DNA from: Microcaldota archaeon | Lineage (GTDB): Archaea > Micrarchaeota > Micrarchaeia > Micrarchaeales > Micrarchaeaceae | DNA: 45,685 nt | Assembly: GCA_021822165.1 (NCBI GenBank) | Contig: JAKARM010000002.1 | Coordinates: 36,050-81,734 of the forward strand | Direction of reading: 5' to 3' | In this document: one piece after another, positions 1-45,685 of the stretch | Layout: every line of letters begins with the position of its first letter | How positions within the stretch are numbered: the stretch's first letter is position 1 | Notes under the pieces: model-generated | Databases searched by the model: none | Seen by the model: only the letters and a program-made list of their open reading frames with translations | What the model was told of the DNA's origin: nothing | Made by a program: the position numbers and the translations under genes

Positions 1-279
1 CGGAAAATATTAGTTATGGGGACTTCTACGTGGAAATCCCAGAGGGATCGATATGCGGATAGCCGGTCCCGGCACTATGCAATAACCGGCTTTGCGCGGC
101 AGGACAATGAGGGTGTGGTGCTTACAAAATGCTTAGCAGAAAGCCCAAAGCCTCAAAAGGATTTCCTTAGAATTATAGGTGCTTTCCGATGTCCTTCCAC
201 TTAAAGACGATAGTATAAAGCCGGAAAAAGACGGCAAATCCGGCCAAGGGCGTTAAGCTCCCAACCCTGTGACCCAAGC

Positions 280-1509
280 TCAAATCCCGGTGAACTCGTC
301 GAGGAGCACGGTGGCGTAGGAGCCGGAAGGGAGGGAGAAGGAAAGTTTCATGTCGGCTCCCTCGGAGGAATGGCTAAAATCGAGATAGGGGGAGAATAAT
401 GCCCTGAACGCACCCTTGCAATTGAGCTCGGGCATGCCGTCTATCTTGAACGACTCGGGAGTTATACCCATGCCGTCCATCAGCCCCTTCTCCGCCGCGG
501 TCAGATTTGCAGTACCATACCCGACTATGTTGCCGACCGGAAAGAGGCCTTCTTCCCTCTCGCCGCCATTGAAGGCCCTCACGGTGGCCATGTCCGGGAA
601 ACCGTAGCGGTCGGCCGCGCAGACGAGGTCGCCCTCTTGCGGCCCTGCGCCGGATTTTATCCGTTCCTCCAGCGACCTGTTGAATATATGGCTCTCCACG
701 GAATGGACGTACATCAGCGTGACAGATCGCGGAATCTTCCTTATCGCATTCGCATAGTCGTTCGGGAAGACCGAGAGATGGTTTAGGACCAGCCTCTCGT
801 TTTTCAAGTATCTCGGAAAATATTGCAGGGCTCCCTTGAAATCCCTCTCCGAAGCCAGCCTCTCGCGGGCGGCCACCGCATCCTGGTTTGTCTCGGAAGA
901 GGAATCCGACAGGATCCTCATAGCCGCACTCTCGAAGTCGCCTTTGATGATGTCAAGCCCGACCTGGATGTTGTTCCCCCGAGTACCGAACCTCTGCGTC
1001 CCGTAATAATTAGGGAATATGCCGGAAAGCTCGCTATGCACCTCTTCCACGGCGCGCGGATCCGCCACGCCCTTGAGCGTTATAGTGAACCTGTTGCCCA
1101 GAAGATCGCCGAGCCTCACGCCATGGGAACCCTTCCATGCGCCGTTTATGGTGATGTCTTTTAGCCTGACCCCGAGTAGCTGTGCCGGCTCGACCCCGTA
1201 CATGCTGCACAGCTGGGTGGATATGGCAGTCCTGTCTTTGGAACCGGCGAACCCTGCAGACCTTATCCCCCGCGCCACCTTCCTTGAAATCTCCTTTAAT
1301 GCCGAAGAGGTATTCCAGTCCCTCTTCTGCAATACGAATATCGAGAACTTCCCCCCCTCCGCCTTCGCATCGGAGAGGCCGGGCTCGCTGCCGGAATATA
1401 CGCGGTCCCTCTCCAGCACCACCCCACCCGGGGTTATCTCCTCCACCACGAAGTCTTCCGCGGACGATTTGACTTTGCCGCCAGAACCCGGGCTTTTCGC
1501 GAGCCTCAT
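280..1509 (-). CDS. truD: tRNA pseudouridine synthase D (TruD family)
   Basis: 409-aa ORF with TruD signatures (FAGSKDRTA, YYGTQRFG, LGNRFTITL). Confidence 0.95.
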   Translation of the reverse strand: MRLAKSPGSGGKVKSSAEDFVVEEITPGGVVLERDRVYSGSEPGLSDAKAEGGKFSIFVLQKRDWNTSSALKEISRKVARGIRSAGFAGSKDRTAISTQLCSMYGVEPAQLLGVRLKDITINGAWKGSHGVRLGDLLGNRFTITLKGVADPRAVEEVHSELSGIFPNYYGTQRFGTRGNNIQVGLDIIKGDFESAAMRILSDSSSETNQDAVAARERLASERDFKGALQYFPRYLKNERLVLNHLSVFPNDYANAIRKIPRSVTLMYVHSVESHIFNRSLEERIKSGAGPQEGDLVCAADRYGFPDMATVRAFNGGEREEGLFPVGNIVGYGTANLTAAEKGLMDGMGITPESFKIDGMPELNCKGAFRALFSPYLDFSHSSEGADMKLSFSLPSGSYATVLLDEFTGI

Positions 1510-1666
1510 AAGGATATATCGGTAAAGGATAATTAAATATGTTCATCCCAGGAAGCATGGCGCGGGAGGAAGGCGATAGAAAGCCCTTGCATGTTTTGGA
1601 AAGAAATAAACCGGCATATAAGAAAATGCTAATAAAGTGCCATGCCTCTCCCTTAGAGGTGTGATT

Positions 1667-2296
1667 ATGGATAACAATAGAATGGGATTCAAGAGGTACA
1701 CGCAGCTTCCTATGCCATACAAGTTCGATGCGCTGGAGCCGCACATAAGCAAGGAGATCATGGAACCGCACTACTCGATGAACCACAAAGCATACGTTGA
1801 CAACGCAAACAAGTTCATCGAAAGATATGAGAAGGTCGTCGCAGGGGAGGTCAAGGATTACGACATACAGGGCATCCTGAGGGCGATAACCTTTAACGTG
1901 AACGGGCACAAGCTCCACGCAAGATTCTGGAACAATATGGCAGGGGAGGGAAAGGGAGGAGGTAAGCCGGGCGGCAAGGTAGGGGATCTCATAACCAGCC
2001 ACTATGGCAGCTTCGATAGGTTCAAGCAGATCTTTACGGAAGCTGCGAACTCGATGCTCGGCGCCGGATGGACGGCGCTCTGCTACGACAAGGAGACGGG
2101 CAACCCACAGATAATGACGATAGAAAACCATTTCATGAACAAGGTGGCTGGGGCGCCGGTGCTAGCCCTGATAGACGAATGGGAGCACGCCTTCAACATG
2201 CAGTACAAGACAAAAAGGGCGGATTATGTTGCTGCCTGGTGGAATGTAGTAAACTGGGACGATGCGGAGAAAGTACTTGAAATGGTCCAGGGGTAA
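1667..2296 (+). CDS. sod: Fe/Mn superoxide dismutase
   Basis: Internal start of ORF 1637..2296 ([11 protein letters not shown]...); [15 protein letters not shown] and [23 protein letters not shown] signatures. Confidence 0.95.
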
Positions 2297-2486
2297 CATC
2301 CCTCCCCCGATAAATCATGTGGGTTTCCTCTTCAACCTGCAGAGAATATGTTTTATCAGTCAGCGAGACCATCTCTATCGAGACCTCTTGATAGGGATTA
2401 TAGCGAACAGAGGCATGCAACCTGCCCACTTTGTTAGACACAAGTAATTTATATGAGATGGCAAGGAGAGAATATCGTGATTATGC

Positions 2487-3740
2487 ATGGCGGCCAAGAC
2501 CATAGATGGAAGGACCGCCGACGCGAGGCAGGCGGAAAGGGAGAGGGATGGAGTTATATTGAGGGGCAACATCCTTGCCAGAAACGGGATGCCCAACGTG
2601 CTTTTCGTATACGACGTGCACCACCAGGATTTCCCCAACTCCGTATACGGGACGATAAAGGATGCCGCATTTGCCGCGGGCGGGAAGGTCACCGTTGTCT
2701 TCGAATACACGGATGCCGAAAAGGAGTTCTTCGAAGGGATAAGGGACAGGAGCGATGAGGAGATACGCGCCTTCGCGGAAAAGGCTAACGATGAACATTT
2801 CAGGCAGCCGGAAGCCAAGAAGCTGCAGTTCGCCAGGGAGCTATTCAGGGGGAGGGAGTGCAAGGCGGTCCTCTTCGATTCCTACGACAGCAAGCTTTCA
2901 AGGAATTTCCTGGAAGTTAACAAGAGGCTCATCGACTACAAGAGGCTCACCAGCTCCATGCTCTCAGGATGGCAGTCGGCGGGCCCGGGCGGAGTTGAGG
3001 GGGAGGGGCTGAAGGATGTCGCGATGGTGCAGCAGCTGGCAACCCACTGCGCACTGTTCCTCACGGACAAGGTATTTTCCGAGCATAGGGAGGAACATAT
3101 GATGAGGACGATAAGGAAGGAGATGGAAGAGGGAAAGGGAAGGGACCAGCTGATCGTGGTCATAACCGGCGCCGTGCATGCGCATACACTTTCGCGGGGG
3201 CTCAGGCTCGACGGAGATGCCAACGTCTCCGAGCTGCACAGCAGGTTCGCCATATACGCAAGCCACATCAACAGCAAGATACAGGACAGGCTCCCAGACC
3301 TTATGGAAGAGGTGCAGAGGGGGGCATACAGCGAACTGAAGGAAAACATGATGCAGGAAACAGGGAGGGATTTCATAAAGAGATATCTTTCCCACATAAG
3401 GGAGGGGCTTAAAAGCAGCGAGAGGTTCGTAGCCGTAGCCCTAGCCGCATATGTCTACCTTAACGGGACCGGAATGCTGGACAGCGCATGGGTCAGCAGC
3501 AATAGGAAGGGGAGGCGGGAGGGTTACCTGCTCATGGATGCGATAGGGCACATGATGGATTCCAGGGATACGGCAACCATCGGGGCGGCGATGGAGGCGA
3601 TGGGAAGGATAGAGGCCGCATGCGCGAAGTTCGAAGCGACCGGCATTCCCGAGGCAGGGGAGATCGTGGAGGCGTACTACAACGCCTTTGGATTTACCGG
3701 AATAGAGGAAGTGGGGAAGGGCATGATGAGGACGACATAG
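2487..3740 (+). CDS. Uncharacterized protein, possible divergent Tiki/TraB/EreA-like fold
   Basis: 417-aa ORF with good coding character; motifs VYDVHHQD, VTVVFEY, FSEHREEHMMRTIRKEM and VVITGAVHAHTLSRGL; family is inferred from motif order only. Confidence 0.7.
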   Translation: MAAKTIDGRTADARQAERERDGVILRGNILARNGMPNVLFVYDVHHQDFPNSVYGTIKDAAFAAGGKVTVVFEYTDAEKEFFEGIRDRSDEEIRAFAEKANDEHFRQPEAKKLQFARELFRGRECKAVLFDSYDSKLSRNFLEVNKRLIDYKRLTSSMLSGWQSAGPGGVEGEGLKDVAMVQQLATHCALFLTDKVFSEHREEHMMRTIRKEMEEGKGRDQLIVVITGAVHAHTLSRGLRLDGDANVSELHSRFAIYASHINSKIQDRLPDLMEEVQRGAYSELKENMMQETGRDFIKRYLSHIREGLKSSERFVAVALAAYVYLNGTGMLDSAWVSSNRKGRREGYLLMDAIGHMMDSRDTATIGAAMEAMGRIEAACAKFEATGIPEAGEIVEAYYNAFGFTGIEEVGKGMMRTT

Positions 3741-3850
3741 GCCATCCGCCCCTGCCCCCTTTTAGGGATAGGGGATACCGCGCTTGGCGCCTTCGGGCTG
3801 GAGGGCAGTTGGCGGCATTCTCGGCTCTTCCCTAAAATTTCAATAACCTA

Positions 3851-3860
3851 TTTATACCTT
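3851..3860 (+). promoter_or_regulatory. Putative TATA box of the 23S rRNA transcription unit
   Basis: TTTATACCTT after an AT-rich stretch, about 180 nt before the mature 23S start, between a CDS and the rRNA. Confidence 0.5.
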
Positions 3861-4016
3861 TTCGAGAAAAGGTATGTGGTGCCTTCTGAGGATATCTCTT
3901 CGAGCGGCCTATTTGTATTAGAAAGCACAGCTTTGTGAAGATACAGAAAAACCCAACTTGGAGAGAGAACGCTCTTTTGGTCCATGTGAGATCGTGTTTT
4001 TACATGATTGATGTTG

Positions 4017-4034
4017 AGGAGAAGAAGCTTGCTC
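4017..4034 (+). repeat. 5' arm of 23S rRNA processing stem
   Basis: AGGAGAAGAAGCTTGCTC is a perfect 18-nt reverse complement of 6876-6893. Confidence 0.85.
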
Positions 4035-4035
4035 G

Positions 4036-6874
4036 AATTTACCCCACCTAGGGGATGACTAGGCTATAGCAGCGAAGAAGGCCGTGGCAAGCTGCGATAA
4101 GCCCGGGGTAGTCGCAAGTCGGACGTTGATCCCGGGATTGCCGAATAACATCCTTAACAGGATGAGCATACGCGGGGAATTGAAATATCTTAGTACCCGC
4201 AGGAAAAGAAAGAGAATTCGATGCGGTGAGTAATACGAATGAAAGCCGCAGAGGGCAAACCGAATCCTGCTGTGCAAATGGCGTGGAGATGTGGTGCAGC
4301 GATATCTATCCATATCATGAGCTGAACGCTTTGGAAAGAGCGGCTATAGAGAGTGACAGCCTCGTAAGCGAAGTGCCGTGGAGGTAGCTGCAAAGAGTAG
4401 CGTTGCATGGTTATGCAACACGAAGGCGGGGGCATTAAACCCCAACCCTAAATATTGGCTATAGACCGATAGAGAACAAGTAGCGTGAGCGAAAGTTGAA
4501 AAGAACGCACACCTGTGCGGTTCAAAAGATCTGAAACTAGGTGGTTACATGCAGGTAGGGCATGAAAGGAATGAAGGAGGCAGAAGCGAAATCCGAGAGG
4601 AAACAGCGATGCCTTTGGAACAGTGTCCTATCTTTCTTCTTGAAGCAAGAGCCAGGGAGTGTATAGGAGTGGCAAGTCGAAAGACGAAGCGAAAGCGAGA
4701 GCGCGCAGCCTTCGGGCAAGGCGCAAGGTATGAAAATGCCTAAGTCACTTTTATACGACCCGAAGCCATTGTGATCTATCCGTGACCAGGATGAAGCTAG
4801 GTTAACGCCTGGTGGAGGTCCGCCTCCTGTCATGGCATGTCCTGTTGGGTGAGTTACGGATAGCGGCGATATACCACTCGAACATGGCAATAGCGGGTCC
4901 CTTCTGAAGTATCTTTAGGATAGCTCTGGGCGAGTTTGCATATGCGGTAGAGCGACCGATCGACAGGAACGGGGTCGGAAGGCCTTACCTGTCTGTCAAA
5001 CTCCGAATGCATATGCTGCGTAGACCCCAGGAGTCGGCGAGGTTGGGTAAGCCAGCCCCGCGAGACTACAAAGATAGTGACTATGGTTAAGGTCCCCAAA
5101 TCCTAGTTGAGTGTTTCAAAGGCGATGGACATCGTAGACAGCTGGGAGGTAGGCTCAGAAGCAGCCATCCTTTAAAAAACGCGTAATAGCGTACCAGTAG
5201 AGATGTCTGTTGCTGAAGATATACGGGGCTAAACTAGGTACCGACACCATAGCGTTCGAAAGAACGGGTAAGAAGGCGTACGGCATGGCTGGAAGTGCGT
5301 TCGAAAGTTCGCATGGACCGTGCCGTAGTGAAAATCCTGGTATTAGTAACAGCATTTATAGGTGAGAATCCTATACACCTTAAGCACACGGTTTCCTTCG
5401 CAACGCTCGTCAGCGGAGGGTTAGGCGATCCTAAGCCGCAGGCTAATCACCACAGGCGGCAAAAGGGAAGCTGGTTAATATTCCAGCCCCTGACATGTAG
5501 GCGTGGCAACACAAGGCAGATTTCTGACATTTGGGGATAGGCCTTCAGAAAGTGCAAAGGGCTGCGGAGTCTCGTTATGAGGAGAAGCAGCTAAATGAAC
5601 TATGGCTGAATTCCTGAGTCCGTGAAAAGGGAATCTGCAACGATCATGTCAGACCGTACCTAGAACTAGTACAAGTGTTGCTGGCTTAAAAAGCCGAGGT
5701 GTGTCGGAATAACCCTGGTTAGGGAAATCGGCAAACTAGTGGTGTAAGTTATCGAGAAACCATGTCTGCGCATAGTATGCGCAGATATCATTTTCTAGGG
5801 GGCAACGACTGTTTATCAAAAACACAACTCACTGCAAAGCGGAAACGCCTAGAATAGTGGGTGACGCCTGCTCACCGCCAATACGTGAAGGCCCTTTTCA
5901 AGGGGAGTAAGCGCTGGCAAAGAGCGGGAGTAACTCTGACTCTCTTGAGGTAGCGTAATACCTCGTCACTTAATAGGTGACTTGCATGAAGGGCGTAACG
6001 ATTGCCCCGCTGTCCCAACCAGGGATCCGGTGAACTTACTGCGTGGTGAATATGCCACGATCTCTCAGTGGGAAATGAAGTCTCCATGAAGCTTGACTAC
6101 ATCCTGTAGTTGCTGCGATAAGTATTATGCATAGTGTAAGTGGGAGCGTCGATGCCTGCGTTTCGGCGCAGGCGGAGCGACAATGTAACACCACTCTTAA
6201 TTCTTATCTCGGCTTACCAGAAATGGGACAGCTGCAGGTGGGTAGTTAGACTGGACGGTTATTTTCGATAAAGAAACGAAAATGACCAAAGCTCTGCTTA
6301 ACTGGCTTGGGAAACCAGTGAAAAGCACAAAGGCAAATGCAGGGCTGACTGTATGCCGAAAAGCGTGGCATGCAGGCTCGAAAGAGGGGCTTAACGAACG
6401 TTGGTAGCTCTTTTAATGGGGCTCCAAGCTGTCAGACAAGTTACTCTGGAGGTAACCGATTCGTCGCCGGTGAGAGTTCACATCGACCTGGCGGTTTGAT
6501 ACATCGATATGGGCTTAGGTTATCCTGGTGGTGCACAAGCCACCAAGGGTTGGGCTGCTCGCCCATTAAAAACCTACATGAGCTGAGTTCAGTACGCCGC
6601 GAGGCAGTACGGTAATATCTACTGAGAGTGTTAGTGCCAGAGGATAAGACCCACTTAATACGAGAGGAACGGTGGATCGGCGCCTCTAGTGTACCGGTTG
6701 TGATTGCACTGCCGGGTAGCCACGCGCTATGTGGATAAGTCCTGAAAGCATCTAAGGACGAAGCCATACCCGAAACGAGGCATTAGGGCGGTTGTAATAG
6801 ACAACTTTGATAGGACGGGTGCGTAAGCAGAAAGCGTAAGCGATCTGTGAACATTCCGTTACTAAAGCCTAATA
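4036..6874 (+). rRNA. rrl: 23S (large subunit) ribosomal RNA, stand-alone and divergent
   Basis: Recognisable LSU segments: GAACAAGTAGCGTGAGCGAAAG; H69-like GGGAGTAACTCTGACTCTC; GGTTATCCTGGTGG; GGGCTGCTCGCCCATTAAA (A-loop); ATACGAGAGGAACGG (sarcin-ricin loop). Ends approximate, bounded by the processing stem. Confidence 0.93.
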
Positions 6875-6875
6875 T

Positions 6876-6893
6876 GAGCAAGCTTCTTCTCCT
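6876..6893 (+). repeat. 3' arm of 23S rRNA processing stem
   Basis: GAGCAAGCTTCTTCTCCT is a perfect reverse complement of 4017-4034. Confidence 0.85.
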
Positions 6894-7110
6894 GTTTCTT
6901 TAATTGATTCAGGAGACCTTTACCGCGAGGTATGCATCTCTTGCGCAGCAGATTGCATGTCGAGCACAAGCTATTTCTCAAATAAGGCCATGCCGGCAGG
7001 CATTCAGGGTTTCCCAATTCCGTGAATTTGCAATCGGTACCTTAGAACCTGTTCCTTTCAAAACGGAAAAACAACACCCCGCGCATGCCTAAAACCCATC
7101 AAGCGGGCTG

Positions 7111-8271
7111 TCACTTGTCCCCGAAGAAACCGAGGATCCTCGCAGTGAGCTCCCGGGACTTGTCCGGATTGTATTTCAAGGTGAAACTGGATCCAGCAGG
7201 GCGCCATATCGCCGAAATGCCGGATGAAAAATGGCCGAACCCTGCAGGAGTCCCCTCCAGCTTCGTATCGTGATGGAGGGGCGAGGGCTCGATAAGGGGG
7301 TTGTAATGCACGCGGTATCCGGTGCGGCCCGTGCTTAACTCCCTGTACATCGTGATCTTGGAATGCTGGAGCGCGCCCAATGGGGAAACTTTCCCGCCTG
7401 TGGACACCGTGGCATTTTTAAAATAGACGTTCCCGACGTCTGGAAGGCGGGGTATCATGGTGGAATTATTGAATAGAGGGGTCTCTTCTATGAAATCCCC
7501 TGTCAGCATGGAGGAGTTATAGAAAACGACAGCGGATTTCTTAACCCCGTTGGTGAGGTCAGATACCGTTATCTTCCAGCGGTCGGCGCCGCCCTTGACA
7601 AGATGGATGTTGACATTGATCTTGTCTCCCGGACGGGGTGAAACCTGCATCAGCTGGGGAACCCCTGGAAGCAGCTGGTACCAGGCGGCATAGGCAAAAT
7701 GGCCGTCATTCCCGCATTCCAACACGCCAGCCTGTATGAGCGTAGTGTCGGAAGATGCCTCTTTTGCCAATCCCCCAGGATGTAAACCGGACGGGTTCAT
7801 GTATCCCCCTATGCCGACCCACTCAGATACTGCAAGAAGCGCTCCGGAAGGGCGGCCCCCATAACTCACCGCAGGCACGGTAAAGGTAGCGTTTACTCCC
7901 GTTACATCGCCTTTCGGGTGCGCAGCATATCCTGCCCAGAAAGAGGATAATGTATTCCCCCCATTGGTGAAAAACAGGCGCATGCCGTTGCGTCGGGCAT
8001 ACTGCTCGCCGGGATGTATAGCGTTTGATTTCACCTCGGCAATTGCCTTCCGGGATACCACCACGATAGGGTGCGGGGTCTCCGGCATGTTTGTCGAAAG
8101 GGCATTGTACAGGGATATGGTCCCGGCAGCTATGCCCAGGCCGGCAAAGATGGCTGCGGCCAATTTTTTGCCCCTCTCCGGACTGGAAGTGGCATCGTCG
8201 CGGAGGAGGGAGGACATCATCTTCTCGTCATGGCCCTGGCGGCGCGGGCCATTCGAGGATTTAAACACCAT
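7111..8271 (-). CDS. G1 family (eqolisin) glutamic peptidase-like protein, membrane-anchored or exported
   Basis: N-terminal hydrophobic helix; eqolisin pattern SSFWAGYAA, GDVTGVNATFTVPAV, SEWVGIGGY, TTLIQAGV (catalytic Gln), FAYAAWYQLLPG, PGDKINV, GDFIEETP (catalytic Glu). Confidence 0.85.
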   Translation of the reverse strand: MVFKSSNGPRRQGHDEKMMSSLLRDDATSSPERGKKLAAAIFAGLGIAAGTISLYNALSTNMPETPHPIVVVSRKAIAEVKSNAIHPGEQYARRNGMRLFFTNGGNTLSSFWAGYAAHPKGDVTGVNATFTVPAVSYGGRPSGALLAVSEWVGIGGYMNPSGLHPGGLAKEASSDTTLIQAGVLECGNDGHFAYAAWYQLLPGVPQLMQVSPRPGDKINVNIHLVKGGADRWKITVSDLTNGVKKSAVVFYNSSMLTGDFIEETPLFNNSTMIPRLPDVGNVYFKNATVSTGGKVSPLGALQHSKITMYRELSTGRTGYRVHYNPLIEPSPLHHDTKLEGTPAGFGHFSSGISAIWRPAGSSFTLKYNPDKSRELTARILGFFGDK

Positions 8272-8409
8272 AGCACTCAGTATATGTTGGCGCTTTTATG
8301 ATATTTAATGATTAGTTGCGGGCTTTCGTCGCCCTGTTCTTTTGCCTTTTGGGAGGAAACCCATTTGTACAAAAGATTTAAATAAGTTTCTAGGCAACCT
8401 ATAACTGTT

Positions 8410-8568
8410 CAAGGGAAGCGTAGTTTAATGGTAAGTGATGCAGATGGAATATGGCTGGCATGTAAGATGTTCTTATTTTACCATGTCCAGCCTTGGCAAT
8501 ATTAAGCTGCCAACAGTAGCGGCCATAGCATCAAAGGACCATTTGGCTGCATAAAATCATCATTTTTT
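8410..8568 (+). ncRNA. Candidate structured leader or small RNA
   Basis: TATA-like TTTAAATA (8377-8384); D-arm-like TAGTTTAATGGTAAG; long hairpin 8453-8492; hairpin 8493-8513; T6 run 8563-8568; no good ORF. Confidence 0.35.
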
Positions 8569-8579
8569 AGGTGGTTGGT

Positions 8580-8963
8580 ATGCGCCAAATGGTTATAACG
8601 AGAGTATGCTCTAAGACTAAGCTCAGCCAGAGGGAGGAGCTCATTGTGCTGGAGATAGGGAAGGATAAAATAGACACAGCGACAGCCTTCGTCGATTACA
8701 TAGGGGGAGAATATGGGGTGTCGAAGAGCTCGGTCTGGTACCACCTCAACAAGCTGAAGGAGGCAGGCCTTCTCACTTTTGCCACGAAAGAGGAGAAGGG
8801 GCTGAAAGCCCTGTCATTGACCAGGGAGGGGAGATTGCTTCTCAGGGAGATGGAACTGGGGATGAGGATGGCGGCAAGCCAGAACCCGGCAAATGCGCAA
8901 TGGCATACGGCACCGCCATACAATAGGTTGTTGAGGGGCTATCAGATGGCGGATCACGCTTAA
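8580..8963 (+). CDS. Winged-helix DNA-binding protein
   Basis: wHTH pattern YGVSKSSVWYHLNKLKEAGLLTF...LSLTREGRLLLREME; GTG at 8571 or ATG at 8580. Confidence 0.8.
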   Translation: MRQMVITRVCSKTKLSQREELIVLEIGKDKIDTATAFVDYIGGEYGVSKSSVWYHLNKLKEAGLLTFATKEEKGLKALSLTREGRLLLREMELGMRMAASQNPANAQWHTAPPYNRLLRGYQMADHA

Positions 8964-9027
8964 GTAAATGTATGCAGAAGAGAAAAAATGTGGGGAAATC
9001 TGCCGGCATGCCGATATGCGTGCCGGC

Positions 9028-9342
9028 CTAATCCTTCTTGATTGCTTTCTCCTTTATCAGGAGGCGCAGCTTCGCCCCTGGACCGCCGTTGCTGTATTCC
9101 CCGATTCCGTCCTTCCTCACAACCCTATGGCAGGGGATTGAGACAGGGAATGGGTTCCTCTTCAATGCGGTGCCTACAGCCCTCGATGCGCGCGGGCTTC
9201 CTGCAAGCTTTGCTATCTCCCCGTAGGTGGCTGTCCTGCCCGGAGGTATGGCCATGGTCGCGGCCAGCACCCTTATCTGGAAATCGGTAAAGCCACGGTT
9301 CCGTAGCTCCCTGGCGAAACTAGCCCTCATATCCTTTGCCAT
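9028..9342 (-). CDS. ogt: Methylated-DNA--[protein]-cysteine S-methyltransferase (MGMT/Ogt, C-terminal domain only)
   Basis: 104-aa ORF with the IPCHRVV active-site motif and GRTATYGEIAKLAGSPRASRAVG. Confidence 0.92.
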   Translation of the reverse strand: MAKDMRASFARELRNRGFTDFQIRVLAATMAIPPGRTATYGEIAKLAGSPRASRAVGTALKRNPFPVSIPCHRVVRKDGIGEYSNGGPGAKLRLLIKEKAIKKD

Positions 9343-9805
9343 GCAACACCGCCAGCCTCTTTATCGCCTCCTTCCCGAGCTCCCGTACATTGGGATATGT
9401 TTTAACCCTGTCGAGCTGGCCGGGGCCGAACCACCCGATGCCGCCCGCCTCCCTCTCGTCGTACCTTAGCTCGCCGCTCTTCTTTACTGCGAGGTAGACG
9501 GTATCGTAATGCCTGTGTTTCACGCCTGTGGCATAGTTTATGTTCTCTATCAGGATGGAAAGAGGATGTACCGCGCTGGTTGCGTGGGGATCGGAAAACC
9601 TCCCTTCTGATGCGCTTACAAGCTCCACCGCCACCCCAGTCTCCTCGAGCACTTCGCGCACGGCCGCCTCCTCGGGGAATTCCCCCTCGTCGAGGTGCCC
9701 CCCGGGCGGAAGCCATACACCGAGCCCCTTGTGGTCGATCATGAGGACCTTTCCGTTATTAACGACGAAGCAGGTGGCGACCATGCATTTCTTGATAGTT
9801 TCCAT
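9320..9805 (-). CDS. NUDIX hydrolase
   Basis: Nudix box GGHLDEGEFPEEAAVREVLEETGV. Confidence 0.93.
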   Translation of the reverse strand: METIKKCMVATCFVVNNGKVLMIDHKGLGVWLPPGGHLDEGEFPEEAAVREVLEETGVAVELVSASEGRFSDPHATSAVHPLSILIENINYATGVKHRHYDTVYLAVKKSGELRYDEREAGGIGWFGPGQLDRVKTYPNVRELGKEAIKRLAVLHGKGYEG

Positions 9806-9876
9806 ACGATCAGCAAGCCGCTTGGCATCGGTTTTTATTATTTTGTTCCCGTAAGATATTTATCAGTGGCGATTGG

Positions 9877-10812
9877 TTGGCAGGCGAAAAAAAGGAGGGG
9901 AGAGGAGGTCTCAAGGTCTGGCTTAACGGAAGGATGGTTGGATACCGGGAGGCATCCGTACCCATATTGACGCATTCCCTCCAATACGGCAGCGGGATAT
10001 TCGAGGGCATACGCGCATACGGCACGAAAGGGGGGGCGGCGATATTCAGGCTGGAGGACCACATGAGGAGGTTCCTGAATACGGCGAAGATCCACCAGAT
10101 GGAGCTCGGATACGGGATGGAGGAGCTCAAGAACGCGGCAATAGAGGCCGTGAAGGCGAACGGGCTGGAATCGTGCTATATACGCCCCTTCGCGTTCTAC
10201 GACGATGATGAGATAGGGCTCGCCACGGGCGGCAAGAAGGTCAGCGTTGCCATCGCCGCCGTCCCCTTCGGCGCCTACTTCGGGAAGGGGAGGAACGAGG
10301 GGATAAGGTGCAAAACCTCATCGTGGAGAAGGATAAGCTCCGACCTCTTGCCTGTCGAGGCGAAGTCGAGCGGGAACTACATAAACTCGATAATGGCGAA
10401 CAGGGAGGCGCATTCCGCAGGGTTCGACGAGGCGATACTCCTATCGCACAACGGATATATAGCAGAAGGGCCCGGGGAGAATATATTCCTGGCGGAGAAC
10501 GGCACCCTTTTCACCCCGGCCAGGGGCAGCGACATACTGATGGGGATAACAAGGGATACGCTAATCAGGCTTGCAAGGGACAATGGGATAGCTGTGGTGG
10601 AGGAGCAGCTGCATAGGGAGATGCTCTATTCCTGCGACGAAGCGTTCTTCAGCGGGACCGCCGCCGAGCTCACGCCGATAGTCGAGGTCGACGGGATAAA
10701 GGTAGGAGGGGGGAAGGTAGGGGACATGACGAAGAGGCTTGCGGCTGCCTATTCGGAGACCGTCGCGGGGAACAACAAGACGTTCGCGCACTGGCTCACG
10801 ATAGTGAAATGA
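9877..10812 (+). CDS. ilvE: Branched-chain amino acid aminotransferase
   Basis: Class IV aminotransferase signatures: HSLQYGSGIFEGIRAY, KSSGNYINSIMANREA, AEGPGENIF. Confidence 0.95.
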   Translation: MAGEKKEGRGGLKVWLNGRMVGYREASVPILTHSLQYGSGIFEGIRAYGTKGGAAIFRLEDHMRRFLNTAKIHQMELGYGMEELKNAAIEAVKANGLESCYIRPFAFYDDDEIGLATGGKKVSVAIAAVPFGAYFGKGRNEGIRCKTSSWRRISSDLLPVEAKSSGNYINSIMANREAHSAGFDEAILLSHNGYIAEGPGENIFLAENGTLFTPARGSDILMGITRDTLIRLARDNGIAVVEEQLHREMLYSCDEAFFSGTAAELTPIVEVDGIKVGGGKVGDMTKRLAAAYSETVAGNNKTFAHWLTIVK

Positions 10813-10888
10813 GGCCGGCCATCCGCAGGATGCCGCAATAGAAAAGGTTTTTATCTATTCCTTGACATCTTTTCTATAGTGGGTTTGG

Positions 10889-12106
10889 ATGGCAAGGTTA
10901 CTGGTACTGGCCGTGGATATAGACAACGATCTCTACAGGAAGACCAAGATAAGCGGGCCGGTGATAGGGAGGCAGAACAACCTTAAGGCAGCCTACAGGC
11001 TGGCGATGGCAGACCCCCAGGAGACTGATGCCAACACGATGTTCGAAGCCGTCAGGAAGTACGACGAGCTCAAGAAAATGGGCCATTCGGTGGTGGTGGC
11101 CACGATAACCGGGGCGGAGAAGGAGGGATATGTAGCCGACGCGGAGATATCGAGGCAGCTCGACAGGGTCCTCGACAGGGTGAAGGCCGACGGATGCGTC
11201 CTGGTGACGGACGGGGCGAGCGATACCAGGGTCGTGCCGATAATAAAGACAAGGATAAAGATAAACAGCGTCGACTTCCTGAGGATGAAGCAGGCGGAGG
11301 CGATAGAGAACACCTACTTCACGATAATAGAAAAGCTCAAGGAGCCCCATTACGCAAGGATAGTTTTCGGCATACCGGCGATAATATTCCTGCTCTTCAC
11401 GATAAGCTATTACCTCAACTTCGGATGGCAGCTGCCCGTCGCGCTCATAGGGCTGTACCTGCTCATAAAGGGGTTCGGGATAGAGGAGCAGTTCGTCAAC
11501 TCCTTCAGGGGGCTGGGGTTCAGCATAGACCGGCTCAGCTTCATATTCTACATGGGCAGCATAATCTTTTTCCTAATAAGCATCATATTGGGGGACGGGA
11601 ACATGAGGGCTGCATCCCAAACGACCACGAACCATCTCGTGCTGGCGGCATACGGGATTGAGGGATTCGTCATACTCTTTCCGATAAGCCTCGTCCTTTA
11701 CCTTACGGGAAGGATAATGGATCTCGAGCAGAAGAGGATGAGGTACAGGGCGATAACGCTGGGCACCTACGTGGGGTATGCTGTGATCGTGATAGCCATG
11801 CTCTACTTCGTCGCCGCATGGATAATAGGGCAGATATATTTCTGGCAGCTGCTCGCTTACAGCGCCGTGGTGATGGCATTCGGGTACGGGGTATCGAAAT
11901 TCAGCGCGCTGCTCAAGATGAAGGCGATAAAGAGGGCAAACATAAAGGACAAGGAGGTGATAAACGACATAGGCGCATACATAGGGAAGGTCACCGAAGT
12001 CGAGGCGAAGCGCGGCCTCATGTTCGTGAAGACGGAATACGGCAGCACGATAAGGTACGAGATAGACAGGATTTCCAGCATTTCGGACCGGATCATCATA
12101 AGGTAG
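10889..12106 (+). CDS. DUF373 family membrane protein
   Basis: N-terminal LVLAVDIDNDLYRKTKI.GPVIGR plus C-terminal TM segments. Confidence 0.88.
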   Translation: MARLLVLAVDIDNDLYRKTKISGPVIGRQNNLKAAYRLAMADPQETDANTMFEAVRKYDELKKMGHSVVVATITGAEKEGYVADAEISRQLDRVLDRVKADGCVLVTDGASDTRVVPIIKTRIKINSVDFLRMKQAEAIENTYFTIIEKLKEPHYARIVFGIPAIIFLLFTISYYLNFGWQLPVALIGLYLLIKGFGIEEQFVNSFRGLGFSIDRLSFIFYMGSIIFFLISIILGDGNMRAASQTTTNHLVLAAYGIEGFVILFPISLVLYLTGRIMDLEQKRMRYRAITLGTYVGYAVIVIAMLYFVAAWIIGQIYFWQLLAYSAVVMAFGYGVSKFSALLKMKAIKRANIKDKEVINDIGAYIGKVTEVEAKRGLMFVKTEYGSTIRYEIDRISSISDRIIIR

Positions 12107-12181
12107 CGCTGTGCGCCTGGCGCACGCTGCAGATGCGAATGGCCCCCTTCCTCACGGAGCCGGATTAGGGCATGCAGGCTT

Positions 12182-12784
12182 TCAGAGATGTTTTCCTGCC
12201 GCAGGTTTGATCGTCAAGCACACAAAACCGTTCTTCTTCGCCACCCTGACGATCTTCAGGCCGCTGGACTTCACGGCGGAGATGGCTTCATCAATATCCA
12301 GGAGGTGCGAACTGAATCCCGGGAACATCAGACCGCTCCCCCGTTGCCGCTCGTATATCCGTATCTGCCCGCCCTTTGCCAAGAGGGATTTGAGGTATTG
12401 CAATGACTCCTTCTTCCTTGCCCAATGGTGGAAGGACAAGGTGGATATTATCATATCGAATTTGATATTGAACGGTACATGCCTGCTCGAACCCAGGGCG
12501 AATTTTATCTTTGTTGCGCTTCCGGCTTTCCTCTTTGCTATTGCTATCATGTCCCTTGACGGGTCCACCGCATAGATCCTTGCCCGCCTCATCCCCGACA
12601 GCCTGATAGGAATGATGCCGGGCCCAGTACCGACATCCAATATCGAGGTGAACCTGCTCCCCTCCAAATCCTCCAATATGAAATCATAGAACCCCTTCAT
12701 GGGCCCGATTTTCGTAATCATCGCATAGAGGTTCGAGAGCAGGGGGCCAAACCGCTCTTCATGATTGAGATAGAGGTCTTTCAA
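12182..12784 (-). CDS. Class I SAM-dependent methyltransferase
   Basis: ILDVGTGPGIIPI and YAVDPSRDMIAIAKRK motifs. Confidence 0.88.
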   Translation of the reverse strand: MKDLYLNHEERFGPLLSNLYAMITKIGPMKGFYDFILEDLEGSRFTSILDVGTGPGIIPIRLSGMRRARIYAVDPSRDMIAIAKRKAGSATKIKFALGSSRHVPFNIKFDMIISTLSFHHWARKKESLQYLKSLLAKGGQIRIYERQRGSGLMFPGFSSHLLDIDEAISAVKSSGLKIVRVAKKNGFVCLTIKPAAGKHL

Positions 12785-12948
12785 TTCATCACACGCTTTA
12801 CATTAGGTGAAAGAATGTTTATTATGTTTGCGGAGAATGAGACGCGGCCGCAGGATTGCCCTGCAACGCGAGCCGCAGCCAGGGCAAGGGTTAGCGCGCC
12901 GCGCCGAAAGCGGTATCGGCCGCCGGCCCCGCGCCCAGAAGGGCAGGA

Positions 12949-13227
12949 TCATTTCCTGCAGCTGTAATGGCTCGACAGCATTACATACCTCTCCTTGAAA
13001 TTCCTCTTTATGTATGTGCCCGGAGACCTATCCTTTCCGGTGTCCGGTGCGGCCCTTACCACAAGGCCGTACTTGCCTTCGGTTACATGGACCTCGTTCA
13101 CCCCGTTCACGTCCAGGATCTTCCTCGCCATGTCCATTATGTCCTTGTTGTGTGGAGGCCTCAAAAAATAAAAACTTTGGAGGGTGCTACGCACGGTTCC
13201 TATACCTTTCCCAAAACTCTTTCCCAT
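12949..13227 (-). CDS. Conserved small archaeal-type hypothetical protein
   Basis: 92-aa ORF with coherent core MDMARKILDVNGVNEVHVTEGKYGLVVRA. Confidence 0.55.
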   Translation of the reverse strand: MGKSFGKGIGTVRSTLQSFYFLRPPHNKDIMDMARKILDVNGVNEVHVTEGKYGLVVRAAPDTGKDRSPGTYIKRNFKERYVMLSSHYSCRK

Positions 13228-13546
13228 ATTAATCCCCTGTCAGCATCTACTAAAGCGACCTTGTCGGCATAACCTGGGCAATGCCATGGATGGCGGCATT
13301 GCAAGAGAGATACAAAAACAGCACATGGCTTCGCGCAACCCTCCAGAGAGCATGGATGCCGTATCCAGAGGAGGCATCGACGCTGTTACGGTCTTTCGGC
13401 ATATGCATCCCACGTAATTAAAGATACATTATCCCCATACCGGTATATATCCCTATTGAGACGTTATTAACGGAATAGAGGGAGGCAGAAAGCATTATTT
13501 TCTAATAGATTTTTAGATTTATTAATTTTTGGGGATATATCCTAAA

Positions 13547-13558
13547 TATATAGATACA
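13547..13558 (+). repeat. Direct repeat copy 1 (TATATAGATACA)
   Basis: Perfect 12-mer repeated at 13613-13624. Confidence 0.8.
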
Positions 13559-13612
13559 CTTTCCGAAGAGGCAGGGAAAAGGAAGGTTTAAAACATAATT
13601 GCCCCATATTAG

Positions 13613-13624
13613 TATATAGATACA
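13613..13624 (+). repeat. Direct repeat copy 2 (TATATAGATACA), just before the start codon
   Basis: Perfect 12-mer match to 13547-13558; ATG at 13626. Confidence 0.8.
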
Positions 13625-13625
13625 G

Positions 13626-15128
13626 ATGAAGAAGGAAAAGCTGCCCGAATGGATAAAGAAGGCGATAGAGAGGCTGGAGAGGGAGAGAGGGGAGAATGTC
13701 GAGGTCATGAACCCCCGTAAGGGGATATACTATGCCTATGCGATGACCACGGCCAGAAGGAGCGGGGGCAAGCCGAAAACTATTTCCAAATACATAGGGA
13801 GGATAGGGGAGGACGGGACCGTCACCGTTTCCAGGAAGGCGTTGATTGCGGCGAAGCAGGACGACGCCGGCTTTCCGGAGGGGGTGGTGAAATGCCTCGA
13901 CAGGATCAGGAAAAAACATAGGAGGATAGCGGTAATACCGACCGAAAAAGCATATTACATATACGATGTATGCGGTGATGCACCAGTATACCTCGGCCTT
14001 TCCGAACCCGACGGCAGCTTTATCCCGGAGCCGGAGGCGACTGAGAGGAAAAATAAAAAACAGGGACATGGAAGGATGGCTGAGATCGATAAAAATGACA
14101 GGATAATACTCTCGGCAAAAAGCATGAACTCCAGGATACCTACAAAAACCCTATCTGCGCTCTCGGGGCTGGGCGAGGGCGCCGTGATAAACAGGATACG
14201 GAAGTTGGAAAGGGCGTATGGGATAAGGTATATGGCCGAGATAAACCTTGAAGGGCTCGGTTACAGGGAATTCGTTGTATTCATAAGGTTCCTCGGGGAT
14301 GCGCCAAGGGAGGAAGAGCTGGCAAAGGCGCTCGCGGGAGAACCGGAGATCCAGTTTGCCGCGGCCATGAAGGGGAATTACGATATAATGATCTATGCGG
14401 CGGCGGCAGGATGGGAGGAGATCTCCAAGGTGATATGCAGAACCAGGGAAAACCCGGTCTTCAGGAGGCATGCGGCGGAATGGTATTGCACCCCCTTCGA
14501 GAAAAGACATGGATATATCCCGCCCAGGGACCAGTTCTTCGACATTGTCGAAAAGGAAAAGGTATGGAGTAGGACAAGGGAGACCCCGAAGAAAAGGGAT
14601 GGGAAGATAACCATCAACGAATTCATAACGCTGAGGGAGCTCAACAGTAACGGGCTGTCCAGGTTCACGGAGATAGACGAAAGGTACGGGCTTGGGAAGA
14701 CGGCATCGAAATACGCGTACAAGAGGATGAGGCAGAAGAGCGGGATAGTGAGCAGGACGACGCTGACGATGCAAAACGTCCCTGCGAGATACATTGCCGT
14801 CATGATGGTTAAGATTGTCGACCGCGGGGAATTCAACCGGGCCATGGAGGAAGCGCTATGGGAAACGATAAGGGAGATTGGGGAGGCGACCGACAGATAC
14901 CTGCTTGGGGGAAGGATACAGATCCCGGACGGCATCCTCTGCATCGCCCCTGTATTCTGGAATGCGGGCCTCCCGGAGCTGCAGGAGGAACTGGAGAGCA
15001 GGATAAAGGGGGTGAGGGTAGAGAACATGGTGATGACGGACATCCTTGTCGGAAAGCTATGTTACAGGCTATCGGAAGCCGGGAAAGATACGCAGATGCC
15101 ACGGGGGATGGAATATAGTAATATATAG
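13626..15128 (+). CDS. Multidomain protein: transposase-like N-terminal motif plus Lrp/AsnC-like wHTH/ligand-binding region(s)
   Basis: N-terminus IYYAYAMTTARRSGGKPKTISKYIGRIGEDG resembles IS1634/IS4-type transposase N-termini; centre DRIILSAKSMNSRIPTKTLSALSGLGEGAVINRIRKLE...IRYMAEINLEGLGY is Lrp/AsnC-like. Confidence 0.75.
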   Translation: MKKEKLPEWIKKAIERLERERGENVEVMNPRKGIYYAYAMTTARRSGGKPKTISKYIGRIGEDGTVTVSRKALIAAKQDDAGFPEGVVKCLDRIRKKHRRIAVIPTEKAYYIYDVCGDAPVYLGLSEPDGSFIPEPEATERKNKKQGHGRMAEIDKNDRIILSAKSMNSRIPTKTLSALSGLGEGAVINRIRKLERAYGIRYMAEINLEGLGYREFVVFIRFLGDAPREEELAKALAGEPEIQFAAAMKGNYDIMIYAAAAGWEEISKVICRTRENPVFRRHAAEWYCTPFEKRHGYIPPRDQFFDIVEKEKVWSRTRETPKKRDGKITINEFITLRELNSNGLSRFTEIDERYGLGKTASKYAYKRMRQKSGIVSRTTLTMQNVPARYIAVMMVKIVDRGEFNRAMEEALWETIREIGEATDRYLLGGRIQIPDGILCIAPVFWNAGLPELQEELESRIKGVRVENMVMTDILVGKLCYRLSEAGKDTQMPRGMEYSNI

Positions 15129-15211
15129 GTATGCAGTGGTAAATTAAGCATCGGTTAGTGCGTAGATACGGCAGCGTCATGCTTTGCGTGTTTTTCCGGA
15201 AGGCTGGATCC

Positions 15212-15562
15212 ATGAAATTGCAAGGATACCGCAGGAGGTACAGCCGATCAGAGAGCGCCGGACAGTCACCGGTGGAGCTCGACAACAGGAACATACTGCT
15301 CCATGAACTCATAGGGCTGGAGGTGAGGGTAGTGAACAGCCACGACCCAAAACAGATAGGGACGGAGGGCAAAGTGCACTACGAAACCAAAAATACGCTG
15401 GAGATAGCCACAAGGGAGGGTATAAAGAAGGTTGTCAAGAAAATATCAACATTTAAATTCATTACTGGCAAAAAGAGTTATATTGTCAAAGGGGGCGAAA
15501 TAAGCTTTAGGCCCTATGAACGTATAGAAAAATCCCAGAAGTTCTGCAAGAAAAGAGCGTAA
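15212..15562 (+). CDS. rnp1: Ribonuclease P protein component 1 (Rpp29/Pop4)
   Basis: ELIGLEVRVVNSHDPKQIGTEGKVHYETKNTLEI; start inferred at MKLQGYRRR inside ORF 15158..15562. Confidence 0.9.
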   Translation: MKLQGYRRRYSRSESAGQSPVELDNRNILLHELIGLEVRVVNSHDPKQIGTEGKVHYETKNTLEIATREGIKKVVKKISTFKFITGKKSYIVKGGEISFRPYERIEKSQKFCKKRA

Positions 15563-15919
15563 GTGCAAGGTGCTACTGCCTTGCATGTTTCTGAAAAGGT
15601 AGAATTATCGCAGAGTGATTGTATAGAATGCATGGACATTAGGTGCCCTGTTCACGGAAGCGTGAAAACGAGAGGCAGCGAGATGGAAGGTATAGTCGTA
15701 AGCAGCAAGGCGAGGAAGACCGTGATAGTGGAAAGGCCCTACACCGTATACCTCAGCAAGTACGAAAGGTCTCTCAGGAAAAGGTCCAGGATAGCCGCGC
15801 ACAACCCCGAGTGCATGAATGCCGTTATGGGAGACGCTGTGGTAATCGCGGAGACCAGGAGGCTGAGCAAGACCAAGTCGTTCGCCGTCACCAAGGTCAT
15901 AAAGAAGGAGATTGAATGA
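15563..15919 (+). CDS. rps17: Ribosomal protein uS17
   Basis: CPVHGSVKTRG...VVSSKARKTVIVERPYTVYLSKYERSLRKRSRIAAHNP. Confidence 0.95.
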   Translation: MQGATALHVSEKVELSQSDCIECMDIRCPVHGSVKTRGSEMEGIVVSSKARKTVIVERPYTVYLSKYERSLRKRSRIAAHNPECMNAVMGDAVVIAETRRLSKTKSFAVTKVIKKEIE

Positions 15920-16317
15920 AGGGAGTATCGTCAAACATACCGAAAACGCTCATACCGAGCAGCAGGCTCACGTGCGCCGACAACAGCGGCGCGAAGATCC
16001 TTATGATAATAAATAAGGTTGGAAAGGGCGGAAGGAAGGGCGGCAAGCTCGCCAGCTCGGGGATAGGGGACATCGTAATGACCTCCGTGAAGAGCGGCAA
16101 TCCGCAGTATGCGAAGACCAAGGCCCTCGCCGTGATAATAAGGCAGAAGAGCCCTATCAGGAGGGCGAACGGCATGAGGGTGAGGTTCGAGGACAATGCC
16201 GCGATCCTGATAAAGGAAGGGCATCTCCCGATAGGCACGGAGGTGAAGGGCGCCATGGCCAGGGAGGTGATAGAGAGGTATATAAAACTCGCAGGCATAG
16301 CCTCGAGGGTGGTCTGA
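15916..16317 (+). CDS. rpl14: Ribosomal protein uL14
   Basis: LTCADNSGAKILMIINKVGKGGRKG; AVIIRQKSPIRRANGMRVRFEDNAAILI. Confidence 0.97.
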   Translation: MKGVSSNIPKTLIPSSRLTCADNSGAKILMIINKVGKGGRKGGKLASSGIGDIVMTSVKSGNPQYAKTKALAVIIRQKSPIRRANGMRVRFEDNAAILIKEGHLPIGTEVKGAMAREVIERYIKLAGIASRVV

Positions 16318-16782
16318 TTGATCAAGAGCAGCAAACCCAGGATACAGAGGCTTTTCAGGATGACGGCGCCGCTGCACATAGCGCGCAGGTTCCTGAACGC
16401 GCACATAGACAAGAAACTGAAGGAGAAGCTGGGGATCAAGAGGAGGACCGTGACTGTGGTGCAGGGAGACTCGGTCAAGGTGGTAAGCGGATCGCACAAG
16501 GGGCAGGAGGGCAAGGTCGTGCTCCTGAACGTGAAGAAGGGGAGGGTGGCGATAGACTCAATATCCAGCAAGACCATGAGGGGCAAGGAATCCCACCCCA
16601 TGATAGGCGTAGGCAACCTCTCCATAACCGAGCTGAACCTGGCGGACAAATGGAGGGCGGAAAAGCTGAAAGTGAAGCAGCATGCGCCGAGCAAGCAGGC
16701 AATGGCGGCCAAGGGAGAGGGAGCGGCACTGCCGCCGAAAGCGGTGGGCGCCGGATCCGCAACTGCAATGGAGGATAAGTGA
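16318..16782 (+). CDS. rpl24: Ribosomal protein uL24
   Basis: VVQGDSVKVVSGSHKGQEGKV KOW motif; TTG start; syntenic. Confidence 0.95.
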   Translation: MIKSSKPRIQRLFRMTAPLHIARRFLNAHIDKKLKEKLGIKRRTVTVVQGDSVKVVSGSHKGQEGKVVLLNVKKGRVAIDSISSKTMRGKESHPMIGVGNLSITELNLADKWRAEKLKVKQHAPSKQAMAAKGEGAALPPKAVGAGSATAMEDK

Positions 16783-16787
16783 TAGAT

Positions 16788-17474
16788 ATGGCAAACAAGG
16801 GCAATTCAAGGCACATCAAATCTCTGGCGTCGCCGGAGTACTTCTCGATCCACAGGAAAGCCGGCGGAAGGTACGTGGTGAAGCCCGTTCCGGGAAGGCA
16901 TTCTGTGGAGAAGAGCGTGGCGCTCTCGCTGTTCGTCAAGAAATTGGGGGTGGCAAGGACCACTAGCGAGGCTACGGCAGTGATAAGGGGCGGAGGCGTA
17001 ATCGTCAATGGAAAGGCCATAAAGGAGGCAAAATACCCGGTAGGCATGAACGACCACATAGCCCTGGTCGCGGACAACAAGCTCTACGAAGCAGGGATAA
17101 ACGGCAGGGGGCAGCTCTCCTTCAAGGAAGTGAAGGAAGGCGCACCGACGCAGCAGTACAAGGTCGTAGGGAAATACAAGGGCAAGAAGGATACCATGAT
17201 GATAAGGCTCCACGATGGGAGGAGCATGAAGTCCGACGGGAAGATAGACAGGAACGACTCCGTCGTGCTCGACAAGTCGATGGCGGTGAAGGGAGTGCTA
17301 AAGATGAAGGAGAACGCCAAGTGCATCATCATAGACGGGGTGCACGTCGGGGCGGAAGGGAAGGTCGTGGAGATCAGGGAGGGCAACATGCACAAGGGGG
17401 CTGCCGCCCTGATAGAGTCCTCGCACGGGGAGAAGTTTGAAACGCTTGTCAGGAATCTTATGGTGATCGGTTGA
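16788..17474 (+). CDS. rps4e: Ribosomal protein eS4
   Basis: HIKSLASPEYFSIHRKAGGRYVVKPVPGRHSVEKSVAL; syntenic. Confidence 0.95.
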   Translation: MANKGNSRHIKSLASPEYFSIHRKAGGRYVVKPVPGRHSVEKSVALSLFVKKLGVARTTSEATAVIRGGGVIVNGKAIKEAKYPVGMNDHIALVADNKLYEAGINGRGQLSFKEVKEGAPTQQYKVVGKYKGKKDTMMIRLHDGRSMKSDGKIDRNDSVVLDKSMAVKGVLKMKENAKCIIIDGVHVGAEGKVVEIREGNMHKGAAALIESSHGEKFETLVRNLMVIG

Positions 17475-18004
17475 GCAATGAAACTCCAGCCAACAAGATG
17501 CATGAAGTCGAAGTCAACAAGCTGGTGATAAACATCGGGACTGCGGATGACGACCAGAGGCAGGTCAGCGCAAGGCGCCTGCTCGAACTGATAACGAAGA
17601 GGAAGCCGGCTGACGGGATATCGAAGAAGAGGCTCCCCGAATTCAAGATAGTGAAGGGCAAGAAGATAGGGGCGTTCGTGACGATGAGGGGCGACGAGAG
17701 CACAGCCACGATAGGCAGGCTTTTCGAGGCGGTGGACAAGAAGGTTAAGGAGGAGTCGATATCGGAAAACACGGTCAACTTCGGCATAAGGGAATACATA
17801 GACATAAACGGGGTGAAGTACGACCCCAAGGTCGGGATGATGGGCATGAATGTCAACATCTCCTTCAAGAGGAAGGGCGGCAGGGTCGCCACCAGGAAAA
17901 TAAAGAGGGGAAAGATACCCGAAAGGCATAAGATGGTCACGAGGGAGGAAATAAGGGAGTTCCTCGGCAGGGCATTCGGAGTGAGCACAACTACAGAGAC
18001 GTGA
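17471..18004 (+). CDS. rpl5: Ribosomal protein uL5
   Basis: VNKLVINIGTADDDQR...IGAFVTMRGDE; TTG start overlaps the eS4 stop. Confidence 0.95.
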   Translation: MSNETPANKMHEVEVNKLVINIGTADDDQRQVSARRLLELITKRKPADGISKKRLPEFKIVKGKKIGAFVTMRGDESTATIGRLFEAVDKKVKEESISENTVNFGIREYIDINGVKYDPKVGMMGMNVNISFKRKGGRVATRKIKRGKIPERHKMVTREEIREFLGRAFGVSTTTET

Positions 18005-18008
18005 ATTC

Positions 18009-18167
18009 ATGAAAATTAAAATGGAGGACAAGCTGAAAGGCAAGGGCACAAGGAAGTGTAAAATATGCGGCACCTCGAGAGGCCTTATAAGGGCGCACTC
18101 CATAAACATATGCAGGAGGTGCTTCAGGGAAGTGGCCGTCGAGATAGGGTTCACGAAATACGGGTGA
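18009..18167 (+). CDS. rps14: Ribosomal protein uS14 (zinc-ribbon type)
   Basis: 52-aa ORF below the track cutoff: MKIKMEDKLKGKGTRKCKICGTSRGLIRAHSINICRRCFREVAVEIGFTKYG; CxxC...CxxC; syntenic between uL5 and uS8. Confidence 0.96.
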   Translation: MKIKMEDKLKGKGTRKCKICGTSRGLIRAHSINICRRCFREVAVEIGFTKYG

Positions 18168-18172
18168 GTTGA

Positions 18173-18556
18173 ATGGTAGACTATCTTGCTGATGCAATAA
18201 ATACAATAAGGACGAACGAGCATATAGGCAGAAGGGAATGTACAATACGCTCCACGAAGCTCATACGCGCGGTCATGGATGTGATGAAGGGCGGCTCCTA
18301 CATAGGAGGCTATGAGGAGTTCGACGACAGGCATGTAAGGATGATGAAGGTAAGCCTCTCGAACAGGATAAACAAGGTAGGGGTCATCAAGCCACGCAGC
18401 GCAGTCACGAAAAACAACATAAGGGACTACGAGTCGAGGTACATACCGAGCAGGGATTTCGGGATGCTCATAATATCCACCCCGGCCGGACTGATGACGA
18501 ACAAGGAGGCGAAGGAGAAGGGAACTGGAGGAAGGTTGATTGCTTATGTCTACTGA
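18173..18556 (+). CDS. rps8: Ribosomal protein uS8
   Basis: DYLADAINTIRTNEHIGRREC...RDFGMLIISTPAGLMTNKEAKEKGTGGRLIAYVY. Confidence 0.97.
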   Translation: MVDYLADAINTIRTNEHIGRRECTIRSTKLIRAVMDVMKGGSYIGGYEEFDDRHVRMMKVSLSNRINKVGVIKPRSAVTKNNIRDYESRYIPSRDFGMLIISTPAGLMTNKEAKEKGTGGRLIAYVY

Positions 18557-19091
18557 AAACAACGTGGTGTATTCCGTAAAAATCCCCGAGGGCAGGGAGG
18601 TCATGATAGAGGGGGACGTCATCACCGTGAAGGGCGCCCTCGGCACCAACAGCAGGAAGTTCAACGACGCACTGGTGAGCATAACGAAGGATGGGGATGC
18701 GGTCACCATATCGGCGCTGAACGAGAAAAAGCTCAGGAAGAAGGCAGCCAATACGGCGAACGCGATCAGGAAGGAGATAGAGAACGACATGAAGGGGGTG
18801 GGCGAGCACTTCGAGATAATGATGGAGACCGTATTCTCCCACTTCCCGATAACGGTGGAGGTGAAGGACAGGGAGGTCAACATCAAGAACATCTTCGGGG
18901 AAAGGTTCCAGAGGGTCATAGACATAGTCGGCAGCACGAAGGTGGATGTAAAGGACAACGTGGTGAAGGTGTACGGGATAAGCCGCGACGACGTGTCCCA
19001 GACGGCGGCGAACATAAGGAAGGGATGCAAGGCGCACAACAAGGACGAGAGGATATTCCAGGACGGGGTATACTACAGCATTGTGGAATAG
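18546..19091 (+). CDS. rpl6: Ribosomal protein uL6
   Basis: IPEGREVMIEGDVITVKGALG; start inferred at MSTENN; syntenic. Confidence 0.95.
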   Translation: MSTENNVVYSVKIPEGREVMIEGDVITVKGALGTNSRKFNDALVSITKDGDAVTISALNEKKLRKKAANTANAIRKEIENDMKGVGEHFEIMMETVFSHFPITVEVKDREVNIKNIFGERFQRVIDIVGSTKVDVKDNVVKVYGISRDDVSQTAANIRKGCKAHNKDERIFQDGVYYSIVE

Positions 19092-19106
19092 CGTTATGGT
19101 TTTTAT

Positions 19107-19484
19107 ATGGTAGGGATAGTTGAAAGATTAAGGAAGAAACACCCAAAGTTCAACGTGCCGAACTTCGGCGCAAAGAGCCGCAAGAGGGTTCCGGAGAGGT
19201 GGCGCAAGCAGCGCGGCATAGACAGCAAGAAGAGGATCAAGAGGATATTCATGGGCGCAGAGCCGACAATAGGCTGGAAGAACCCTGACAGCATAATCGG
19301 GAGGAGGAAGGACGGGGACAGGAGCAGGATAGTGCACAACCTCCCGGAAGCGGAAGCGTTGGTCAACGGCAAGATGCTTGGGGACAATGATTCGCTCACC
19401 ATAGCCGGCGTCGTCGGAAAGAAGAAGAGGCTTGAAATAGTGGCCTTCGCGGAGAAGCATGGCGTGCGGGTCAGGAACAGGTAG
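19107..19484 (+). CDS. rpl32e: Ribosomal protein eL32
   Basis: FNVPNFGAKSRKRVPERWRKQRGIDSKKR. Confidence 0.95.
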   Translation: MVGIVERLRKKHPKFNVPNFGAKSRKRVPERWRKQRGIDSKKRIKRIFMGAEPTIGWKNPDSIIGRRKDGDRSRIVHNLPEAEALVNGKMLGDNDSLTIAGVVGKKKRLEIVAFAEKHGVRVRNR

Positions 19485-19495
19485 AGGTGTTTGGC

Positions 19496-19966
19496 ATGGG
19501 CAAAAAATTCATAAAAAGGATAGCAAGCTCCATCATGAAGAGGGGAGAGAGCAGCATCAGGATCAAGGAAGGCTCAGGCGAGATGAAGAACGCCATAACC
19601 AGGCAGGACGTCAAGGGGCTCATAGGCAAGGGCGAGATATACGCCAAGGAGGAGAAGAAGAACATGAGCATCTACGGGAAGCTCCTCAAGCTCAAGAGGA
19701 CCCAGGGGAGGAAGCGCGGCCCGGGGAGGAAGAAGGGCACGCTGAAGGCGAGGAGGGGTTACGTTTATACCAAAAACGTCAGGGCCCAGAGGAGGGTCAT
19801 AAAGAGCCTGAAGGGCGACAGCACCATAGACAACGAGCAGTTCAAGAAGCTGTACAGGCTGGTCAAGGGAGGGACATTTACGAGCAAGATAACACTGCTC
19901 AACCACATAAGGAGCATGGGGGTCGCGATAGACGAGAAGAAGCTCGGAGAACTTAGGCACGGATGA
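19496..19966 (+). CDS. rpl19e: Ribosomal protein eL19
   Basis: ITRQDVKGLIGKGEI...GRKRGPGRKKGTLKAR. Confidence 0.95.
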   Translation: MGKKFIKRIASSIMKRGESSIRIKEGSGEMKNAITRQDVKGLIGKGEIYAKEEKKNMSIYGKLLKLKRTQGRKRGPGRKKGTLKARRGYVYTKNVRAQRRVIKSLKGDSTIDNEQFKKLYRLVKGGTFTSKITLLNHIRSMGVAIDEKKLGELRHG

Positions 19967-20523
19967 TTTTTATGAGGATGATCAAGAGAAGGAGGAGGGA
20001 GGGAGTCACAGACTACAAAAAAAGGTTCGGCATGCTCAAGAGCGACCTTCCCAGGGTGGTCGTCAGGAAGAGCAGCAGGAGCATAATAATGCAGGTCGTC
20101 TCTTACGCGAAGGACGGGGACACCATACTCTCGAATGCCAATTCTGCGGAATTGAAGAAGGAGGGGTGGCATCCGAGGTGCAACATCCCGACCGCATACC
20201 TGACAGGCGCGCTCCTTGCGAGGAAGGCGAAGGCCGCAGGGCTCGGGGAGAGGGAGATGATAGCCGACATCGGCCTGTACAGGCCGATAAAGTCCTCCGT
20301 GATCTTCGCTGCGATTGCCGGGTGCAAGGACAACGGGGTGAAGGTCCGCGCCGACATAGGGATGGACAAGGAGAGGCTGTCGGGGGCGATGATAGCGAAC
20401 TACGCCAAGATGGAGGGCGTGCCGGAAAGGCAGTTCTCCGCGTACAAGAAGGAGGGATTCGACCCTGCGTCGATAGAAAAGCTGTTTGAGGAAGTCAGGA
20501 AAAAATTGAGCGTGGTTGATTGA
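19963..20523 (+). CDS. rpl18: Ribosomal protein uL18
   Basis: RRRREGVTDYKKRFGMLKSDLPRVVVRKSSRSIIMQVV. Confidence 0.95.
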   Translation: MIFMRMIKRRRREGVTDYKKRFGMLKSDLPRVVVRKSSRSIIMQVVSYAKDGDTILSNANSAELKKEGWHPRCNIPTAYLTGALLARKAKAAGLGEREMIADIGLYRPIKSSVIFAAIAGCKDNGVKVRADIGMDKERLSGAMIANYAKMEGVPERQFSAYKKEGFDPASIEKLFEEVRKKLSVVD

Positions 20524-21233
20524 AGGGCAAATTCAATAATTCGAGGAGAGGAGATAAGAAAGAGCACACTTTCAACGTTGCGGAATGGGAACCGCTTACG
20601 GAGCTTGGGAGGCAGGTGAAGGCGAAGGAGATAACCACGCTGGACCAGATATTCCACGATGGGAGGAAAATAGAGGAGACCGAGATAATAGATGCCCTCC
20701 TGCCAGACATAAACAGCGATATAATCGAGATCGAGAGCGTACAGAGGATGACCAAGAACAACAGGAAGCAGAAGTTCAGGGCCACCGCGGTTGTGGGAGA
20801 CGGAAGGGGGCATGTCGGGGTCGGGATAGGCAAGGACATAGAGGTGAAGGCCGCGATGAGCACAGCGGTGAAAAACGCAAAGAAGCACATGATCCCGGTC
20901 ATGTTCGGCTGCGGATCATGGCAGTGCGACTGCGGAACGCACCACAGCATACCGTTCACGGTGAGCGGGAAGTGCGGAGGGGTCGAAGTGATACTCAAGT
21001 CCGCGCCCAGGGGGACGGGGCTTGTCGCCAGCTCGCCGGTGAGGAAGATGCTGGAGCTTGCCGGGCTCAAGGACGTATGGAGCTTCTCCAAGGGAAGGAC
21101 AAAATCCAGGTACAACACGCTCGTTGCCGTCTGGAGGGCGCTCGTGAAGATAATCAGCATGAAAAACCTTGAAGCGGTTGAGGTGTCCGAGCACAATTCG
21201 GAGATGGTGAAGGAAATCGCAAAGGCGGCATAG
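20520..21233 (+). CDS. rps5: Ribosomal protein uS5
   Basis: FRATAVVGDGRGHVGVGIGKDIEVKAAM; TGLVASSPVRKMLELAGLKDVW. Confidence 0.96.
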   Translation: MKGKFNNSRRGDKKEHTFNVAEWEPLTELGRQVKAKEITTLDQIFHDGRKIEETEIIDALLPDINSDIIEIESVQRMTKNNRKQKFRATAVVGDGRGHVGVGIGKDIEVKAAMSTAVKNAKKHMIPVMFGCGSWQCDCGTHHSIPFTVSGKCGGVEVILKSAPRGTGLVASSPVRKMLELAGLKDVWSFSKGRTKSRYNTLVAVWRALVKIISMKNLEAVEVSEHNSEMVKEIAKAA

Positions 21234-21297
21234 GGATAAACCCGCCCAGGGCAAAACCAATATAAGGGTTTGGGGAGATTTAAAACTAGTTGATACA

Positions 21298-21630
21298 ATG
21301 GATGTCTATGTTGACAAACCGAAATGCACAGGATGCGAGCACTGCAAGGACGTCTGCCCAGTGGCAGTGTTCGAGATAGTGGATACCAACTCCCCGAAGG
21401 TGAACGGGGATAGCGCACCGGAGGAGAAGAAATGGAAGGGACAGCACGACCCGGCGGTCGTCGCGAAGTTCGGCCAGGTGAGCGACGGGCATACCCATTT
21501 CAAGGACATATCGGTGGCGGTCAACGGATCGGCATGCATATTGTGCCAGGCCTGCCTGATAGAGTGCGAGGGGGAGTGCATAACGATAACAGATGACAAC
21601 AAGACGGTCTACCAGTCAGTATACAAATAG
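21298..21630 (+). CDS. 2[4Fe-4S]-type ferredoxin with a long inter-cluster insert
   Basis: CTGCEHCKDVCP and CILCQACLIECEGEC cysteine motifs separated by ~50 residues. Confidence 0.92.
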   Translation: MDVYVDKPKCTGCEHCKDVCPVAVFEIVDTNSPKVNGDSAPEEKKWKGQHDPAVVAKFGQVSDGHTHFKDISVAVNGSACILCQACLIECEGECITITDDNKTVYQSVYK

Positions 21631-21818
21631 GCGGGCCTTTGGGCTCCAGCCTATACTAATCCTACGGACGGCACAAGCCGGAAATAATCTCCGGTCCCAG
21701 GGGCGGCATAAAGGCGGCGGAAGGGGACGGAAAGCAATTATAGCTTATAGATGCAATTGATATCTCCGCCCCGGTGCATTCCGCTGCGGCACCCGTTTCC
21801 GGAAAGTGGGTTTTTACG

Positions 21819-24515
21819 ATGATAAAAAAGGCAAGGACGCCATATACAGAGGAGGAAAGCCTCGAGGTTCTGAACGGATACGTGAGAGAATGGTTCGTGG
21901 AGAACTTCAAGGGGCTCACCCCCCCGCAGCGCTATTCCTTCAAGCTCATAAGCGAGGGGAAGAACGTTATCATAGCCGCCCCCACCGGAAGCGGCAAGAC
22001 AATGTCCGCATTCCTGTCCATAATAAGCCGGCTTTTCCAGAAGTCGATAGATGGGACGCTTGAGGACAAGATATACTGCATCTACGTCTCCCCGCTGCGT
22101 GCACTCAACAACGACATATACAGGAACCTGATGAGGCCGCTGGACGAGATATACGAGAGCATAAGGAGGGAAAAGGGGCTGGAGATCATGCAGGGCTCCG
22201 TGCACAAGGTGACGATAGGGGTCAGGACAGGGGACACGACGCCGAGGGAGAGGGCGAAGATGCTGGTAAAACCGCCGAACATACTCGTGACAACGCCGGA
22301 AAGCCTTGCGATACTGATCAACTCGGAAAAATTCTCGGAGAACATGAAGTCTCTTGAATTCCTGATAATAGACGAGCTGCACGAGCTCGCGTCGAACAAG
22401 AGGGGGGTCCACCTATCGCTTTCCGTGGAGAGGCTCGGCGAGATGATCGGCCACGACTTCGTAAGGGTCGGGCTCGGGGCGACACTCTACCCGCTGGAGG
22501 AGGCTGCCAGGTTTCTTGCGGGATATAGCGGGGGCAGGGAGAGGGACTGCATAATCGTCGACGCCTCATGGAGCAAGAAGCTCGACCTCATTGCAGTAAG
22601 CCCGTCGGCAGACATGATATACACCGACGAGAAGGTGGTGGAGGAGCTGATGTACGCCGAGCTGAACAGGATAATATCCTCGAGCAGGACCACGCTCGTA
22701 TTCACCAATACGAGGAGCGGGACGGAGAGGGTCGTCTTCAACCTCAAGAACAGGTTCAAGTACGGCGACGAGATAGTGGCGCACCATGGATCGCTCTCGA
22801 GGGGGATAAGGTTCGACGTAGAGGAGATGCTGAAGAAGGGAGAGGTGAAATGCGCGGTATCGTCCACGAGCCTGGAGCTGGGTGTGGACATAGGCATGAT
22901 AGACAACGTAGTCCAGATAGGATCGCCGAAGAGCGTCACCCGCGCGCTCCAGAGGATAGGAAGGGCAGGGCACAGCTACAAGGCGACTGCGAAGGGGGAG
23001 GTCATAGTTCTCAACAGGGACGACCTTGTGGAGTGCGCCATAATGCTCTATGCGGCGCTGAACAGGCACCTCGACTCCTTCAACACCCCCCGCAACGCGC
23101 TTGACGTCCTTGCGCAGCATGTCGTCGGGATGTCGCTCACGGGGAGATGGAAGGTCGACGAGGCGCTGGAGGTGGTGAGGCGTGCGCACCCATTCCATAC
23201 GCTGAAGGAGGAGGAGTTCCTCTCTGTGCTGAACTACCTCGCGGGAAGCTACGTTGAGCTGGAGAGCAAAAAGGTCTACGGGAAGATATGGTACGACGAA
23301 AAGGAGGGGGTCTTCGGGAAGAGGGGGAAGATGGCAAAGGTCATCTACATGCTCAACCTCGGGACCATACCGGACAGCGTATCCGTCGACGTGTTCACAG
23401 GGGACAAGAAGAGGATAGGGAGCATAGAGGAGGAATTCCTCGGCAACCTGAAGCAGGGAGACATATTCGCGCTAGGCGGGAAGCTGTACAGCTTCGACCA
23501 CGCCAGCGAACTGAGGTGCTATGTGAGCGAGGCTAAGACCAGGACCCCTACGATACCCCCATGGTTTTCCGAGCAGCTTCCGCTCAGCTACGAGCTCGCG
23601 GTTGCGATAGGGAATTTCAGGGAGAGGCTCTCCGACGCCCTGTCTGGATACAACAAAAAGCACGGGATAAGCAGGATGGCGATGGAGATGGAGATCCCGG
23701 ATGAGGCCTCCGCGATCCTGGACATGCTCCCGATTGACGCAAAGGCGAAGGAGGCGATATTCAGGTATTTCGAGGAGCAGCTGCTGTTCGCCGGCACGGT
23801 GCCGAACGACAAGCTCATGCTCATCGAGCAGACCAAGGACACCACAGGCACCAATTACCTCATATTCCACGCCCTCTACGGAAGGAGGGTCAACGATGCC
23901 ATGTCAAGGATGGCTGCGATCGCGATGAGCGACCTCCTCAAGATAGACGTAGGCGTGCTGGTGAACGACAACGGCTTCGTCCTGACCACGGAGAAGGAGG
24001 CGCAGATGGACGAGAAGATCGTCAAGGGCGTGATGGAGCGCATAACATCGGAAAACATATTCCCGGTGCTGAAGGCGAACATAAGGAGGACCGAGCTGAT
24101 GAGGCGCAAGTTCAGGCACGTGGCCGCGCGCAGCTTCATGGTGCTCAAGAACTACAAGGGATGGAGGGCGACGGTGAGGAGGCAGCAGATCAACGCACAG
24201 CTCCTGCTCAAGGCCGCGGAGGAGATAGACCCCGACTTCCCGGTGATCAGGGAGACCTACAGGGAGATATTCGAGGACATGATGGACCTCCCGAAGGCAA
24301 GGGATACGCTGAGGATGCTGAAGGGCAAAGTGATAAGGTACAAGTTCATAAAGACGCCCTCCCCCTCCCCATTCTCCCACATGATGATAACGTTCGGCCA
24401 TGCCGACGTCGTATTGATGAAGGACAGGCAGGAGAGGCTCCAGTACCTGCACAGGCTCGTGATGAGCAGGATAGGGAAGGAGATGGAACGCAGGGTGGCC
24501 AGGCATGATGCTTGA
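21819..24515 (+). CDS. Lhr-like DEAD/DEAH-box (SF2) ATP-dependent helicase
   Basis: Q-motif TPPQRYSF, Walker A APTGSGKT, VTTPESLAILI, DELHE, STSLELGVDIG, QRIGRAGH; start inferred at MIKKART. Confidence 0.95.
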   Translation: MIKKARTPYTEEESLEVLNGYVREWFVENFKGLTPPQRYSFKLISEGKNVIIAAPTGSGKTMSAFLSIISRLFQKSIDGTLEDKIYCIYVSPLRALNNDIYRNLMRPLDEIYESIRREKGLEIMQGSVHKVTIGVRTGDTTPRERAKMLVKPPNILVTTPESLAILINSEKFSENMKSLEFLIIDELHELASNKRGVHLSLSVERLGEMIGHDFVRVGLGATLYPLEEAARFLAGYSGGRERDCIIVDASWSKKLDLIAVSPSADMIYTDEKVVEELMYAELNRIISSSRTTLVFTNTRSGTERVVFNLKNRFKYGDEIVAHHGSLSRGIRFDVEEMLKKGEVKCAVSSTSLELGVDIGMIDNVVQIGSPKSVTRALQRIGRAGHSYKATAKGEVIVLNRDDLVECAIMLYAALNRHLDSFNTPRNALDVLAQHVVGMSLTGRWKVDEALEVVRRAHPFHTLKEEEFLSVLNYLAGSYVELESKKVYGKIWYDEKEGVFGKRGKMAKVIYMLNLGTIPDSVSVDVFTGDKKRIGSIEEEFLGNLKQGDIFALGGKLYSFDHASELRCYVSEAKTRTPTIPPWFSEQLPLSYELAVAIGNFRERLSDALSGYNKKHGISRMAMEMEIPDEASAILDMLPIDAKAKEAIFRYFEEQLLFAGTVPNDKLMLIEQTKDTTGTNYLIFHALYGRRVNDAMSRMAAIAMSDLLKIDVGVLVNDNGFVLTTEKEAQMDEKIVKGVMERITSENIFPVLKANIRRTELMRRKFRHVAARSFMVLKNYKGWRATVRRQQINAQLLLKAAEEIDPDFPVIRETYREIFEDMMDLPKARDTLRMLKGKVIRYKFIKTPSPSPFSHMMITFGHADVVLMKDRQERLQYLHRLVMSRIGKEMERRVARHDA

Positions 24516-25245
24516 TGAGGATGTGGAACTTCTGGAGGGGCTTCCCATCGCGCACATCAAAAGCATAAACTCGATCGTCGTGGCAGACATGCACCTCGGC
24601 TATGAGGGGGCGATGGCTGGCGAGGGAGCCTTCCTGCCGAAGGTCAACCTGAAGGAGATATGCAGGGAGGTAAAGGAGGGGATAGCGAGGAGCGGGGCCG
24701 AGAGGGTGATAGTCGACGGGGATATAAAAAGCGAGTTCTCGAAGGTGAGCGTGGACGAGCTCAACGAGCTTCACGGCTTCGCCTCGTTCCTCGAGAAGGA
24801 GGGGGTAATGCCGGTGCTTGTCAAGGGGAACCACGACAACTTCGTAGACAGGTACAGGGGGGCATTCCGCATGGAGATATACGGCGGGCATGCGGAGATC
24901 GGGGAATACCTCTTCCTCCACGGGGACAAGGAGCCGGCAAGCATAAAGAGGAGGACAAGGATGGTCGTGATGGGGCACGAGCACCCGGCAATCACCATAT
25001 CCACCGCGCTCGGGAGGAGGGAGAAGGTAAAGTGCTTCCTCTACGGCAGGTATAGGGGCAAGGGCCTCCTCGTGCTCCCTGCCATAGGGTACTTCTCGAC
25101 AGGGATGGATGTCGGGGCTGCGGGGCACGGCATGCTCTCGCCGATCCTCAGGAGGGGGGGAATAGGGAGCATGCATGCTATAGCGTGCGCCTACGGCTCA
25201 ACGATAGATTTCGGGAAGGTCTCGGACCTCCGCGGGAAGATCTGA
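24505..25245 (+). CDS. Metallophosphoesterase of the Lhr-associated type
   Basis: VVADMHLGYE, VIVDGDIK, VKGNHDN, LFLHGDK, VMGHEHP; overlaps the Lhr stop. Confidence 0.9.
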   Translation: MMLDEDVELLEGLPIAHIKSINSIVVADMHLGYEGAMAGEGAFLPKVNLKEICREVKEGIARSGAERVIVDGDIKSEFSKVSVDELNELHGFASFLEKEGVMPVLVKGNHDNFVDRYRGAFRMEIYGGHAEIGEYLFLHGDKEPASIKRRTRMVVMGHEHPAITISTALGRREKVKCFLYGRYRGKGLLVLPAIGYFSTGMDVGAAGHGMLSPILRRGGIGSMHAIACAYGSTIDFGKVSDLRGKI

Positions 25246-25269
25246 TGGGCGGAGGCGCCCGGGAGCTGG

Positions 25270-26775
25270 CTACAGTATGGCGAACCACGGCAGCACATTG
25301 AGCAGCAGCCCGAGGACGATGAGGGCTGCCATCAGGTTGGTGAACCTGTTGCTCTTTATGTTTGCCTTGTATATCCTCCATCCGTCGAACATCGGCAGCG
25401 GCAGCAGGTTGAGCACCGCTATGGCGAAATTGAGGAGGAACGACAGCCCCACAAGGGCATAGAGGAATATCATGAACTTTGTGAAGAGGCCGTTGTTAAC
25501 GGGCTGGTTGACCTCGCCTATCTCGACGCCTACGAGCCCCTTGGACTGGTTGTACCCGGCGGTATCCGGAGGGGCCTTGGCTATGAGGCTGTACGTGCCG
25601 AGATTCGTGGTTATGTTGACCAATGAGCCCGGCGAGTCGTTCTTTGCGGCATACTGGAAGCTGCTCATGTTGCTTATCTTGAAACCGTTCCAGTAGAGAA
25701 TCTGGGAACCATTCCTTATCACCCCGTAGGCTGGAAACCCTTTCAGCGTGCCTGTAATCACGACGTGCTGGGCGTATACGTGGCCAGGCATATACTGTAT
25801 CAGCAGGTAGAGCGCGGCGAAGAAAAATACCGTGGCAAGGAAGTTAGCCGAGAACCCGGCGGAGAAGATCCTCGTCTGCCTCATCCTGTCGAGCTTGGAT
25901 ATCTCCTTTTCCTCGGGCTCCACGAACGCCCCTATGGGGATTATCCCGTAGACAAGTAGGCCGATCGCCTTTATGCGGACCTTCGCGATCCTGGCGAGCA
26001 CACCGTGCGAGAACTCATGTATCACCATGAGTATCACGAGGGCGGCCACCCCTGCAAGGAGGGGGATCGTTATGCCGGGTATGAGGGGGACGACCCCTGG
26101 GGTCTGGCTTGCCAACGAAACCAGCGACCCGGTCGTGGCGACCTTCACGACAGAGGCGAGTATGAGGAGCCCGTTATACCATAACGCGACTATCATGTAC
26201 CCCGTAAAGCCCGTTATCGTCGTGGCGGCGTATATGAGATATTCCGCCGCACTGGCGCCTGACGGCAGGGGCGATGACTGCTGCACCTGGAGCCTTGCGG
26301 AGATCTGCGGGACATTGAGGAACTGGATTGACATGCCGAGGAAAGGGACGACCACCAGCAGCATGAGGACTAAAGATGCCAGCCCTATGGCGTATACCCT
26401 CTTGTTGATCTTCCCGCCGGTGAGCCAGTATGCCAGTACGCCGAAGCCGAGCACGAGCCCCCACTCGGCCATGGCTTCCCACAGGCTTGCCCTGTTCCTG
26501 GCCAGCCTCTTGATGCAGCCTATCCCCCTCTTCGTGCTCGCGGCATAGAGGCCGAACCCCCCGCTGAAGGAGAAGGACCTCTGTATGTATATCCCGGCAA
26601 CGGCGAGCAGGAATATCGCGGATGCGGCCTGCATCTCGATCCCCAGCGAAGAGGCTTTGACTATCAGGTAGAAGAGGATGAGCGTTGCAAGCACTACCGC
26701 ATATACCGCAGCCCTCGATGCCGCGGCGTCCTTGCTGCCTCCCATGGCTTTTGAAAAATTCCCCTTCTTCGCCAT
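25270..26775 (-). CDS. Site-2 protease family (M50) membrane metalloprotease
   Basis: HEFSHG zinc motif, NLLPLPMFDGWRIY, multiple TM segments. Confidence 0.93.
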   Translation of the reverse strand: MAKKGNFSKAMGGSKDAAASRAAVYAVVLATLILFYLIVKASSLGIEMQAASAIFLLAVAGIYIQRSFSFSGGFGLYAASTKRGIGCIKRLARNRASLWEAMAEWGLVLGFGVLAYWLTGGKINKRVYAIGLASLVLMLLVVVPFLGMSIQFLNVPQISARLQVQQSSPLPSGASAAEYLIYAATTITGFTGYMIVALWYNGLLILASVVKVATTGSLVSLASQTPGVVPLIPGITIPLLAGVAALVILMVIHEFSHGVLARIAKVRIKAIGLLVYGIIPIGAFVEPEEKEISKLDRMRQTRIFSAGFSANFLATVFFFAALYLLIQYMPGHVYAQHVVITGTLKGFPAYGVIRNGSQILYWNGFKISNMSSFQYAAKNDSPGSLVNITTNLGTYSLIAKAPPDTAGYNQSKGLVGVEIGEVNQPVNNGLFTKFMIFLYALVGLSFLLNFAIAVLNLLPLPMFDGWRIYKANIKSNRFTNLMAALIVLGLLLNVLPWFAIL

Positions 26776-26956
26776 ATAATAATCATCAATGCGGCCAGAG
26801 AGCCGATAGAAACCGTAATACGTTTTGCCAGTACGAATTTAAATTAGTTGCAGTTGGCGGCGCGGAGGGGCGGTGCGCAATCTGCGCTGGGGGTTCCGAA
26901 AGGGATTGTGCAAGGTATTTAAAATAGGGTTGAGAAATAGGCATATAGGGGTTTCT

Positions 26957-27397
26957 ATGGAAGAATGCGAAGTTTGCGGAAGGGAATCTGGGAATATAAG
27001 CATTATCGATATAGAAAGCGTTGAGCTGAGGGCGTGCCCGAGATGCTCGGAGGGGAAGAAGGTGATCAGGCGCCCGGGAGCTGGGGCTGCTACGAGGATC
27101 ACCATGCAGCAGCCGAAGGAGGAGGACAAGCTGGTGCAGGATTTCGGCGAGAGGATGAGGAAGGGGAGGGAGGCGATGAACCTCCCGCTCAAGGTGGTTG
27201 CCGAGATGCTGAATGAAAAGCATTCGCTGCTGCTGCGCATAGAGGAGCAGAAGACGATGCCCTCCGTCGCCCTCACGAAGAAGCTGGAGAGGTTCCTCGG
27301 GATAAAGCTGGTTGAGGAGAAGGACATCGAGAGCACCCCCTCCGGCCAGGGCAAGGGGGGCAAGGCGACCTTGGGGGATTTCATAGTCGGCAACTGA
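26957..27397 (+). CDS. mbf1: Archaeal multiprotein bridging factor 1-like (aMBF1)
   Basis: N-terminal CEVCG/CPRC zinc ribbon plus HTH MNLPLKVVAEMLNEKHSLLLRIEE. Confidence 0.92.
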   Translation: MEECEVCGRESGNISIIDIESVELRACPRCSEGKKVIRRPGAGAATRITMQQPKEEDKLVQDFGERMRKGREAMNLPLKVVAEMLNEKHSLLLRIEEQKTMPSVALTKKLERFLGIKLVEEKDIESTPSGQGKGGKATLGDFIVGN

Positions 27398-27406
27398 GAG
27401 GATTTG

Positions 27407-28456
27407 ATGGCGGTCGATCTCAGCAAGCTCGTCTCGAAGCGCAAGATAGGGATAGCCGAGCTGAACGGGAAGCGTGTCGCGATAGACGCCTACAATGTCC
27501 TCTACCAGTTCCTGTCGATAATCAGGCAGCCCGATGGCACGCCCCTCATGGACGGTGAAGGGAGGGTCACGAGCCATCTTTCCGGGCTGTTCTACAGGAC
27601 CATCGAGATAGTCGACAGGGGCGTGGTGCCGATATACGTGTTCGACGGCCTGCCGTCCCACCTCAAGCTCAGGACAATAGAGATGAGGATGAGGAGGAGG
27701 AAGGAGGCGATGGAGGCATGGCAGGAGGCGAAAGAGAGGGGGGACATCGCGGAGGCCGGGCGCAGGGCGCAGGCGAGCACCAGGATAGACAGGTGGATCG
27801 TGGAGAGCTCGAAAGAGCTCCTCGGCCTGATGGGCGTGCCCTACATAAATGCCCCTGGCGAGGGGGAGGCGCAGGCGAGCTTCATGTGCAGGGACGGGAT
27901 TGTCTATGCGGCGGCGAGCCAGGACTACGATACGCTGCTTTTCGGCTCCCCGCTGGTGGTCAGGAACCTCACGATAAGCGGCAGGAGGAAGCTGCCAATG
28001 AAGAACATCTATGTGACGGTCGAGCCCGAGATCGTGAGCCTGGCAGATACCCTTGCGGCCTTGGGGCTGAGCCAAAAGCAGCTGATATGGGCTGGGATGC
28101 TGCTCGGCACCGACTTCAACGAGGGGATCAAGGGAGCCGGGCCTAAGACAGCGGTCAAGATAGCAAAGGCCTCTTCCACCATCGACGAGGTGAAAGGCGC
28201 GGTGATGGAAAGGTTCGGGGTAGAGTTCCAGACAGAGATAGAGAAGGTGGAGGAGCTCTTCAACAACCCCGAAAGGGAAGAGATAAGCGCCGGAGAGATG
28301 GACAGGCTCATGGCGGCGAGGCCAGACAGGGAGGGGATCGTGGATTTCATGTGCGAGAGGCACGGATTCATAAAGGAGCGCATAGAGAAATTCGCCGACA
28401 AACTGATCGCGAAGAGGGGAAGCGCAAAGCAGGGCTCCATATCAAAATGGCTATAG
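27407..28456 (+). CDS. fen: Flap endonuclease 1
   Basis: IDAYNVLYQFL, VFDG, APGEGEAQAS, SQDYDTLLFG, LLGTDFNEGIKGAGPKTA; C-terminal PIP box QGSISKWL. Confidence 0.97.
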   Translation: MAVDLSKLVSKRKIGIAELNGKRVAIDAYNVLYQFLSIIRQPDGTPLMDGEGRVTSHLSGLFYRTIEIVDRGVVPIYVFDGLPSHLKLRTIEMRMRRRKEAMEAWQEAKERGDIAEAGRRAQASTRIDRWIVESSKELLGLMGVPYINAPGEGEAQASFMCRDGIVYAAASQDYDTLLFGSPLVVRNLTISGRRKLPMKNIYVTVEPEIVSLADTLAALGLSQKQLIWAGMLLGTDFNEGIKGAGPKTAVKIAKASSTIDEVKGAVMERFGVEFQTEIEKVEELFNNPEREEISAGEMDRLMAARPDREGIVDFMCERHGFIKERIEKFADKLIAKRGSAKQGSISKWL

Positions 28457-28535
28457 CCGGCTTCCGGACAGGACTTCCCAGGGGGCGGGAGAAGGTATAT
28501 ATAGCTTAAATAAAAGTATATCTTATCTTTCACGG

Positions 28536-29045
28536 GTGTTTTGTATGGCTAGGAAAAATAACAATAATAGGGGGAAAAACAACGTGAATGACGACGAGGA
28601 GGCCATAAGGGAGATGAACAAGTTCCTTTCAAAACTGCTCGCCGAGACTGCGAAGAACCTCGCCAATGCAGAGAGGAACGGGGTGCCGCTCGTGCTCGGA
28701 TTCAACTTCAACATAGAGAACGGCGCGATGATGCCGAAGGGGATGAGGCAGAACAACCAGATGGCGGCCAATGCCGTCCAGCAGCCGCAGGCAAGGGAGA
28801 GGAACACGGGGGAGCTCGTCGACGTGATTGAGAACAAGGGGAAGGTCACCGTGATAGCCGAGATGAGAGGGGCATCGGGTAAGGAGATAGAGATTTCGTG
28901 CGAAGGCGACTATGCCGAAATAAACGCAAAGAGCGCAGGATACCACAAGATGGTGAAACTGCCCTACAACGTCGATCCGAAGAGCATGAGATACCATTTC
29001 ACCAATGGAGTGCTCGAGATGACGGCGGACAAGGCAGCGGCCTGA
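28536..29045 (+). CDS. Hsp20/alpha-crystallin-like small heat shock protein
   Basis: C-terminal ACD-like ENKGKVTVIAEMRGASGKEIEISCEGDYAEI; ASN-rich N-terminus. Confidence 0.75.
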   Translation: MFCMARKNNNNRGKNNVNDDEEAIREMNKFLSKLLAETAKNLANAERNGVPLVLGFNFNIENGAMMPKGMRQNNQMAANAVQQPQARERNTGELVDVIENKGKVTVIAEMRGASGKEIEISCEGDYAEINAKSAGYHKMVKLPYNVDPKSMRYHFTNGVLEMTADKAAA

Positions 29046-29082
29046 AAAGAATTCGGGCATAACGATATAAGGGTTTGATAAA

Positions 29083-29211
29083 ATGCAGAGATCAGTGACA
29101 TCGTCGAATAAGAGGATAGGGAAGAGGTACAGGAAGACGCAGAAGATCAGCAGGATCAGGAAGCCGCACAGGAAGATGCTGAAAGCAGGCAAGAAGCGGC
29201 TCAACCTCTGA
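29083..29211 (+). CDS. Candidate 42-aa highly basic small protein
   Basis: MQRSVTSSNKRIGKRYRKTQKISRIRKPHRKMLKAGKKRLNL; GATATAAGG TATA-like element upstream; below track cutoff. Confidence 0.5.
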   Translation: MQRSVTSSNKRIGKRYRKTQKISRIRKPHRKMLKAGKKRLNL

Positions 29212-29221
29212 CCCAGGGCCC

Positions 29222-29794
29222 CTAGTTTATGTCGATATAGCTCTGGTTGTTGAACTCGTACGCTATGGTGTCCTCCCCTATCGAGAGCCATTCCAGCATC
29301 TTCTCCTTCGACGGAAATTCGTTGATCCCGTCATCTATGTCCATGACGAAGGTCTTTTCCCCGAACTCGTAATGCACGAGTATCTTTTTCTCCTCGCCCT
29401 TTATCCGCATCAGGACCTTTGCGGAGGGGTTGCCGAGCGCCACCAGCATGCTGCAGAGCAGTATCCCCTTGTCCATCCTGTCGCCCATCATGAAGGCGAG
29501 CGTCTCTTCAGGCGTGAACCAGAACTGCAGCGGAAGAAGGACCTCCTTCACCTTGTCCTTGACGAAATAGAATGCCCTCCGCGCCGCCTCCTTGAAATCG
29601 TTGTTGTAGGCATAGGGGGAGAGTTCCTGCTTTATCTCCCCTATCTTTGACAGCACCGCCTCGCTCTTAGGGGAGATCAGTCGCGGCAGTTCCGCCACGG
29701 ATATGCTCTCCCTGTCTTCTATGTAGTCCTTGTACCGCTCTATTATGGCAAGGTACATGGGGGAGTAGTCCTCCTCGGGGATGCCGTCCATCAT
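29222..29794 (-). CDS. Conserved hypothetical protein, possibly transglutaminase-like
   Basis: FWFTPEETLAFMMGDRMDKGILLCSMLVALGNPSAKVLM resembles the catalytic Cys region. Confidence 0.7.
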   Translation of the reverse strand: MMDGIPEEDYSPMYLAIIERYKDYIEDRESISVAELPRLISPKSEAVLSKIGEIKQELSPYAYNNDFKEAARRAFYFVKDKVKEVLLPLQFWFTPEETLAFMMGDRMDKGILLCSMLVALGNPSAKVLMRIKGEEKKILVHYEFGEKTFVMDIDDGINEFPSKEKMLEWLSIGEDTIAYEFNNQSYIDIN

Positions 29795-29861
29795 TACACT
29801 GAGAAGGGATAGGAAGGGATAAAATATATTGTTTTCTAGTCTTCATGATGATGGCTTGGGC

Positions 29862-31598
29862 ATGAAGAACAAGGAGATATCTGAGATGTTCGCGGAGATC
29901 GGGGAGATGATAGGCCTCGAAGAGACCCCCACATCGAGGTTCGAGGCGAGGGCATTCCAGAACGCCTCCCTGATGCTGGACACGATGCAGGAAGACATCG
30001 AAGAGATATACAGGAAGGGGGGCAGGAAGGCGCTGATGGAACTGCCCAGCATAGGGAAGGGGCTTGCCGACGAGATAATAGAATTCATAGAGACCGGGAG
30101 GATAGGGAAATACGAGAAGCTGAAGGGTAAATACCCGATAGACTTCAAGGAACTGTCGAAGGTCGAGGGGCTCGGGGCGAAGAAGATAGTGGTGCTCTAC
30201 AGGAACCTCGGGATAAAGGACGTCGATGGGCTGAAGAGGGCGGTCAGCGAACAGAAGATACGCGGGGTTCCTGGCTTCGGAGAGAGGAGCGAAGCCATGA
30301 TAGGCAGGGGGATAGAACTGCTCGAATCGGGGAGAGGGCGTATCCTGCTGGGGGAGGCGCTCCCCGTGGCAGAGTCGATAGTCGCAAAGCTTTTGGAGAG
30401 CGGCCTTGTGGAAAGGGCAATGATTGCAGGCTCTGCAAGGCGCATGCGTGAAACCGTGGGGGACATAGACATACTTGCGATCTCTGGAAAGGGGAGGGCG
30501 GTGATGGATCTTTTCGCAGGGATGGAAGGGGTGAAGAGCGTCATCTCAAAGGGAGAGGCAAGGACCACGGTATGGCTCGAGATAGGGACGAGCTGCGACC
30601 TCAGGGTCATCGACGCGGACTCGAGGAATTTCGGGGCCGCGCTCCAGTACTTCACTGGCAGCAAGGAGCACAGCGTAAGCCTCCGGAAAATAGCGATAGG
30701 GAAGGGGTACAAGCTCAACGAATACGGGCTCTTCGACAGGAAGGACAAACTCATAAGATGCGGCGACGAGGAGGAGCTCTATGGGAAGATGGGCATGCAA
30801 TACATCCCCCCGGAGATGAGGGAAGACAGGGGGGAGATAAAGCTCGCCCAGCAGCACAGGATCCCGAAGCTCGTGGAAATGAAGGAGATAAGAGGGGACC
30901 TCCACTCCCACACGAAGGAAACGGATGGGTCGAACACGGCAGGAGAGATGGCATATGCGGCATATGCGGAGGGGTTGGAATATATCGCTGCGACAAACCA
31001 TACAAAGAGCCTCAGGATTGCCCGCGGAATGGACGAACGGGGATTCGGAAAATTCTTCAGGGAAATTGACAGGCTCAATGAAATGGAGGGAAAGAAGGCG
31101 ATAGTATTGAAAGGGGCAGAGGTTGACATATTGAAGGATGGAAGGCTCGACCTTCCGACGAAGCTGCTCGGATCGATGGATTGCGTCGTTGCGGCAGTGC
31201 ACTCCTCCTTCAACATGGACGGAAAATCCATGACCGAACGGGTGGTGAAGGCGCTGGATTCGGGAGTGGTGGATATACTGGCGCACCCGACAGGGAGATT
31301 GATAAACGGGAGAGGGGCGTACGAGATAGACCTGGACAGGGTGGCGGAGGCGGCGGAAAGGAACCATGTGGCGCTGGAGGTGAATTCATACCCCAACAGG
31401 CTTGACCTGAACGACTCCGCGATAATGAGGCTTTCCAGTTACAAGATACTCTTTTCCATAGACAGCGATTCTCACAGCACGCAGCACTTCAAATTCCTTA
31501 GATACGGGGTTGGGACGGCGAGGAGGGGGTGGCTTACCAAAAGGCAGGTTTTGAACACGCTGCCGATAGAAAAGCTCCTCAAGAGGCTTCGTGGTTGA
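29862..31598 (+). CDS. polX: Family X DNA polymerase with C-terminal PHP domain (PolX)
   Basis: HhH LPSIGKGLADEI and GVPGFGERS; nucleotidyltransferase GSARRMRETVGDIDIL; PHP GDLHSHTKETDGS...EVNSYPNRLDL. Confidence 0.95.
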   Translation: MKNKEISEMFAEIGEMIGLEETPTSRFEARAFQNASLMLDTMQEDIEEIYRKGGRKALMELPSIGKGLADEIIEFIETGRIGKYEKLKGKYPIDFKELSKVEGLGAKKIVVLYRNLGIKDVDGLKRAVSEQKIRGVPGFGERSEAMIGRGIELLESGRGRILLGEALPVAESIVAKLLESGLVERAMIAGSARRMRETVGDIDILAISGKGRAVMDLFAGMEGVKSVISKGEARTTVWLEIGTSCDLRVIDADSRNFGAALQYFTGSKEHSVSLRKIAIGKGYKLNEYGLFDRKDKLIRCGDEEELYGKMGMQYIPPEMREDRGEIKLAQQHRIPKLVEMKEIRGDLHSHTKETDGSNTAGEMAYAAYAEGLEYIAATNHTKSLRIARGMDERGFGKFFREIDRLNEMEGKKAIVLKGAEVDILKDGRLDLPTKLLGSMDCVVAAVHSSFNMDGKSMTERVVKALDSGVVDILAHPTGRLINGRGAYEIDLDRVAEAAERNHVALEVNSYPNRLDLNDSAIMRLSSYKILFSIDSDSHSTQHFKFLRYGVGTARRGWLTKRQVLNTLPIEKLLKRLRG

Positions 31599-31869
31599 GC
31601 GCCTCTCCTGACGGATTGAAAACCGAGAACACGAGGAGCGTTACCACGAAAACTATTACCCCCGTAGCTCCGGCCACCATGAGGACCGCGGTATTCAGCG
31701 TTATCCCGGAAACCGAGAGGAGGCTTGCGTTCACCGCCCCCTCCTTGACAATGCCGGATCCCATAATCGCGGATATCACGGCGTTGAGTATGCCGATGTC
31801 AGCAGCGGAAGCGGCTGCTCCGGCAGCCAAGGAACCGACCAATATCCTGAGGAAACCCATACGCGGCAT
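31579..31869 (-). CDS. Small membrane protein
   Basis: 96-aa ORF with hydrophobic segments; overlaps the PolX 3' end by 20 nt. Confidence 0.55.
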   Translation of the reverse strand: MPRMGFLRILVGSLAAGAAASAADIGILNAVISAIMGSGIVKEGAVNASLLSVSGITLNTAVLMVAGATGVIVFVVTLLVFSVFNPSGEALNHEAS

Positions 31870-31972
31870 GGCATCACGGAAAAGATTCTACGGCAAACGA
31901 TAAATACCCATTGCGTATACGGACAATGAAGGCATTATTATATTTTCGCCGGAAAGAGAGGGACGTGGGATC

Positions 31973-32866
31973 ATGGCTATAGCTGGAAATACCTCAATGA
32001 AAGGCAGCATAGTGGAATTCAGGACGCGGGACGGGGTGCTGCTCGACGGGTTCCTGGCAACTCCAAAAAAAAGGGCGAAGAGGGGCGTGCTCTTCATCCA
32101 CGGGCTTGGTGGAAGCTTCTTCCGCAGCAGGATGATAAAGGACATGGCTGCCGAAATGCCAAAAAGGGGGATTGCATTCCTCTCGATAGAACAGAGAGGC
32201 AGCTACGGGGCCGCATTGTTCTCTAGGATACAGGGGGGAAAGAGGAGGAGGATGCTGGCAGGAGGCGGGTTCGAAAAATTCAAGGACTGCATCCATGATA
32301 TCGAAGGTGGGATAAGGGCATTGTCCAGGGAAGGGGTGAGGGAGATATTCATAGCCGGCCATAGCACAGGATGCCAGAAGGCGGCATACTACCAATCGAA
32401 AAAAAAGGACAGGAAGGTGAAGGGGATAATCCTTATCGCCCCTGCCGACGACTACAATTCAGCAAGGATGGAAGGGAAAAGATTTGACATGATGTACAGA
32501 TACGCCAGGAGGAGATACAAGAAGGAACCCGATGCGATGATGCCTTATAGAATGGGGTATTCAATCGAAAGCCCATCGCGGTTTATGAGCAGGGTGGATA
32601 GCCATTTCATCGAAAGCAGGATATTCAACTACGAACTGAAAAGGCTAAGGGAATTCAACAGCATAAAGGTGCCGATATTAGCGGTCTTCGGAAGCAGGGA
32701 AAAATACGTCCCGAGAGCCGTGGAGGAATGCCTCGGCATTCTAAGAGATAATTCGTCCACCGGGAAGTTCATAGGAATGGTAATCAAAGGGGCAGACCAC
32801 GGCTTTAAGGGGAAGGGAATAGTGCTGGCCGAGGCTGTCGCGGGATGGATTGAAAGCGGAAAATAG
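31973..32866 (+). CDS. Alpha/beta hydrolase
   Basis: FIHGLGGSFFRS, GHSTGC nucleophile elbow, late GADHGF. Confidence 0.88.
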   Translation: MAIAGNTSMKGSIVEFRTRDGVLLDGFLATPKKRAKRGVLFIHGLGGSFFRSRMIKDMAAEMPKRGIAFLSIEQRGSYGAALFSRIQGGKRRRMLAGGGFEKFKDCIHDIEGGIRALSREGVREIFIAGHSTGCQKAAYYQSKKKDRKVKGIILIAPADDYNSARMEGKRFDMMYRYARRRYKKEPDAMMPYRMGYSIESPSRFMSRVDSHFIESRIFNYELKRLREFNSIKVPILAVFGSREKYVPRAVEECLGILRDNSSTGKFIGMVIKGADHGFKGKGIVLAEAVAGWIESGK

Positions 32867-32983
32867 GGTAATGGGGGGTGCCTGGCAGGATAAGGGATTT
32901 TTCATCTCGTGGTTCCTGAATATACAGGGTGCAAACCGTTTCGGGGGGTTGTTTTAATTATTTTCCTATCGTATTGTTTTTCG

Positions 32984-34300
32984 ATGTCAATGGAATTTGT
33001 TATAATCGGTGGGGGCGCTTCCGGCATGTCTGCAGCATCAAAAGCCAAGAGGGTGGATCCATCGATATCTGTGACCGTTATCGAATCTGGGGACTATGTA
33101 TCGTATGCCGAATGCGGCATCCCATATTACCTTGGGGGGATGATAGAAAAACCGGAAGACCTGCTCCATTACCCATTGGAAGAATTCACAGTGAAAAGAG
33201 GGATAAAAGTCATTCTCAACGACAGGGTAAGTTCGATAAACAGGCAGGCAAAAACAGTGAGCACGGCCAGTAACGGTGACATCCATTACGATAAACTGCT
33301 GATTGCCACTGGCGCAACCCCAAAAGTCCCACAGGAGTACCGTGAGATGGGCATTGCGGGAATCAGGCTGCTTGTAGACGCCAGGGGGATAAAGGAGAGG
33401 ATTGCAGGCGCTAAAAGCATAGCGATAATAGGGGATGGCGTTCTCGGGGTTGAGATGGCCGCCTCGCTTACTGAGAGGGGCATTAAAGTTACCTTGATAT
33501 CAAGGCATGACCGCGTACTTAAGAACCTTGATGAGAGGGTCGGGAAGGATTTCCGGGAATATTTCAGCTCCAGGGTAAATGTTTTGCTCAATGCAAAAAT
33601 AACGCGGATAGAGCATGATGGCGGCGGATACCATATCTCGACGGACAAGGGGGATGTCGACGCGGATTTCGCCATATCCGCAACAGGGATATCTCCGGAA
33701 AACTCCCTCGCCGTGAAAGCCGGGCTGGATATTGACGATAGGGGGCTCATAAAAGTTGATCAGAAAATGTACACGAGCGATCCGGACATCCTGGCTTCCG
33801 GGGATTGCGCCCAAACTACAAACATAGTGACGGGAAGGAAAGACTGGCATCCGTTTGCCCAGGTATCCAATAAGATGGGCAGGGTTGCTGGTTCGAACGT
33901 TGCCGGATCAGAAATGAACTTTCCAGGGTCCATAGGGACTACGCTTGTAAAGATATTCGATTATGAGGTAGGTTTTACAGGGATAGGCGAAGAGGAGGCA
34001 AAAGAAAACGGTTTCACTCCGAAGACTGCGTTCGTGGAAGCGGAGAGCAGGGCAGGATATTATCCGGGAAGGTCGCCAATATGGGTAACAATCACATGCG
34101 ATTCGGCTAGCGGGAGGATAATCGGTTCGCAGATAGTGTCCAAGGACAATGGGGCATGGAGGCTGAACGCCGTAGCCGCTGCGATACAGGCAGGAATGAC
34201 TGCCGAGGACCTCTTTTATACGGATTTGGGATACACCCCGCCATTCGGACCGGTATGGGATGCGATAATAATTGCCGCCAGCCTTTTGATGAAAAAATAA
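32984..34300 (+). CDS. CoA-disulfide reductase / NADH oxidase-like flavoprotein
   Basis: GGGASGMSAASKAKR, active-site SYAECGIPYYLGG, GDGVLGVEMA, ASGDCAQ, YTPPFGPVWD. Confidence 0.93.
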   Translation: MSMEFVIIGGGASGMSAASKAKRVDPSISVTVIESGDYVSYAECGIPYYLGGMIEKPEDLLHYPLEEFTVKRGIKVILNDRVSSINRQAKTVSTASNGDIHYDKLLIATGATPKVPQEYREMGIAGIRLLVDARGIKERIAGAKSIAIIGDGVLGVEMAASLTERGIKVTLISRHDRVLKNLDERVGKDFREYFSSRVNVLLNAKITRIEHDGGGYHISTDKGDVDADFAISATGISPENSLAVKAGLDIDDRGLIKVDQKMYTSDPDILASGDCAQTTNIVTGRKDWHPFAQVSNKMGRVAGSNVAGSEMNFPGSIGTTLVKIFDYEVGFTGIGEEEAKENGFTPKTAFVEAESRAGYYPGRSPIWVTITCDSASGRIIGSQIVSKDNGAWRLNAVAAAIQAGMTAEDLFYTDLGYTPPFGPVWDAIIIAASLLMKK

Positions 34301-34310
34301 CTGGGCTTAA

Positions 34311-34388
34311 CGTGACATCCTCCCACCCGCGAACGGCGTGGGATTTCCCGCTCACTTGTTAAAACCTGCCGGCATGGCGGGGTTAAAG
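34311..34388 (+). mobile_element. Orphan IS200/IS605-type right-end-like remnant
   Basis: CGTGACATCCTCCCACCCGCGAACGGCGTGGGATTTCCCGC resembles RE sequences downstream of tnpB, with CCCAC/GTGGG stem; second hairpin TTAAAACCTGCCGGCATGGCGGGGTTAAA follows; no tnpA/tnpB. Confidence 0.6.
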
Positions 34389-34475
34389 TATAGGACACCA
34401 TCCAGCCCGGGGGATAGGGGTTTTACACCCACATAAATAAGAAATGCATGGAGGCCGGATGCAGGAAGGGCATGT

Positions 34476-35657
34476 TCATGCTTTGGAAACTACGGCAGAA
34501 CGTCTAGGGAAGAACCTTTCGTCATTCCCGTACAACCAAAATAGCAGGAACGCCGATGCCGCCACCGGAAGGGCCAATACCATGAAAGCATAGGTGAAAC
34601 CTATGTACTTCAGGAGGTACCCGAAGGTGAATGGGACAACCATGAACAGGATATTGTTAAATGCTATGAAATAGGAGTTTGCCGCGTTTCTCTTCCTCAC
34701 CGTAGTCCCGCGGGAGATCATTATGGTGGCGAGCGGGAATATCGAGCCGTGGGGGATGCCGAGCAGGGCCATTATCAGGAGAAAGGCGTAAAAATTGGGG
34801 AGGAGCGGGGTAGAGAGAAGCGCAAGCAGGGTTATGGCTATTGATGCGGCTAACAGCATTTTTATGTTCTTGGAGGGCCTGGCGGTCATATACACCCTTG
34901 TCAGCAGGGACACGGTGAAGAACGGGATATAAAGTGAATACGCCAAGACCCCCGAGACATGGAAACGGGATATCGCATATATCGCAAGGAATATCGTTAT
35001 TGCAGCAAATGGTATGTTGTAGGTCGTCACCGTCAGGATGGCAGCCCTCAATCCTGCGTTCTTTGTCACATCCACATGGTCCTCGTTCTTAGCGGTTGGG
35101 AACTTCACCAGGGTAGACATGATGAGGCCTACCGCCGCGATTGGCAGGAAGAGCAGGAAGACAAACCTGTAATCGAAATAATTCAATAGGATGTCTTCCA
35201 GCCCCGGGCCGAGAATCAGGCTGAGGCTCAAGCCGATGGTGAATAGCCCTATCATCTTCTCCCTCTCCACCTGGTCCTTGCGCAGGCTTGCCGAAGTCAT
35301 CAAATTCGGTATTATCAGCCCGAATGCTAGGCCCGCCAGGAGGGAAGCCAGCCAGACCGTTACCGCCCCGGAGTAGCTGTACAATAAGAGGACGAGCATG
35401 ATCGCGGCGTTGGCAGCTATGAATAGAACGCGGCGGGTCCTGTGCTTGAGCCTTGGATTCACGTAAACAGTGGAGATGAATGAGAGGAGATAGATGAATG
35501 CCGAGATCGCACCCACCGTGAAATATGAAAAGCCGAGGTCCAGCTTGACAAACAGCGGAACCGTAGTCACGACCATGTTATTTGTTGCACGCATCGTGAA
35601 CGTGATGATGAAAATGACTATTGCAGCATATATGAAATTTCTTTTTTCTTTATCCAT
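34476..35657 (-). CDS. MFS transporter
   Basis: 393 aa, ~12 hydrophobic segments, MFS-like loops. Confidence 0.88.
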   Translation of the reverse strand: MDKEKRNFIYAAIVIFIITFTMRATNNMVVTTVPLFVKLDLGFSYFTVGAISAFIYLLSFISTVYVNPRLKHRTRRVLFIAANAAIMLVLLLYSYSGAVTVWLASLLAGLAFGLIIPNLMTSASLRKDQVEREKMIGLFTIGLSLSLILGPGLEDILLNYFDYRFVFLLFLPIAAVGLIMSTLVKFPTAKNEDHVDVTKNAGLRAAILTVTTYNIPFAAITIFLAIYAISRFHVSGVLAYSLYIPFFTVSLLTRVYMTARPSKNIKMLLAASIAITLLALLSTPLLPNFYAFLLIMALLGIPHGSIFPLATIMISRGTTVRKRNAANSYFIAFNNILFMVVPFTFGYLLKYIGFTYAFMVLALPVAASAFLLFWLYGNDERFFPRRSAVVSKA

Positions 35658-35969
35658 GACTTCGGCACCGCATATCCCAACAAGAGTTCGCCCATCCCCA
35701 AAACTGCAAATGCTCCGATGCCATTGCCACTTGGCATGTCGAGGCAGGGCATCTGCTTAGGTTAAACACTGTAAAAACGGAATGGTATGATGAAAGAATG
35801 GCTAACGAACATATTTATACGATTACACAACACACCCTGCCGGACAGTAACCCGCCATACAGCAAAGGAGATATTGGTAATGCATTGGCGAAGCGGATAG
35901 GCCCTTAAAAGATGCGGGGCGGACAACTCCCGCGTTATCGCACGATGGGGATTATCAAAACATTTATAT

Positions 35970-36206
35970 TTGTTGGCTTTCAATGGGATTAGCGGAATAG
36001 ATGATGCATTGGATAGGACGTTACGAAAGATAATCGCGGCCATCTGCCTTCTTATCCCGTTCGGGGTTTATTTTGACGTGCCATTCTACAACGTGGTCAA
36101 TCCCGTGTGGGCGGGACTGCCTTTCTTCTACTGGTTTCAAATTATCATGCTCCCGATATCCGCGCTTCTTTTCTTTGTTGCGGCATTGCTAATAGATATG
36201 AAATAG
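35970..36206 (+). CDS. DUF3311-type small membrane protein
   Basis: PFGVYFDVPFYNVVNPVWAGLPFFYWFQIIMLPISALL; adjacent to an SSS permease as usual for DUF3311. Confidence 0.85.
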   Translation: MLAFNGISGIDDALDRTLRKIIAAICLLIPFGVYFDVPFYNVVNPVWAGLPFFYWFQIIMLPISALLFFVAALLIDMK

Positions 36207-36215
36207 TGTGACGAT

Positions 36216-37754
36216 ATGTTGGTTACCCCGATAGGCATAGCAATTTTCATAATACTCTTTATTATTTTCTCTGCCCTCGGTTTTTACGGGAGCAGGTTCA
36301 GGAAAGGAAACCTTAACAGCCTGCACGAGTGGGGGCTTGCCGGAAGAAAGCTTGGGCCATACCTGAGCTGGTTCCTGCTCGGGGCGGACGTCTTTACCGC
36401 ATATACCTTCGTAGCCATCCCCTCCCTAGCATATGCGAGCGGGTCCATAGCTTTCTTTGCGGTCCCATACGTGGCCATTGTCTTTGCCATCGCCATCATC
36501 ACGATGCCAAGGCTTTGGAATATAGCAAAAAAGAGGAAATACGTCACCGCTTCGGACTTCGTGAAGGACAGGTTCAATAGCAGGACGCTCTCCATACTGG
36601 TGGCGATAACGGGGGTAATTGCCGTTCTTCCATACATAGCTTTGCAGATCGCCGGCATGCAGGCCGTGCTGATAACGATGCTGTATGGGATCTCTAACGC
36701 GAAATTTATTTCTGAGGTCGCCCTTATAATCTCGTTCGTGGTGCTTGCGGCGACGACATTCACGAGCGGGCTAAGGGGCGTGACCCTCGGGTCCGTATTC
36801 AAGGATATATTGATCTTCCTCACCGTCATAGTGATAATAGTGTCGATACTCGTTTCATATGGCGGCTTTACCCATGCGTTCTCGATAATCAATGCGACGA
36901 AGGGCGCTGCAGCGGCGCCCTATTCGACACTGCCGAACGCCACGGTGCCGGCGTTTGTCAGCCTGTTCTTCGGCAGCGCACTGGCGCTCTATCTTTACCC
37001 CCACATAATAAACGGCAGCCTCTCCGCGAACAGCAAACAGACACTCAGAAAAAGCCTTTCGCTGCTTCCGATTTACTCTATCGGGCTTGCATTTCTCGCC
37101 CTGTTCGGCATACTCATATATGCGGTGCCCAAGGCCCTGGCGATAGTTAAAGCAACAGGCAACGGCCTGCTGACAATACCCGCATTAGTTGTAACAACAT
37201 TGCCGGGATGGCTTGCCGGGATAGCCCTGCTAGGAATATTTGTAGGGGGCATGGTACCCGCGGCGCTGATGGCGATAGCAGGCGCGAACCTCATCTCGAG
37301 GAACATCATAAGGGAATTCAAACCGAACATCAACCAGACGACCGAAGCGCGGATGGCGAAATGGATATCTGTGGCCCTTAAGTTCATCGCTCTCGGTTTC
37401 GTCTTTATAGCTCCATTGACATTTGCGATCCAGTTGCAGCTTCTTGGGGGGATAATAATATTACAGGTGCTTCCGGCGGTATTCCTAGGCCTCTTCACAA
37501 GAAAACTGGACTGGAAGGCATTGACCGCAGGATGGGCGGCAGGGCTCATCACGGGAATATGGCTTGTGCTCGTGGCGAACCATTTCGGGCATCTTACGAC
37601 ATCGAACTTCTCCACCCCGATGGGGCTCATCTATATAGGAGTAATCTCACTCTCGGTCAACATAATTATAGCGGTGGCGGGTTCGTGGGCTGTGTCCGCC
37701 ATGGGGGCATTCAGGGAAGGGCTCATAAACGAGAGCGAACTTGTCGAGAATTGA
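36216..37754 (+). CDS. Sodium:solute symporter (SSS) family permease
   Basis: 512-aa polytopic protein; HEWGLAGRKLGPYLSWFLLGADVFTAYTF. Confidence 0.92.
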   Translation: MLVTPIGIAIFIILFIIFSALGFYGSRFRKGNLNSLHEWGLAGRKLGPYLSWFLLGADVFTAYTFVAIPSLAYASGSIAFFAVPYVAIVFAIAIITMPRLWNIAKKRKYVTASDFVKDRFNSRTLSILVAITGVIAVLPYIALQIAGMQAVLITMLYGISNAKFISEVALIISFVVLAATTFTSGLRGVTLGSVFKDILIFLTVIVIIVSILVSYGGFTHAFSIINATKGAAAAPYSTLPNATVPAFVSLFFGSALALYLYPHIINGSLSANSKQTLRKSLSLLPIYSIGLAFLALFGILIYAVPKALAIVKATGNGLLTIPALVVTTLPGWLAGIALLGIFVGGMVPAALMAIAGANLISRNIIREFKPNINQTTEARMAKWISVALKFIALGFVFIAPLTFAIQLQLLGGIIILQVLPAVFLGLFTRKLDWKALTAGWAAGLITGIWLVLVANHFGHLTTSNFSTPMGLIYIGVISLSVNIIIAVAGSWAVSAMGAFREGLINESELVEN

Positions 37755-37900
37755 TCCGGCAGTGTCAAGAACCGACAGATTTTCCCCTGCAGGCCAGGAT
37801 CCTCTTATGATAAGGGGTTAGGATGGATGTTGGCATTTTGCACTGCCAAGCAGCTGTAGGCAGAAGCTAAGCATATGAACCCCATTTAACATGCCGCCTA

Positions 37901-38176
37901 TTGCTGCCGTTTGGGGTGCGTCATGGAAAGGATAGGATATTTACACCGATAATAGAGGATTGGTCCGGTGCAAAGTTTTCAAAATCCGTTTATGTTCAAC
38001 AGGGTACATACGGCTATTTACCGGGCGGCTTTCTTAATTTAATTGAATTTGAAAGGGAATTTGGACAAGCGGGATTGGATAAACTTTGGAATGACGTAGT
38101 TTCTTGGGTTTCAGACCCAAAGAAACTATTTAGAAACCATAGCGCCGAATATATTTTACAAGTACTAAGAAGCTAA
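37901..38176 (+). pseudogene. C-terminal fragment resembling a class I aaRS-like (HIGH/KMSKS) nucleotidyl transferase
   Basis: HGKDRIFTPIIEDWSGAKFSKSVYV (KMSKS-like); no N-terminal HIGH half upstream; AT-rich. Confidence 0.45.
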
Positions 38177-38183
38177 AATAGCC

Positions 38184-38540
38184 GTGAATGATATGATACA
38201 TGAGATGTCGCTAAATTCTGCACCATTTGAAAAAATAAAGGATGGGGAAAAATCCATAGAAATTCGTCTATATGACGAAAAAAGAAGAGGCGTAAAGATT
38301 GGTGACGTGATAATTTTCAGCAAATTGCCAGAAAAAACAGAAAAAATAAGAGTGGAAGTTGTCGGACTGTCTATTTTCAAGTCTTTCCATGACCTTTTCT
38401 CAAATTTCGAAAAGTCAAAGTTTGGGCATGAACAGAATTTAAACATTGAGGAGCAGATTAACCGGCAGAGAGAACACTATACTGAGGATGAAGAACAACA
38501 ATATGGAGTAATAGGTATACATATCAAGCGTGTTAACTAA
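38184..38540 (+). CDS. ASCH domain-like protein
   Basis: MSLNSAPFEKIKDGEKSIEIRLYDEKRRGVKIGDVIIF, typical of ASCH. Confidence 0.82.
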   Translation: MNDMIHEMSLNSAPFEKIKDGEKSIEIRLYDEKRRGVKIGDVIIFSKLPEKTEKIRVEVVGLSIFKSFHDLFSNFEKSKFGHEQNLNIEEQINRQREHYTEDEEQQYGVIGIHIKRVN

Positions 38541-38721
38541 GAATCCTATCCCTATAATCAAAAAGGCAATTTCTATTGATAGAAGCCTAAAATATTCAAA
38601 TATAGCTTTAAGAAGGGTGAGAGCTATGATTAACGGAGAATTAAAAATAAGAAAGATCGGCACAAAAAAGCATACCCCATCTGGAAAGGTTGCTACAGTT
38701 CCAGTCGAATGGAAAAAGTAG
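38530..38721 (+). CDS. Small hypothetical protein in AT-rich island
   Basis: 63-aa ORF, basic. Confidence 0.3.
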   Translation: MLTKNPIPIIKKAISIDRSLKYSNIALRRVRAMINGELKIRKIGTKKHTPSGKVATVPVEWKK

Positions 38722-38779
38722 TAGTTTTAATGCAACTCTATTATTAAAAGTGCAAGTCTACTTATTCGTGCAAGGCTGG

Positions 38780-38796
38780 AGCAGGGGTTGAACCTG
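38780..38796 (-). repeat. Partial tRNA T-arm duplication
   Basis: AGCAGGGGTTGAACCTG matches 38812-38828 (AGCAGGGATTGAACCTG) at 16/17 positions. Confidence 0.75.
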
Positions 38797-38805
38797 AAGC
38801 GCATC

Positions 38806-38876
38806 GCCCGAAGCAGGGATTGAACCTGCGACCTACTGGTTAACAGCCAGTCGCTCTACCATTGAGCTATTCGGGC
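38806..38876 (-). tRNA. tRNA-Asn (GTT)
   Basis: 71-nt cloverleaf on minus strand: GCCCGAA TA GCTC AATGGTA GAGC G ACTGG CTGTTAA CCAGT AGGTC GCAGG TTCAATC CCTGC TTCGGGC; CCA not encoded. Confidence 0.96.
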
Positions 38877-39544
38877 TTGAAGAAGCTGAAGGGTGCAGCC
38901 AGATTTATTATCCTAACGCAAGGGTATTGGCTGTCCGAGAAACAGTCCGCGACGGCAAGGGTATCGGTAGTGTAGTTGTATCTGAAAAATCCCTTGCCAT
39001 GGCACCCTTTCGCTTCGGCGTACAGGAAGGTGGTGACATTCTCGTCGTGGAAGAAGTCGAAGAGCCCGATGTATTCCTTCCCCTTGTAAACGAAAGAATA
39101 GACCTTTCCGGGCCTTTCGCCGCCCCCGACACGTACCCCCCTTTTTACCAGGGGCCTGTAATCCGCTGTTTTCAGCAGGAGGACCTTCTGCTTCTTCCCT
39201 TCCGAGAACGGGTTGTCGAGCAGCTCAACCACCTGCGCCTTGTACATCTTGTAGTCTTCAGCGTACTTCGTGATATCGTTAACCATAAGGAGCTCCTCCT
39301 TGTTGGCAGAATGCGGGCCGTAGAGGAGATAGGGCTTTATTCCGTCTACGGTGCAGAAATAGACCGTCATCGAATCGCCTATTTTTTCGCCCTTCAGGAA
39401 AAGGATATTGCCCTTCCCCGCCTTCATCCCATAAAGGTACGAAAGCTGCGGGGTAAAGGTGCTTCCGAGGCGCACCAGGTCGCGCAGGGAGGAGACCTCC
39501 GCCATGATTACAGGTATCTTGTTGTTTTGCTTCTTGGCCTTCAT
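38867..39544 (-). CDS. Hypothetical protein
   Basis: 225-aa ORF with good coding character; last codons and stop lie in the tRNA-Asn acceptor. Confidence 0.7.
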   Translation of the reverse strand: MKAKKQNNKIPVIMAEVSSLRDLVRLGSTFTPQLSYLYGMKAGKGNILFLKGEKIGDSMTVYFCTVDGIKPYLLYGPHSANKEELLMVNDITKYAEDYKMYKAQVVELLDNPFSEGKKQKVLLLKTADYRPLVKRGVRVGGGERPGKVYSFVYKGKEYIGLFDFFHDENVTTFLYAEAKGCHGKGFFRYNYTTDTLAVADCFSDSQYPCVRIINLAAPFSFFKPE

Positions 39545-39553
39545 GGATTTCGC

Positions 39554-40366
39554 CTACTTCCTGAATATCAGGCTTATCAGGTACATTACCGCATAGGCCG
39601 GCGCATTCACCACTGGGAATAGCATGGTGCCCTGTCCTATGGCGGAGTAATCATTGAGAATAGACTGCTTCACTACGAGGGTGACATTGTTGTCCTTGTA
39701 CACCAGGGGGCTCGCAATCGAATCGACATGGACGTCCAGATGGTAGATCCCGGGGGTGAGCTCGTAGACCGGATAGAGGAATACCTTCTTTGTGTCATGG
39801 AGCGCAAAGACGTTTTCGGTGGTGTTCCATGCAGGCAGCCCGCGCAGGCTTATGGAGAAGGGGTTGTCGGACACCCCTGTGTTGTTTATCGAGATATAGA
39901 GGTTCGCCGGCTCCCCGCTCCCGACATCTATGCTCCTAGGGGAGACGTTCAGTTTGAATACGTTTGGGGTCACGTTGACATATGCCCTGAAATGGACTGA
40001 CCCGAGCTTCGAATAGTTGCCTATGTTTATTGCGGTGACGTCAAAGCTGTAGGTCCCGTTGAGGGCATAGGGCGATGGCTTTATGCTGACGGAAAGGGTG
40101 GGGGTGTAGAGGGAGGAGTTCTGTACGACCCAACCGCTCTGCACGCCGGTGGCCTCAAGCTCGTTCCAGCCCCTGTTTATAGGATATCCCGTCCTGTTGA
40201 ACGCCGTTGACGATATCGTTATATAGAATGTCTGGCCGGGGCCGACCTTGCCGAGATAGATGCTCCCGTTGTCGTGGATCGTGGCGTTGTACGGCCCCAC
40301 GACATTGACATAGGATCCTGCGGCGATGGCTGAAAATGCCGCTATGACAACCAGGAATGCCGCCAT
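39554..40366 (-). CDS. Predicted secreted/membrane-anchored surface protein
   Basis: N-terminal hydrophobic segment, many N-X-S/T sequons, beta-rich repeats, C-terminal TM. Confidence 0.75.
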   Translation of the reverse strand: MAAFLVVIAAFSAIAAGSYVNVVGPYNATIHDNGSIYLGKVGPGQTFYITISSTAFNRTGYPINRGWNELEATGVQSGWVVQNSSLYTPTLSVSIKPSPYALNGTYSFDVTAINIGNYSKLGSVHFRAYVNVTPNVFKLNVSPRSIDVGSGEPANLYISINNTGVSDNPFSISLRGLPAWNTTENVFALHDTKKVFLYPVYELTPGIYHLDVHVDSIASPLVYKDNNVTLVVKQSILNDYSAIGQGTMLFPVVNAPAYAVMYLISLIFRK

Positions 40367-40388
40367 TGCTATTTTTATCGACAGATGA

Positions 40389-41000
40389 TCACCTTTTTTT
40401 GGATAACGGATGCGCCACGCATGGCACTGGTTTGGAACCCCCCTTGAAGGACCTCGCGATCTTCCTTATGTCCTTGGAAAACTCCGATTTCGATCCCGAA
40501 TTCGCCACAACGAGATCCGCCTTCGCTATCGCCATTGCGAGCCCCCATTTTGTCTCCTTGTTATCCCTCCATACGAACTCCTTATAGTTCTGTATCTCGT
40601 CTTCCCTATCCCTATAAGCTCCGATTATTCTTTTATACCTTGTCTTTGGCGGGGCAGTGACGGCTATAAGGCAGATTTCGCGCCCCTTCATGTGTTTCCT
40701 GAAATATTCCACTTCCGTATTGCTCCTGATGCCGAATACCGCTATGTCCCCGGCCATGCCCGAGATCTCCTTGACCACCAGCTTCGAGACGATATCCTTC
40801 CCCCTTTTCACCCTTAATTCCGTAGAGAAGTTCCTCATGGAGTAGGCATCTATAGGGACCCCTTCCTTCCTCATGAGGTTCGTAACTACCGAGCTCATCT
40901 CGAATATCTTATACCCTTCATCGGCCATTATCTTCGACGCATAGGACTTCCCGCTCCCGGGCATCCCTGTAAAGCAGAGTAAAGGTTTCTTGTCCATCAA
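40389..41000 (-). CDS. UPF0200/dephospho-CoA-kinase-like P-loop kinase
   Basis: GMPGSGKSYASKIM Walker A; VFGIRSNTEVEYFRKH; RYKRI. Confidence 0.85.
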   Translation of the reverse strand: MMDKKPLLCFTGMPGSGKSYASKIMADEGYKIFEMSSVVTNLMRKEGVPIDAYSMRNFSTELRVKRGKDIVSKLVVKEISGMAGDIAVFGIRSNTEVEYFRKHMKGREICLIAVTAPPKTRYKRIIGAYRDREDEIQNYKEFVWRDNKETKWGLAMAIAKADLVVANSGSKSEFSKDIRKIARSFKGGSKPVPCVAHPLSKKR

Positions 41001-41010
41001 TATCCCAATG

Positions 41011-41556
41011 TCAGATATATTTCGAGGTGAAGGTCGCGACCTTCGTGATGTAGTGCCCCGGCAGCCCGGAAATCGTGTAGTTTATCCAGATGTTGCCGCT
41101 GAAGACGTTGTCCTGCGACGACGTAGCAAGACCGCCGCTGTCGTAGCAGTACATGTACAGGATTGAGGAATTGTCGCTATATATGGTTATCCCGCCGGAT
41201 ATGGCGCTCGGATAGAACTGCGTTGAGTTGGTCACGTGGACATTGCCGTATGCCGGAAGATCCCCGGTGCCATTGACCGTGCTCGAGCATGCGGCCCCGG
41301 CGATCTTTATCTCGCCGCCCGTGGCCTGGGTGAGCACCATGTGGAAGGTCCCGTTCTTGAATATCCCGTAGGAGGTGCAGAGGAACGAGGGGGAGGGATA
41401 GCAGGAATCCGGGGCGAGCCTTGCATTGAGTATGCCGACCCTCATCACGACGTATATGGCGATCGTCATCAGAAGTATGACGAAGCCGTAGGAGATTATG
41501 AAGTCTATCGCAGCTTGTTGCTTCATGCCCTTGCCGGATACGTAACGCTTGGCCAT
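41011..41556 (-). CDS. Type IV pilin-like protein (class III signal peptide-like N-terminus)
   Basis: MKQQAAIDFIISYGFVILLMTIAIYVV; start inferred at MAKRYVSGK inside ORF 41011..41604. Confidence 0.75.
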   Translation of the reverse strand: MAKRYVSGKGMKQQAAIDFIISYGFVILLMTIAIYVVMRVGILNARLAPDSCYPSPSFLCTSYGIFKNGTFHMVLTQATGGEIKIAGAACSSTVNGTGDLPAYGNVHVTNSTQFYPSAISGGITIYSDNSSILYMYCYDSGGLATSSQDNVFSGNIWINYTISGLPGHYITKVATFTSKYI

Positions 41557-41572
41557 CGAATCATTAGGAAGC

Positions 41573-42772
41573 TCAGTTCCTCTCGTTTTTCCCCTTCCCG
41601 ACATGCAGCCCTATGCCGCCCCCGTCCCGCGTTATCTTTATGTCGAGATCCTCGCCGCCGAGCATCTTCTGGAGCTCGTCATAGGTGTATGCCCCTATGT
41701 CTCCGCTGCTGACCACGCCCTTTACCTTTAGTATCTCCTCCCTTCTCTTTATTATCTCCCCTTTCTCCGTTTCCGTGTACTTGAGCTGGAGCTTTGGGAC
41801 CTCCTTCGACTCGAAGAGGCTCTCTATGTCGAGATTTATCGACTTGTACCCCTCGTCCTGGAGTATGAAGGGTGTGACAGCGTTGAATTCCGACTTGACC
41901 TCGCTGACCGCGCTTGTTATCTCGTCGCGCATCCCCGCGATCACGAACTCGTTGCTGTTGAGGAAACCGACGAACACGTTCTTGCCCCTGACCTTTATGG
42001 CATCCTGCAGCAGCTGGGAGACGAGGCGCAGGATTACGATAGCAGACTTCTCCTTGAACCTCTTGGCATAGGCTGCAAGGTTTTCCACCTTGAGCGTGCC
42101 TATGGAGTACTTCCCCCCGTCCTTTATCCTGCTCTCGATCTCGTTGGATATCCTCTCCTCGTCGGGCAGGTCGATGAGCGGGTCGAACCTCTTGCCCTTC
42201 TTTTTCAGGAAGAGGGTTACGAGATTCCTCAACTCGTTGGGATCGAACGGCTTCTTGATGTAGTAGTCTGCGCCATATTCTATCCCCTTGAACCTGTTGC
42301 TCGTAGGGTCCATGGCGCTCACTATTATCACGACGCTGTCCGAAAGCCCTGGATCGCTCTTGATGGTCTGGCAGATGTCCAGGCCGTCTTTGTTCGGGAG
42401 CATCAGGTCGAGGATGACGAGGTTGGGGTTGAACTCCCTTGCGGTCTTCATCGCCTCCCCGCCGTCGTATATCTGCTTTATCTGGAGGTCCTTCCCTATA
42501 GAGAGGGCCATGAGCTTGTTTATGTTCTTGTCGTCCTCCACTATCAGCACCCTGCTCAGGGTTTCGGGCTGCTGGAGGAGGTAGTAGGTCAATATGCCGC
42601 CTATCCTCCTTGAGGCGATCACGTTTTCGGCTTCCATCGAAGAGAGGGCCTTCGAAACGTTCTCCTTCCCGTAACTGCCGGAGAGGGCGACCTCGAGCTC
42701 GTTTAATGTCATCTGCTGCTTATCATTTAGGATCGTCACGACCTCTTCATTAAGTGGGATTGCTGCGACCAT
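41573..42772 (-). CDS. wHTH + CheY-like receiver + degenerate GGDEF-like regulator
   Basis: Receiver VLIVEDDKNINKLM...VILDLMLPNKDGLDICQ...IIVSAM...GADYYIKKPF; GGDEF-like VFVGFLNSNEFVIAG; N-terminal wHTH-like segment. Confidence 0.85.
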   Translation of the reverse strand: MVAAIPLNEEVVTILNDKQQMTLNELEVALSGSYGKENVSKALSSMEAENVIASRRIGGILTYYLLQQPETLSRVLIVEDDKNINKLMALSIGKDLQIKQIYDGGEAMKTAREFNPNLVILDLMLPNKDGLDICQTIKSDPGLSDSVVIIVSAMDPTSNRFKGIEYGADYYIKKPFDPNELRNLVTLFLKKKGKRFDPLIDLPDEERISNEIESRIKDGGKYSIGTLKVENLAAYAKRFKEKSAIVILRLVSQLLQDAIKVRGKNVFVGFLNSNEFVIAGMRDEITSAVSEVKSEFNAVTPFILQDEGYKSINLDIESLFESKEVPKLQLKYTETEKGEIIKRREEILKVKGVVSSGDIGAYTYDELQKMLGGEDLDIKITRDGGGIGLHVGKGKNERN

Positions 42773-42996
42773 AAAGCCACCGGTAGAGTATCGTAGAAAA
42801 GATATATTAGCTTTATGTGACCCTGCCGCCCAGCTTCTGTCGGCCTGCGCACGATCCCCGCCTGCGGAGGGGCAGGGAGAGCATCCGATGGGGCCTGGCC
42901 GGCTTCGCCATGGAAAGAAAGCTGGAAAAGGGGAGGTAGCCCCGCCGCTGCAAAGGTATATAAAAATTAATCCCCATCCACATAGATGTTGATAAG

Positions 42997-44070
42997 ATGT
43001 CCTTCACCCAATCACGATTAGGCAACCCAAGACGCGGCAGGATAAAGGTGAACAGCAACCAACTTAGGAGGGCTGCGCCCAAGCTGGCGGCTGGGGTGGT
43101 GGTCCTCATCGCCCTCCTCTACGTAGCTTCTTCGTTATTATCCGGAAACCGCCCCATATCCCCCAGCCAGCCCGCCACCTTCCTGATCAACTCGAGCACG
43201 AAAGTGGTAGCGATAAACGGCAGCCAGTATGCCATAATCCTCGACTCCATAACGCCGAAAGAGGGGAGGGCAAACATATACCTGGAAAGGTCCCCGATCT
43301 TCTTGAACAGGATCTATAACGTGACGCTCTCGCTGGGCAACGTAACGCATGTGGCCGTCGGCACCAACTATTCCGATATCGGGGTGGCGCTCAACCTAAT
43401 CGCCGGGAACAGCATCAGGATAACCGTGACAGCAATAAGCACCGACCTCGGGATAAAGCCCGACTCGGAAGATATCAGGGTTATTCCGCCGGCGCTCCTG
43501 GAAGGGACACCGTATGCAGGGAGCGGGGGCAACTCGACGGCACCGGCTGCAGGGAACACGACGGCATCCAATAGCACGAAGCCGGCGGCTGCGGCGGCCG
43601 CGAAGGCAACTTCGGCGAACCAGACCGCACCGGCGCAGGATAGCGCTGAGCTGAAAGCCGTCGCGATAGCAGAAGCTGACAAATACTACCCGCTCATGCT
43701 CAACTATTCGAATCTCTACAACAACAGCGCCAATTGCACTGAGGCCGCATACAACTCCAGTTACCTGGCTTACTATTCCAAGAGCCCGGGAGGGCCAACG
43801 ACCTATGCCAATGTCAGCCTTACCACCCCCTACTCCATGTACAGCAACGTGACAGGGAGCGGAAGCGAATACAACATGACGTTCTACGCGAAATCCCGCA
43901 CGAAGATGCTGGATGGCGCTGCGGTAATCATATCGGTGAACACGCTGTCGGGGGACATTGTAGGGAACTATACGGAAGGGATATTCCTTGGGAGCAACTA
44001 CACAAGCCTGAAATCAGGGTACGTCAAGGTGCTCGGGATAGGCAATGCCTGCGGGATATACGTAGCCTGA
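42997..44070 (+). CDS. Membrane-anchored extracellular protein, Ala/Asn/Thr-rich linker, many N-glycosylation sequons
   Basis: N-terminal basic region plus TM VVVLIALLYVASSLL; TATA-like GTATATAAAAA upstream (~42956). Confidence 0.75.
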   Translation: MSFTQSRLGNPRRGRIKVNSNQLRRAAPKLAAGVVVLIALLYVASSLLSGNRPISPSQPATFLINSSTKVVAINGSQYAIILDSITPKEGRANIYLERSPIFLNRIYNVTLSLGNVTHVAVGTNYSDIGVALNLIAGNSIRITVTAISTDLGIKPDSEDIRVIPPALLEGTPYAGSGGNSTAPAAGNTTASNSTKPAAAAAAKATSANQTAPAQDSAELKAVAIAEADKYYPLMLNYSNLYNNSANCTEAAYNSSYLAYYSKSPGGPTTYANVSLTTPYSMYSNVTGSGSEYNMTFYAKSRTKMLDGAAVIISVNTLSGDIVGNYTEGIFLGSNYTSLKSGYVKVLGIGNACGIYVA

Positions 44071-44083
44071 CTTGGTGAATCGC

Positions 44084-44347
44084 ATGTCGATCATAGAAAA
44101 AAAGGTCTGGCCTGAATTCTTCGGGTTGATCCTCTCCGGAAAAAAGAGCTTTGAACTCAGGCTTGCGGATTTTGAGTGCAATCCCGGCGACGTCCTGATG
44201 CTGAGGGAGTACGACCCCGGCACGAAGAAATACACGGGCAGGAGCATAGAGAAGACGGTGGTATACGTCATGGAAACGAAGGGGCAGAGGTTCTGGGACG
44301 AGAAGGACGTGAAGAAGCACGGGTTCCAGGTAATCGGCTTCGAGTAG
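44084..44347 (+). CDS. ASCH-superfamily / DUF3850-like protein
   Basis: EKKVWPEFFGLILSGKKSFELRLADFECNPGDVLMLREYDPGTKKYTGR. Confidence 0.88.
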   Translation: MSIIEKKVWPEFFGLILSGKKSFELRLADFECNPGDVLMLREYDPGTKKYTGRSIEKTVVYVMETKGQRFWDEKDVKKHGFQVIGFE

Positions 44348-44437
44348 CGCCCATTGGCGCATGAGAGGAGAGGGCATTTCCCGGCCTTGCGGCTGCGGCG
44401 GGGCTGGTTATTTAAGCTTGAAGGGCAAAAATGGAAT

Positions 44438-45406
44438 ATGGAGAAGGAGCTTGCGGAACTTCATGTGCACCTGGGAGGAGCTGTCGACCCCGCGATAATG
44501 TGGGAGATAGCGCATGCGCAAGGCATACGGCTGCCGACCAAGGACTACTGGCATTTCGTCGAGATGATTACGGCCAACCGCAACAGCGTGAAGGGCTTTG
44601 ATGACTACCTGGAGCTCTTCAGGCTTACCGACCTCATACAATCAAGCCCTGCCGCCATAGAGACCTCGGTCTATCAGAACATCGCCGGGGCATACAGGAA
44701 AAACAACATCACGCTCCTCGAACTCAGATTCAACCCCATGAAAAGGAACCGCGGCGGGGAGCAGGATCTCGACCACATCATGATGGCCGCAGCCCGCGGG
44801 CTTGACAGGGCATTGCTCGAATACCCGGTCAAGGCCGGCATCATAGTATGCCTGGACAGGTCGTTCAGCCACAGGTTCAACGAGATACTCGTGGAGAAAG
44901 CGATAAAATACAGCTCCAGGGGCGTGGTGGGGATAGACATTGCCGGGCCGAACAGCAAGGGCTTCAATTACAGGGATTATAACGGGCTTTACAGGAAGGC
45001 CAGGAAGGAGGGGCTGGGGCTGACGGTCCATGCGGGCGAGGAGCAGGACCACAGGTCAGTCATAGAAGTGATAGAAAGCCTGGAGCCCGAAAGGATAGGC
45101 CATGGCATACGCGCCGCGGAAGACCAGCGCACCATGGATATGATAAAGGAGCGCGGGATAACCCTGGAGATATGCCCTTCGTCCAACCTGAGCACAAGAG
45201 TCGTGCGCGACATGGAGCACATGAGAGGCATATTCGATACGCTGAATCGCAACAAGGTAAAATACACGATAAACACGGACGGCCCGGAGATGCTGGTGAC
45301 GAACCTCAGGAACGAGATAGAAATGCTCCTGGACAACGGCATAGCAACCGAAAGCGATATGGCGAGGGCGAACAGGCTGGCGTTCAAGGCGTCATTCCTA
45401 AAGTAG
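44438..45406 (+). CDS. Adenosine deaminase family amidohydrolase
   Basis: ELHVHLGGAVD, TVHAGEE, RIGHGIRA, LEICPSSNLST, YTINTDGPEM. Confidence 0.9.
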   Translation: MEKELAELHVHLGGAVDPAIMWEIAHAQGIRLPTKDYWHFVEMITANRNSVKGFDDYLELFRLTDLIQSSPAAIETSVYQNIAGAYRKNNITLLELRFNPMKRNRGGEQDLDHIMMAAARGLDRALLEYPVKAGIIVCLDRSFSHRFNEILVEKAIKYSSRGVVGIDIAGPNSKGFNYRDYNGLYRKARKEGLGLTVHAGEEQDHRSVIEVIESLEPERIGHGIRAAEDQRTMDMIKERGITLEICPSSNLSTRVVRDMEHMRGIFDTLNRNKVKYTINTDGPEMLVTNLRNEIEMLLDNGIATESDMARANRLAFKASFLK

Positions 45407-45589
45407 AAGTAGGCTTCCTACAACCTTGCCGTTGCAAACGACACTGGTCACCCAAACCCGCTTGCAGGTTTGCCACAGTGATCCCTGCTCGGGAAAAATG
45501 TAGACTCGACGGACTTCAGCAGTTGAGTATGATGTACAAACACCATTAGATAATAGTGTTTAATATTTGATGGTACTTGCTTGAATCCG

Positions 45590-45685
45590 TTAACATTTTA
45601 TTGTCTTGACCCCAACTTTCCTAGCAAGTTCTGCCTGATTACCATCACAGGTTACTAGCTCGTAAGCATTCTTTAGCGCCGCAGC
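45590..45685 (-). CDS. C-terminal end of a PIN-domain-like protein (truncated by window edge)
   Basis: Minus-strand translation AAALKNAYELVTCDGNQAELARKVGVKTIKC* resembles PIN-domain C-termini. Confidence 0.5.
   Translation of the reverse strand, partial: AAALKNAYELVTCDGNQAELARKVGVKTIKC

Follow-up and report, generated by a model that had tools for sequence, protein, structure and literature searches.

The P loop and the sarcin–ricin loop with its GTPase contact are textbook cases of ribosome parts that cannot be changed. In the canonical ribosome, C75 and C74 of the P-site tRNA are held by pairing with P-loop bases G2251 and G2252, respectively (E. coli numbering throughout); mutations at 2251–2253 are reported to be dominant lethal in E. 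coli (PMC4665369). An in vitro survey of the E. coli active site found G2251, G2252, C2063, A2450 and C2501 to be the least mutable bases, while A2062, A2448, C2496, G2505, G2253 and C2254 tolerate change, A2062U retaining 94% activity (PMC7049736). On the factor side, Asp20 of EF-G coordinates Mg2+ beside the O2′ of G2655 in the sarcin–ricin loop (PMC4176186), and the aspartate of the G1 motif has been described as universally conserved and as crucial to the GTP hydrolysis that the ribosome stimulates (PMC5311926).

The 23S gene described here lies in a stretch of 45,685 nucleotides, which we refer to as the window, from the genome of a member of one Candidatus Micrarchaeota order (Micrarchaeum, ARM-1, Mia14). 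The gene and its flanks are as follows:

4026..6884, + strand: 23S (large subunit) rRNA gene, full length and without intron, a complete match to RF02540 LSU_rRNA_archaea (model 1-2987, 2263.3 bits; cut-off 50 bits)
4018..4034, + strand: 5′ arm of the 23S processing stem, GGAGAAGAAGCTTGCTC, a perfect 17-nt reverse complement of 6876-6892
6876..6892, + strand: 3′ arm of the 23S processing stem, GAGCAAGCTTCTTCTCC, pairing with 4018-4034; the flanks fold onto each other

The perfect 17-bp inverted repeat around the gene is that expected of an archaeal processing stem. A covariance-model search of the window's own genome (G000; a 784-kb, 37-contig assembly that is 89% complete) returned a single RF02540 match, at 4026-6884, and the 16S gene of the same genome lies on a separate contig. 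That 16S gene (G000:C14:1172-3178) and those of several relatives run to about 2,000 bases against a 1,478-position model and hence contain inserts. Many relatives' 23S genes are in pieces, with breaks at recurrent sites (model 1422, 1783 and 2143); the window's is unbroken. Adjoining the 23S gene is a peptidase A4 family protein of the acid protease type (7111-8271, − strand), and at 8412-8446 there is a tRNA-like 5′ half (GGGAAGCGTAGTTTAATGGTAAG...) with neither an ARAGORN call nor an Rfam match at E up to 1; Rfam searches of window positions 1-300 and 8380-8640 gave no match.

Relatives were sampled from the same order (families f1 and f2) and from the rest of the class. We compared 28 full-length 23S genes of the order (the window's and 27 others) with 29 from elsewhere in the class (L062-L091 except L070, with the window left out), with E. 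coli and with the Rfam archaeal consensus, using a covariance-model and MAFFT alignment against E. coli rrlB. (L070, a 23S at G273:C77 of a Micrarchaeota bin, is bacterial-like and probably contamination; a second 23S of that bin lies on C63.) In a 23S tree built without the trait columns, the window and the 27 other order members form one clade (SH-aLRT 100) with a long stem branch (0.2). The order's members are host-dependent archaea with small genomes (0.6-1.2 Mb). In the comparison with relatives that the earlier note proposed, the changes described below recur in the 27 other full-length genes of the order, including those of the single-contig cultured genomes ARM-1, A_DKE and, probably, Mia14 (G009, 952,257 bp).

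The strongest anomaly of this 23S is a deletion in the P loop:

6249..6261, + strand: helix 80 with the P loop, stem GACU/GGUU, with GGAC (6253-6256) instead of GGGGC, one base fewer

The canonical GGGGC (G2250-C2254), a feature of functional archaeal 23S, is thus absent in the window. The earlier note had placed an alteration correctly at 6250-6258 (ACTGGACGG) and read it as substitution; it is a one-base deletion plus a G/A difference. All 28 full-length order genes carry the deletion, versus none of the 29 from the rest of the class. A broader scan by pattern extended this to 122 genomes with a readable P loop: the loop is shortened in 79 of 79 order members and GGGG in 43 of 43 other class members, with no exception. 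Matches to the pattern across all species genomes include ARM-1 (AP024486, 814,439 bp) and A_DKE of Micrarchaeum (NZ_CP060530, 989,838 bp); this genome-wide scan used strict flanks, and other lineages with the deletion may have escaped it. Two of the seven bacterial matches to the pattern (L103 and L110) are without 23S similarity and are chance matches. The shortened forms are mostly GGAC in f1 and GGGC in f2, and they are accompanied by A or G at U2245 and by loss of the archaeal bulged A after 2257. One bin, G010, has two 23S genes (on C33 and C35), one with a GGAC and one with a GGGC P loop, reflecting either mixed strains or two copies. Simple folding of the region in the window gives a GGAC tetraloop on the GACU/GGUU stem.

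Further differences lie in the PTC strands, the A loop, helix 69 and the sarcin–ricin loop:

5931..5940, + strand: helix 69 loop, TAACTCTGAC; A1916C at 5936, class-wide; A1912, A1913 and A1919 kept
6075..6086, + strand: PTC strand 2056-2067; A2062U (6081), C2064U (6083) and G2067A (6086); G2061 and C2063 kept
6445..6464, + strand: PTC strand 2441-2460; G2446A, A2448G, A2453C, G2455A and C2456U; A2450, A2451 and C2452 kept
6498..6514, + strand: PTC strand 2494-2510, GATACATCGATATGGGC; G2495A, C2496U, C2499A, G2505A (6509) and C2507G (6511); C2501, G2502, A2503, U2504 and U2506 kept
6552..6566, + strand: A loop; U2554C; U2552 and G2553 kept
6580..6614, + strand: PTC strand ~2576-2611; G2582A (6586, partner of 2507) and U2586C; G2583, U2584, U2585 and A2602 kept; a base missing after U2609 (6613)
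6655..6671, + strand: sarcin–ricin loop, E. coli 2652-2668; G2655A at 6658; C2658 to A2665 unchanged; A2666 the archaeal norm

Some of these letters are ordinary for archaea: C2666A, A1918G and A2058G (Rfam consensus, with haloarchaeal references for 2666 and 1918). Others are class-wide, namely A1916C (28 of 28 order genes and all other class members), A2448G, C2496U, C2499A, U2586C and the missing base beside U2609. Specific to the order, or nearly so, are the P-loop deletion, G2505A (28/28 versus 5/29 in the rest of the class), C2507G (27/28 versus 0/29), G2495A, A2453C, A2062U (23/28 versus none) and G2655A; G2446A is found in all 28 full-length order genes. At position 2655 those 28 genes have A in 21 cases, G in six and U in one, further order members mostly have A, and G2655A does not occur in the rest of the class. 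The bulged G2655, a feature of functional archaeal 23S, is accordingly absent in the window, the remainder of the sarcin–ricin loop being intact. All 28 order genes, the window's among them, retain G2061, A2451, U2506, G2553, G2583, U2585 and A2602; C2063, A2450, C2501, U2584, G2255 and C2275 are also kept. Two observations concern the class more broadly: all of its members have one base fewer than E. coli between U2609 and 2611, at the PTC/tunnel entrance, and position 2503, a highly conserved PTC base (A2503), is C in all 29 sampled class members outside the order and A in the order.

The five strings quoted in the earlier note, the fifth being AATACGAGAGGAAC, are all present in the window, its by-eye E. 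coli numbering mostly agrees with the alignment, and its statement that A2451, U2506, U2585 and A2602 are kept is confirmed. Its view of the PTC strands (including GGTAACCGATTCGTC, at 6451-6465) and of helix 69 as altered at near-invariant sites holds for the letters and less so for their rarity: A2448G is class-wide, several PTC differences are compensated pairs, A1916C is common to the whole class and G at 1918 is the archaeal norm. In the sarcin–ricin loop, G2655A is real, the quoted string begins one position earlier than given (6657-6670), and C2666A is normal in archaea. It had overlooked A2062U (6081), C2507G (6511), G2582A (6586) and the class-wide one-base deletion after 6613.

The earlier note had also pointed to EF-2 and the uL proteins as places where compensation might be found. 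The EF-2 residue that docks on the sarcin–ricin loop is indeed altered order-wide; uL16 is little changed and was rejected as the compensating protein, having order-specific residues in only two columns (Asn for Ser and Ser for Asp) and a P-site loop that is not rebuilt. EF-2 was recovered from 60 order genomes and 13 other class genomes. In 57 of the 60, the window's own included, and in none of the 13, the G1 motif AHVDHGK reads AHVHHGK, and in the same 57 switch-I RGITI reads R[RK]MTI (rarely R-R-L or R-R-I), so that both the invariant G1 Asp (EF-G Asp22, EF-Tu Asp21) and RGITI are absent. The 13 other EF-2 proteins all have the Asp, and 12 of them RGITI; the solved archaeal EF-2 chains 6q2d and 5h7j have Asp and Gly at the altered sites. 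In other respects the order's EF-2 is conventional: it is full length, scores over the TIGR00490 curated cut-off and keeps the switch-II DTPGH and the diphthamide-region HRG. The proteins from G040, G058 and G184 (L193, L210 and L219), which form one EF-2 clade near the order's base, have canonical HVDHGK and RGITI, by ancestral retention or reversal.

The other translational GTPases keep the canonical motifs: EF-1A has GHVDHGK and RG[ILV]TI in 15 of 16 order genomes, and aIF5B has GHVDHGK in 12 of 12, so it is the translocase alone that is systematically rewired. Neither is a partner for the 2655 change, both being canonical save in G049, whose EF-1A (L250) has the G1 motif GHIAHGK, with Ala for the near-universal Asp. 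Against any model centered on the factor site stands the fact that these canonical EF-1A and aIF5B proteins must use the same sarcin–ricin loop.

From these sequences we infer a functional, rewired ribosome with a matching change in EF-2, by a mechanism along the following lines. EF-2 would have swapped its Mg2+-binding G1 aspartate for histidine and its switch-I glycine for Arg or Lys, and the sarcin–ricin loop would then probably be held by basic EF-2 side chains, with no Asp-Mg2+ bridge. This change may have relaxed the constraint on G2655, which was then free to drift, reaching A in most members and U in a single one; EF-2 probably changed before position 2655 became free. Such a link is permissive and not strict, because His occurs with G2655 and Asp with A2655. 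The genomes with EF-2 His have G2655 in nine cases, A in 44 and U in one, and in the Asp clade two genomes have G2655 and one (G184) A2655; these nine genomes and G184 contradict strict co-variation, and the association of the two states (Fisher P = 0.09) carries no phylogenetic power. The single U2655 among the full-length genes belongs to the 23S of the window's nearest relative, G015 (L026), a pyrimidine there being reported lethal in E. coli.

The pattern of base pairing bears on whether the gene works. Of the base pairs in domains IV-VI, 89 depart from the archaeal consensus, and standard pairing persists in 81 of them. For changes on both sides, 72 of 77 are compensatory, compared with about 34 by chance (P ~5e-20, chance rate 4/9); this count rests on a model-made alignment, which is biased to pairing, and the effect size is large. 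The compensated pairs reach into the active site, where C2064-G2446 has become U-A, G2067-C2443 A-U and C2456-G2495 U-A. G2455/C2496 is A/U in the window and G/U, an intermediate, in much of the class, and the 2507-2582 pair has gone from C-G to G-A, G-C or G-U. The window's changes also fall mostly at positions that were tolerant in the E. coli survey (PMC7049736), and the least mutable ones are kept if the lost P-loop base is taken to be G2250 (see below). Paired helices, kept tRNA-end contacts and changes at tolerant sites together exclude a decaying copy. We think it probable that this is the one, working 23S gene of a member of the Micrarchaeum order, with a rewritten PTC and factor-docking site and with most contacts to the reacting tRNA ends unchanged.

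How the changes arose is another matter. Drift could account for them: in a small symbiont, mildly deleterious changes would have been fixed through small populations and patched by compensation, without adaptive meaning. We put this at even odds: the small genomes (0.6-1.2 Mb) of these host-dependent archaea, the order's long stem branch (0.2) and the concentration of changes at positions tolerant in E. coli all fit, whereas a single shortened form of the P loop is kept in all 79 members read. That the form is unchanged across 77-86% 23S identity points to strong current selection. Drift, being a question of origin, can be compatible with a functional ribosome.

Within the reading of a functional, lineage-specific ribosome, there are two ways to place the deletion. 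We prefer the register in which the base equivalent to G2250 is lost, because a CCA-adding enzyme is present and because of the E. coli mutational data. The archaeal enzyme was found in 15 of 16 order genomes, and the window's tRNA-Asn gene does not encode a CCA end, so that normal CCA ends are expected and altered tRNA 3′ ends were rejected as the partner of the P loop. In the preferred register the loop would become GG(A/G)C, with G2251, G2252 and A2253 probably at 6253, 6254 and 6255; G2251 and G2252 would both be retained, and with them the pairs to tRNA C75 and C74 in the P site, and the shortened loop would be closed by a 3-4-bp stem instead of the GGG triloop being closed by G2250-C2254. 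If the lost base were instead G2253 (or G2252), the CCA would be held by one normal G-C pair, with an A opposite C74 in f1, and the P-site contact would be altered. The sequence fits this equally well, and a two-base loop could still be closed by G2250-C2254. We nevertheless consider it unlikely: in E. coli G2252 gives dominant lethal mutants (PMC4665369) and ranks with the least mutable positions (PMC7049736), the CCA-adding enzyme is canonical, and a two-base loop on one G-C pair would be strained.

The two remaining explanations scarcely survive. The earlier note had left the choice between an extreme but functional ribosome and a degenerate second copy. The former is upheld by the gene's being the only 23S found in its genome, by its recurrence in relatives and by the double changes; a degenerate or unexpressed second copy is suggested by the unusual letters and nothing more, and is refuted by the copy count that the note had proposed (one 23S in the window's own 89% complete genome and one apiece in the single-contig relatives with a match, with no canonical copy elsewhere), as well as by the compensatory pairing, the processing stem and conservation across the order. 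A sequencing or assembly error at the G run, for which a few scattered bacterial 23S genes with GGGG to GGG in one copy offer a precedent (the single copies L101, L105, L096, L106 and L116, probably homopolymer errors), is just as hard to credit and is excluded by the independent records (ARM-1, A_DKE, Mia14) that share the deletion: the form recurs in 79 genomes from many projects, several of them cultured and complete, the GGAC of f1 is not a shortened G run, and the deletion is accompanied by neighboring changes, U2245R and the missing bulged A after 2257.

Taken at its fullest, the functional reading would mean that a whole order has a P loop of another geometry, with the P-site tRNA positioned unlike that of all characterised ribosomes, and an EF-2 that hydrolyzes GTP without the "universal" Asp, basic residues replacing the Asp-Mg2+ bridge. 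This we hold tentatively, as somewhat short of an even chance. If true, nature would here contradict two rules of translation that are taken to be absolute, and the order-wide P-loop deletion with its EF-2 partner change would reveal which contacts are truly required. The order would offer a natural experiment for the evolution of the PTC and factors in host-dependent archaea, as well as parts for ribosome engineering. The changes also bear on antibiotic binding, since A2062, G2505 and C2507 are located in the drug site, and on rRNA probes and conservation lists that presume these letters. We found no prior description of this variant in the open-access literature.

Compared with archaeal 23S in general (RF02540), the window's gene shares the full-length fold, the conserved catalytic bases and the archaeal letters at 2058 and 2666, and differs in its shortened P loop, G2505A and C2507G, the order mostly having A2062U and G2655A as well. 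Other families of the class share A1916C, A2448G, C2496U, C2499A and the missing base beside U2609, and G2505A in 5 of 29 cases, whereas theirs are the canonical GGGGC, G2655, A2062 and C2507, together with C2503 where the order has A2503. Natural variation in an archaeal PTC has a parallel in the A-loop variants U2554C/U2555C of Thermoproteota (PMC9976906), and U2554C occurs in 20 of 28 order members; those variants are substitutions at tolerant sites, in contrast to the P-loop length change and altered EF-2 of the order. Mutants of E. coli (PMC7049736, PMC4665369, PMC4176186) agree with the order in tolerating A2062U and changes at 2505 and in needing a purine at 2655, but in E. coli changes at G2251, G2252 and G2253 are reported to be dominant lethal and a pyrimidine at 2655 lethal, whereas the order has a shortened loop and one relative has U2655. 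Finally, the order's EF-2 resembles other archaeal EF-2 (TIGR00490; 6q2d, 5h7j) in its full length, its switch-II DTPGH and its diphthamide-region HRG, and differs in having HVHHGK for HVDHGK and R[RK]MTI for RGITI.
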